A stretch of DNA of 45,559 nucleotides from a bacterium. GTDB taxonomy: Bacteria; Latescibacterota; Latescibacteria; Latescibacterales; Latescibacteraceae. Below the pieces are notes generated by a model, which did not search any database, was not told the origin of the DNA, and worked only from the letters and a program-made list of their open reading frames with translations. The stretch covers positions 1 to 45,559 of the forward strand of contig JAJFUH010000176.1 in the NCBI GenBank assembly GCA_021372535.1, written 5' to 3'. Position 1 is the stretch's first letter. Each line of letters opens with the position of its first letter. Shown here in pieces: positions 1 to 45,559 of the stretch. A program made the position numbers and the translations under genes.

Positions 1-822
1 GGTTCCAACCTGATCACCGTGCTGCACGACATCAGACCGGACGAGGTGTACACTCTCGGCGCACAGTCGCATGTCAGGGTTTCGTTTGACCAGCCGATCT
101 ATACAGTGAATGTCGATGCCCTCGGGACGCTGAGACTCCTCGAAGCCATCCGGATGGTCAATCCCCGCATCAGGTTCTATCAGGCATCGTCGAGCGAGAT
201 GTACGGCAAGGCGCAGGAATTCCCGCAGACCGAGAAGACACCGTTCTACCCGCGAAGCCCGTACGGATGCGCAAAGGTTTTCTCCTACTGGCAGACCGTG
301 AACTACCGTGAAGCCTACAACCTGTTTGCATGCAACGGTATCCTTTTCAACCATGAATCCCCGCGGAGGGGCGAAACCTTCGTGACACGGAAAATCACCC
401 GCGCCGCTACACGTATCAAGCTCGGACTCGCCGGAAAACTCTTTCTCGGCAATCTCGATGCGCGCCGTGACTGGGGATATGCGGGCGACTATGTCGAGGC
501 GATGTGGCTCATGCTTCAGCACGACAAACCCGGCGATTATGTCATAGCCACCGGTGAAACCCATTCGATACGGGAATTCCTCGATGAGACGTTCGGATAT
601 CTCGATCTCGACTGGCATGAATATGTCGAAATCGACCCCCGTTATTACCGGCCCACCGAAGTCGATGTACTTCTTGGCGATGCCTCCAGGGCTCGCACGA
701 CGCTCGGATGGACGGTAAAGGTCACCTTCAGGGAGCTCGTACGGATGATGGTCGATGCTGACATGAAACTGGCCGAACGTGAGCGCGTTGTACAAAATTA
801 CGAAAACGGTGCGCAGTCATGA
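1..822 (+). CDS. gmd: GDP-mannose 4,6-dehydratase (5' end outside window)
   Basis: Converts GDP-D-mannose to GDP-4-keto-6-deoxy-D-mannose, the first step of GDP-L-fucose synthesis in the cytoplasm. The reading frame is open from base 1, so the gene is cut by the window edge; about 70-80 N-terminal residues including the nucleotide-binding glycine motif are missing. Visible family signatures are [11 protein letters not shown], the SSSEMYGK stretch, the YxxxK pair in SPYGCAKVF, and [19 protein letters not shown], all typical of Gmd. An internal ATG at 19 is not a credible start because homology runs upstream of it. The stop overlaps the start of the next gene (ATGA), implying translational coupling with fcl. 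Identification rests on recognised motifs. Confidence 0.95.
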
Positions 823-1790
823 TCCGGACAGACGATGATTTCTGGAAAAAACGCCGTATCGTGGTGACTGGCGCTCATGGATTCCTGGGCGGATATGTGC
901 TCGATGGTCTCGCTGCCCGGGGTGCGGAGCATGTCATGGCTCCACGGATCGAGGAGTACGATCTCACCGATATTTCTGCTGTCATCGGCATGTATGAGGA
1001 TTGCAGGCCCGATATAGTCATTCATCTTGCGGCGGTTGTCGGCGGGATCGGTGCAAACATGGCCCATCCGGGGGAGTTTTTTTACAAGAACCTCATCATG
1101 GGTGTGCAGCTCATCGAAGAAGCCCGTAAGCGGGGAATCGAGAAATTCGTTGCCATCGGCACCATCTGCGCATACCCAAAGCATACACCGGTCCCGTTCA
1201 GGGATGAACACCTCTGGGACGGATATCCCGAAGAGACCAATGCTCCCTATGGCCTTGCAAAAAAGATGCTCCTCGTCCAGTCCCAGGCCTACCGTCAGGA
1301 GTACGGTTTCAACTCGATTTTCCTGCTGCCGGTGAACCTGTACGGCCCGCACGACAATTTCGATCCTGCATCGAGCCATGTCATTCCGGCGCTTATCAAA
1401 AAATGCTTCGACGCTCTCGACGACGGGAAAGACCATATTGTCTGCTGGGGTACGGGAACAGTATCGCGTGAATTCATCTATGCCGCCGACGCCGCTGAGG
1501 CCATCCTGCTCGCAGCCGAGAAGTACAATAAATCCGATCCGGTAAATGTCGGCTCGGGCTTTGAAATAACCATCCGTGATCTCGTGGAAAAGATCGCCGC
1601 AATAACCGGCTTTACCGGTGAGATACATTGGGACCCGGGCAAACCGGACGGCCAGCCGCGAAGAAGACTGGATACCGGGCGGGCTTTCAGGGAGTTCGGA
1701 TTCAGGGCGGCAACGGACTTTGACGAGGGGCTCAGGCAGACAATAGAATGGTACCGGTCGGTTCGTTATCAGGAACGAACCAGGAAATAA
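819..1790 (+). CDS. fcl: GDP-L-fucose synthase (GDP-4-keto-6-deoxymannose 3,5-epimerase/4-reductase)
   Basis: Second and last step to GDP-L-fucose: epimerises and reduces the Gmd product with NADPH. The protein is 323 residues, the usual length. The Rossmann motif TGAHGFLG is at residues 17-24. The family signature [14 protein letters not shown] follows the third strand, and the SDR catalytic pair is Tyr144/Lys148 (YGLAK) with an upstream Thr/Ser region in GTICAYPK. The start ATG overlaps the gmd stop by 4 nt (ATGA), which fixes the start and indicates a coupled operon. GDP-fucose is normally used for surface polysaccharide or glycoprotein decoration; the transferase is not in this window. 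Confidence 0.95.
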
Positions 1791-1963
1791 CAATCAGGCG
1801 CGGTGTATTCAGCACGGGCTTCGTATATGATCGCCGGGTATTGAGTACGTTTCCGTGATGGTCTGTGCCCGAACCGTTTCTGAACATAGAGGAACATAAC
1901 GAGCATGGCGATCACGATACTTATGTAAAGAAACATGAACAGCTGCTTACGCTTTAAAATCAT
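1769..1963 (-). CDS. Small single-span membrane protein, unknown function
   Basis: A 64-residue product beginning [11 protein letters not shown]. One clear hydrophobic helix (roughly residues 8-28) is followed by a basic segment ([11 protein letters not shown]), giving an N-out or hairpin-type topology that cannot be decided here. The start is chosen because a GGAGG lies 6 nt upstream on the minus strand; a possible promoter (TTGACT, 17 bp, TAGTTT) sits just above it. Its last 22 bases overlap the end of fcl in convergent orientation. I recognise no family. The good ribosome site and membrane-protein composition favour a real gene, but there is no homology evidence. Confidence 0.45.
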
Positions 1964-2148
1964 GAAAAATCCTCCCATAGGCAAAAACTACGCTTTCCGG
2001 TTGTCAAAGTCAAGCTTTGTATTCTTTCAAAAATTCTCCATTTTCAAAGAACATTGTTGAAGTGTACTTTCCTTTGTGTGTAAAGTATAGTATTATATTA
2101 AAAAGGTGTTTTTAAAAAAATGAGAGTTTGACAGGGCTGCTTTTTACC

Positions 2149-2177
2149 TTTACACCTGCCTTCCGGTTTGTTATATT
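2149..2177 (+). promoter_or_regulatory. Sigma70-type promoter for the cyclophilin-like gene
   Basis: TTTACA (2149-2154), 17-bp spacer, TATATT (2172-2177). Transcription would start near 2184, leaving almost no leader for an ATG at 2186 but a ~20-nt leader with a ribosome site for the ATG at 2204. This helps decide the start of the next gene. Confidence 0.5.
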
Positions 2178-2203
2178 AATCGATCATGTCGAAAGGGAAG
2201 CGA

Positions 2204-2578
2204 ATGCCGGTTGATATCGTGATTACGCTCGGCGGAGAAAAAGTCGCTGCCGAACTGAATGACTCCGACACCGCGCTGGCGATTGCACAAATGCTGCCGA
2301 TTGAAACCGATTTTTCGACATGGGGTGATGAGATATATTTCCCTGTCCCGGTAAAAATGGGAACGGAAAACGGTAAAGATATCGTTGAACTCGGTGAACT
2401 GGGATACTGGCCGCCCGGAAATGCATTCTGTATCTTCTACGGCGCCACACCCGGCTCGACCGAAGATAAAATTCGGCCGGCGAGTACCGTAAACCCGATA
2501 GGAAAGATCAAAGGAGACCCGAAAATATTCAGGAAGCTTGCGATGTTGTCGAGTCGCATAAAACTTGAAAAAGCCTGA
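2204..2578 (+). CDS. Cyclophilin-like fold protein (TM1367/DUF369 type)
   Basis: About 124 residues, the length of the small cyclophilin-like family typified by Thermotoga TM1367. Family features seen: DFSTWGDEIYFPVPV, the strongly conserved ELGYWPPGNAFCIFYG, and a C-terminal ASTVNPIGKI strand. The biochemical role of the family is not established; it shares the cyclophilin barrel but prolyl isomerase activity cannot be assumed. An in-frame ATG exists at 2186, but it has no ribosome site and would sit at the predicted transcript end. The ATG at 2204 has AAAGGGA 5-6 nt upstream and gives an N-terminus like that of relatives, so it is preferred. Single-gene unit just upstream of tRNA-Ala. Confidence 0.8.
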   Translation: MPVDIVITLGGEKVAAELNDSDTALAIAQMLPIETDFSTWGDEIYFPVPVKMGTENGKDIVELGELGYWPPGNAFCIFYGATPGSTEDKIRPASTVNPIGKIKGDPKIFRKLAMLSSRIKLEKA

Positions 2579-2593
2579 AAATTACTGACATAT

Positions 2594-2669
<76 letters not shown>

Positions 2670-2673
2670 AAAT

Positions 2674-2710
2674 AAAAAAGACTTAACCACTTGAGGTTAA
2701 GTCTTTTTTT
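2674..2710 (+). terminator. Rho-independent terminator of tRNA-Ala (copy 1 of 3)
   Basis: Stem AAAAAAGACTTAACC (2674-2688), loop ACTTGA, complementary arm 2695-2709 running into a T tract. Because of the A and T tracts it can act in both directions. Nearly the same hairpin recurs at 3877-3908 and 5291-5328. Confidence 0.85.
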
Positions 2711-3036
2711 GTTAAGGATCAGTTAACCAGAACTATTCCTGCATTTGATTGAACGCGGATTTACGCGGATTTGTTTTTTAATTTTTTTGTCGATGATTAG
2801 TGGTCACTAAAGATAGTATTAATGATCTATTATGTGTCTTTGTATTTTTGTGGTAAACTATTATCATGAGTAATTCGGGTTTAGAAGAAAAAACACTTTA
2901 CTCATTCTATACCAACATATATCATAGTATGGAGATGGGATATAGAATTCAATTTTTGAATCTTCCACAAAGAACATAAATATTTTCAAGTATTGGATAT
3001 TGTCATGAACGAGTGGCAATTCAGAGGAGTGAAATC
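2711..3036. other. Intergenic region, AT-rich, contains a dispersed repeat
   Basis: No gene seen. It holds the composite repeat at 2751-2858, then AT-rich sequence leading to the ribosome site (GAGGAG) of the ThuA-like gene. Confidence 0.5.
2751..2858 (+). repeat. Composite dispersed repeat, copy 1
   Basis: Begins GAACGCGGATTTACGCGGAT and ends near GTGTCTTTGTATTTTTGTGG. A second copy with the same two end motifs in the same relative order lies inverted at 35855-35967. The ends are conserved; the middle is AT-rich and diverged. No coding capacity. Confidence 0.55.
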
Positions 3037-3825
3037 ATGAAAAATAAAGTGAATATTGATCGTCGTTCCGCAATAAAGACCATAGGAGCGCTCGGAATTA
3101 CCAGTACTTTGGTTTCCGGAAAAGCTTTTGGACAAATCAAAAAAGCCGATGCGTTTGCTGTTGTTGGCGCCAGTACTCCGCCCGAAGTGGTAATAACCGC
3201 TCTTGATGAAAATATTGTGAAGGGACTTGGTATTACCATTGATTATAAGAGTGATCCTAAGGAGATGACAACGCTTGACGGATACAGACTGCTGATTACT
3301 CTTCATTACGGGCCATTTACGAAAGAGCAGGAGAAAATGGTTCAGGCATTTGTTCAAAATGGCGGCGGCGCATTATTTCTACATAACAGCACCGATATTG
3401 CAAAGGCGAAAGGGACAGAAATCATACGTGACGTAATAGGCGGTTACTGGTTACGACATACTGAAATACGGCCGTACATAGTGAGAATAACGAACAGGAA
3501 CCACCCCATAACAAAGGGCGTGAATGATTTTGTGATTACAGGCGAACATCACTATAATCAATATGATAAGGATCCCCGTTATGTCTTCATGATCAATGAG
3601 TCAATAGACGGCTGGGCGTATAATAATATTGAGGGCGATGAACATTACGACCAGCAACTCGGGGACAGGGGTTTTGGTCCTTCAGGCTGCTCCGGCTGGG
3701 CGTACGATTATGGAAACGGCAGAGTGTGCTTCATGGCGCCCGGTCATACCCTCGAGGTGCTTAGACATCCGGAATATGTCAAACTGCAACAGAACGCTGT
3801 TAGGTGGTGTCTGAAACAAAGCTGA
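3037..3825 (+). CDS. ThuA-domain protein with Tat signal
   Basis: 262 residues. The N-terminus carries a twin-arginine-type signal (DRRSAIK followed by a short hydrophobic stretch ending near KAFGQ), so export to the periplasm is likely. The mature part is a ThuA/trehalose-utilisation (glutamine-amidotransferase-like) domain: LLITLHYGPFTKEQEKMVQAF, GGGALFLHN, a HPITKG turn, GEHHYNQY, and the C-terminal GNGRVCFMAPGHTLEVLRHPEY. Such domains accompany sugar-degradation genes in many environmental bacteria; enzymatic activity is uncertain. The ATG at 3037 is chosen over 3013 because it has GAGGAG 7-8 nt upstream and starts the signal peptide cleanly. Lies inside the segment bounded by tRNA-Ala and its partial copy. 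Confidence 0.85.
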   Translation: MKNKVNIDRRSAIKTIGALGITSTLVSGKAFGQIKKADAFAVVGASTPPEVVITALDENIVKGLGITIDYKSDPKEMTTLDGYRLLITLHYGPFTKEQEKMVQAFVQNGGGALFLHNSTDIAKAKGTEIIRDVIGGYWLRHTEIRPYIVRITNRNHPITKGVNDFVITGEHHYNQYDKDPRYVFMINESIDGWAYNNIEGDEHYDQQLGDRGFGPSGCSGWAYDYGNGRVCFMAPGHTLEVLRHPEYVKLQQNAVRWCLKQS

Positions 3826-3843
3826 AAATATATGCATTGATTC

Positions 3844-3867
3844 GTTGATTTTATATTTATAATCAAC
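3844..3867. repeat. Inverted repeat after the ThuA-like gene
   Basis: GTTGATT and AATCAAC arms separated by 10 AT-only bases. It could be a weak hairpin but has no T tract; the stronger terminator is 10 nt downstream. Confidence 0.4.
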
Positions 3868-3876
3868 AAATAAAAC

Positions 3877-3908
3877 AAAGACTTAACCATTCGAGGTTAA
3901 GTCTTTTT
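3877..3908 (+). terminator. Terminator (copy 2 of 3) after the ThuA-like gene
   Basis: Stem AAAGACTTAACC (3877-3888), loop ATTCGA, arm GGTTAAGTCTTT, then a T tract. Same stem sequence as the tRNA-Ala terminator at 2674-2710, but with no tRNA tail upstream of it. Confidence 0.8.
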
Positions 3909-3989
3909 TATTTTTGAAATAAAGCCACACTATTGAGCGTCAAATATACAAAATAAGGATAAACATTTCATGCAGAAGGAGGAAAAGTC

Positions 3990-5138
3990 ATGAAAAAAAC
4001 AGTTCTTGCTCTAACGCCCGTTATTCTTTTTTACGCGATGTTGTGTTGTGGCCGGAATAGTTATGCAATTAACGAGACTGTAAGCGGCCATGAAATACGG
4101 GCTTATTGGTATAACGTTCCGCAGGATTCAGTAAAGATTGAGGTAATGAATCAAGTTATACAGTTCCAGTCATCACTGCAAGTTTACGGTAAAACTCCGG
4201 ATGATTCATTTCAGGTACAGGTCGAAGTTTATTCGAAAAGCGGTGAAAAGGTATATGTAAACACCTTTGAAATAAAAAAAGGACAAAAACAGGAGTCATT
4301 TTCGATTCAATTTAATGGAGATTGTTTCTCGCTCGAATGCCCTGTTCAGTATTTAGCGGAAAATCCGGACAGGATCATTGTAACTGTCAAATCATCGAAT
4401 GAAGAGATTACAAAGGAAATAAAATGCCGTTATCACCGTCTATACGGCCATGTAAGCGATTTTAACGGCAATCCGTATGAAGGTATTGTATCGATCAGCC
4501 CGGAAGCGTTTTTATCAGGAACGAGCATACGATGCGATTCAATGGGCAATTATGATATCGAGGTACCGGAACGAACATATAATTCTGTCATTTGTTTTGC
4601 CGAGAGCTATGCAATAAGTACGCTGGAGGTCTGGGCATGGCATATCATTATCGATTCCGATCAGCGGCTCGATTTCACTGTTGGAACCGGAGAGGTTTAT
4701 AATTTGAATGTCTGGCCGAACAATGGCGGCTCCAATACTTATTTAATATCTTTCAGACCGATGGTGCTTCCCTTTACCAAAAACAACACTATGCAAGAAT
4801 TACTGGCAAATATCAAAAAATACCCTGTCACAATTAATAACAATGTATTCCAGGCCGAAGACGAGGCATTTGAGCTTGAACCCGATGATATAACTGTATG
4901 GATTAACGACACAGAAGCACAAATAATTTCATTACAAAAATATTATGAAACGGGAAAGAAGAAGGCACAGACCTCTTACATTGTCCAGGTCAGCAGGGAT
5001 GGATTTAGCCGTGAGGGAAAACAAACCGTTAAGCTTGAGTTTAAAACAGAACTTGAAAAAAACGGTGAAAAAGTGCGACGATACAGTATGGGATATTACC
5101 AGTTTAATCTCAATTTTACCGGGCTTTCTTACTTTTAG
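3990..5138 (+). CDS. Secreted beta-rich protein of unknown function
   Basis: 382 residues. The N-terminal signal peptide (MKKTVLALTPVILFYAMLCC) is probably cleaved after SYA around residue 26. The rest is strand-rich and soluble. A segment around residues 150-225 (YGHVSDFNGNPYEGIVSISP, then SMGNYDIEVP) resembles a carboxypeptidase-regulatory-like beta-sandwich; the remainder is unrecognised. The start is firm: AAGGAGG lies 7 nt upstream. It is the second cargo gene between tRNA-Ala and the partial tRNA copy and is followed by a REP-like palindrome. No neighbour indicates a pathway. Confidence 0.75.
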   Translation: MKKTVLALTPVILFYAMLCCGRNSYAINETVSGHEIRAYWYNVPQDSVKIEVMNQVIQFQSSLQVYGKTPDDSFQVQVEVYSKSGEKVYVNTFEIKKGQKQESFSIQFNGDCFSLECPVQYLAENPDRIIVTVKSSNEEITKEIKCRYHRLYGHVSDFNGNPYEGIVSISPEAFLSGTSIRCDSMGNYDIEVPERTYNSVICFAESYAISTLEVWAWHIIIDSDQRLDFTVGTGEVYNLNVWPNNGGSNTYLISFRPMVLPFTKNNTMQELLANIKKYPVTINNNVFQAEDEAFELEPDDITVWINDTEAQIISLQKYYETGKKKAQTSYIVQVSRDGFSREGKQTVKLEFKTELEKNGEKVRRYSMGYYQFNLNFTGLSYF

Positions 5139-5195
5139 AAACCTTTGGAATAATTATCAGTAACATGCTCGAATGCCCGATATAATGCTGTGCTT

Positions 5196-5233
5196 CCCTC
5201 TCCTGTTTACGGGAGAAGGACCGAGGGTAAGGG
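5196..5233. repeat. REP-like palindromic repeat, copy 1
   Basis: CCCTCTCCTGTTTACGGGAG followed by AAGGACCGAGGGTAAGGG. It is of the same class as 37211-37256 (CCCTCTCCC...GGGAGAGGG). Such intergenic CCCTCTCC elements occur widely in bacteria. Confidence 0.5.
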
Positions 5234-5253
5234 TAATAATTCTATAAATACAA

Positions 5254-5285
5254 TCGGTTCGCAAATCGGACAAATAGCTCCACCA
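5254..5285 (+). repeat. Degenerate copy of the tRNA-Ala 3' end
   Basis: TCGGTTCG ... AGCTCCACCA matches the T-arm and acceptor end of tRNA-Ala (2642-2669) with a damaged T-stem. It is followed, as in the original, by the same terminator. The homology covers roughly 75 bases including the terminator, as expected of an attachment-site duplication left by integration at the tRNA. It cannot be a functional tRNA. Confidence 0.6.
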
Positions 5286-5290
5286 AAAAT

Positions 5291-5328
5291 AAAAAAGACT
5301 TAACCACTTTAGGTTAAGTCTTTTTTTT
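5291..5328. terminator. Terminator (copy 3 of 3), shared by convergent genes
   Basis: Stem AAAAAAGACTTAACC (5291-5305), loop ACTTTA, complementary arm and T tract. It faces the 3' end of the first micropeptide gene (minus strand, 5345-5449) and can serve both directions. Confidence 0.8.
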
Positions 5329-5344
5329 ATGGCAGGTGAATGGC

Positions 5345-5449
5345 TCAGGCGACTGTGGTGAGTAATGTCCCGACCGATGTGACAACCATCAGATAGATGA
5401 CTCCGAGCCAGACTAATCCTGCGGTAAGTATAAAGGCTTTTGTTTTCAT
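5345..5449 (-). CDS. 34-residue hydrophobic membrane peptide, unit A (candidate type I toxin-like)
   Basis: Starts MKTKAF and ends SVGTLLTTVA. The two lysines are followed by an uninterrupted hydrophobic segment (about residues 6-30) long enough for one membrane span, with no charged residue after Lys4. ATG at 5447-5449, GAGG 8 nt upstream, TGA at 5345-5347. Variant features are Phe6, Leu8 and Leu15. Across the four copies ten codons vary, and six of those differ only synonymously, which supports translation under selection. Short, single-span, tandemly repeated and each with its own promoter and terminator is the layout of type I toxins (Ldr, Ibs), but no antisense RNA is proven. An accessory subunit of a transporter is the alternative. 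Confidence 0.7.
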   Translation of the reverse strand: MKTKAFILTAGLVWLGVIYLMVVTSVGTLLTTVA

Positions 5450-5498
5450 GGCTGGTCCCTCTTCTCTATCAAATGGTATTGCATTCTTTCTTCTTTCT

Positions 5499-5527
5499 AT
5501 TATATGAGACGTATTCTTGGGCGGAAA
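5499..5527 (-). promoter_or_regulatory. Promoter of micropeptide unit A
   Basis: Read on the minus strand: TTTCCG (5522-5527), 17-bp spacer ending CGTCTCA, then a perfect TATAAT (5499-5504). The same arrangement and spacing occur in all four units. Confidence 0.5.
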
Positions 5528-5571
5528 GGTTTAAAATATTTGTGTTCTGGTTCACTGGTCCCGAATGGATA

Positions 5572-5602
5572 AAAAAAGCGCCCGAATGAGGGGCGCTTTT
5601 TT
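5572..5602. terminator. Terminator downstream of micropeptide unit B
   Basis: GCGCCC (5578-5583), 7-nt loop, GGGCGC (5591-5596), flanked by A and T tracts. Separates units A and B. Confidence 0.85.
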
Positions 5603-5620
5603 CTCCGGCTGGCGTTCGAC

Positions 5621-5725
5621 TCAGGCGACTGTGGTGAGCAGTGTTCCGACCGATGTGACAACCATCAGATAGATGACCCCGAACCAGACTAAGCCTGCGG
5701 TGATTATTGCGGCTTTCGTTTTCAT
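5621..5725 (-). CDS. 34-residue hydrophobic membrane peptide, unit B
   Basis: Same length and frame as unit A. Starts MKTKAAIITAG and has Phe15; the C-terminal half is identical to the other units. The predicted protein is identical to that of unit D, and the two genes differ only at three third-codon positions (codons 6, 11 and 32), all synonymous. GAGGAAACCACG precedes the ATG (5723-5725) on the minus strand. Own promoter and terminator, so monocistronic. Function unknown. Confidence 0.7.
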   Translation of the reverse strand: MKTKAAIITAGLVWFGVIYLMVVTSVGTLLTTVA

Positions 5726-5776
5726 CGTGGTTTCCTCTGTATTGTTATTGTTTTTATATTCTTTTTTCTTCTTTCT

Positions 5777-5805
5777 GTAATATGAGACGGATTCCGGGCC
5801 GGAAA
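5777..5805 (-). promoter_or_regulatory. Promoter of micropeptide unit B
   Basis: Minus strand: TTTCCG (5800-5805), 17 bp, TATTAC (5777-5782), with the shared CGTCTCA just above the -10 box. Confidence 0.45.
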
Positions 5806-5847
5806 AATTTCAAAAATATTCCCCGTTCATTTATCTCATATGGCTCA

Positions 5848-5878
5848 AAAAAAAGCGCCCGATTGAGGGGCGCTTTTT
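5848..5878. terminator. Terminator downstream of micropeptide unit C
   Basis: GCGCCC (5855-5860), loop GATTGAG, GGGCGC (5868-5873), flanked by A and T tracts. Confidence 0.85.
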
Positions 5879-5896
5879 CTCCGGTTGGTGTCCTGC

Positions 5897-6001
5897 TCAG
5901 GCGACAGTGGTGAGCAGTGTCCCGACCGATGTGACAACCATCAGATAGATGACACCGAGCCAGACTAATCCTGCGGTGATTATAAAGGCTTTTGTTCTCA
6001 T
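5897..6001 (-). CDS. 34-residue hydrophobic membrane peptide, unit C
   Basis: Same peptide family; starts MRTKAF (Lys2 to Arg, charge kept) with Ile8 and Leu15, so it groups with unit A. GAGAGGTACCAGCC precedes the ATG (5999-6001). Differences from unit A are conservative or synonymous. Own promoter and terminator. A longer reading frame on the same strand across this place (5754-6023) is out of frame and lacks a ribosome site. Confidence 0.7.
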   Translation of the reverse strand: MRTKAFIITAGLVWLGVIYLMVVTSVGTLLTTVA

Positions 6002-6049
6002 GGCTGGTACCTCTCTCTATCAAAAGGTCTTATATTCTTTCTTCTTTCT

Positions 6050-6078
6050 GTTATATGAGACGGATTCCCGGACGAAAA
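6050..6078 (-). promoter_or_regulatory. Promoter of micropeptide unit C
   Basis: Minus strand: TTTTCG (6073-6078), 17 bp, TATAAC (6050-6055), with CGTCTCA adjoining the -10 box. Confidence 0.45.
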
Positions 6079-6124
6079 AGTTTAAAAACATTTTGCGTTC
6101 AGGTTCACTTATCACGGATGGAAT

Positions 6125-6157
6125 AAAAAAAGCGCCCGAATGAGGGGCGCTTTTTTT
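6125..6157. terminator. Terminator downstream of micropeptide unit D
   Basis: GCGCCC (6132-6137), loop GAATGAG, GGGCGC (6145-6150), then seven T residues on the plus strand and A residues on the other side. Confidence 0.85.
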
Positions 6158-6175
6158 ATCCGGCTGGCGTTCGAC

Positions 6176-6280
6176 TCAGGCGACGGTGGTGAGCAGTGTT
6201 CCGACCGATGTGACAACCATCAGATAGATGACCCCGAACCAGACTAACCCTGCGGTGATTATGGCGGCTTTCGTTTTCAT
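6176..6280 (-). CDS. 34-residue hydrophobic membrane peptide, unit D
   Basis: First unit of the array in the direction of transcription. Protein identical to unit B (MKTKAAIITAG start, Phe15, SVGTLLTTVA end), with only synonymous changes between the two genes. GAGGAAACCATC precedes the ATG (6278-6280). The promoter lies between this gene and the divergently transcribed symporter at 6543. Confidence 0.7.
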   Translation of the reverse strand: MKTKAAIITAGLVWFGVIYLMVVTSVGTLLTTVA

Positions 6281-6331
6281 GATGGTTTCCTCTTTATAGT
6301 TATTGTTTTTTATATTCTCTTTCTTCTTTCT

Positions 6332-6360
6332 GTTATATGAGACGGATACACGCCCGGAAA
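6332..6360 (-). promoter_or_regulatory. Promoter of micropeptide unit D
   Basis: Minus strand: TTTCCG (6355-6360), 17 bp, TATAAC (6332-6337). Transcription would begin near 6325, about 45 nt above the ATG. Confidence 0.45.
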
Positions 6361-6460
6361 AATTTCAAAAAAGTGAAAAATTCCGCATGACACCACTATT
6401 CGGCAGTATCTCAGAATACAAAATATTCATCATTTATGTCGAACAGGCGATTTGTTGAAC

Positions 6461-6489
6461 TTGCATTTGGATACAGTGTTACCTATATT
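6461..6489 (+). promoter_or_regulatory. Promoter of the Na+/solute symporter
   Basis: TTGCAT (6461-6466), 17-bp spacer, TATATT (6484-6489); a ~45-nt leader runs to the ATG at 6543, which has GGAGG 7 nt upstream. Confidence 0.5.
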
Positions 6490-6542
6490 CGATGTGTTTA
6501 ATCCTTAACCATTCCGGCATCTTTTAACCGTGGAGGAAAAAC

Positions 6543-8144
6543 ATGGTTCTTTCGCCTGTTGACTGGATTACCATTATTGCATATTTCACAGTCGTTTTTG
6601 CAGTGGGATTCCATTTCTCGCGAAAAGAGCGTGATTCGCAGCAGTATTTTCTCGCGGGCCGTAATGTGGGATGGTTTGCAGTCGGCGCATCGATCTTTGC
6701 CACCAACATCGGAAGCGAGCACTTCATCGGCCTTGCCGGTTCGGGCGCGGACAGCGGTCTTGCGGTGGGGGCATATGAAATATCAGCGGTTTACTGTATT
6801 CTCATCCTCGGCTGGGTCTTTCTCCCCTACTATCTTAAAAGCAAAGTATTTACCATGCCGGAATACCTGGAACGGAGGTTTAATCCCGGATGCAGGTGGT
6901 TCCTGACAGGTATTTCACTGTTTGCCTATGTTTTTACCAAGATTTCGGTTTCGCTTTTTGCCGGTGCAATTCTTATCGAAGCGGTCGTGGGCTGGCCGCC
7001 GCTTGTTTCCGCAATACTCCTCGTCGTTGCAACCGGAGTATATACCATCGCAGGCGGGTTGTCGGCGGTGATCTATACCGATATGATCCAGGCCTTCATT
7101 CTCATCGGCGGCTCGATTGTGCTCACACTCATCGGTCTGGACAAGGTTGGCGGTTTCACCGGCTTACGGGCGGGTCTGCCCCCGGATTTTTTCCATATGA
7201 TCAAACCCATGAACCATATGGTGTACCCGTGGACCGGGACAATAATCGGTATAATCATTCTGGGAATATGGTACTGGTGTACGGATCAGGTCATCGTACA
7301 ACGGGCTCTCGGGGCGAAAAACCTGACACACTCACGGGGAAGCGCCCTTTTCGCGGCATTTCTCAAGATATTTCCCCTGTTTATTCTGGTACTTCCCGGT
7401 CTCATCGCCAGGGTTTTATGGACCGGGGAAATCGCCGCCAATCCCGACAGAGCGTATCCTCTTATTGTTACACGCCTGATGCCTTCGGGCTTGACCGGGC
7501 TCATGATTGCCGCATTGCTTGCAGCGCTCATGTCATCGCTCAGCGCGGTGTTTAATTCCTGCTCGACACTCATAACCATGGATGTTTACCGTAAAATGAA
7601 ACCCGAAGCCTCCGAAAAGAAACTCGTATCCGTGGGGCGATGGGTCACTGCGGGCATAGTACTCATTTCCATACTCTGGATTCCGATGATACGGTTTTTA
7701 TCGAACCAGATATACCAGTATCTCCAGAGTATCCAGGCCTATATCGGCGCGCCGATCACCGCCGTGTTCCTTACCGGAATCATATGGAAGCGCGCCACTG
7801 GAAAGGCCGCAATCATCACTCTGGTGACCGGAGGTTTCCTTGGCCTCCTCCGTTTTCTCACTGATATCCTGTCGAAGATAGGATATACCGATCTCGGTCC
7901 GTTAAACATGCTGACCGGATACGCATTTCTGAATTTCAGCGTTCTTTTGTTTATATTCTGTACAGGATGCATGATAGTGCTCTCGCTCATGACACGCGAA
8001 CCCAGACCGGCCGGGCTCGAAGACCTCACCTTCTCCCATAAAACCATGTCGCTCGGTGTCAGCAAAGTGTGGGTCTGGGTCCATATCATGCTTTCAATTC
8101 TTGTGGGAGGTATTGCGTTAACGATCTGGACGCATTTTGCCTGA
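6543..8144 (+). CDS. SGLT-like sodium/solute symporter (SSS family)
   Basis: 533 residues with about 13-14 hydrophobic helices. The second-helix region reads ASIFATNIGSEHFIGLAGSGADSG, close to the sodium/sugar (SGLT) branch of the SSS family, with NIGSEHFIGLAG as the diagnostic stretch; YTIAGGLSAVIYTDMIQAF and GIWYWCTDQVIVQRAL are further family blocks. Inner-membrane Na+-coupled uptake, most likely of a sugar or sugar acid; the substrate cannot be read from sequence. Monocistronic and divergent from the micropeptide array. Confidence 0.92.
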   Translation: MVLSPVDWITIIAYFTVVFAVGFHFSRKERDSQQYFLAGRNVGWFAVGASIFATNIGSEHFIGLAGSGADSGLAVGAYEISAVYCILILGWVFLPYYLKSKVFTMPEYLERRFNPGCRWFLTGISLFAYVFTKISVSLFAGAILIEAVVGWPPLVSAILLVVATGVYTIAGGLSAVIYTDMIQAFILIGGSIVLTLIGLDKVGGFTGLRAGLPPDFFHMIKPMNHMVYPWTGTIIGIIILGIWYWCTDQVIVQRALGAKNLTHSRGSALFAAFLKIFPLFILVLPGLIARVLWTGEIAANPDRAYPLIVTRLMPSGLTGLMIAALLAALMSSLSAVFNSCSTLITMDVYRKMKPEASEKKLVSVGRWVTAGIVLISILWIPMIRFLSNQIYQYLQSIQAYIGAPITAVFLTGIIWKRATGKAAIITLVTGGFLGLLRFLTDILSKIGYTDLGPLNMLTGYAFLNFSVLLFIFCTGCMIVLSLMTREPRPAGLEDLTFSHKTMSLGVSKVWVWVHIMLSILVGGIALTIWTHFA

Positions 8145-8560
8145 TTGCGGCAATATACGGTTTTTTTAATTCCCCCTCAAACCATACGGTACTTTCCGGC
8201 TCCGAAACTGTTCCGGCAGTCAAGCCATATTATTAACAAAACTTAATAGGCCATGGTATGACGTGGATCATGTGGATCAAGTGAATTCATATTTTTATAA
8301 TTTCATTGAGTTAATGCAGTTGAAAATAATTTCCAATATCAGTATAAATAATATATTATATCTCTTTTTGATCATGTTTCTTCCCACCGGAACAATGCGC
8401 GGCCCGGCACATGTAAAACAAAATTTAAATGAATGAAATGGAATAAAAGAACCAAAAACATGATAGACCGAACACTGCAATCCATATCGATATTCATTGA
8501 CTTTACAATCATAAATTAATAAATTATTCAAGATAAGTTATTTTATTAATCCTCAACCGT
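8145..8560. other. Intergenic region without a recognised gene
   Basis: 416 AT-rich bases. A weak TTGCC/GGCAA hairpin overlaps the symporter stop but lacks an adjoining T tract. A direct repeat GTGGATCA occurs twice within about 11 bases near 8263-8280. No convincing promoter consensus for the following operon was found. Confidence 0.4.
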
Positions 8561-9691
8561 GTGAGAGTATTATTGAAAAATAAAAATCTGTTCTTTTTAT
8601 GGATAGTTGTTTCCCTTCCGCTTCTGACAATGTGTGAGTCAGGTAATGATAAAAACATAACGGGAAACTATATCAACAGAAAACCGGGAAAACTGGAAAG
8701 CACTACAGCACAGTTCGATTCTCTTTATACCTATGCAGTCAGTATCGGTGATGCCACATATCTCTTTGCTGGCCGATACGGAAAGGCTTCTGCCTTTGCA
8801 ACTGTAAAATTTCCCCAACCCACATCATCGCTCCTCGATAGTCTGGAAAAAGCAACCTTAAAAATGAATGTCGGTTCAGTATGGAAAGACGGTACTGCCG
8901 CATTCGCACTCTATGAAACCATATCCGACTGGTCAGACAGCGTTCGTCTTGACCGTGATAAATTTCTTTCAGGACTTCAATCACCGGTATCCATATTCGC
9001 CGATACCGCTTCAAGTATCGGTTCGCTCGATTTCGAGCTCCCCCCAGAAGTAATAAACTCCATAAGGACATGGAATTTGAACGGATCGTTCCTTGTTACC
9101 AGCACCGGCGATGGAAACACCATGGTCAATCTGACCTCATGGAATTCCAGTTATAAACCATATATTGAATTCCTTGTCCGCAAGGCAGGAGGAGCGATCG
9201 ATACTACAAAAACCTCCTGTATCCTTACAAACTATGGCTTTGATACGGGATTTGATCCCGGCTCTTCGAATCGTATGAACATAGTATCCGATGCTGATGC
9301 CCGGGCGTTTGTCTTCAAGTATTCTCTTCCCGAATCCCTCTCTCCGGCCATGGTAATAAATGGCTGCACAGCGCGAATCAACATCATTGACACTCTCATA
9401 CCAACTTCGGACGGCATGAAGATCGGCTTTTATCTACTCACTGCTCAGGTAGGGTTATTCACCAGTGCCACCTACGACAGCGAATCCAGCATTGAGGAGA
9501 CTATAACCGAAGGGCAAACATATCTGGACATAGATATATCAAGCTTCATGAATGCGTGGCATAAAACAGGTGCATCAAATTATGGTATTCTGGTCAAGCC
9601 GTTAACGACCAGTACATATCTTAATCAGGTTATATTGGCACCGGAAGATTCCGTTACCATTTCTTATACGACCTATCCGGAGGTTGAGTGA
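8561..9691 (+). CDS. DNRLRE-type secreted lipoprotein
   Basis: 376 residues. A hydrophobic signal ends LPLLTMCESG, so Cys may be lipidated although Met at -1 is unusual for a lipobox. The body resembles DNRLRE repeats: a strand-rich domain with ATLKMNV..., DWSDSVRLDRDKF, SFLVTSTGDGNTMVNLTSWN and SYKPYIEFLVR, then a second similar half ending YGILVKPLTTSTYLNQVIL. Two starts are possible: GTG at 8561 (no ribosome site) or TTG at 8573 (GAGAG 5 nt upstream). The longer is given; the TTG would yield a tidier signal peptide. First gene of the envelope operon running to nadD; its stop overlaps the next gene's leader. Confidence 0.7.
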   Translation: MRVLLKNKNLFFLWIVVSLPLLTMCESGNDKNITGNYINRKPGKLESTTAQFDSLYTYAVSIGDATYLFAGRYGKASAFATVKFPQPTSSLLDSLEKATLKMNVGSVWKDGTAAFALYETISDWSDSVRLDRDKFLSGLQSPVSIFADTASSIGSLDFELPPEVINSIRTWNLNGSFLVTSTGDGNTMVNLTSWNSSYKPYIEFLVRKAGGAIDTTKTSCILTNYGFDTGFDPGSSNRMNIVSDADARAFVFKYSLPESLSPAMVINGCTARINIIDTLIPTSDGMKIGFYLLTAQVGLFTSATYDSESSIEETITEGQTYLDIDISSFMNAWHKTGASNYGILVKPLTTSTYLNQVILAPEDSVTISYTTYPEVE

Positions 9692-9693
9692 TT

Positions 9694-10890
9694 ATGAAGC
9701 ATGGTGTGATGATTACAGCTTTTTTGATGTGCTTCATATATATCCTTCCCGAGGGCAGGTGCGGATCGCTTTACTCGGCGAACGGTCTCGGTATTGTGCT
9801 CCCCGATGATGTCGGCAGGGCGAAGGCGCTCGGCGGCGCGGGTATTGCCGTTGGAGATGGTATAAACATGATGCGGGGAAATCCAGCGCTTCTGGCCAGC
9901 TTCTCGAGCCCATCATATGGATTTTCAGCAGTTTATGACAACGCTAAAACCTTTACGGGCGGCACGGAGCGGCCTGTTTACGCCAAAACGAATTTCAACC
10001 TTCTGAAGTTCGTGCTCCCTATCCGGAAAGGAATCGTCATAGGATGGGGACTATCGCCATTTTCACGTACCGATGCGATTATAACGCTGCCAAAGGAACC
10101 GGATTCACAATATCAGGACGAAATGAAAACAAGAGGCGGAATCAATATATCTACCATCGGAATTGCCGGTACCGTTAAAAACAGGGTAAGCTTCGGTGTG
10201 GCGTTGAACTATCACTTCGGTACGATCGAAGAAGACTGGAAACGGACGTTCCCGGCTGATTCGGGTTTAAATACTGCAACGGATTACCTCAAGAAAAAAT
10301 ACAAAGGATACAGCACAACATTCGGCATTCTGGTAAATCCCTATAAAACCACATACATTGGTATTGGTTATACAACTCAGACCGATCTTACAATGAACGC
10401 CGTGCTGCATCCGGGAGATTCGCTTGATCCGGAAGTCCCTATTCTGACGAAAAAAACTCGGATTCCCTCCATTTTTCGAATGGGTGTGTCATCTCTTGTA
10501 GGTACCCATCTTATGGCAACATTTGATTATTCATATGAAAAATGGGAAAATGCTGCAAAAACCGAAAAAGAAAAAGAAATGTACAATGACTCGATTCGTT
10601 TCGGAGGTGGCGTACGGTATAAACCCTCGAATAAATTCAATGCGCCCTACTATCTGACTGTGCCCGTTTCAGCCGGTTTCAGATACGGAACCCTGTATTA
10701 TAAAAGTTATCCGGAAATCGATACTGTTACAGAAAAAGCGCTGACATTCGGATTGGAATTTCCACTAAAGAAAAATATCGGGAAACTGATCAGTTCTTTT
10801 GAATACGGTGTCCGGGGGGACAAAGATAAGAACGGTTGGGATGAGACATTTTACAGCTTCAGCCTTTCCCTTATTGGTAAAATCAAATAG
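9694..10890 (+). CDS. Outer-membrane beta-barrel, PorV/FadL-like
   Basis: 398 residues with a signal peptide ending near GRCGSLYS. The N-terminus of the mature protein (ARAKALGGAGIAVGDGINMMRGNPALL, in part) is the hallmark of the OmpP1/FadL/PorV group, followed by alternating amphipathic strands and an aromatic C-terminal strand (FYSFSLSLIGKIK). Probably a 14-strand outer-membrane channel or secretion-associated barrel. ATG 9694 is chosen: GGAGG (9679-9683) is 10 nt away, whereas the GTG at 9688 is only 4 nt away. Follows the lipoprotein gene with a short overlap of its leader, implying co-transcription. Confidence 0.8.
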   Translation: MKHGVMITAFLMCFIYILPEGRCGSLYSANGLGIVLPDDVGRAKALGGAGIAVGDGINMMRGNPALLASFSSPSYGFSAVYDNAKTFTGGTERPVYAKTNFNLLKFVLPIRKGIVIGWGLSPFSRTDAIITLPKEPDSQYQDEMKTRGGINISTIGIAGTVKNRVSFGVALNYHFGTIEEDWKRTFPADSGLNTATDYLKKKYKGYSTTFGILVNPYKTTYIGIGYTTQTDLTMNAVLHPGDSLDPEVPILTKKTRIPSIFRMGVSSLVGTHLMATFDYSYEKWENAAKTEKEKEMYNDSIRFGGGVRYKPSNKFNAPYYLTVPVSAGFRYGTLYYKSYPEIDTVTEKALTFGLEFPLKKNIGKLISSFEYGVRGDKDKNGWDETFYSFSLSLIGKIK

Positions 10891-10898
10891 GGGGAATG

Positions 10899-11930
10899 AT
10901 GTTCCGGCTGACCTTTGTGTTGGTTTTTTTACTGCTCACCCTTCCCTATTCCGTTCATGCAAGCGATTCGAGTTATATCACTTCCGGAACAATCCGGGCG
11001 CGGGCGCTTGCGATGGGAAGTGCCTATTTTTCGGTAGAAGACGATTTCTCGTCCGGTCTGTACAATCCGGGAACTTTCAGGGTCAATGCAACCAGGGCCG
11101 AACGACCGTTCAGATTGTTTTTTAATCCTGTTCTTATCGGAACAGGTTTGTATGATTTATCCGAGTATGACCTTGATTTTAAAAAGGATGACGAGCTCAC
11201 CACGGAAGAGATGTTGTTGACGGCGGCGACTATGCTGAAAGGGGCTGTTTATTCAACTCCGTTTTTAGACATGGGTGTTGCTCTTTGGGAGGAAGTAATA
11301 ACTACCGAAGCGGATGGAGCGGCAAACAGGCATTTTTTCTCGATCGAAAATCTTGCGAAAAATTCATTCCATTCCGCTTTCATGAATATAAAAATTGCAT
11401 CCTCTGTCTCTATCGGTGTTGCGGGAACCCTCTATAACCAGAGAGAAAACGGAAAATATAAATTCATGAGCGGACATACATTCGGTGTCATGCTCAATCC
11501 AAATCCGAAATTAAAAGTGGGTATAACATACAATTTTTTTCCGGAAGACTTTTACGGAGCGCGATTCGGACTCGAAAGTCTGGAAAATGAAACCGTAACA
11601 GGAGGGATTTCATATTATCCGGATAAAAATACAGTATTGTCGATAGATTTGAGAAACCTTAATAAGGAGGATAAAAGCACATCCCGTGAGATTCACGCTG
11701 GTTTTGAAAAGCAGTTTGCAGGTATCTTGGCCCTGCGCGCAGGTTATTATCGCAAAAAAACAACGCAAAATGACGTGCTTTCGTTTGGAGTCGGCCTGTT
11801 ACCAAAGTGGGAAAAAATCAGCAAATTCGCGACATCATCCAGAAACGACAGATTATCATACACTGTCATTTTCGAGGAGGATGGTTTTAAAAGAAGCTGG
11901 CATGTGTTTTCATTGTTACTTCGGTACTAA
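10899..11930 (+). CDS. Outer-membrane beta-barrel, PorV-like paralogue
   Basis: 343 residues; signal peptide ending VHASDSS. The mature N-terminus (TIRARALAMGSAYFSVEDDF, then YNPG) matches the same family as the preceding gene, and the C-terminus ends in an aromatic strand (HVFSLLLRY). Two ATGs are adjacent (10896 and 10899); the second has better spacing from GGGGG (10890-10894). Lies 8 nt after its paralogue, so the two are co-expressed. Role may be a fatty-acid-type porin or a shuttle protein of a secretion system; no secretion-system partner is in view. Confidence 0.75.
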   Translation: MFRLTFVLVFLLLTLPYSVHASDSSYITSGTIRARALAMGSAYFSVEDDFSSGLYNPGTFRVNATRAERPFRLFFNPVLIGTGLYDLSEYDLDFKKDDELTTEEMLLTAATMLKGAVYSTPFLDMGVALWEEVITTEADGAANRHFFSIENLAKNSFHSAFMNIKIASSVSIGVAGTLYNQRENGKYKFMSGHTFGVMLNPNPKLKVGITYNFFPEDFYGARFGLESLENETVTGGISYYPDKNTVLSIDLRNLNKEDKSTSREIHAGFEKQFAGILALRAGYYRKKTTQNDVLSFGVGLLPKWEKISKFATSSRNDRLSYTVIFEEDGFKRSWHVFSLLLRY

Positions 11931-11948
11931 TGTAAGGGAGGAATCGCC

Positions 11949-12710
11949 ATGAATACGTTGTGGAAATTATCAATACCTTTACTTATAGTATCCTTGGGTT
12001 CAGGCTGCGGAGCACCTGCAAAAAAAGTGACTCAACTTGATGAATCCGTTCAAAAACAGCAGAAAAACCTGAAGGATGCCGTTGAACAGGTTGATCGCAA
12101 TGCATCGGAAATTCGTAACACTACCATAGCGCTGGAGGATATTCAGAAACGATTGACCGAGATTGAAAACAAACTCAATTCTTCGGCGACTTCTGAAAAT
12201 ACCCAGGTACAGGAAATGAAGGAAAATCTTGCATTCCTGAACGATCAGGTGCTCCGGATCGATAATTCCCTGAGAACCAGCAGGCCGGCGACCACTCCGA
12301 AACCCAAGGCGCCGTCAGCCTTCAAGCCCGGCGGTTTTCAGGTAACTCAGGCATATGAGGCTGCCCGTACGGAATATGAAGCCCGCCGATACGAGTCGGC
12401 AATAAGCGGTTTCAACGAAGTGCTGACTGTAACGCCTAACAGTAATCTTGCCGATAATGCGCAGTACTGGATCGGTGAATGCTACTATTCCATCGGGAAT
12501 TTTGAAAAAGCACTCGACGCTTTCACCAAGGTTTTCAATTATCCCGAAAGCAACAAGCTTCCCGATGCACATTACAAGGTTGCAAAGACATATCTCAAAC
12601 TGGGCAAAACCGATGCCGCCAAGGAAGAGTACAAGACTGTCATCCAGAATTATCCCGGTACGAATGCGGCTGAATACGCCCGGTCGGAACTGACCAAACT
12701 GGGAGAATAA
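11949..12710 (+). CDS. cpoB: CpoB/YbgF-like TPR lipoprotein
   Basis: 253 residues. Lipobox LGSGC at the end of the signal peptide, then a long coiled coil (roughly residues 30-110, heptads such as LEDIQKRLTEIENKLNSS), a Pro/Lys linker, and a C-terminal domain of three TPR-like units (AYEAARTEYEARRYESAISG, AQYWIGECYYSIGNFEKALD, AHYKVAKTYLKLGKTDAAKE). This is the CpoB/YbgF architecture, which in E. coli links Tol-Pal and peptidoglycan synthesis. Here a lipoprotein instead of a soluble periplasmic form. GGGAGG lies 9 nt upstream. No tol or pal genes are next to it; bamD follows two genes on. Confidence 0.8.
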   Translation: MNTLWKLSIPLLIVSLGSGCGAPAKKVTQLDESVQKQQKNLKDAVEQVDRNASEIRNTTIALEDIQKRLTEIENKLNSSATSENTQVQEMKENLAFLNDQVLRIDNSLRTSRPATTPKPKAPSAFKPGGFQVTQAYEAARTEYEARRYESAISGFNEVLTVTPNSNLADNAQYWIGECYYSIGNFEKALDAFTKVFNYPESNKLPDAHYKVAKTYLKLGKTDAAKEEYKTVIQNYPGTNAAEYARSELTKLGE

Positions 12711-13336
12711 TGAGTGTTTTATCATGCCGTAACGGCTGGTTTATTATAGTTGTTATAACGATGACGATACTCTGTGCGGGTTGCGGTGTTACGAAACTTC
12801 ACGGTTCTGACCGTGAAAGCCAGATACCGCCGTCAAACAGGCAGGTTGCGGAAACTGTTCTTGAATATGCATTGAATGATCTCGATATTCCTCCCGGCGG
12901 AGGAAAGGAAGTACGCTGTACGGTCGAAGGAACGGGGGAACCGGCCGAGATGGCGCAAGTTATGGCGCCTGAATTTCTTCTCAACCGCGGATTCCGGTTA
13001 TCGAGCAGAAGCGAGACAGAAGCTGAAATACAAATCAGCGTGGATACGCTCTATATACACCTTTCTGTCGGGAAATCAGCACAGGGCGGAAAGCGGGTTT
13101 CACGTTCCGCTGAAGCGCGTGTCAGTGCTGTATTCTTTGAAAGTGACGGCACGCGGAAGGTTTTTAACGGTAGGGGGATTTTGCCGGACAGTTTCGGGGT
13201 ATCGATGCTTAAAACTGTCGGCAATGATGAATCATATGTAATTCAAAGTAACCATATAGTCAGTATCTTAAAACCGGTTGTTTTTGGTTGCGCAATAACG
13301 ACTTTGGCATGGATTCTGTATTCATATCGGGGGTAG
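12710..13336 (+). CDS. Lipoprotein of unknown function
   Basis: 208 residues. Signal with lipobox LCAGC near residue 24, a soluble domain of mixed alpha/beta pattern (QVAETVLEYALNDLDIPPGG; AEIQISVDTLYIHL), and a hydrophobic C-terminal segment (VVFGCAITTLAWILYSY) that could be a second membrane anchor, unusual for a lipoprotein. No family recognised. The ATG overlaps the cpoB-like stop (TAATG), so it is translationally coupled and likely acts in the same envelope process. Confidence 0.7.
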   Translation: MSVLSCRNGWFIIVVITMTILCAGCGVTKLHGSDRESQIPPSNRQVAETVLEYALNDLDIPPGGGKEVRCTVEGTGEPAEMAQVMAPEFLLNRGFRLSSRSETEAEIQISVDTLYIHLSVGKSAQGGKRVSRSAEARVSAVFFESDGTRKVFNGRGILPDSFGVSMLKTVGNDESYVIQSNHIVSILKPVVFGCAITTLAWILYSYRG

Positions 13337-13337
13337 T

Positions 13338-14213
13338 GTGATCTCTGGCGTCATACAAACTGATAATCGTGTTTATCGGTTATTTATATTTTTAATGATT
13401 ATAATCATTATGTCCGGTTGTTCAAAACGAGCTCAGAAAGAGGTTCAGGACGATCAGTTCTTTTTCGACCGTGGCATGAAGTATATGCAGAAAAAGAACT
13501 ATGAACTGGCTATCAAGGATTTTCAAACCGTTGTTGACAGGGGTACCTCAGATATTGTCGACAAAGCTCAGTACTGGCTTGGTGAAGCCCATTATAAAAA
13601 TGAGGATTATATCACAGCCGCATATGAATACGAACGTGTTTATATGGATTTCCCGTCAAGCGAACTCGCCGCGGAAGCATGGTTTAAAAAAGGTATGTGC
13701 TATTTCATGGAATCGCCGAAAGCGAACCTTGACCAGGAAAACACAAACCTTGCAATCGATGAGTTCAATCGTTTTATTGAGAATTTTCCCCGCGATCAAC
13801 ATGGGGATGAAGCCCGCAAACATATTGATGAGCTGAAAGAAAAGCTCGCCTTCAAGGATTATAGAAACGCTGAACTGTATAGAAAGATGAAAGCCTACGA
13901 TGCTGCACTCGTATATTATAGCTCAGTCATCAAAGATTATCCACGGTCCATCTGGTCCTACTACAGCAGGTATGGAATCGGTCTCGTTCATATGAAATTG
14001 AAGGAAATTGGACAGAAAAGGCTTAAAAAGCTCAATAAAATGCAGAACGTCGAAAAACGCCTGATCGACGATGCAAATGAAAAGATCACCAAAGAGCATG
14101 ATCTTGCACGAGATTCATTTACCCTCGTGGTAAATTCCGATACGGATACCTCTCTTAAGAAAAAAGCTTCGCAAAAGTTATCCGAACTCGAGCAATCCGG
14201 GGAATCCAAGTGA
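13338..14213 (+). CDS. bamD: Outer-membrane assembly lipoprotein BamD
   Basis: 291 residues. Lipobox IMSGCSK, then TPR repeats typical of BamD/ComL: FFDRGMKYMQKKNYELAIKDF, AQYWLGEAHYKNEDYITAAYEY, AWFKKGMCYF, and the BamD-type insert region ENTNLAIDEFNRFIENFP. Works with BamA in folding outer-membrane barrels. The highly basic C-terminal helix (KLKEIGQKRLKKLNKMQ) is longer than in E. coli. GTG start with GGGGG 4 nt upstream. Overlaps nadD by 4 nt (GTGA). Confidence 0.85.
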   Translation: MISGVIQTDNRVYRLFIFLMIIIIMSGCSKRAQKEVQDDQFFFDRGMKYMQKKNYELAIKDFQTVVDRGTSDIVDKAQYWLGEAHYKNEDYITAAYEYERVYMDFPSSELAAEAWFKKGMCYFMESPKANLDQENTNLAIDEFNRFIENFPRDQHGDEARKHIDELKEKLAFKDYRNAELYRKMKAYDAALVYYSSVIKDYPRSIWSYYSRYGIGLVHMKLKEIGQKRLKKLNKMQNVEKRLIDDANEKITKEHDLARDSFTLVVNSDTDTSLKKKASQKLSELEQSGESK

Positions 14214-14803
14214 AAAGAGTCGGCTTGTTCGGCGGTACATTCGATCCGATACATACCGGTCACCTGATTATCGTTCAGGCAGTCTATGAAAAAACAGGCC
14301 TCGATTCCGTGGTGTTCATACCATCGGCCAATCCTCCTCATAAAGAAGGACCGGATATCATGTTTACCCCCGAAGAACGGTACTCCATGATATCGGCGGC
14401 AATCTGCGGTAATCCTCATTTCGAAGTATCCGATATTGAAATGAAGCGCACCGGTCCCTCCTACACCATCGATACCATCCGTGAATTCAAAGCATCCGGT
14501 AAAACCGATATCGACCTTGCATTTATCGTCGGCAGGGACAATCTCTATGAAATCTCTTCATGGAAAGATCCTCTGTCCATCATCCGGGAATGCAGAATCA
14601 TCGTGGCAGAAAGACCATACCATGACACGAGAGAAATCCCCGGGTGGCTCAGTGATCATATCGAGATTGTCAGCGTACCGCTCGTGGATATCTCCTCGAC
14701 TGTTATCCGCTCCAGAATCCGTGAAGGAAAGAGTATACGATATATGGTTCCTGGCCCGGTTGCAGATGCCATTGAACATAAATTAGGCATGCATGGGATA
14801 TGA
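14210..14803 (+). CDS. nadD: Nicotinate-nucleotide adenylyltransferase
   Basis: 197 residues. Transfers AMP from ATP to nicotinic acid mononucleotide in NAD synthesis. N-terminal nucleotidyltransferase motif GLFGGTFDPIHTGH (residues 5-18), then FIPSANPPHKEG and DIEMKRTGPSYTIDTI, and the C-terminal ISSTVIRSRIREGKSIRYMVP carrying the SSTxIR motif; all catalytic features intact. GTG start overlapping the bamD stop, so translation is coupled to bamD. It is the last gene of the envelope operon. Confidence 0.95.
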   Translation: MKRVGLFGGTFDPIHTGHLIIVQAVYEKTGLDSVVFIPSANPPHKEGPDIMFTPEERYSMISAAICGNPHFEVSDIEMKRTGPSYTIDTIREFKASGKTDIDLAFIVGRDNLYEISSWKDPLSIIRECRIIVAERPYHDTREIPGWLSDHIEIVSVPLVDISSTVIRSRIREGKSIRYMVPGPVADAIEHKLGMHGI

Positions 14804-14818
14804 TTATATCCTTATTTT
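14796..14818 (+). terminator. Possible weak terminator after nadD
   Basis: GGATAT (14796-14801), loop GATT, ATATCC (14806-14811), then TTATTTT. It overlaps the stop codon and the stem is AT-rich, so termination is uncertain. Confidence 0.3.
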
Positions 14819-14967
14819 ATGATTGTTTCGGTATTATTTCTGTGATACCCACATAAATTTTCATTGCGATTTACGATAAGATACCTTAAAATTTATATGT
14901 ATGAAATAGTGTATATTTTATATGCATATCTCTTTTTTATTCATATCTGATCCGGCTGGTAAAAACG

Positions 14968-16122
14968 ATGAGAGAGATCATTGAAGACATTCGGGCAAAG
15001 CTCCGGAGTAATGCGTACAAGAATAGAGAACACATCAGGCTTTCGCTGGTTGTCCGTATTCTAAGCCAATCCGGCTGGGATGTATGGAATCCGTCCGAAG
15101 TCTGTCCGGATTTTATCACCGGCGCCAAATCCGATGAGACGCACGCCGATCTTGCCCTGTTTGCCGCTCCTCCCGTGCCATCGGTTTTCTTTGACATCGT
15201 AGCTCCGGGCTCGGCGGTGACTGATCTGACCCGGTTTGAACGTTTTTTCCAGGATTATCCCAGCGATAATATTCCTCTTTTCTTTATTATTACCGACGGA
15301 AGATACTGGAAATTGTATTTTTCACGAACATCGGAATCATTTCCGGACGCGAGCTTTAAAACACTCGATATGCTCGATGATTCGGCTGACGATCTTGAAT
15401 CTGCTTTTTCGGATTATCTTCAAAAGTCCGCCATTGCTGACGGAAGCGCCTATGAAAAAGTCAGCAACTATCTCCGTCACAACACGATATCCGATGCTGT
15501 CAGAGAGGTTATACCGGCGGCTCGTATCCTCGTCACAGAACCGCCGTTCCCCCGTCTGCCCGAGGCTATCATTCAACTGCTCATTCAAAAGGGACTCGAA
15601 ACAACGGAAAACGATGTTCTCACCATACTTCGGGAGAATGAATCTCCCAAAGTTATGCATGAATCAAAACCTTCTCCGGCAACACAACCAAATCAACCCG
15701 AACCTCCCGAAGCTCCAAAACCTGTATCTCACCCCCCTTATCCCCCTCCGCAGGAGATCAAGGATTCACCGGTAAAGACCGCTAAAATAACCGATTACTC
15801 CTATAAAAAAATCAAGAGTTTTATTTTCCGCGGGCAAACGTACTATCCGAAATCATGGAAGGAAATGCTCATAACGTATTGTGAGATCGTGTATCAGCTC
15901 AATACGAATGATTTTTATAACTGTTTGAAGCTGAAAATCAACGATCAGCGGTGTTTCAGTAAAAACATCAAGGATTTTTTCGGGAAGGCGCCGGTTCAGA
16001 TCGGCGAAAGTGATTTCTATGTCATGACCGATTTGACCGCAAATCATATCGTACTGGTGGTATATAACCTGATGAAACTGTTCGGTTACAAAAAGGAGGA
16101 CATCGAGATTATAATCGAATAA
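14968..16122 (+). CDS. HsdR N-terminal-like (PD-(D/E)xK-fold) protein
   Basis: 384 residues. Residues about 1-170 resemble the type I restriction R-subunit N-terminal domain found in stand-alone proteins: EHIRLSLVVRILSQSGWDVWNP, then DFITGAKSDETHADLALFA, VFFDIVAPG and PLFFIITDGRYWKLYF. The E-x-K position reads FDIVAPG, so nuclease activity is doubtful. A proline-rich linker (about residues 230-265) leads to a C-terminal domain (SYKKIKSFIFRGQTYYPKSW ... GYKKEDIEI) that I do not recognise. No helicase, HsdM or HsdS partner is nearby. No clear ribosome site; start taken at the first ATG of the homologous region. Confidence 0.65.
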   Translation: MREIIEDIRAKLRSNAYKNREHIRLSLVVRILSQSGWDVWNPSEVCPDFITGAKSDETHADLALFAAPPVPSVFFDIVAPGSAVTDLTRFERFFQDYPSDNIPLFFIITDGRYWKLYFSRTSESFPDASFKTLDMLDDSADDLESAFSDYLQKSAIADGSAYEKVSNYLRHNTISDAVREVIPAARILVTEPPFPRLPEAIIQLLIQKGLETTENDVLTILRENESPKVMHESKPSPATQPNQPEPPEAPKPVSHPPYPPPQEIKDSPVKTAKITDYSYKKIKSFIFRGQTYYPKSWKEMLITYCEIVYQLNTNDFYNCLKLKINDQRCFSKNIKDFFGKAPVQIGESDFYVMTDLTANHIVLVVYNLMKLFGYKKEDIEIIIE

Positions 16123-16333
16123 CCGGATACCTTCATTATCTTTTACTCATATTTTATCCAAAATGTTGAATCATATTCAGCGCGACTGTATGACTACCAG
16201 ATGATACTCCGGGACTCTTTAATGAATCTGTCATCCTGATGGCACAAATACACGAACTGATATCTATCGCCGTAATAAACCGATTCATACCTCAAACAAT
16301 TCACCCATAAACCCGCACCCATAAAGATTTATC

Positions 16334-19000
16334 ATGTCCGAACAGAATAAAACGCTTTATCTCATTGACGGTACGGCGCTTATGTACCGTGCATATTTTG
16401 CATTCATCAAAAATCCCCTCATCAATTCCAAGGGGGAAGATACTTCCGCAACATTCGGGTTCACCAACACGATACTTGGCCTTCTCCGGGATCATGCTCC
16501 TGATTATATCGCCATCGTATTCGATACGGGGAAACCGACCTTCCGCCACGAGATGTACGCGCAGTACAAGGCAACCCGTCAGAAAATGCCCGATGCGCTT
16601 ATTCAGCAGGTCGACAGAGTCCGCGAGGCTGTCGATGCTCTCGGGCTGTTTCGGATTGAAATGGACGGGTTCGAAGCCGACGACGTCATCGGCACAATGG
16701 CCATTCAGGGCGCCCGTGAGGGTTTCGAGATATTCATGGTCACCGGGGACAAAGATTTCATGCAGCTGGTCGGACCACGAATTTCCATGTTCGTTCCCAT
16801 GAAAAACGAGATTGTCGGAGAGGACGGGGTTCGCGCACGGTACGGAATACCCCCTGATAAGATTATCGATCTTTTCGGGCTCATGGGCGATACATCCGAT
16901 AACGTTCCGGGGATACCGAAAGTCGGGGAAAAAACCGCATGCGAGCTTCTGGCCAGTTTCGGTTCTCTCGATGAAGTGCTTGATCGGTGGGAGGAGATTC
17001 CCAAGCCATCGATACGGGCGAGTGTTGGTGAAAACAGGGAGCTGGCGCTCCTGTCCCGGAAACTTGTCACCATCAGAACCGATGTCCCGGTTCAAATATC
17101 CTTCGATGCTCTTCAGTATAAGGGAATTGATGCCGACAAGGCCGTCCCCTTTTTCATGGAAATGGAATTCACGAGTCTTATCGGCCAGATACGAAAAAAT
17201 GTCTCGGGGCCGAGACAGGCGGCTACGATCGTAACACCCGATACTATAGACGCTTTTTTTACGGAGCTTACACGCGTTCATGAGTTATCTGTCGACCTTG
17301 AAACAACCTCGATCGATCCCATGTCAGCCGAGATAGTGGGAATATCGATCGCGGCGGATGATTCCGTCTGGTACCTTCCCATCGGACATGAAACGGGCGA
17401 AAATCTCGACCGTGATGTTGTATTTCCGAGACTGAAAGCAATACTCGCCGACCGTTCGACAGCAAAAATCGGCCATAATGCAAAGTACGACGCCATCATC
17501 CTGAAACGCAACGGCTTCGAGCTCTCGCCCTGGTCGTTCGATACCATGCTCGCCGCATATGTCGTCGATCCGGGAAGTCGAAGCTATTCGCTCAAAATTC
17601 TGTCTGAGCAGTATCTCAACCACGTCATGCAGCCGATCACCGAGCTCATCGGATCGGGGAAAAACCAGCGGTCTTTCGCGACAGTCGATATCGTGAGCGC
17701 AGCCCGGTATTCGGGTGATGACGCCGATGTTACGTACAGGCTGAAAAAGGTCTTTGCGCCGCGTATCGATGAAGAGGGGCTGGCAAAGCTGTTTCATGAT
17801 GTGGAAATGCCGCTCATGGAAGTGCTCATCTCCATGGAAATGCGCGGCGTATGTCTCGATGTCCCTTTTCTCGGGGATATGTCCGATGATCTCGCCCGAA
17901 ATATGGAATCCCTCGAACATGAGATATATACTGCCGCCGGAGAAGAATTCAACATCAACTCACCCAAGCAGCTCGGCAGTATCCTCTTTGACAAACTTGG
18001 CCTGAAATCGGGCCGCAAAGGCAAGACGGGACTGTCGACCGATGTCGATGTACTCACGAAACTGGCGAAAGCCCACGAGCTTCCCGGCCTCATCCTCGAT
18101 TACCGTCAGCTCATGAAACTCAAATCCACCTATGTCGATGCCCTTCCCGCCATGATCAACCCGGTAACCGGCCGTGTGCATACCTCGTACAACCAGGCGG
18201 TCACATCGACGGGCAGGCTGTCCTCGTCGAATCCCAATCTCCAGAATATTCCGATTCGCACCGATATCGGCCGTACCATCAGAAAGGCGTTCATTGCTCC
18301 CCCCGGTTATCTCATTTTAAGCGCTGATTACTCCCAGATCGAGCTGAGAATCATGGCACACATGTCGGGCGATCCTGTACTCACGGAAGCGTTCAGAAAT
18401 GGTGAAGATGTTCACCGCAAGACCGCATCGATCCTCTTCGGTGTCTTCCCCGGAATGGTTTCAGATGACCAGCGCCGTCAGGCAAAAACCATTAATTTTG
18501 GTGTCATGTACGGCATGGGCGCATACGCCCTGTCCGAACAGCTCGGCATCAGCAGAACCGAAGCGAAAGCGTTCATCGACAATTACTTTGAAACCCATAC
18601 GGGGGTCAGGGAGTTCATAGAGCTGACAGTTGCGGAAGCCGAGAAAAACGACTTTATAACGACGCTCCTCGGACGCAAACGGTATGTGACCGATATTCAC
18701 AGCAGTAATCACAATGTGGCCGAGTTCGCCAAGAGGACGGCCATCAATACGCCGATTCAGGGCAGCGCGGCTGACCTCATCAAGGTTTCCATGATCAACC
18801 TTGCGCGCCGTCTTGAGGATGAACACCCGAACGCGCATATGATCCTTCAGGTTCATGACGAACTCGTCCTGGAAGTCCCGGAAAACGATCTCGAAACAGT
18901 CACAGCCGTCGTAAAGGAAACCATGGAGGGTGCGCTCGAGCTTTCAGTTCCACTCGTCGTCGATACCGGATACGGTCATAACTGGCTCGAAGCGCATTGA
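16334..19000 (+). CDS. polA: DNA polymerase I
   Basis: 888 residues with all three domains. 5'-3' exonuclease (1 to about 290): LYLIDGTALMYRAYFA, EADDVIGTMA and TGDKDFMQLV. 3'-5' proofreading exonuclease (about 310-480): DLE near residue 320, HNAKYDAIIL, and the YSGDDADVT exo III motif, so the acidic residues are intact. Polymerase domain: LQNIPIRTDIGR, motif A ADYSQIELR (about residue 663), RRQAKTINFGVMYG, and motif C QVHDELV (about 838). Cytoplasmic enzyme for Okazaki fragment processing and repair. Monocistronic; the ribosome site is weak (AAAGA). No tract-type terminator was seen behind it. Confidence 0.97.
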   Translation: MSEQNKTLYLIDGTALMYRAYFAFIKNPLINSKGEDTSATFGFTNTILGLLRDHAPDYIAIVFDTGKPTFRHEMYAQYKATRQKMPDALIQQVDRVREAVDALGLFRIEMDGFEADDVIGTMAIQGAREGFEIFMVTGDKDFMQLVGPRISMFVPMKNEIVGEDGVRARYGIPPDKIIDLFGLMGDTSDNVPGIPKVGEKTACELLASFGSLDEVLDRWEEIPKPSIRASVGENRELALLSRKLVTIRTDVPVQISFDALQYKGIDADKAVPFFMEMEFTSLIGQIRKNVSGPRQAATIVTPDTIDAFFTELTRVHELSVDLETTSIDPMSAEIVGISIAADDSVWYLPIGHETGENLDRDVVFPRLKAILADRSTAKIGHNAKYDAIILKRNGFELSPWSFDTMLAAYVVDPGSRSYSLKILSEQYLNHVMQPITELIGSGKNQRSFATVDIVSAARYSGDDADVTYRLKKVFAPRIDEEGLAKLFHDVEMPLMEVLISMEMRGVCLDVPFLGDMSDDLARNMESLEHEIYTAAGEEFNINSPKQLGSILFDKLGLKSGRKGKTGLSTDVDVLTKLAKAHELPGLILDYRQLMKLKSTYVDALPAMINPVTGRVHTSYNQAVTSTGRLSSSNPNLQNIPIRTDIGRTIRKAFIAPPGYLILSADYSQIELRIMAHMSGDPVLTEAFRNGEDVHRKTASILFGVFPGMVSDDQRRQAKTINFGVMYGMGAYALSEQLGISRTEAKAFIDNYFETHTGVREFIELTVAEAEKNDFITTLLGRKRYVTDIHSSNHNVAEFAKRTAINTPIQGSAADLIKVSMINLARRLEDEHPNAHMILQVHDELVLEVPENDLETVTAVVKETMEGALELSVPLVVDTGYGHNWLEAH

Positions 19001-19139
19001 TAAAAAAAGCGGGCATAAGGCAAAAGGCAGAAGGGATAAAGAGCAACTATACCACTGGGTGATTTTCACTGAATGCCATGACAACAGCCTTTTATAACCG
19101 CTCCGATTTTCGGAATGAATTACCGGCTGCCGGGTGAGC

Positions 19140-19170
19140 TTGACATTTTCGTAAAATATGGCGATATTAT
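19140..19170 (+). promoter_or_regulatory. Promoter of ssrA
   Basis: Perfect -35 TTGACA (19140-19145) and TATTAT (19165-19170), with the first base of mature tmRNA 11 nt below. The spacer is 19 bp by this choice or 17 bp if GATATT (19163-19168) is the -10 box. Confidence 0.6.
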
Positions 19171-19180
19171 AGTATATAGT

Positions 19181-19541
19181 GGGGGCGACCTGGTTTCGAC
19201 GGGGACAGGTGGCGCCTGGACTGCATGCCGTGGTTCCGACCTGGCCACGTAAAAAGGTCGGATTATAATGTAACTGCAAACGATTATTCGTATGCGATGG
19301 CTGCCTAACTAAAGGCGGCCCGTTCCACTCCGCTGTGCCCGTTCAACGGGGATGGGGCGACGATCTGACGGGATAGCCGAGGGTGCTGCCTTCGAACCGA
19401 GGCGAAATTAAAGGAGGCTTGTGAAGTGAGAGACTTGTCGGCGGATCGCTCAATTCACGAGATCAAACCCACCGACTGAGCATGGAGATGTCCTCGTGGC
19501 ACGGTTTTCGGACGCGGGTTCGATTCCCGCCGCCTCCACCA
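19181..19541 (+). ncRNA. ssrA: Transfer-messenger RNA (tmRNA)
   Basis: Rescues stalled ribosomes with SmpB. The 5' end GGGGGCGACCTGGTTTCGAC and 3' end GGTTCGATTCCCGCC..ACCA form the tRNA-like domain. The acceptor GGGGGCG pairs with CGCCTCC and includes G3:U70 for alanylation. The resume codon is GCA at 19276; the tag frame runs to TAA at 19306-19308 and encodes ANDYSYAMAA, close to but distinct from the common ANDENYALAA. CCA is encoded. Its 3' end has been the target of repeated insertion: copies of the last 25-27 bases lie at 25949, 28304 and 30548. Confidence 0.96.
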
Positions 19542-19796
19542 TATTACTGTTAATATTAGACTATTAATTGTGCCTACCTTAATCTCAATGGATAGTATCT
19601 CCTTATCAACATCGAGTGGAAGTAATCCTCCCCTTTTATGAAGCACACGAAGCATCATTTACATGGTTAGAGATTTATATCCTTGAGATGGGTGAATTCG
19701 GAATCCACGTCTCCCAGTTTCTTGGATTCATCCTCAGTTTGCTGAGTTTTTTCAAGCGTGTTTTCTTTGTGAGGGCTGCCCATCATAGCGGGTACT
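19542..19796. other. Left end of ssrA cassette 1
   Basis: 255 bases between ssrA and the GMC gene. The first bases (TATTACTGTTAATATTAG) resemble those after the tail copy at 28330 (ATTTATTGTTAAATAACAG), consistent with a shared left end. No canonical terminator for ssrA is seen here. Confidence 0.4.
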
Positions 19797-21086
19797 TTAA
19801 TGAAATTTACCTTTACATAATTTACTGATTCGCTTTGCTATTGATATAATGGTAAGAATAGGTGGATTACCTGTAGAATGAGGGAGCAGTGTAGAATCAG
19901 CTATATAGAGATTTTCAGGCAATCTGTCATGATGAAACGTATCTGCTTCCTTTATTGTCAGCGGCAACATACCCCCGGGATGTCCGGCATTTATTGTTCC
20001 AAGAAAAATATTATTCTTTTCCCCTCCAAGCCGACTGAGAATCTCCGTACATATTTCAACCCCTTCGTTCAGCCTTTTCTTGTCCTGATCAGTGAGGATT
20101 TTATTAAGCTTCTTATTTGAAATACTTCCTTTATTAGAGTCGGCTAATTTTATCATGATTCCCACAATATCTTTTGCAGGATATTTCCATGCCTTATTGA
20201 AAAAGTAACTCAGATAATCAAAATAAGGAGATAAGATATAATGTTCCTTTTGAACAATGAATGGCATAGGTATTTCTTTGCATTGATGACTATTTTTATA
20301 TTCCATTGCCACACATAAAACCGGGTCCACAAATAAATTCTTTTCACAATCAATTCCTGAATTTTGCAGTATTACCGGTGTTGCCAGTCCTCCGGCAGCC
20401 AGTATGACAAGATCTGCCGGATAAAATCGATGAGACAGTCCTTTCTTTGCCAGTACACCGGTTACTCTTCCATCCTTTATAACTACTTTTTTTACCTTGC
20501 ATTTCATTATGAGGTTCGCTCCGGCATTAAGAGCAATCTCTAAAAATCTTCGGCTGTCCCATTTTGCACCATATGAACAACCAAAAACACACCTGCCGCA
20601 ATTGGTACAACGATTGAAATTTCCCATTTTGGGTGTCGACTGAGGATTCAAGTTAATTTCACGGGATATTTCAAAAAGACGGGTTGTAACTCTGCTCCAT
20701 CGGTTTTGATGGTCAGTTGTAATGGGTATTTCTTGATAAATTTCTTCAAATTCATCATTCAAATCGATACCCAATGATTTTAAATCCTTGTCAATGCGGA
20801 GGGCATTTCCAGTAGAAAGGGCCGTAGTTCCTCCCAATCCAATCCCATTTACTAGAATCATTCCTTCTTCGGTTTTTCTGATTTTCATATATGAGAAAAT
20901 AAGTTGAATCTCTCTTTCACTAAAGAGCAATCCTGTTTTTTTTACCTTTTCAAGTAACGGCATCTTCAGCTTGAGGGGATAAAATTCTCTTCCTGCTTCC
21001 AAGACGGTGACATCAAATGTGCCTTGTAGTTCTTTAGCAACGGTGGCACCTCCCGCCCCACTACCAACCACTATCGCTTTTTTCAT
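19797..21086 (-). CDS. GMC-family FAD oxidoreductase (alcohol oxidase-like)
   Basis: 429 residues. FAD-binding VVGSGAGGA at residues 6-14; the substrate-side motif GIGLGGTTALSTGNAL; and C-terminal HSTGNPPILTIISIAKR containing the GMC catalytic His/Asn region, preceded by GHPGGMLP. A cysteine group CTNCGRCVFGC (about residues 159-169) is found in long-chain alcohol oxidase-like GMC proteins and could bind iron-sulphur or structural metal. The ATG at 21084-21086 overlaps the upstream gene's TGA (ATGA) and is preferred over an in-frame ATG 27 nt higher. Last gene of a four-gene operon with a fatty acyl reductase, so a long-chain alcohol or aldehyde substrate is plausible. Confidence 0.85.
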   Translation of the reverse strand: MKKAIVVGSGAGGATVAKELQGTFDVTVLEAGREFYPLKLKMPLLEKVKKTGLLFSEREIQLIFSYMKIRKTEEGMILVNGIGLGGTTALSTGNALRIDKDLKSLGIDLNDEFEEIYQEIPITTDHQNRWSRVTTRLFEISREINLNPQSTPKMGNFNRCTNCGRCVFGCSYGAKWDSRRFLEIALNAGANLIMKCKVKKVVIKDGRVTGVLAKKGLSHRFYPADLVILAAGGLATPVILQNSGIDCEKNLFVDPVLCVAMEYKNSHQCKEIPMPFIVQKEHYILSPYFDYLSYFFNKAWKYPAKDIVGIMIKLADSNKGSISNKKLNKILTDQDKKRLNEGVEICTEILSRLGGEKNNIFLGTINAGHPGGMLPLTIKEADTFHHDRLPENLYIADSTLLPHSTGNPPILTIISIAKRISKLCKGKFH

Positions 21087-21631
21087 ATTGGCAAATCCTG
21101 TAAAACCAAACATGCTTTACAACAATCTTTCCCTTCAGTAATCCTTCCGGAAAATATGAGTTTTCCACCTCCCGACAAACCTGCAATAACTCCCTCATCA
21201 AGAGATGAAATGACCTGACAAACCTGACTTGAATAAAACCTGCTGAAGAAGCACCGTTTGATAGTAACATCCCTTTGAACAGTCATATGAAATTCAATCT
21301 TAAGAGCACGATAAAGTATCCGACTCATGGTCATCACTTCTTCAATCGTGGTAACATGGAATCTTTTTCTTATTTGTTCTCCAAGACGAAAGGCGTTTTG
21401 ATACAGTCGTTTTTTAATTATTTGCATGTCATTACCCTGTTGAATCGATCTTTCAACCACTTCTTTTGTAAACAATGCATACATCTCTAAACACTCGTCA
21501 AATGATAGTCCATCAACTTGAGGTATATTACATTCGAACGCCAGAGCAGTACAATTGAACAATTCCTCGATTTTTCTTTTCTTTATAAATGTCGGTATGT
21601 AAATTTGCATAATTCTCAAGAGTAAATTCAT
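21083..21631 (-). CDS. Small cysteine-containing protein of the lipid operon
   Basis: 182 residues, helical N-terminal two-thirds, then a C-terminal block CFFSRFYSSQVCQVISSLDE, GLSGGGKLIFSGRITEG and CCKACL. The pattern of an FxRFYS..VC motif followed by paired cysteines recalls L-2-amino-thiazoline-4-carboxylate hydrolase-like proteins, but that assignment is tentative. A ribosome site (AAGGGATGAG) overlaps the end of the preceding gene, 6 nt away. It is coupled to the GMC gene by a 4-nt overlap, so the two products probably act together. Confidence 0.65.
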   Translation of the reverse strand: MNLLLRIMQIYIPTFIKKRKIEELFNCTALAFECNIPQVDGLSFDECLEMYALFTKEVVERSIQQGNDMQIIKKRLYQNAFRLGEQIRKRFHVTTIEEVMTMSRILYRALKIEFHMTVQRDVTIKRCFFSRFYSSQVCQVISSLDEGVIAGLSGGGKLIFSGRITEGKDCCKACLVLQDLPI

Positions 21632-21637
21632 CGAGTC

Positions 21638-24445
21638 TCATCCCTTCTCAGTGCGGCCGTAGTGCAGTACATACTCAGGGAGTTCGCGCTCGTCGTAAAG
21701 AGCATCAATCACGTCTTTAAACCGCCCGGTGAGCGCTTTCCTCTTAATCTTAAGGTTTGCAGTAAGATCCCCGCCTTCGATAGAAAGATCATCGTTAAGA
21801 ATGGCCCAGCGTTTTACTTGTTCAGGATGGGACAGACGTGTATTAACTTCCTTTATGGCATTATCGGTTGCCTCTGGAGAAAACTCGGTACAGAGATTTT
21901 GCTTTACCCAAAGCAGAGATACACAATAAGGCCTGCTGTCTCCAATCAGCATGACCACGGAGATATTCGTGATTTCTTGTAGCATCATCTCGATTTTCAC
22001 CGGATATATGTTCTTACCGTAAGAAGTCACGATAAGCTCGCTCTTGCGGCCAGAGATAACAAGGCTGCCTTCGCCAGTGAGATATCCATAATCCCCCGTT
22101 TGAAGCCAGCCTTCCCTGAAAGGCTGCTCTACTCCTCCACCATAATAACCGGAAGTCACCTGTGGACCTCGAACCAGTATCTCACCATCATCAGCTATAT
22201 GCACAAGAGTGTTGGGGAGAGGCTCGCCTACTGTCCCCAGCCTGTTAGCACCAAAACGGTTCAATGTGACCAATGGAGCCTCGGTCAGTCCATAGGCATT
22301 GTGGATTTCAATGCCGAGTTCCCGGAATGATTTAAAAAGATTCTCACTTGCAGGAGCTGAACCCATAATAAGCTGGGTGCACCTTTCAAGGCCTATTTTT
22401 CTCAGAATTACCCACCGCAAAATATAGCGAAAAATTTTTTTCATAAGACCTTTATGTAATCTTAAATATTGACACCCAATCCCACTATTTAAAATTTTCT
22501 CCCATACCTTCTCATAAAATCTGGGTACTGAAAAAAATATTGTAGGCTTCACACGCGGTAGTGCATCCTGAAGATCATGAAAATCTTCAAGAAAATAAAT
22601 ATTCAATGGTGCAGGAATATAGTATGGTGAATACATTGTGAGGATACCCTCTACAACGTGGTTCATAGGTAAAAACGAGAGGTACGAAATTTTTTCATTC
22701 CTTGTCTTCCACGGTATCAGTGAGGCGAGAGACTCAGCCATCCACCGGAGATTATCGTGTCTGAAAATCGCGCCCTTTGGCCTGCCCGTTGTCCCCGAAG
22801 TATACCGCAGAGTTGCAGTATTATATAAAGCAATGGGAGCGTCGAGTCGCATCTCGCCACTGTTTTCCCCTTTGGCTAAAAAGTCGTTCCAGGAAATGAC
22901 TTTATCATGAAGCTCTTGAGGGAGAGAGTCTTGACAAAAGGAAATCACCGGAATTGTTACGGTTAATTCCTCAACTTTCTCTATCAGTTTATATGATCCT
23001 ACAAACAAGAGTCTTGAGTTACTATTCTTGATGATCTCGTCAATATCTGCCAGAGGGCATGTATAGTAAAGGGGAACGCTCACCGCACCGATGAGACCGA
23101 TAGCCACATCTATGGTAAGAAAGCGAGTGCTGTTGAGTCCCACTATGGCAATACGGTCCTCGGGGCAGACATTCATGGAATACAGCGCTTTTACTGCTGC
23201 CAGTATGTTCTTACGAACTTCTGCAGTATCTCTGGTCACGATTTTACCTTTCACCACATCGTGGTAAGTCACAGGACGGCTTTTACTCTTCTGGCGGAAA
23301 ATGATCTGCTCGTGAACACTCCGTTCAGTCCTGTGCATAAAGCCCGTGTAAACCGAAAACTCCAACAGGTTCGGCATGATGGCGCGCCATTCCATTTCAT
23401 AACAACCCAGTAACCGGTCAGTGTTGTCTCTCATGTATCGCCTGCGCTCATTGAAGTAAGGAACCAGGGGTATTAAAGCATCAAGTATACCTTTTTGTTT
23501 GATGCGGAAAACTTTTTGAATCCTGAACCAGCGCAGAAGCAAGGAATCAGGAATTGGCAAGAACAGAGGACGTGAAAGAGTAATACCGAGACGCTCCCGT
23601 GTCCATTCTCTGACATAACCTATTAATTCACCTGCAGCAGGCAGTGATTCAAAAGGTGCTGTCAGGTGGAAATTCATACCTTCTGCCCGGGGATCGAAGG
23701 TAAGACGGGCAACCGCATCCGTAACATAGTCGACCGGGATAAGGTTGATACGTTGTGATGAACTCAAAGGAAGAACCTTCAGCCGACCGGTCATGTATAA
23801 TCGTACCGGGAAATACAGGGTATTAAAGGTTTTAATGTAACCTGTGTGAGAATCACCGACTATCATCCCGGGGCGAAAAACCGAGATGGGAAACTCGACT
23901 TTAGCCGCTTGTACCAAGAGTTCACTCTCGTACTTACTAACCTCGTATGGACTTAAAAAACCGTATTCATCGGTAAGAGTGTTCTCGTGTATTTCACCTC
24001 TTCGTCCTCCGGCAACATAGGCAGTAGATACGTGAGAGAATCGTATTAAACCGTGATCAAGGTGGACTTTCCGAGCCAGTTCGAGCACATTTTTTGTACC
24101 CTGAACATTGGTCATCCTGAGTTCGTCAAGGGAGGCGCAGATGCTCACATTTGCAGCCATATGGATAATGTGAGTGAGCCTGGATACTAACTCATCATAG
24201 ATAACATCCTCAAGACCTAATCCGGATTCGGTGATATTGCCCTTAACCACCTGAATCCTGTCTTCAATGGCGCCTATAAGTTCAGGAAAGTCCCACCATC
24301 CCCGAGATAGTCTGTATAGTGCCTCCTGCATGTTCTTAGCCCTTACGAGTACGATAATATCGAGGTCGGTATTTTTCAGAATCCATTGTGTTATATACGT
24401 GCCCAAGAAACCTGTCGCCCCCGTCAGGAGTATCGTACCGGTCAT
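21638..24445 (-). CDS. Fusion: fatty acyl reductase (NAD-binding_4) and acyl-CoA synthetase
   Basis: 935 residues in two catalytic parts. Residues 1 to about 270: extended SDR/thioester reductase with LTGATGFLGTY at 7-17, HMAANVSI, and YxxxK (PYEVSKYE, Tyr near 165), as in fatty acyl-CoA reductases. A linker of about 100 residues follows. Residues about 390-900: AMP-forming synthetase with YTSGTTGRPKGA (about 548), the A5-like NAYGLTEAP, GWLQTGDYGYL and the K-containing C-terminal ISGRKSELIVTSYGKNIYP. Expected to activate a long-chain acid and reduce an acyl thioester in one polypeptide. ATGA overlap with the upstream pyruvyltransferase-like gene fixes the start. No carrier domain is visible. 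Confidence 0.88.
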   Translation of the reverse strand: MTGTILLTGATGFLGTYITQWILKNTDLDIIVLVRAKNMQEALYRLSRGWWDFPELIGAIEDRIQVVKGNITESGLGLEDVIYDELVSRLTHIIHMAANVSICASLDELRMTNVQGTKNVLELARKVHLDHGLIRFSHVSTAYVAGGRRGEIHENTLTDEYGFLSPYEVSKYESELLVQAAKVEFPISVFRPGMIVGDSHTGYIKTFNTLYFPVRLYMTGRLKVLPLSSSQRINLIPVDYVTDAVARLTFDPRAEGMNFHLTAPFESLPAAGELIGYVREWTRERLGITLSRPLFLPIPDSLLLRWFRIQKVFRIKQKGILDALIPLVPYFNERRRYMRDNTDRLLGCYEMEWRAIMPNLLEFSVYTGFMHRTERSVHEQIIFRQKSKSRPVTYHDVVKGKIVTRDTAEVRKNILAAVKALYSMNVCPEDRIAIVGLNSTRFLTIDVAIGLIGAVSVPLYYTCPLADIDEIIKNSNSRLLFVGSYKLIEKVEELTVTIPVISFCQDSLPQELHDKVISWNDFLAKGENSGEMRLDAPIALYNTATLRYTSGTTGRPKGAIFRHDNLRWMAESLASLIPWKTRNEKISYLSFLPMNHVVEGILTMYSPYYIPAPLNIYFLEDFHDLQDALPRVKPTIFFSVPRFYEKVWEKILNSGIGCQYLRLHKGLMKKIFRYILRWVILRKIGLERCTQLIMGSAPASENLFKSFRELGIEIHNAYGLTEAPLVTLNRFGANRLGTVGEPLPNTLVHIADDGEILVRGPQVTSGYYGGGVEQPFREGWLQTGDYGYLTGEGSLVISGRKSELIVTSYGKNIYPVKIEMMLQEITNISVVMLIGDSRPYCVSLLWVKQNLCTEFSPEATDNAIKEVNTRLSHPEQVKRWAILNDDLSIEGGDLTANLKIKRKALTGRFKDVIDALYDERELPEYVLHYGRTEKG

Positions 24446-25686
24446 CCCTTAACCCCCCAACCTTGTTTCTCCACGAAAACTCTGAGTAATTCACGGTTAC
24501 GTGTTGATTTTGCTATAAAGTCTTCAAATCCTCTTACAAGAATCTCCCTGATGAGCTTTGTATCCGAAAACAATCTGTCAACACGATTACTTAAAACTTC
24601 CGATAAATCTGGCGTTGAGTATTCGATAAAAAACTCCTGTAAACCCAGTTCACGGTAAAAGTCCTCAAGCCTACTGTCATGCCCCACAGCTACCTGAGGT
24701 ACTTGCGCATCAAGAGAAAGAACACTTGCATGGAATCTTGAGGTTACCAGTAATTCAAGACTTCTTAAAAGAACAGTCATCTGAGAGGCGTTATAGTGCT
24801 TTGAAGAAAATATTCTCGCACGATCGGAATTGTCCATATAATGCATAATCATCCGAGCGAGAGGTTCGTCAAGCTCTTCCATGCAAATCAAGGCTACAGA
24901 CTTGTCATACTTTTTGATAATACGGTCAGCCTCGGCTGCGAAAACATTTGCCAGTGTTTCAGTTGAATGGTGTCGTTCGGGTGAATGGGAAAAGTAGTAC
25001 GGCCATTTGTAGCAATATTGCTTGCGGCCCCAAAGACGTATTACTACCGGCCACAAATAGAAATCCACAGCTGCAATCCCTACAATTCCGGTTGAATTAT
25101 CCGGCCACACATCTTGCAGGAATGTTTTGTCGGCAGGGTTTGTAAGCAACGTATAAGCGGTGTCGGTCGTTACTTCAATTGGTGCGCTTACCCCCCAGGA
25201 CTTGAGACGGGCAGCAGCGGAACCGGTTCTGGTAATAATGAGGTCCGTCTTGCTCGCCACCCGTTTTACAAGTCTTTGATTTATGGAAGATAAATCACCT
25301 GCATCGACAGCGTACGCAAGGCAGGGTTTATCCATAGCATAGGCGCAACGAGAAGCCCACAAAAAAAACCAGAGAAGGGCGGAAGTCCACGTGTCCATGT
25401 AGGTACTGCCTTCAACCAAAAGGATCAGGTCATGTTCACTCACGAGCCGTTGGAGTGATCGAAAATATATTGAGGGAATGGGAGCGATCCGAAGATTTGA
25501 CTCCTCCTTGAGGTACCGTCGGAGGTTGAACTCATTCAGAGTCGGGACGGTAATGAAAACTTCAGGCCCCAGTATCGTTTTTATATCCTCTATTGTAGCC
25601 AGGAGTCTTGCCTCGGCGCCCGTGTTGTTAGCTCCGTTATAACCTACAAGGAGAACTTTCGGAATTATATCTGCATGTTTTTTCAT
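24442..25686 (-). CDS. Polysaccharide pyruvyl transferase family protein
   Basis: 414 residues. The N-terminus VLLVGYNGANNTGAEARLLATI and C-terminus LLVTSRFHASVLSLDAQVPQVAVGHDSRLEDF are the signature ends of the PS_pyruv_trans (CsaB-like) family; LVEGSTYMDTWTSALLWFF lies between. Members transfer pyruvyl groups from PEP to sugars, or act as related transferases. First gene of the operon; its stop overlaps the next start by 4 nt. The ribosome site is poor, so the start could be slightly off. In this operon the acceptor may be a lipid-linked sugar rather than an exopolysaccharide, which is inference. Confidence 0.85.
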   Translation of the reverse strand: MKKHADIIPKVLLVGYNGANNTGAEARLLATIEDIKTILGPEVFITVPTLNEFNLRRYLKEESNLRIAPIPSIYFRSLQRLVSEHDLILLVEGSTYMDTWTSALLWFFLWASRCAYAMDKPCLAYAVDAGDLSSINQRLVKRVASKTDLIITRTGSAAARLKSWGVSAPIEVTTDTAYTLLTNPADKTFLQDVWPDNSTGIVGIAAVDFYLWPVVIRLWGRKQYCYKWPYYFSHSPERHHSTETLANVFAAEADRIIKKYDKSVALICMEELDEPLARMIMHYMDNSDRARIFSSKHYNASQMTVLLRSLELLVTSRFHASVLSLDAQVPQVAVGHDSRLEDFYRELGLQEFFIEYSTPDLSEVLSNRVDRLFSDTKLIREILVRGFEDFIAKSTRNRELLRVFVEKQGWGVKG

Positions 25687-26235
25687 GGTGATAACACAAT
25701 CTCTTTCAAGTTTAAATTTGATAGTTTTATCACTATTTTATATATCATACATTAATAAATAGTCTAATTCTCAATCATTACTATCCAAAAAAATATAATA
25801 AAATTTTTGCGTGATCAAAACGGGATTATTTCAGGTGACAAATCATGATAAATGGCAATAAACGGTAAGAATTTTAAATTGATTATAAAAAAAGGATTTC
25901 ATCTAATATTTTATTATTTCTCAAAAACTTACAATGATGCCTCGCAGCGGTTTCGATTCCCGTCGCTTCCACCATCTTGTTGATAATAATATACTTATGA
26001 AAGGTTTGCTACCGAATAATATCCTGATCAGGATTTTTTGCGAATCGAGATACCGGCTTCGTTACTTACCACAATTTACCACTGACTGGATCGACAGTTA
26101 CAATATCTATGTGAGAAAAAGCAGGCCGGAGTCATACAGTTTTTCAAAACACGATCCCAGGAGATAAGTTAACAAATAATACATAAGAAAAACCCTTGCC
26201 GACACTATGCACCCCGTTAAAATTTAATCCCAGCC
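25687..26235. other. Boundary between ssrA cassettes 1 and 2
   Basis: 549 bases. It contains the arm and tail described at 25820-25974. Then comes AT-rich sequence with a 14-bp perfect palindrome ATCCTGATCAGGAT followed by six T residues (26021-26039), possibly a plus-strand terminator once lying behind ssrA. No credible gene. Confidence 0.45.
25820..25974 (+). repeat. Attachment arm plus ssrA 3'-tail copy 1 (most diverged)
   Basis: The arm starts near TTATTTCAGGTGACAAATCA and carries two degenerate 10-mers like ATGATAAATG. The tail at 25949-25974 matches the last bases of ssrA with about three changes. The middle of the arm is unlike copies 2 and 3. The changes suggest it is the oldest, or came from a related host's ssrA. 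Confidence 0.65.
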
Positions 26236-27594
26236 TTATTTAAACGAAAATATCAGGGGAAATATCAGCCCGACAAAACCCAACCACAGGGCATAGATCG
26301 GAAGAAGCCTTGTCTGCCATTTCTCCAAGAGAACGAAGGATATTTTTCTTCTGAAAAACTGTATAAAAAGATAAGCCATCCCAAAAAGATTGACAAAGAC
26401 AAGCACGTTTTCCCCCAGGGCAGCCAGCTTGTTCGGGCTGACACCGAAGGAACTCAGCCGGAAAACAATGGCGGAAAGCGCAATGACATCGATGATCAGG
26501 GCAACGGTAATGAGAAAGAGGCTGATCCAGTCGTATATCTGCGGGACGTTTGTTTCTTTCCGTGTGGAAATGATGTAGAACACGATCCCGAGGACCAATA
26601 TCAACATGAAATCAAACCCGATAAGGAAATCCCTTTCGAGGAAGGGGCTTTTCCGGAGCACTGCCATTACTCCCAGAAACACCAGCATCACACAGAGAAG
26701 CAGCGGAGCGAAAATTCTGGCAAGTATCGGGGCGAAATTTTCAACAACGCTTTTTTTCTGATCAACGAGATAGGCGGCGATAACCGGCGACGCGGCGGCT
26801 ACGGGAACTGCAAAATGTTCAAAAACATATTTTTCAGCTTTTATATCTATGGCTGCAAAAAGAGCAATGCTCAAACCGCTTATGACAAAAATACCGCAAA
26901 ACAGGAGCGTCGTATATATAAAGACCTCACCGCTGAAGCGGAGAAAATCCATCGTCCGGGAGACATCTCTCCATTCACGCCCCGTATAGGCGATTCCTGC
27001 AAAAAACCAGAGAAAGAGCGGAAGATGAACTGTACTCAGAATTAATGTGGGGCTTTCTTTCGAAAAAGGATAGAGGTTTATGATCAGTAAGGAGAGGGAA
27101 AAGGTCAGAACGACAGTCACGAAAGCCGGAAGGGGAATTTGTCTTTTCCGGATAAAAAAGATCGTAATAAAAGGCAGAACAAAAAAGCTTGCATTTTTGA
27201 AGTAGAAAATTTCTTCCTCAAAACCTATTCCGAAGAGTCTGGTCAATTCCGTTAAAAGCCCCGCGGCAATTGCGAGGACAACGATAAGAATCAATTCTCG
27301 TGTATTCTTTCGGCGCTCCTCAATGTCCACAGGTTCCGGGAACAGATTCTTCCAGAGATCGTGTGTATTGATCTTCCGAAATTCTTTCGATAGTGTCGGA
27401 GGATTTCCAATACGTCTGACAGCTATGAGAAAAGCTTCCTCCTCCGAAAGCCCTTTCTGTGTGAGAGACGCTATCTCTTCCCTCAGATGGTCCTCAAGTT
27501 CATCTATATCCGAATCACCGATACATCCGGAACAAAGGTAATAGTCTCTCCATTCACCAATCTTTCTATCAATCGTCGTTTTATTCTCTTCCAT
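26236..27594 (-). CDS. PadR-associated multi-span membrane protein (permease prefix domain)
   Basis: 452 residues. The soluble N-terminal part (about 1-75) has the DELEDHLREEIASLTQKGLS...EAFLIAVRRIGNP pattern, the permease prefix domain that is typically co-encoded with PadR regulators. It is followed by about ten hydrophobic helices. Function unknown; possibly a transporter or envelope-stress component of the inner membrane. The ATG at 27594 is chosen because AAGGAG within the end of padR lies 10 nt upstream, and only 2 nt separate it from the padR stop. In-frame ATGs further up fall inside padR. Confidence 0.75.
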   Translation of the reverse strand: MEENKTTIDRKIGEWRDYYLCSGCIGDSDIDELEDHLREEIASLTQKGLSEEEAFLIAVRRIGNPPTLSKEFRKINTHDLWKNLFPEPVDIEERRKNTRELILIVVLAIAAGLLTELTRLFGIGFEEEIFYFKNASFFVLPFITIFFIRKRQIPLPAFVTVVLTFSLSLLIINLYPFSKESPTLILSTVHLPLFLWFFAGIAYTGREWRDVSRTMDFLRFSGEVFIYTTLLFCGIFVISGLSIALFAAIDIKAEKYVFEHFAVPVAAASPVIAAYLVDQKKSVVENFAPILARIFAPLLLCVMLVFLGVMAVLRKSPFLERDFLIGFDFMLILVLGIVFYIISTRKETNVPQIYDWISLFLITVALIIDVIALSAIVFRLSSFGVSPNKLAALGENVLVFVNLFGMAYLFIQFFRRKISFVLLEKWQTRLLPIYALWLGFVGLIFPLIFSFK

Positions 27595-27596
27595 TT

Positions 27597-27953
27597 TCAA
27601 TTCACTCCTTCGGATTGTATCTGTTTGTCCCGGTTCCATGTCCTGACCAAGGTTTCATTGACAAGACGCCATTGCGTTTTAATGACTTCGAGATTTTCAT
27701 CGCCCTCACGGGTCAAAGAATAATATTTGCGTTTTCTCCCGATATGGGACTTTTGCCAGTAGGAATTGATATAACCCTGCTTTTCCAGTCTGTGGAGAAC
27801 CGGATACAGCATTCCATCGGTCCAGTTCATTTCTTCTCCGGAGAGTTCCTTAACTCTTTTAATGATGGCATAGCCATAACTGTCCCCTTCTTTGAGAATT
27901 GAAAGCACAAGGGGCGTCGCAGAAGCCGCCACAAGGTCTTTTGATAGATCCAT
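27597..27953 (-). CDS. PadR-family transcriptional regulator
   Basis: 118 residues, the normal size for the short PadR class. Winged-helix features: LVLSILKEGDSYGYAIIKRV, MLYPVLHRLEKQGYI and GRKRKYYSLTREG. Start at ATG 27953 is strongly supported by GGAGGTGAT, an almost complete anti-Shine-Dalgarno complement, 4 nt upstream; the longer 138-residue reading lacks a site. Co-transcribed with the membrane protein behind it and likely represses its own operon in response to a small ligand. Confidence 0.9.
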   Translation of the reverse strand: MDLSKDLVAASATPLVLSILKEGDSYGYAIIKRVKELSGEEMNWTDGMLYPVLHRLEKQGYINSYWQKSHIGRKRKYYSLTREGDENLEVIKTQWRLVNETLVRTWNRDKQIQSEGVN

Positions 27954-28166
27954 ATCACCTCCATGCATAGCACTTATATGTATTAATATATCAGTCCGAA
28001 TTTCTTTTGTCAAAGATTATTTTATCTGTCGCTGAATTTCTCAGTTCATATGTTTGATTGTATCCCGTCAAAACAATATGGATCAATAAGCCAAATTCAT
28101 TGAGATTGGTTATTGGTGGATATAGGGAGGCTAATTACTGAAGCAGAATAATTTCACGGGAGTAAA

Positions 28167-28330
28167 CGGGAGTATTTCAGGTGACAAATCATGATAAAGG
28201 GTGATAAACAGTATTATTCATGAGAATAATTCAATTTGAAAAATAACAAGCTCTTATCTTGTATATTATTGATAATAAAGATGATATGAAAAATGTTGTA
28301 CTTCGGGTTCGATTCCCGCCGCCTCCACCA
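28167..28330 (+). repeat. Attachment arm plus ssrA 3'-tail copy 2
   Basis: The arm starts GTATTTCAGGTGACAAATCA, has two 10-mer units (ATGATAAAGG, GTGATAAACA), then long similarity to the arm at 30399 (AATTCAATTTGAAAAATAAC; CTTATCTTGTAT; TATTGATAATAAAG). The tail 28304-28330 is a 27-base exact match to the end of ssrA. Confidence 0.8.
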
Positions 28331-28411
28331 ATTTATTGTTAAATAACAGCTAATACTTTTTTAGCCCTTATTTTTTGAATAGTAAAAAAACCACTTAAAT
28401 TTCGCACCATT

Positions 28412-28439
28412 AAAAAAGCGGCCATATGACCGCTTTTTT
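28412..28439 (-). terminator. Rho-independent terminator of katA
   Basis: AAAAAAGCGG and CCGCTTTTTT arms around CCATATGA, 27 nt past the katA stop on the minus strand; works in either direction. Confidence 0.8.
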
Positions 28440-28465
28440 GTCAGATCCTATTGTACATACATCAT

Positions 28466-29914
28466 TTATTCAAGTCCCAAACTCTTTGCTACACCACCCC
28501 CGTAATTCAGGTCCGCTTTACGGAAATGCTCAACCATTATTTTCTGAATATCCTTCGGGACATTCTTGAGGCTTCTCACAATGTTCTGGATGAGTCGCTT
28601 CTGTTCATCTTGCGGTAACAAACGGTAGAGATTCCCCGGCTGAATGTAATCGTCATCCACCCCTCGTTTCTGTTCATAACGGTCCGCATCGCCGGATATC
28701 TTCAGGGGTGGTTCTTTGCAAGCAGGGTCTGCCTCGGGACCGCCGAAGCTGTTCGGTTCATAGTTCGGATCAGGTCCGCCGTTGTCGTCGAACCTCATGT
28801 GTCCGTCCCGTTGGTAAGTATTCACCACTTTTGTTGCATGGGGAGCGTTGACAGGCAGTCGCTCGAAGTTAACACCAAGCCTATACCGATGGGCGTCTGC
28901 GTATGCAAATATTCTTGCCTGAAGCATCTTACACGGAGAGAAAGATATGCCCGGAACAACATTTGCCGGGGAGAATGCGGCCTGCTCAATTTCAGCAAAG
29001 TAGTTCGCTGGATTCCGGTTCATCTCCATGACTCCAACCTCGATCAACGGATAGTCGCCATGAGGCCAGACTTTTGTCAGATCGAAAGGGTTCCAGCGAT
29101 AATGCTCTGCCTCAAGTTCCGGCATGACCTGGATATATAACGTCCACTTCGGAAAGTCCCCGCGTGCTATCGTTTCGAACAGTTGGTGTGTATGATAATC
29201 AGGATCCTTGCCGGCCAGCATATCCGCTTCGTCCTGCATCATGCATTGAATGCCTTGCCGGGTCTTGAAATGGAACTTGATCCAGAAGCGCTCGTTTTGA
29301 GCGTTGATTAAACTATAAGTGTGACTCCCGTACCCATTCATGAAGGGAATTCCTCTGGGTATACCGCGGTCGGAAAAGAGAATTGTCACCTGATGCAATG
29401 ATTCGGGAACCTGTGACCAGAAATCCCATTGCGGAGTATCCGCCTTTACATTTGTCTGAGGGTCGCGTTTCTGGGTGTGAATGAAGTCCGGAAACTTGAT
29501 GGCATCCCGGATGAAAAACACTGGCGTGTTATTCCCCACCATGTCCCAGTTGCCTTCTTCCGTATAGAATTTCAGAGAAAAGCCCCTGACATCGCGAACT
29601 GTATCCGCGGACCCTTTCTCCCCTGCAACAGTGGAAAACCGGCCCAATACTTCCGTTTTCTTGCCAATCTCTGAGAATATCTTCGCCTTTGTGTATTTCG
29701 TGATGTCTTTCGTAACAGTGAAAACACCGTGTACGCCAGCCGCTTTCGCATGCACAACACGCTCGGGGATACGCTCACGATTGAAATGAGCCAGTTTTTC
29801 AAGAAGATAATGATCCTGAAGCAGTGTCGGCCCCCGCTCTCCCGCAGTAAGCGATGTCTGGTTGTCTGGAACGGGAATTCCGGCGGCAGTGGTTAGTTTA
29901 TTCGATTTACCCAT
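28466..29914 (-). CDS. katA: Catalase (haem, clade 3 type)
   Basis: 482 residues, the small-subunit clade. Breaks down hydrogen peroxide. Catalytic His in [14 protein letters not shown], Asn in VGNNTPVFF, conserved FIHTQKRDP, and the haem-ligand Tyr in [17 protein letters not shown]; all present. The ATG at 29914 is preferred: AAGGAG lies 7 nt upstream, and upstream in-frame codons (NFSGYEK) derive from the decayed perR/fur just above it. Sole intact gene of ssrA cassette 3, and in the same order as perR-katA pairs elsewhere. Confidence 0.95.
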
Positions 29915-29941
29915 TGAGTCACTCCTTTCATTCATTTTTTC

Positions 29942-30300
29942 ATAACCTGAAAAATTCAATTCTATGACAATTTGTAATGAGTCCAGTTACCTCAGCAATT
30001 TTTAATTGATCAGCAACAAACACATCCAAATCAATGATTGCATTGCATTTTTCACAGATGAAGTGGTAATGTTGCTATAGCCAGACCTCAAACATGTCAT
30101 AAGTACCGCCAGAATCAATCTTCATGACATATTCCTGTCCATTCAAATATATAAATTGCTATACACTGTTCCCATACGAAGATATGAAAATTCACCTTTA
30201 AGCTCATTACAAGCCAGATCATATTTTATGCGTTTGGGTAGCCTTGGGAGTTTCAAGTATTTTGTAATGCTGCTTGCTATATAGGATTTTTCATTTTTGA
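29942..30300 (-). pseudogene. Decayed PerR/Fur-family regulator
   Basis: Conceptual translation of the minus strand gives recognisable pieces in two frames: NELKGEFSYLRMGTVYSNL (cf. the GTVYRNL motif of Fur/PerR) and then YHFICEKCNAIIDLDVF with [10 protein letters not shown] frameshift lies near 30140, an in-frame TAG at 30075-30077, the N-terminal helix-turn-helix start is eroded, and the C-terminal CxxC zinc pair is missing. It sits directly above katA, the usual place of a peroxide regulator. Catalase may therefore no longer be peroxide-regulated by a local gene. Confidence 0.8.
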
Positions 30301-30398
30301 AAATCATTAATAATAAGCTGTATTAATATTGTATTTTAAACGTAGTTATTTGTCAAGTCAATATTATATTTTCAAATAATATATCAGCGGAAGTATAA

Positions 30399-30572
30399 CG
30401 TGAGTATTTCAGGTGACAAATCATGATAAATGATGATAAATGATGATAAACAGTTATTATCCATGAGCATAATTCAATTTGAAAAATAACAGATTCTTAT
30501 CTTGTATTTTATTGATAATAAAGGGATATGAAAAATGCTGTACTTCTGGTTCGATTCCCGCCGCCTCCACCA
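30399..30572 (+). repeat. Attachment arm plus ssrA 3'-tail copy 3 (distal boundary)
   Basis: The arm starts GTGAGTATTTCAGGTGACAA and carries three tandem 10-mers (ATGATAAATG twice, then ATGATAAACA; 30423-30452), then the same AATTCAATTTGAAAAATAAC block as copy 2. The tail 30548-30572 matches the last 25 bases of ssrA. Sequence beyond it does not resemble the other left ends. Confidence 0.8.
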
Positions 30573-30639
30573 GATAATTCGTTGCGCAACACTATAAAAA
30601 CACAATCGGTATCTTGCGCTGTCAACGGTATAAAAAACA

Positions 30640-30669
30640 AACCAGAAGAATCCTCTCTTCCGGTTTTTT
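30640..30669 (+). terminator. Probable original terminator of ssrA, displaced 11 kb
   Basis: AACC-A-GAAGA, loop ATCCTC, TCTTC-C-GGTT then T tract, on the plus strand about 70 nt after the distal tail copy. Its position matches where the ssrA terminator would have been before insertion. Confidence 0.55.
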
Positions 30670-30810
30670 ATGCGTTAATCTGAATTGTTTTGGTTTCATG
30701 TTTACATCTGATGAATGTTCGTCAATGCTCGTCTGAAGGACGACTTGTCCTGGCCTTGACATGCAGGAATTGCATATATATTAATACGTGGTGAGTGAGA
30801 ACGTTAATTC

Positions 30811-31089
30811 TCATTCATCACTACAAGAAAAAATTGTTAATACATCACCAGACCGATCATGGGGAAGCTGATTCCAGCCCCAGCCGACATACGTCGCCAT
30901 ATGCGGCATGAAGCGATACGCCATCGTCCCTTCGAAACCATAGCCCGTGCCGAAATCGAGACCACCCATGTCCTGTGTCGGGGTAGATACACCGCTGCGG
31001 ATTTCAACACTCCAGCGATTTTGTGTTTCCGCATTCCGGGAAACGATGAGTATTCCGAGAGCCAGAATGCAGGTAAGAGAATGTTTCAT
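30811..31089 (-). pseudogene. Truncated outer-membrane beta-barrel protein
   Basis: About 92 codons: a signal peptide (MKHSLTCILALGILIVSRNA) and the first strands of an OmpA/OmpW-like barrel (WSVEIRSGVSTPTQDMGGLD, FEGTMAYRFMPHMATYVGWG). Such barrels need about 180 residues; here the frame ends after SGDVLTIFSCSDE, which no longer looks barrel-like. Likely a 3'-truncated remnant next to the cassette boundary. GAGG lies 9 nt above the ATG at 31089. Confidence 0.55.
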
Positions 31090-31170
31090 AGTCTCAACCT
31101 CATAATTGGATGATTTGTGCGTTCTATTATTCATTACAAAGTATATTGTTATTTCTTTATATATTATTCG

Positions 31171-32457
31171 CTACGCAGTCTGTATCATTTCATGAACTCG
31201 TTTCTTCCTTTTATAAAAAAGTGCGCAGGCCATGAGCATACATCCCGATATAATAATCATAAGCCCGCTTCCCCGTGCGGGGCCTGTACCTAATATTTTC
31301 CCGAGGATATCCGAAACGGGGCCATGGCCATCCAGAAGTGGATTGAAAAAATGATCCGCCAGAATACCGGCAACACCGAATGCCACAAGCATGCCGGTTT
31401 GGGACAATAACGATATCAGGGACCATACCCGCCCCTGCAAATCGTTGGCGATGTTACGACGAAACAACACTTCCAGGCTGGTATTCACAAACGGGAGCGT
31501 AAAGAAAAAACCAAACGCTGTGACCGTGAGCAGTACAGGCTTTGTTGTAGTCCCGATCAGGAGATAGAAAAAACCGGCAGCGAAAAGAGATAACAATAAC
31601 GTTCTGTTTTGCTGTGAAGTTTTACTGAACAACCCAATGAGAATACTGCCGAGAATCATACCGGATGCGGCTGTAGATTGAATAATACCCAGTGCTGTCG
31701 CATCAGTAAAAGACAGTATTATCGGGACAAACAGCGCCTGAAGGATGCCGGTAAAAAAGGTGACAGCCATGGTGAGGATGAGCAGGCGAGAAATGTCATT
31801 GTTCGATGCGATATATCTGATACCATCGGCAAGTTCTTCCCGGAACCGTCCACGGGGAAGTGTGGATACACGCTGCCAGGAAACGCTGCTGACCAGAAGG
31901 ACGGTTACGGCAGCCAGAACAAAAGTCGCCATATCGATGGCCAGGACAAACTGCAGACGCAGCCGTGTCAGTAAATACGCCGCAATAACCGGAGCCAGCA
32001 GATAACGGGAGGCTTCGGCAAATTGGATCATTCCGCTTGCCCTTGCGTACTCCTTTTCGTCGAGGAAGTCGGTGACCGATGACTTGAATGCCGGAGCATG
32101 AAGCGCGACGAACAGCGAGCTGACCGCGACACCGAGATATGATGGCCAGTATTTATCAGGGTATACATATAACATTGCAATGATAAAAAGAATGCCAAAA
32201 GATGAGCCGATATCGCCGAGTGCCATCATCAGTTTTCGGTTTCTTCTGTCCGCGATGACACCACCGATCGGAGCGAGCATAACCGATGGGAGAAATGCTG
32301 CGAGCAGAAGGAACGAATAGGCAGAAGTGCTTCCGGACTTCTGATAAAGGTGGACGCCAAGAGTAAAAGCGCTGATCCCGCTTCCGATTCTGGACAGGAG
32401 TTGACCTGTCCAGATTATCAGAAACTGCCGGAATGATTTCTTTGCTTGGTTCATCAT
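31171..32457 (-). CDS. Major facilitator superfamily efflux transporter
   Basis: 428 residues, 12 hydrophobic helices. Resembles the macrolide/drug exporter branch (MefA-like): QFLIIWTGQLLSRIGSGISAF at the start, the loop 2-3 motif GGVIADRRNRKLMM, and a second-half symmetry LQGRVWSLISLL. Probably proton-driven export of a small molecule. Its ATG overlaps the stop of the CPBP gene (ATGA), so the two are coupled. Substrate unknown. Confidence 0.88.
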   Translation of the reverse strand: MMNQAKKSFRQFLIIWTGQLLSRIGSGISAFTLGVHLYQKSGSTSAYSFLLLAAFLPSVMLAPIGGVIADRRNRKLMMALGDIGSSFGILFIIAMLYVYPDKYWPSYLGVAVSSLFVALHAPAFKSSVTDFLDEKEYARASGMIQFAEASRYLLAPVIAAYLLTRLRLQFVLAIDMATFVLAAVTVLLVSSVSWQRVSTLPRGRFREELADGIRYIASNNDISRLLILTMAVTFFTGILQALFVPIILSFTDATALGIIQSTAASGMILGSILIGLFSKTSQQNRTLLLSLFAAGFFYLLIGTTTKPVLLTVTAFGFFFTLPFVNTSLEVLFRRNIANDLQGRVWSLISLLSQTGMLVAFGVAGILADHFFNPLLDGHGPVSDILGKILGTGPARGSGLMIIISGCMLMACALFYKRKKRVHEMIQTA

Positions 32458-33287
32458 TCACTCCTCACCGCAAGATGCTCCCGCGAAAAGAACATGTCCC
32501 TGTCCATCACAATGATGACGGCGGCGGCAACACTGAGGACGAATGTCTGAATACACTTTGTATTCTGGGTTATTGCGAGAACTTCCTGGCACATATTGGT
32601 GATGAAATGAAACAGGATTGCCGCAAGAACGCTCTTTCGGTTTTTAATGCATATCCAGCTGATAATCACTCCCATGGGGATGATCCCCGCGTAAAAATTC
32701 ACCGCATACCAGATATTCTGCTGAAATATCTCATACTGATAGGAATTTTTTACAAACAGGAGCGGAAAGTGCCAGAACGACCAGAGAATACTGAATACAA
32801 TCGATGCCTTAAAGTAGGTGAAACGGCTTTGCAGGCTGTCGAATGCGTAGCCACGCCACCCAAGCTCCTCAAAACTCGCGGCAAGCAGCAGAACAAGCAA
32901 CACCGGTACGAATCCATATGAGAATGAAAAATCCTCCGCCAGTTGAAACTGCGAAACCGAACCGCCCAATGGAAGAGAAATAAGAATGGACAACAGGACG
33001 GAAAACGGCAGCAGCAGCATAAAAACCGGCAGCATTCTTGGTTGAATCAGTCTGATATTAATGAGCCTGTTTACATAATCCCTTTTGAGTTCTGAATTAT
33101 TGGATTTAAAGATCATGGCGAGTGCGATGAGGAACGGCGCCATCAGGCCCGGCAGCATCAGAAGTGTATACAGGCCATTCTTCTCATCGTTGAAACTTAA
33201 ATACGCCCCTGCGAACCAGAAAGAGAACGTCGCAACGAATGTCATGACGAAATATTTAATCGGTTTATAGCGATCATATGAAATCAT
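32454..33287 (-). CDS. CPBP-family intramembrane metalloprotease (CAAX/Abi type)
   Basis: 277 residues, about eight helices. The three active-site blocks are present: EELGWRG (ExxxR), FWHFPL and LFHFITN. Family members cleave prenylated or peptide substrates inside the membrane, and some act in bacteriocin immunity. GGAGG lies 5 nt above the ATG. Coupled to the MFS exporter behind it, suggesting that the protease matures or the pair protects against an exported molecule; inference only. Confidence 0.88.
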   Translation of the reverse strand: MISYDRYKPIKYFVMTFVATFSFWFAGAYLSFNDEKNGLYTLLMLPGLMAPFLIALAMIFKSNNSELKRDYVNRLINIRLIQPRMLPVFMLLLPFSVLLSILISLPLGGSVSQFQLAEDFSFSYGFVPVLLVLLLAASFEELGWRGYAFDSLQSRFTYFKASIVFSILWSFWHFPLLFVKNSYQYEIFQQNIWYAVNFYAGIIPMGVIISWICIKNRKSVLAAILFHFITNMCQEVLAITQNTKCIQTFVLSVAAAVIIVMDRDMFFSREHLAVRSE

Positions 33288-33410
33288 GTGTTCCTCCGAA
33301 TGTTATTGCTACTTTTTTAATGTTGGTTGTTTTTACTGCATAATCCTTGAATAACTTCAGCAATTCACCACTGTGATGGTGTCTGTTCGTTGATAATTCA
33401 GGTTTTCGTG

Positions 33411-34526
33411 TCAGAAGGTTTCCATGAGACTGATATCGAAACTGCTATTGTCTTTTCCCATTCCCATGTCGATGCGCAGATTAACCTTCTGCTCGGGAAT
33501 CAGCGCAAATCTCAAACCCATCCCGGCGGATGGCTTGAATTCATCGAACGCAATAGTATCGAGTTTTTCTGAGACCTGACCAAAACCTGCAAATACGACA
33601 AGCCCGAACCTGCCATAGAGTGGCATACGGTATTCGGTCTGGAAAGCGAGGACATTTTTATCCACAAACTGAGTCTGTGTATATCCCCGGAGGTATTTAC
33701 CAAGGCTGCTCACGTCGTTCATATACTGAAATGACGGCTGGCCGGTATTGATGCAGCTAATGCCCTGGAATGCTATGACATGCGAGCCGAATACCTGACG
33801 GTAATAACGGAGATCAATCAGGTAGGAATTGAATGTGTAATCGCTCCCGAGTGTGGAGCCATATGATGATGCAATAACCTGATGGAAACTGCCGCTGAGA
33901 GGATAAACGTTGTTGTCCCTTGAATCCCAGGTTATATTAATGCCGGCCCCCGATGCGCCGCCGCCTTCACTGCCGGGCACCCGGCCGCTCGCCAGCCGCC
34001 CGCCGTTTTCGCTCTTGACGACCTTTCCGTATGCATAATCGTATTGAATCCCTATAAAAAGATTGGGGCGGATTTTTCTCTGGAGTATCGGGTTAATCTT
34101 GCAGAGTCGTCCCGTATACTTCTCTTCATTGTCCTTGTCTGTATTGTTGCCGATGCCATAAAATGAGTCCGGAAAATAGGAATAACCGAAATTACCGGTC
34201 ATCTTGTAGGTATCGTCCTTCAGGTAGAGTTCCGGTGCGATAATGAATGTATACTGCCTGTTCTGCGTAACGAACGCCATCAGACCGAAAGATGAAGAGA
34301 AACGTTCGCTCTCTCCGCCCATCATGACCTGTGCACCTCCACCGGCGGCAAACCTGGTTTCATCGGAGTAAAACATGACCGGGAATGCCCCGACGGAACT
34401 TTTATTCTCCATTAATGTTTGAGTAGTGGCCGACTCCTGGATTTCTTCGGCGGCCAAGGTTTGAGCTGCCTGTGAGAGAAGGAGTGTTACGGTGACCCCG
34501 GTGATGATTCTGGAAAAGCGTTTCAT
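33411..34526 (-). CDS. Omp85/BamA-type surface antigen barrel without POTRA domains
   Basis: 371 residues. Signal peptide (cleavage after TLAA). The rest is one C-terminal Omp85-like barrel: YGIGNNTDKDNEEKYTGR, GINITWDSRDNNVYPLSGSF (the conserved WDxRDN...P..G motif), YLRGYTQTQFVDKN, and PSAGMGLRFALIPEQKVNLR, which contains the conserved G.G.R...P. motif. No POTRA repeats precede the barrel, so it is not BamA itself. AAAGGGA lies 6 nt upstream of the ATG. Stand-alone, about 95 nt after the truncated AraC-like paralogue. Confidence 0.85.
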   Translation of the reverse strand: MKRFSRIITGVTVTLLLSQAAQTLAAEEIQESATTQTLMENKSSVGAFPVMFYSDETRFAAGGGAQVMMGGESERFSSSFGLMAFVTQNRQYTFIIAPELYLKDDTYKMTGNFGYSYFPDSFYGIGNNTDKDNEEKYTGRLCKINPILQRKIRPNLFIGIQYDYAYGKVVKSENGGRLASGRVPGSEGGGASGAGINITWDSRDNNVYPLSGSFHQVIASSYGSTLGSDYTFNSYLIDLRYYRQVFGSHVIAFQGISCINTGQPSFQYMNDVSSLGKYLRGYTQTQFVDKNVLAFQTEYRMPLYGRFGLVVFAGFGQVSEKLDTIAFDEFKPSAGMGLRFALIPEQKVNLRIDMGMGKDNSSFDISLMETF

Positions 34527-34620
34527 GTTAAATCCCTTTCATGAAATGTGTGATTGATTGTATGTTTCTTTTTTTCAGTGCATTATGCTTCATCGACCTT
34601 TCTATATTATCGCGTATTTG

Positions 34621-35406
34621 TCATTGAGCACCTCCTTGCGATTCATCTTTTTGTCCGAGAAGTGATATATCAGGCCGATAAAAAATCATTGGTTTTTGCA
34701 AGGCGAGGAAACCGAGCAGATACATCATGAATGCCGAGACGATAATGAATGTCGAACAATATCCTGCGAAATTCCTGAAAATGAACGAAACAATACTTAA
34801 TAACCAGTACACCCAGCATGCCACAAGCAGGGTACGGACCCACAGATGTACGTTCAATTCGTATAGGATAACGTGACTGATAACCCCATCGTGCAGGTAA
34901 GATTCGGCGATCCTGTGAGAGTGACGTTTAATGAGTATTTGGACTGAGAAAAGATATGGCGGCGCATACAGTATCCATAAAATCCTTATCACAGATGTAT
35001 GGTCGAAGGATTTCAACGCCAATGCATCCGCAAGGTCATACAACGGTGCGTTGAACATGAGCAGATAGAGAATCCCCAGAACAACGGGCAGGAAATGAAA
35101 AGCACTTCTCTTCGAGAGCCTGAAATCCCTGATGGTAATCGTTTTTACATAGAGATACAGCAGCGGAATACACACGATGATCATCAGCATCAGCACATGG
35201 AACACCCCGATGAGCAGCTGGCTTTTACTGACAATAACACCGAACATCGATATGAATCCGGTAGCCATCATGATAAGCAGCGCCGCGAGGATACTGTTCG
35301 ACGATTTATGCTCCTGTTTGATGCCCAGGAGAAGCAGCGCGAAAAAGATTCCCTGCACCGCACCCATTAAAATCACTGTGGCCGATATGTAATGCACTGT
35401 CTGCAT
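34621..35406 (-). CDS. Seven-helix sensor protein lacking the AraC DNA-binding domain
   Basis: 261 residues with seven hydrophobic helices. The N-terminus (TVILMGAVQGIFFALLLLGI) closely matches that of the gene at 36007-37131 (TTVFLLGAVQGIFLALLLLK), and FHFLPVVLGILYLLMF aligns with its LHFLPFAIFYLSLLF. The protein stops (YRPDISLLGQKDESQGGAQ) where the partner continues into a helix-turn-helix domain. Only ~95 nt follow before the next gene, so the domain is absent rather than shifted out of frame. AAGGA lies 4 nt above the ATG. It may modulate the full-length regulator or be a truncated relic. Confidence 0.75.
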   Translation of the reverse strand: MQTVHYISATVILMGAVQGIFFALLLLGIKQEHKSSNSILAALLIMMATGFISMFGVIVSKSQLLIGVFHVLMLMIIVCIPLLYLYVKTITIRDFRLSKRSAFHFLPVVLGILYLLMFNAPLYDLADALALKSFDHTSVIRILWILYAPPYLFSVQILIKRHSHRIAESYLHDGVISHVILYELNVHLWVRTLLVACWVYWLLSIVSFIFRNFAGYCSTFIIVSAFMMYLLGFLALQKPMIFYRPDISLLGQKDESQGGAQ

Positions 35407-35623
35407 GTTCCTTTTTCCCTTTGTATCCGTAAGAGCGATTGTCAGTCGTGACTCAATAAAGGCTGTGCCATCTTCGGAACCTGTAGTCCGGTAATAATCC
35501 GTTTGTTGATGTACTTTCCCGACTGAATAGTTTTTAGCGGTTTTTCAACAGAATCCATATCGGACTGTTGCCCGTGTTATCATGTCGGGGGAAAATATGG
35601 TGTATTTCGGAAAAACAATCGAC

Positions 35624-35674
35624 CTGTCCTATACGTCAGAACAAATTCGAAAAATCCGCGGGTTCTGTCCTATA
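35624..35674. promoter_or_regulatory. Candidate AraC-type operator (direct repeats)
   Basis: The 10-mer CTGTCCTATA occurs at 35624-35633 and 35665-35674, 41 bp apart (close to four helical turns). AraC proteins bind direct repeats; the site lies about 220-270 bp above the seven-helix gene. Confidence 0.4.
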
Positions 35675-35854
35675 GGTTAAAACCTGATGCGGCGGCAATA
35701 TTGAAACGCAAGATATTATTTATATATGATATACATGAAGAGTATGAAAGCGATGCGGACAATGCGGAAAAGAACTATTACGCAGCTTCAGTTGAAAAAA
35801 ATAATTGGGGAAACACAGTTACTTACTAACCGGGATTATTTATAAAAATATTCA

Positions 35855-35967
35855 ACCACGAAGACACAAATATACATAACATATTATTTATACTATTATT
35901 ATAAATTATTTAACATTAACACCAAAAAAGATATTTAAAAAAAACAAATCCGCGAAAATCCGTGTTC
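35855..35967 (-). repeat. Composite dispersed repeat, copy 2 (inverted)
   Basis: Read on the minus strand it begins GAACACGGATTTTCGCGGAT and ends TTTGTGTCTTCGTGGTTGAA, matching both ends of the element at 2751-2858. Confidence 0.55.
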
Positions 35968-36006
35968 TATTTATATTTATGAATAGATCGGGCTAAATAA
36001 TCGGAG

Positions 36007-37131
36007 CTACAGGGAATTATTCTTGAACTGCGAAGGGGTCATGTTGGTGTGTTTTTTGAACGCGGTGTAGAATGCGGATTTGGAATTGAAGCCGACTTCA
36101 TAGGCAATGGACAGGAGGGTGAATTGCTGCTGTGACGAATCTAATATCAATTTTTTGGATTCCTCGATCCTGTAGCGGTTAACAAAGTCGAAGAAATTCT
36201 GCTGAAGGGTATCGTTGAGCACTTGCGAAAGATAGTTCGGGGTGATTGTAAGCATTTTCGCCAGCTGACTGAGTTTCAGATTGTTATCGGTGTATGGTTT
36301 TTCTGTCTCCATCAGATGAATGAGTTTTTTGAGAATTGTCTGTGCCTTTTCCTGGGTAAGACCCGAGCGTTCATACTTTTTCATCTCCTTTCCATCTGAA
36401 ATTCCCGAGAATATTTCAGGCTGCCGTAATCCAAGATATCCCATGATATATATGAGAATAGCCACAAAAAAAGGTATGGCCCCACCGAACGAGGGTATCA
36501 ATCCAACAAAATCCAAAAAATTCAGAAATAATATCAGTATCCATAAAAATGTTGTCATTACAGTAATATACCATAGCCAGTTTAAATTGATTTTTTCGAT
36601 CGATGAAAAGCATTCTTTTATTTTTCGCGAATAATTTTTCAATAGAACAAGAGTTATAATCAAATAAACAATTCCCTGAATTATTTTCGCCCATGAAAAA
36701 AACATCAGCAACGGGGATTGACCATACATCATAACATTATTAACGAAAGTAATTTTATATTCTCCGCTTCTGAGATAAAAGGGGAATAAAAGAGATAAAT
36801 AAAAAATGGCGAAAGGAAGAAAATGAAGTAATTGTTTTTTTGTGAATTTGAATCCGGTGTAAATCAGAGAGCGTGTGTATAAATAATGGAGAGGTCCGAA
36901 CAGAAAAACAACGCCTTGCGCTAAACCAAGAAGATGCGGGAATTGTATTGATAAATCAGTTGCAGTAAAGGATGCTTCTGCAATAAATGCAGAATACGCA
37001 ATCATCAAAAATGCCAGAAATGTATTAGCGGTTTTATTGTCTTGTTTTTTCAGCAATAATAAAGCGAGAAATATCCCCTGAACAGCGCCAAGCAGGAATA
37101 CTGTGGTAATAAAATTGAATGAGTTTTCCAT
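36007..37131 (-). CDS. Membrane-bound AraC-family regulator
   Basis: 374 residues. Residues 1 to about 240 form seven hydrophobic helices; residues about 270-374 are an AraC/XylS DNA-binding domain: LKLSQLAKMLTITPNYLSQV (first helix-turn-helix), RYRIEESKKLIL, and LLSIAYEVGFNSKSAFYTAF (second), ending KKHTNMTPSQF. A membrane sensor that directly binds DNA. A GAGGA lies about 10 nt above the start. Likely targets include its truncated paralogue and the Omp85-type barrel downstream, given the direct repeats at 35624-35674. Confidence 0.9.
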   Translation of the reverse strand: MENSFNFITTVFLLGAVQGIFLALLLLKKQDNKTANTFLAFLMIAYSAFIAEASFTATDLSIQFPHLLGLAQGVVFLFGPLHYLYTRSLIYTGFKFTKKQLLHFLPFAIFYLSLLFPFYLRSGEYKITFVNNVMMYGQSPLLMFFSWAKIIQGIVYLIITLVLLKNYSRKIKECFSSIEKINLNWLWYITVMTTFLWILILFLNFLDFVGLIPSFGGAIPFFVAILIYIMGYLGLRQPEIFSGISDGKEMKKYERSGLTQEKAQTILKKLIHLMETEKPYTDNNLKLSQLAKMLTITPNYLSQVLNDTLQQNFFDFVNRYRIEESKKLILDSSQQQFTLLSIAYEVGFNSKSAFYTAFKKHTNMTPSQFKNNSL

Positions 37132-37611
37132 GATGGACTATTCCTCGTCGGTGTATCATATCATGAGTGAGTTATATCCCATTGTGAACTCATAAAGTGC
37201 TTAGAACGAACCCTCTCCCATTTATAGGAGTTATTACGGTATAAGGAGGGAGAGGGAATCAAAGGATGAGGGATATGAATAATAGAGCATCTAAAATTTT
37301 ACTGAAATTTGATATAGGGCCAACTTTTCAGCCGGACAGTCACCAATGAATAAGTATACTGTAATAAATAAATTCCTGAAAATCAACTATCATCGCAGCA
37401 GAGCTGCGAGATATTACGCCACCTTCCTGGTACTTCATACCACCGGAATTTCTAAAAACCAAAGCATTGTTACCCCGGAGCAGAACTCCGAGGAATTCTT
37501 TTGATTAAAATCTTAAATACCTTATCCCGTATTTTACTGATTGTTAAGAGGATACATAATACGAGGTGCGGCTGGTTCGTTTTATACGCCTTGATCGCAT
37601 TAATAACCGGA
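37132..37611. other. Intergenic region with palindromic repeats
   Basis: 480 bases. Contains the REP-like element at 37211-37256 and two short hairpins, CGCAGCAGAGCTGCG (about 37394) and CGGAGCAGAACTCCG (about 37478). No gene; a plus-strand open frame entering from 37501 is antisense to uxaE. Confidence 0.45.
37211..37256. repeat. REP-like palindromic repeat, copy 2
   Basis: CCCTCTCCC (37211-37219) and its exact complement GGGAGAGGG (37248-37256) enclose an inner TAGGAGTTA...AAGGA. Related to 5196-5233. Confidence 0.55.
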
Positions 37612-39141
37612 TTAACTCGTTTTACCCCACCTCTTCAGCATCTTCACATGCTTCCCGATATGGGTTACCAGAAAATCCTTATAGACTGCCTTTTCCCTGC
37701 CGAGCATCAGCCTCAGCTCATCGCCCATCGTCTGGAGCACAACACCGAACGCGATATGGAGCACCTGACGCATATCGGGATTGACAGTTATCTGGCGGAC
37801 GGCTTCATCCGGTGACAGGCCCTGCGAGACTGGAACATTCGCGGGATTGGCGGAGATTTCGTAGCTTTTGACATTCTCCGCGAAGGTCTCGAGGGAAAGG
37901 TCGAGAATCCGTCGGAAAAATGCGATATCGGTGCGCGCGGCGACCTTAACCGCTTCGAGATAGGATGTCCCTGCGGTCTTGACATGGTATAAACCGTCGG
38001 TTACCTCGCCGAAGATGGGGTAAATGCTGAACTTGTCGGAACCGGAGTGCAGGCTGAGACGGTAGCCTCCCAGCTCGCGGGCCAGTGCTGCGTGTGTTTC
38101 TATGGAACGACGGAAACCATCGAGTGAACCGCGGTAATCGATGCCCTTTTCGAAAGCTCCCTCGAACCGTGGGGCAAGGCTGAAGAGCTGTATACCCTCG
38201 CGGACGCACTCTGTGGCAATAATACGGTGATCGAGGCCGGAGGTGGTTGTCCTGGTCTCGTCAATGGAGAGCTCGAAGTTGAATCCCGAACCGCCGCGCA
38301 GCTCCCTGAGACGGTTGTACGCTTTTACCGCGTGACGAACCGCTCCGAGATACTTGACCGCAGACCGCGCCACCGCTGTCCGGGAAGCACCGTCCGCGCG
38401 CTCATACCGCGAGATAAAAGCGTCCGCGCCCTTTTCATCGGGAAAAAGAGTCCGCAATTTTCGTGCAATCACTTCATCGGAATCGGTATCGGCGTCATTG
38501 TCGATCAGATCCGACGGGTCGAGGGTATACATGGTAAAGCCGGCGCGAACTGCCTCTCCGATGGCGTCCATAGTCTTGAGATGGTCGGCGTCCGATCCCC
38601 AGGGACGATGGTATCCGGTTCTGAATACCGACCAGGTGACATCGTCCATGACCTGCTCGAATGTCCGACCCGTTTTGTGATTCTCGCGGACTGACTGCTG
38701 GGCAAGCACCGGTGTGAGACCGGTGTTTGCGAGAGCGGCGATGTGACCCGGTGTTGCAGACGCGCTGCCGCTGATACGGTCGCCGGTTCCAAAGGATTCC
38801 CTGCAATCGAGCACCGAGGGTGCAGTCCGGGGAAGCGTTTCACGGAGACGGGCGGCATTACCGTGATCGAGCGGGCAGATTACGACATAGAAAGGCTCGC
38901 CGCACTCCTGCACCGACATCGCTTCGCCTGAAAATCCGGAAAGTGTCTCCTGATCACACGATGCGACGACAAGGGCAGGCCTGCCTTCAGGCTCGGCAAG
39001 CATGAACAGCCGTCCGCCCTCGAGCGAAATCGATTCCGGCACAATATCACGTTCTCCGGCGAGTGAATTCCGGAGGGAATCAATGGTTATTTTCCCCTTG
39101 AGCGCGTCTGCTATAAACTCTTTTCGAACGATGTGATTCAT
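37612..39141 (-). CDS. uxaE: Tagaturonate epimerase
   Basis: 509 residues. Interconverts D-tagaturonate and D-fructuronate in galacturonate breakdown, replacing the UxaB-type branch. Family features: GRTFEQVMDDVTWSVFRTGY, HRPWGSDADHLKT, FNFELSIDETRTTTSGLDH, and a C-terminal HSGSDKFSIYP. The ATG at 39141 is used because GAGGG lies 5 nt upstream; the ATG 27 nt earlier has no site. Transcribed together with the two SDR genes above it, which may reduce fructuronate or a related keto-sugar acid. Confidence 0.88.
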   Translation of the reverse strand: MNHIVRKEFIADALKGKITIDSLRNSLAGERDIVPESISLEGGRLFMLAEPEGRPALVVASCDQETLSGFSGEAMSVQECGEPFYVVICPLDHGNAARLRETLPRTAPSVLDCRESFGTGDRISGSASATPGHIAALANTGLTPVLAQQSVRENHKTGRTFEQVMDDVTWSVFRTGYHRPWGSDADHLKTMDAIGEAVRAGFTMYTLDPSDLIDNDADTDSDEVIARKLRTLFPDEKGADAFISRYERADGASRTAVARSAVKYLGAVRHAVKAYNRLRELRGGSGFNFELSIDETRTTTSGLDHRIIATECVREGIQLFSLAPRFEGAFEKGIDYRGSLDGFRRSIETHAALARELGGYRLSLHSGSDKFSIYPIFGEVTDGLYHVKTAGTSYLEAVKVAARTDIAFFRRILDLSLETFAENVKSYEISANPANVPVSQGLSPDEAVRQITVNPDMRQVLHIAFGVVLQTMGDELRLMLGREKAVYKDFLVTHIGKHVKMLKRWGKTS

Positions 39142-39227
39142 CTTGTCCCTCATCTCCGGCAATACCATGTTGACACAGGCGGAATCTCCATAAACAGGGA
39201 ATCCGCTGTTTTTTGTACATGTAACGG

Positions 39228-40004
39228 TTAACGGGCGAGCCAGCCGCCGTCGACGGGCAGAATCGTGCCATGAATATAGTCAGCCGCTCCCGAGCCGAGA
39301 AAGAGAAACGGCCCGACCAGGTCTGCAGGATTCCCCCACCGCCCCACGGGAAGCCGGTCAAGGATAGAACGGTTTCTTTCGGGATCGTCATGGATGGGAC
39401 GGGTAATATCGGTGAGAATATATCCGGGGGCGACGGCATTGACATTGATACCACGGGGCGCCCACTCGTTGCAGAGCGATTTGGTGAACTGCGTTATCGC
39501 CGCTTTTGCCGCAGCATACGAGGGCACAAAATAGCCGCCCGACCATGCAAGCATGCTGGAGGTGTTGATTATTTTCCCTCCCTGTCCGCGTTCGAGCATG
39601 TGACGGCCAACCTCGCGGCACATGAAAAAGGTGCCCTTTGCCTGAATATTCATGACAAAATCCCATTTATCCTCGGGAAATTCCTCCGATTTGGAACGGA
39701 ACAGCACGCCGGCGCCGTTAATGAGAACATCGATCTTTCCGAAATCCTTGATAATCTGTACCACAGTATCCGCAATAACCGGCACTTTCGAGACATCACA
39801 GTTATAGACCCGTGAGGTTCCGCCCTGTGCTTCGATGGCTTTTTTTGTCTCTTCGGCGCCCTTCATGTTCACATCGACTATCGCCACAGCAGCGCCCGCT
39901 TCTCCATAGCCCTTTGCCACTTCCCGGAAAATACCCGAGGAAGCTCCGGTGATAACAGCAACTTTACCGGAAAAATCATATGTAACCCCATCATACGTTT
40001 TCAT
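39228..40004 (-). CDS. SDR-family oxidoreductase with altered glycine motif
   Basis: 258 residues, classical SDR. NNAG-equivalent LINGAGVL, catalytic Ser in NTSSMLAW and YAAAK are intact, and the C-terminus GAADYIHGTILPVDGGWLAR is typical. The cofactor motif reads TGASSGIFRE: the third glycine of TGxxxGxG is Phe, encoded by TTC in a clean sequence context. Resembles gluconate 5-dehydrogenase or KduD and SDR-type mannonate (fructuronate) oxidoreductases. Its position beside uxaE favours a hexuronate step. GGAGG lies 7 nt above the ATG. Confidence 0.85.
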   Translation of the reverse strand: MKTYDGVTYDFSGKVAVITGASSGIFREVAKGYGEAGAAVAIVDVNMKGAEETKKAIEAQGGTSRVYNCDVSKVPVIADTVVQIIKDFGKIDVLINGAGVLFRSKSEEFPEDKWDFVMNIQAKGTFFMCREVGRHMLERGQGGKIINTSSMLAWSGGYFVPSYAAAKAAITQFTKSLCNEWAPRGINVNAVAPGYILTDITRPIHDDPERNRSILDRLPVGRWGNPADLVGPFLFLGSGAADYIHGTILPVDGGWLAR

Positions 40005-40164
40005 GAACAGACCTCCGTAAAAAAAGAAACCACAAGACTATTATGAACAGAAATTATAACCCGTTTCAACCGGGTCCGCTTCTTATACCGAAAAATACAC
40101 GATTTACACAAAAAATCAACGTTAAGCAAATGATACACATATATCCAAACAAGGCAAAAACATC

Positions 40165-40932
40165 TTACATCGCCAGAAACCCGCCATCAATATAGAGCGT
40201 CGTTCCGGTCATATATCCTGAGGCATCGCTTGCAAGGTATACGGCAGCTCCGGCGAAATCCTCGGGTTTCCCCCAACGCCCGAGCGCCATCCTGCTTGTA
40301 AGGTATCCGTACCGTTCGGGCGAATTGCGGACGCCCTCGGTCATATCCGTTTCACTGAAGCCGGGACCGATGCCGTTGACACGGATTCCGTACGGCCCCC
40401 AGTCATTGGCAAGCGCCCGCACGAGCATGTTAATCGCCCCTTTGGAAGATGCATAACCGGGAACATTGAGGCTGCCGTGCACTGAAAGCACCGAGTCGGT
40501 CAGAACAATCGACCCGCCGCGGCCCTGTTCGATCATGACACGTGCAGCAAGCTGCGACAGGAGAAAAACCGAGCGGACATTGATCCTAAATACATCATCG
40601 AAATCTTCCATTGAATGTTCATGCGAAACACCGCGCCGTACGATTCCTGCATTGCAGAAAAGAAAGTCGATACCGCCCAATTCCGAACGAGCCGTATCAA
40701 CGAGACGCTTGACCTCATCGTCATTACTGACATCGGTCACAACCGGTATGACTCTCGTTCCATAAACTCTCAGTTCCTGGGCGGCCTTCTCCAGCCTGTC
40801 TTTGTCACGGGCAGCAATAACCAGGTCCGCTCCCATTTCGACCAGTCCTTCGGCCATACCTCTGCCGAGACCGCGAGATGCCCCGGTAATAATGCCCCTC
40901 TTATTCTCCAGACTGAATTTCTCCTTAATCAC
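40165..40932 (-). CDS. SDR-family oxidoreductase (sugar acid type)
   Basis: 255 residues, classical SDR. TGASRGLG cofactor motif, NAG in FCNAGIV, Ser in LTDSVLSV, YASSK catalytic pair, and C-terminal YMTGTTLYIDGGFLAM. Closest in pattern to gluconate 5-dehydrogenase/KduD-like enzymes. GTG start with GGGGAG 7 nt upstream. The first gene of a uronate cluster read toward uxaE; 160 nt separate it from the next SDR, so a second promoter is possible. Confidence 0.88.
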   Translation of the reverse strand: MIKEKFSLENKRGIITGASRGLGRGMAEGLVEMGADLVIAARDKDRLEKAAQELRVYGTRVIPVVTDVSNDDEVKRLVDTARSELGGIDFLFCNAGIVRRGVSHEHSMEDFDDVFRINVRSVFLLSQLAARVMIEQGRGGSIVLTDSVLSVHGSLNVPGYASSKGAINMLVRALANDWGPYGIRVNGIGPGFSETDMTEGVRNSPERYGYLTSRMALGRWGKPEDFAGAAVYLASDASGYMTGTTLYIDGGFLAM

Positions 40933-41181
40933 CCACGGCTCCCCGCGCAGTTTCGTTCTTTTTTTACAACATAAGTATTTACTGTAATATAACCTCTCAA
41001 AAATTCATATACAATATCTTTTCAAAATTATTGCATCGACACTTAAACAGTGACATCGGTTAACGTCATGCCGAACTCGTTTCGGCATCTATTCCGGGTA
41101 ATGGCAACATTATTTATTCACAGAAATATTAATCACGAAAGCATCAGATTGAAAAATGTTCATTATATATAAAAATAATAC
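40933..41181. other. Divergent intergenic region, upstream half
   Basis: AT-rich; contains the minus-strand leader of the SDR gene. No gene or clear signal beyond the lexA promoter that follows. Confidence 0.4.
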
Positions 41182-41210
41182 TTGACAGTATAATAGAATA
41201 CACTTATTTT
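41182..41210 (+). promoter_or_regulatory. lexA promoter
   Basis: TTGACA (41182-41187), 17-bp spacer, TATTTT (41205-41210). The spacer contains the candidate LexA operator. Confidence 0.5.
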
Positions 41211-41228
41211 TGCGGTATAATCAATTAC
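41188..41228. promoter_or_regulatory. Candidate LexA operators (two)
   Basis: GTATAATAGAATAC (41188-41201) lies between -35 and -10, with palindromic GTAT/ATAC ends. GTATAATCAATTAC (41215-41228) matches it at 11 of 14 positions, 27 bp downstream. Placement fits autoregulation. Confidence 0.4.
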
Positions 41229-41288
41229 ACACTATAAAAGTCAGCCTGTATATATTCATTATTAACCAATACATTCAAGGAGTAAGTG

Positions 41289-41888
41289 ATGTCGAAAAAT
41301 CTCACCAAACGTCAGGCTTCGATTCTTTCATTCATCAAAGAGTTTGCGATCGAGTACGGGTATCCGCCGACTATTCCTGAAATCCAGGCACAATTTGACA
41401 TTAAATCGCCTAACGGAGTCAACAATCACATCAAGGCGCTCATCCGTAAAGGGTATTTGAAACGTGAATCATCACGGGCACGGGCGCTCGATATTGTCGG
41501 AAGACGTGACGGCTTCCCCATCATCGGCAATGTCGCTGCCGGGGCGCCGCTTCTCGCCCAGGAAAACCTCGAAGGCTATTTCAACATGCACGATGTGTAT
41601 GGTTCATCTGACGAAATTTTCATGCTCCGCGTCAAAGGTGAAAGCATGATTAAAGCCGGTATTTTCGATGGAGATTATGTCATCGTGAGAATGCAGCAGA
41701 TAATCGAGCCCGGTGAAATAGGCGTCGCATTCCTGGAAGACGAGGCGACGGTCAAGCGAATCTACTGTGACGGCAACATTATCAGGCTTGTTCCTGAAAA
41801 TGATGCACTGCAGCCTATTACTGTCAGAAACACCGACCCGTCGTTCCGTATCGGCGGAAAAGTTGTCGGCGTTATCCGGAAAATGTAA
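41289..41888 (+). CDS. lexA: LexA SOS repressor
   Basis: 199 residues. N-terminal winged helix (LTKRQASILSFIKEFAIEYG, PPTIPEIQAQFDIKS) and C-terminal S24 peptidase. The self-cleavage site Ala84-Gly85 (NVAAGAP), Ser119 (GESM) and Lys156 (ATVKR) are intact, so RecA-stimulated autocleavage is expected. The ATG at 41289 is chosen over the GTG at 41286 because AAGGAG is 6 nt away. The recognition helix sequence (IPEIQAQFDIKSPNGVNNHI) departs from that of E. coli, consistent with a different operator. Confidence 0.95.
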   Translation: MSKNLTKRQASILSFIKEFAIEYGYPPTIPEIQAQFDIKSPNGVNNHIKALIRKGYLKRESSRARALDIVGRRDGFPIIGNVAAGAPLLAQENLEGYFNMHDVYGSSDEIFMLRVKGESMIKAGIFDGDYVIVRMQQIIEPGEIGVAFLEDEATVKRIYCDGNIIRLVPENDALQPITVRNTDPSFRIGGKVVGVIRKM

Positions 41889-42013
41889 TAAAACTTATCA
41901 TCATACATCTTATTTTTCGATACACTCTGTATTTATATAAAAGCAATATAGTGGATTAATTGCTAGTTGCAGTTTATATGAAATGATGTATCGCGAAAGA
42001 TAGTTGCCTTAAA

Positions 42014-44530
42014 ATGATCAATTTAACAGAAGAACAGAACAGTGCCGTTTTACATTCACAAGGACCAGCTTGTGTCGTGGCTGGTGCTGGAACTGGAAAA
42101 ACAACCGCGCTCGTCTATCGCATATTTTTTTTGGTTGACCATCAAAACATTGCCCCTAACCGTATCATTATAACTACTTTCACGCGTAAAGCTACTGCTG
42201 AACTCTACGACCGGGCTTTCCAACACCTTGGCAAAGTTGCACAGCAATTAAGAATCTCAACAATAGATGCTTTAATTTGGGATTTTGCATGCAAAGCAAT
42301 GCATCGGGAATTGATGCGTTCTGCACAGTTAATTGGAGAACCCAACCAGCGAGTTCTATTGTTTCACTGCGCGTGGGAAGAATTCGGCAATAAAAGCACT
42401 TGCTCAAGAAATATTTGGACTGAAAAAGCAGATAAGGCAGGTCTCGTCAGTTTGCTGGAGAAAAGCATCCGAGCAGAAATGGCCAACAGACAAGAAAAGC
42501 AAAAAATCTATTGCTTAATTCAAAGCAAGCTTGATGAACTGAAAAATAGGTCTCATTACTATTCATGGTTCAGTATGCCCAATCTTAATGACTTGAAACT
42601 GACAGCGAAGAGATATTACAAAAAGTTGAAAGAGTTGACGGCAACTGATTACGACCTGATGAATAAAGATTTTCTACTTTGCTTGAAACAATACAAGGAG
42701 TTTTCCGAAGAGCTTGTATCAGAATCTGACGCTATACTTGTAGATGAATTTCAAGACGTCAGTGATATTCAAGCCGAAATACTTCTTCTGCTATCAGGAA
42801 AGCGACGGAATATCTGGGTAGTCGGAGATCCTTGCCAGCAAATATATGAATGGCGGGGTGCAGGGTCAGAGAATATGCTTTGGTTCATCAAGGTAACGAG
42901 AGCCAAGAAGTATTACTTGACTGAGAACTGGCGCTCTACGCAAGCAATTTTGAATTGTGCTTACCATTTGCTTAGCAAGAAGATTCCAAGTATAGAGACA
43001 AATGGAATGCTCAAGTTATTAATTTCAAAAAGGGATCAAGAATCTGTTGATAATGTTAGACATCCGGTCTATACTGCCACACTCGAACAGGCACTTCTAT
43101 TTATCAAAAGGTATTTGAAATCAAACCCCAAAATTAAACAAAGTGACATTGCCTTACTCTCAAGTAAATTAGATTCAAGAACAAGAAATGAAATTGAGGA
43201 TAAAACATATAATAAATTCAATAAACAATACTATTCTTCACGGGCAGATAGTGCAATGGAAGGAATAATCGGTACTCTACCCGCATGGAAACCGGGAAAC
43301 GCTCTGAATAATCTCTATAAACATCCGGACATACAAAATCTGGTCTCTCGCTCTCTCATCTCAAAAATTTTTTTTGACCTTCGTTCAATTCGACCACTTG
43401 CTACAGCATCTGAAGCCATAGACAGCACGCTGCCACCACAAGCGTTTACATTCATTGAAGCTTGGCCAGCATTGAAAAATACTCAAGATAGAGAAGTTTC
43501 TGTTACCAATGCTGTTATTAGCAAACAGAATGCAATCCAGGTAATGACCATCCATGCCGCGAAGGGACTGGAATTCCCGATTGTTATTTTAATGAAATTT
43601 GGAAAAGCTTTCCCTAATCCCGTAGATACGGAAGACTACCGACTCGCTTATGTTGGCGCAACACGAGCGAGAGATATTTTGATTATTGTTCATACAATTC
43701 AGAAACCCATTGAAATACTTAGCGCATTGGGTGATAATCTTATACCTATCAGGGATGACAGAACAACAAATGTTCGCCCAAAGATTAAAGCATATTCGAA
43801 ACCGACAACACCTCCGATAATTGCAGCGACTGATCTCGACCTCTACGAACAATGCCCCTTAAAATTTGCTGCATATCACGAAGGACGGTTTCTCCCTAAA
43901 TGGTCTATTCCGCAGAGCATCGGATCAAGAATGCACAAAGCACTTGAATATTACCTTCGAGCAGGTATAAAAACAGATAAAACATCAATTAATAATTGTT
44001 TCAAGCGGGGTCTACAGGATGGAGATTCACCATTACGGAAATTACCTTGTAAAGATATCGAAAAGATGAAACAATCCTACAAAGAAATAATTGAAACAAT
44101 TTCAGAAACCTCACAGAAGGTTCTATCAATAGAATCGAGGTATAGATACTTGCACGATGGATCCGGACAGATTGACGGGGTAGTTGATGCCGTCATCGAG
44201 CAACGGGATGGTGTAATTGTTTTAAAAGAGTGGAAAACTTCTACGGATATTGAGACAAAAAAACGGCAGTACGAACTTCAGGCGAGAGCAGGTGCATTGG
44301 GCTTTTGTGCACAGAGTTTTTTTCCAATACAAATGGTAGAGATTGTTCCGATCTTTAACCCGGCACTGACAATTTCACTTCGTTATGATGATACATTCAT
44401 GGCGAAGACTAACGAAATGCTTGATAAAGTATTTAAAGACCTTAATGACAGAAGGTATGAACCGCAACGTGGCAATCACTGCAAATTATGCCAACTTAAA
44501 TTTCAGTGTCCTGCTTGGTATAAGTCATAA
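42014..44530 (+). CDS. UvrD-like helicase fused to Cas4/AddB-like PD-(D/E)xK nuclease
   Basis: 838 residues. Superfamily 1A helicase motifs in order: LTEEQNSAV, Walker A GAGTGKT (24-30), TFTRKATAEL, DEFQD (about 243), VVGDPCQQIYEWRGA, LTENWRST, TIHAAKGLEF and YVGATRARD. The C-terminal third (from about residue 610) is a PDDEXK_1 nuclease: DLYEQCPLKF, DGVVDAV, then KEWKTS (about 737) as the E-x-K. Cysteines at QCP and CKLCQLKFQC could ligate a 4Fe-4S cluster as in AddB/Cas4. A single-chain end-processing enzyme for repair or defence. No ribosome site is visible, and the gene is clearly more AT-rich than lexA and the next gene, suggesting transfer. Confidence 0.88.
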   Translation: MINLTEEQNSAVLHSQGPACVVAGAGTGKTTALVYRIFFLVDHQNIAPNRIIITTFTRKATAELYDRAFQHLGKVAQQLRISTIDALIWDFACKAMHRELMRSAQLIGEPNQRVLLFHCAWEEFGNKSTCSRNIWTEKADKAGLVSLLEKSIRAEMANRQEKQKIYCLIQSKLDELKNRSHYYSWFSMPNLNDLKLTAKRYYKKLKELTATDYDLMNKDFLLCLKQYKEFSEELVSESDAILVDEFQDVSDIQAEILLLLSGKRRNIWVVGDPCQQIYEWRGAGSENMLWFIKVTRAKKYYLTENWRSTQAILNCAYHLLSKKIPSIETNGMLKLLISKRDQESVDNVRHPVYTATLEQALLFIKRYLKSNPKIKQSDIALLSSKLDSRTRNEIEDKTYNKFNKQYYSSRADSAMEGIIGTLPAWKPGNALNNLYKHPDIQNLVSRSLISKIFFDLRSIRPLATASEAIDSTLPPQAFTFIEAWPALKNTQDREVSVTNAVISKQNAIQVMTIHAAKGLEFPIVILMKFGKAFPNPVDTEDYRLAYVGATRARDILIIVHTIQKPIEILSALGDNLIPIRDDRTTNVRPKIKAYSKPTTPPIIAATDLDLYEQCPLKFAAYHEGRFLPKWSIPQSIGSRMHKALEYYLRAGIKTDKTSINNCFKRGLQDGDSPLRKLPCKDIEKMKQSYKEIIETISETSQKVLSIESRYRYLHDGSGQIDGVVDAVIEQRDGVIVLKEWKTSTDIETKKRQYELQARAGALGFCAQSFFPIQMVEIVPIFNPALTISLRYDDTFMAKTNEMLDKVFKDLNDRRYEPQRGNHCKLCQLKFQCPAWYKS

Positions 44531-44539
44531 TAAACAGGG

Positions 44540-45547
44540 GTGATTCTGAATCGTAAAAACCATACGGGGAATACAATAAAACACGCATCAAACGACTGGT
44601 ACGATGCATGCAGTAAAGCCGCATCCATTATTCACGATACTATTCCGGCGCCCTATCGGAACAGAACGTTTCCCGGCATTATCGGCGACATTAAAGCACT
44701 TGCGCCCCGAAAGGCCCTGTCCCTGATAAGCCGCAAAAAAGGGCTCGGTAAACAGTATGCCTATCTTTACCTGACACAGGGTGTCGATCACGGCAGAGGA
44801 TACCAGGCATGCGCAGCAGAAGCCCTTAAAACCTTACTCGGCGAAACCGTGAACGATATCCTCCGCGGAAACACTCTCGATGTGGGATGTGCAGTGGGAG
44901 TTACCGCCGGAATCCTCGGGCTTGACGGGGTTTCCGGATTCGATCTTTTCCCTGACTTGCTGAAAACAGCCGGCCTTGTGGACTCCTTCACGGGGAGGCA
45001 CAACAGATATATCACAGCAGATATGACCCGTGACTGGCCGTTTGAGAGCGTATTCGACACGGTGGTGTGCGGGCTCGTATGCCATCACCTCAAAGAACAG
45101 TCCGATATCGTCAGGTTTTTCAACAGCCTGAACCGTGTTCTTCACCCGGGCGGTCGTGCGGTTATAACGCTGCCGGCAGGGTCGGTCGGAACGGTCAGGC
45201 AGTTTGATGCCATTGTTCGTTCACTCGAAAATTTCGGCCTTGCACCTGACCGCGAACGCTCGGGACTCGTCCACTCGGCAGACAATCCTTCATCATTCTT
45301 CTGGATGTTTGTCATTGTTGCCCGGAAAAACAAGGAATCCGCAGGAAGTGTTTTTATCGGACCGAATTTTGGATTTCATCACTATCGCACACCGGAAACA
45401 CGCGAGGAAAAAGGGATCAAGGCGCGCTCAACCGCCGCTTCACAGCGACGGATTAAACATGAGCGGTTCGAGCTGGTCGCCATCGATGATATGGATACAT
45501 TGTACGGTGATAATCCTCTTGTATATGAAACGCTCGCTTCGGACTGA
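44540..45547 (+). CDS. SAM-dependent methyltransferase (class I)
   Basis: 335 residues. Glycine motif I is NTLDVGCAVGVTAGIL, an acidic residue follows in GFDLF, then motif FDTVVCGLVCHHL and LHPGGRAVITLP, typical of Methyltransf_11/25. The substrate is unknown; the N-terminal ~100 residues (NDWYDACSKAAS, LYLTQGVDHGRGYQAC) and the C-terminal ~70 are not recognised. Start uncertain: GTG at 44540 lies inside a GGGGTGAT stretch, leaving little room for a separate ribosome site, and no in-frame ATG lies nearby. GC content returns to the level of the native genes. Confidence 0.8.
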   Translation: MILNRKNHTGNTIKHASNDWYDACSKAASIIHDTIPAPYRNRTFPGIIGDIKALAPRKALSLISRKKGLGKQYAYLYLTQGVDHGRGYQACAAEALKTLLGETVNDILRGNTLDVGCAVGVTAGILGLDGVSGFDLFPDLLKTAGLVDSFTGRHNRYITADMTRDWPFESVFDTVVCGLVCHHLKEQSDIVRFFNSLNRVLHPGGRAVITLPAGSVGTVRQFDAIVRSLENFGLAPDRERSGLVHSADNPSSFFWMFVIVARKNKESAGSVFIGPNFGFHHYRTPETREEKGIKARSTAASQRRIKHERFELVAIDDMDTLYGDNPLVYETLASD

Positions 45548-45559
45548 AGCGCTGTTGTG

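Follow-up and report, generated by a model that had tools for sequence, protein, structure and literature searches.

What does a bacterium of the phylum Latescibacterota gain from four tandem genes for a 34-residue membrane peptide, and what controls them? Single-span peptides of fewer than 50 aa are common, and their organisation and control outside E. coli are little known. The window, the whole 45,559-nt stretch of DNA analysed here, belongs to a 5.35-Mb genome (G000). We compared it within a set of 64 genomes of the phylum, in which G000 to G003 make up one family; G001 is of the same genus as G000 and G002 of the same family.

The preliminary description saw four head-to-tail units of ~276 bp on the minus strand between 5345 and 6360, each with its own promoter, ribosome site, 34-codon ORF and terminator. 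The direct repeats are spaced 276, 276 and 279 bp apart, giving minus-strand units of 276-279 bp, and all of these parts were found in all four units, with a GAGG/AGGG-type Shine-Dalgarno sequence and a hairpin-plus-T terminator in each (Table 1). The units are thus as described, while the true extent is wider, from about 5291 (the last terminator) to 6366 (the first -35). Upstream DNA is most alike between units 1 and 3 and between units 2 and 4 (identity 0.80, against 0.64-0.70 for other pairings), which suggests that the array arose from a duplicated dimer. The genes had been thought invisible to standard gene callers, but this is not strictly so: at 105 nt, each exceeds the usual lower gene limit of Prodigal, 90 nt.

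Table 1. Parts of the four-unit array, in window coordinates.
Feature	Position	Strand	Details
Unit 1 ECF-type promoter	6321..6366	-	GAAATTTTTCCGGGCGTGTATCCGTCTCATATAACAG; model R1 E=1.9e-9
Unit 1 ORF, 34 aa	6176..6280	-	MKTKAAIITAGLVWFGVIYLMVVTSVGTLLTTVA; purifying selection; single helix 2-33, pLDDT 93
Unit 1 terminator	6123..6159	-	GCGCCC...GGGCGC hairpin, T-run
Unit 2 ECF-type promoter	6039..6084	-	TAAACTTTTTCGTCCGGGAATCCGTCTCATATAACAG; R1 E=9.8e-9
Unit 2 ORF, 34 aa	5897..6001	-	MRTKAFIITAGLVWLGVIYLMVVTSVGTLLTTVA; ORF list
Unit 2 terminator	5846..5879	-	repeat family D2
Unit 3 ECF-type promoter	5766..5811	-	R1 E=1.4e-9
Unit 3 ORF, 34 aa	5621..5725	-	protein identical to that of unit 1; ORF list
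Unit 3 terminator	5569..5602	-	repeat family D2, I6
Unit 4 ECF-type promoter	5488..5533	-	R1 E=9.6e-8
Unit 4 ORF, 34 aa	5345..5449	-	MKTKAFILTAGLVWLGVIYLMVVTSVGTLLTTVA; ORF list
Unit 4 terminator	5291..5326	-	hairpin unlike those of units 1-3

An attenuator or leader peptide was ruled out because unit 4 ends in its own terminator and the gene at 3990-5138 (plus strand) is convergent, leaving nothing to lead downstream of the array. A small subunit of the Na+/solute symporter at 6543-8144 was rejected as well, the symporter gene being divergent from the array. The window also carries a tRNA (2594-2666), a tmRNA gene (19181-19541, plus strand; Rfam 205 bits) and, at 19797-25686 on the minus strand, a cluster named from our reading of the translations: a GMC-type oxidoreductase, a 182-aa protein, a 935-aa fused SDR/AMP-ligase-like protein and a polysaccharide-pyruvyl-transferase-like protein.

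The array ORFs are under purifying selection. Substitutions between units 1 and 3 fall 0/0/3 by codon position (dN 0, dS 0.117), and dN/dS is well below 1 inside the array and ~0.1-0.2 against the closest copies in G001 and G002. AlphaFold models the peptide as one helix spanning nearly its whole length (Table 1). Divergent copies keep the frame and an architecture of Lys/Arg-bearing N-terminus, hydrophobic span and uncharged C-terminus; helical periodicity of the conservation was not significant (p = 0.15). The peptide thus has the traits of small regulatory membrane proteins, being shorter than 50 aa, with one TM helix, and conserved as a protein, and no sequence relationship to the AcrZ/MgrB/YohP class was found.

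A protein search of G000 recovered two further copies, on C50 (65% identity) and C107; the latter (L107, contig 51697) keeps its promoter intact but is interrupted in frame by a TGA at codon 27 and thus encodes a decayed or shortened peptide. By profile (E<=0.01), relatives occur in G001 and G002 besides G000, and in no other of the 64 phylum genomes. For two of them, the public entries are MAGs assigned to Candidatus Latescibacterota. The two observations that would have told against a peptide family, a lack of homologous ORFs in relatives and frame-breaking change, are therefore both contradicted: the ORF is present in G001 and G002, and the frame is kept with mostly third-position substitutions. 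Models from Pfam, NCBIfam, PADLOC and PHROGs gave no convincing match to the array peptide. The sole weak Pfam match, to a class IId bacteriocin, scored 14.1 bits where the cut-off is 23.6 and was rejected; so was a phage or plasmid origin, as neither IMG/VR viral contigs nor PLSDB plasmids yielded a relative and no PHROGs or PADLOC family matched. In G001, one promoter is followed by two different single-span peptides of 42 and 33 aa (L115, C451:40201-40500).

Upstream of each array ORF lies a bipartite element of fixed spacing, [G/T]AAA[T/C]-N17-CGTCTNATA (also given with CGTCTCATA). It is ECF-type and not sigma-70-like, which corrects the earlier reading of the promoter. Scanned across G000, a 19-nt pattern derived solely from the array promoters found an acyltransferase-type gene and two dispersed single-span peptides of 33-34 aa that the protein search had not found (C155, MKKGFVILNYGLIYLAIAYGCVIIRSIAIYATAV; C63, MKSILLITVTLAWFGVGAAYLFAKAVEFVTFIA). 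Counts of the motif rest on genome searches that score the best candidates only: exact matches to KAAAY-N17-CGTCTNATA number six in G000, all before peptides; four in G001, before three peptides and one HlyD/MacA gene; seven in G002, before four peptides and an anti-sigma factor, with two unassigned sites; and none in G003. A fixed-spacing bipartite promoter common to dispersed genes is a hallmark of an ECF sigma regulon. We scored core positions in the weight matrix, as a matrix weighting all 31 positions missed the sites on C164 discussed below.

We then described the promoter with a sequence-only model of 46 nt, R1, built from 18 sites. At E<=0.01 it returned 23 sites, all in G000-G003 (4 of the 64 phylum genomes) and none in the other 60, although the 18 training sites came from interpreted loci and their E-values are partly by construction. 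Eighteen of the 23 precede hydrophobic ORFs of 31-42 aa, one with a premature stop (seven intact plus C107 in G000, four in G001, six in G002). By comparison, 0.14% of random window positions have such an ORF 20-150 nt downstream, a figure that reflects how rare these ORFs are: an ATG ORF of 28-45 codons that combines a ribosome site with a strong TM stretch occurs at a single place in the window outside the array. The other five precede an acyltransferase gene, two genes for DUF6249-like membrane proteins, a HlyD/MacA gene and an anti-sigma factor gene. The best sites thus lie mostly before peptides of one architecture. Independent finds are the 19-nt pattern matches and the peptide loci outside R1 training: C210 in G000, C693, C186 and C782 in G002 and, more weakly, C230 in G001 (34 aa, E 0.022) and C50 in G003 (37 aa, E 0.13). 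Further weak matches precede secreted or envelope proteins. An R1-type site (E=0.16) stands before a secreted bactofilin-like-repeat protein with several TM helices in G000 (L104, C234:34841, minus strand), and in G003 the gene of a comparable protein is divergent from a DUF6249 gene (L126).

Family peptides also occur under a second control route. In G001 (L119, C361) and G002 (L120, C74), they follow a TGGCAT-N5-TTGC element that reads as a sigma-54 promoter, behind genes for a histidine kinase and an NtrC-type response regulator and ahead of HlyD and ABC ATPase genes. The G001 operon additionally has OEP and MacB genes, and G002 has a second peptide ORF and a truncated third. The presence of the peptides in operons of the MacAB-TolC type ties the family to envelope efflux.

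Which sigma factor reads the array promoters? G000 has 11 Sigma70_r2 genes, and it seems reasonably likely from the arrangement of sites that the regulator is the ECF sigma encoded on C164, whose closest NCBIfam model is SigW, below cut-off. Its gene is followed by that of a 297-aa membrane anti-sigma factor with two zf-HC2 stretches, and divergent from it stand three tandem genes for DUF6249-like small membrane proteins, two with promoter-type sites (L103:2593-4291). The first has an R1-type site (E=6e-4), and a weak site precedes the sigma gene itself (score 12.2, against 25-31 for most peptides). In G002, the anti-sigma gene is directly preceded by a site, placed between it and the sigma gene, that carries the GAAATTAT -35 variant seen in the peptide promoters of that genome; in G003, both the sigma gene and the divergent DUF6249-like gene have a site before them. 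A site suited to autoregulation is thus found at the sigma/anti-sigma locus in G002, in G003 and weakly in G000, and the G001 contig shows none in the 134 bases at its end. A DUF6249-like gene also follows a peptide in G001 C223.

The anti-sigma family (E<=1e-20) occurs in exactly G000-G003 and nowhere else among the phylum genomes, with an ECF sigma beside it that is intact in three; these four genomes are one family, so the co-occurrence with R1 sites is confounded with descent. In G003, the sigma ortholog is truncated to ~63 residues, a deletion joining region 2 to the start of the anti-sigma (L074:475-960, C245); this may reflect either a natural knock-out or a fault in the assembly. G003 keeps its weak peptide and DUF6249 sites despite the truncation.

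A second ECF gene, on C159 of G000, makes the assignment uncertain: an R1-like site (TGAACTT...CGTCATATGTAACAG, E=7.7) lies upstream of it, and the third DUF6249-like gene on C164 has a similar site. The same peptides could then answer to C159 or another ECF sigma, and the C164 pair would simply be another member of the regulon. We consider this unlikely, since in G002 and G003 no such site precedes the C159 orthologs, whereas the site recurs at the C164-type locus in G000, G002 and G003, and the G002 anti-sigma site shares its -35 variant with the peptide promoters there. A literature search turned up nothing helpful on Latescibacterota sigma factors or on ECF-driven peptide sets.

The preliminary description proposed a new family, either type I toxin-like or of small regulatory membrane peptides. 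Ldr/Ibs-type toxins are hydrophobic peptides of ~19-35 aa, and the array, with its repeated intergenic units, each with promoter and terminator around a small single-helix peptide, resembles the Ldr/Rdl and Ibs/Sib loci. The peptide would then depolarise the membrane and an antisense RNA would silence it. Because the inter-unit hairpins are bidirectional in sequence, they could also end antisense transcripts, and DinQ, regulated by the SOS response, is a precedent for a stress-regulated type I toxin (PMC8309996). We nevertheless find a toxin-antitoxin array improbable. No sigma-70-like antisense promoter was found in the array and none is placed alike across the peptide loci; a 9/12 antisense match does occur at 5 of 11 other peptide loci, at differing positions. 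No Rfam antitoxin reached the gathering threshold, and no known toxin family in Pfam, NCBIfam, PADLOC or PHROGs matched convincingly. The first ~43 nt of the mRNA are unpaired (z = -0.77), leaving the 5' region open and the ribosome site accessible. In zorO, by contrast, the ribosome site is sequestered (PMC8309996); this trait is not universal in the class. The C-terminus of most type I toxins is charged and cytosolic (PMC8309996), unlike the array peptide with its Lys-rich N-terminus and uncharged C-terminus. Finally, the sense promoter is shared with envelope genes in what appears to be a stress-type regulon, and relatives lie inside an efflux operon. The regulatory-peptide half of the proposal is thus supported and the toxin half is not.

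A reading in which the units encode small RNAs and the ORFs arise by chance is very improbable. Short, terminated transcripts of ~210 nt from a stress sigma promoter would recall the sigma-E-dependent sRNAs, but change is biased to third positions with low dN/dS, divergent copies preserve the frame, the N-terminal Lys and the hydrophobic span, and, the terminator aside, the RNA fold is unremarkable (z = -0.77).

We propose that the array is quite probably a dosage block: four copies of a single peptide gene from a regulon whose single-span inner-membrane peptides, ~31-42 aa long, act as sigma-controlled effectors of envelope stress. The promoter shared with dispersed peptides and envelope genes makes the array look like part of a stress response rather than a toxin-antitoxin system. 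The sequence itself shows the units, their selection, the common promoter, what the regulon contains and the co-occurrence with the anti-sigma factor; we infer which sigma factor acts, what stress induces it, how the peptide lies in the membrane and what it binds or does there. In our model, the SigW-like sigma of C164 is most likely held by the anti-sigma with two zf-HC2 stretches; envelope stress would release it to read promoters of the form GAAAT(TTTT)-N-CGTCTCATA. Each unit would yield a short monocistronic mRNA, starting near CATATAACAG and ending at its own hairpin. Translation would give one long helix whose Lys-rich N-terminus stays in the cytoplasm while the uncharged C-terminus lies outside (N-in/C-out). 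Most likely, the peptides bind envelope machines, such as efflux or transport complexes or stress sensors, and tune them.

By analogy, the peptides most likely act like AcrZ, MgrB or YohP in kind. AcrZ is linked to an efflux pump; here, two relatives of the array peptide sit in MacAB-TolC type operons. Small membrane proteins of this sort in E. coli are shorter than ~50 aa, consist of one helix without an enzymatic domain and are made under stress (PMC12719787, PMC11539335). The array peptide shares the size, the single helix and the lack of an enzymatic domain with YohP, AcrZ and MgrB, and differs in that a single ECF-type promoter is common to numerous diverged peptides built alike, a tandem array among them. 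The regulon resembles those of SigW and RpoE in that an ECF sigma adjoins a membrane zf-HC2 anti-sigma, a site precedes the sigma or anti-sigma gene and envelope genes are targets. Its -35 and -10 also recall the sigma-W/sigma-M sites, TGAAAC-N16-CGTA/CGTC. It differs from those regulons in its best-scoring targets, mostly single-span peptides of 31-42 aa, and in an anti-sigma with two zinc-finger stretches that is confined here to one Latescibacterota family.

The promoter, and not the protein sequence, finds these peptides, and the 46-nt model catches those too diverged for the protein searches used. This suggests a general route to hidden small-protein regulons in uncultured phyla. With a named sigma/anti-sigma pair and candidate target promoters in hand, the model is directly testable in vitro. 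It is tempting to speculate, though tentatively, that one ECF sigma controls a varied set of single-helix peptides, every one adapted to its own inner-membrane machine, with one class attached to MacAB-TolC pumps. If so, the response to envelope stress would mainly produce membrane 'adaptor helices', and not chaperones and proteases.
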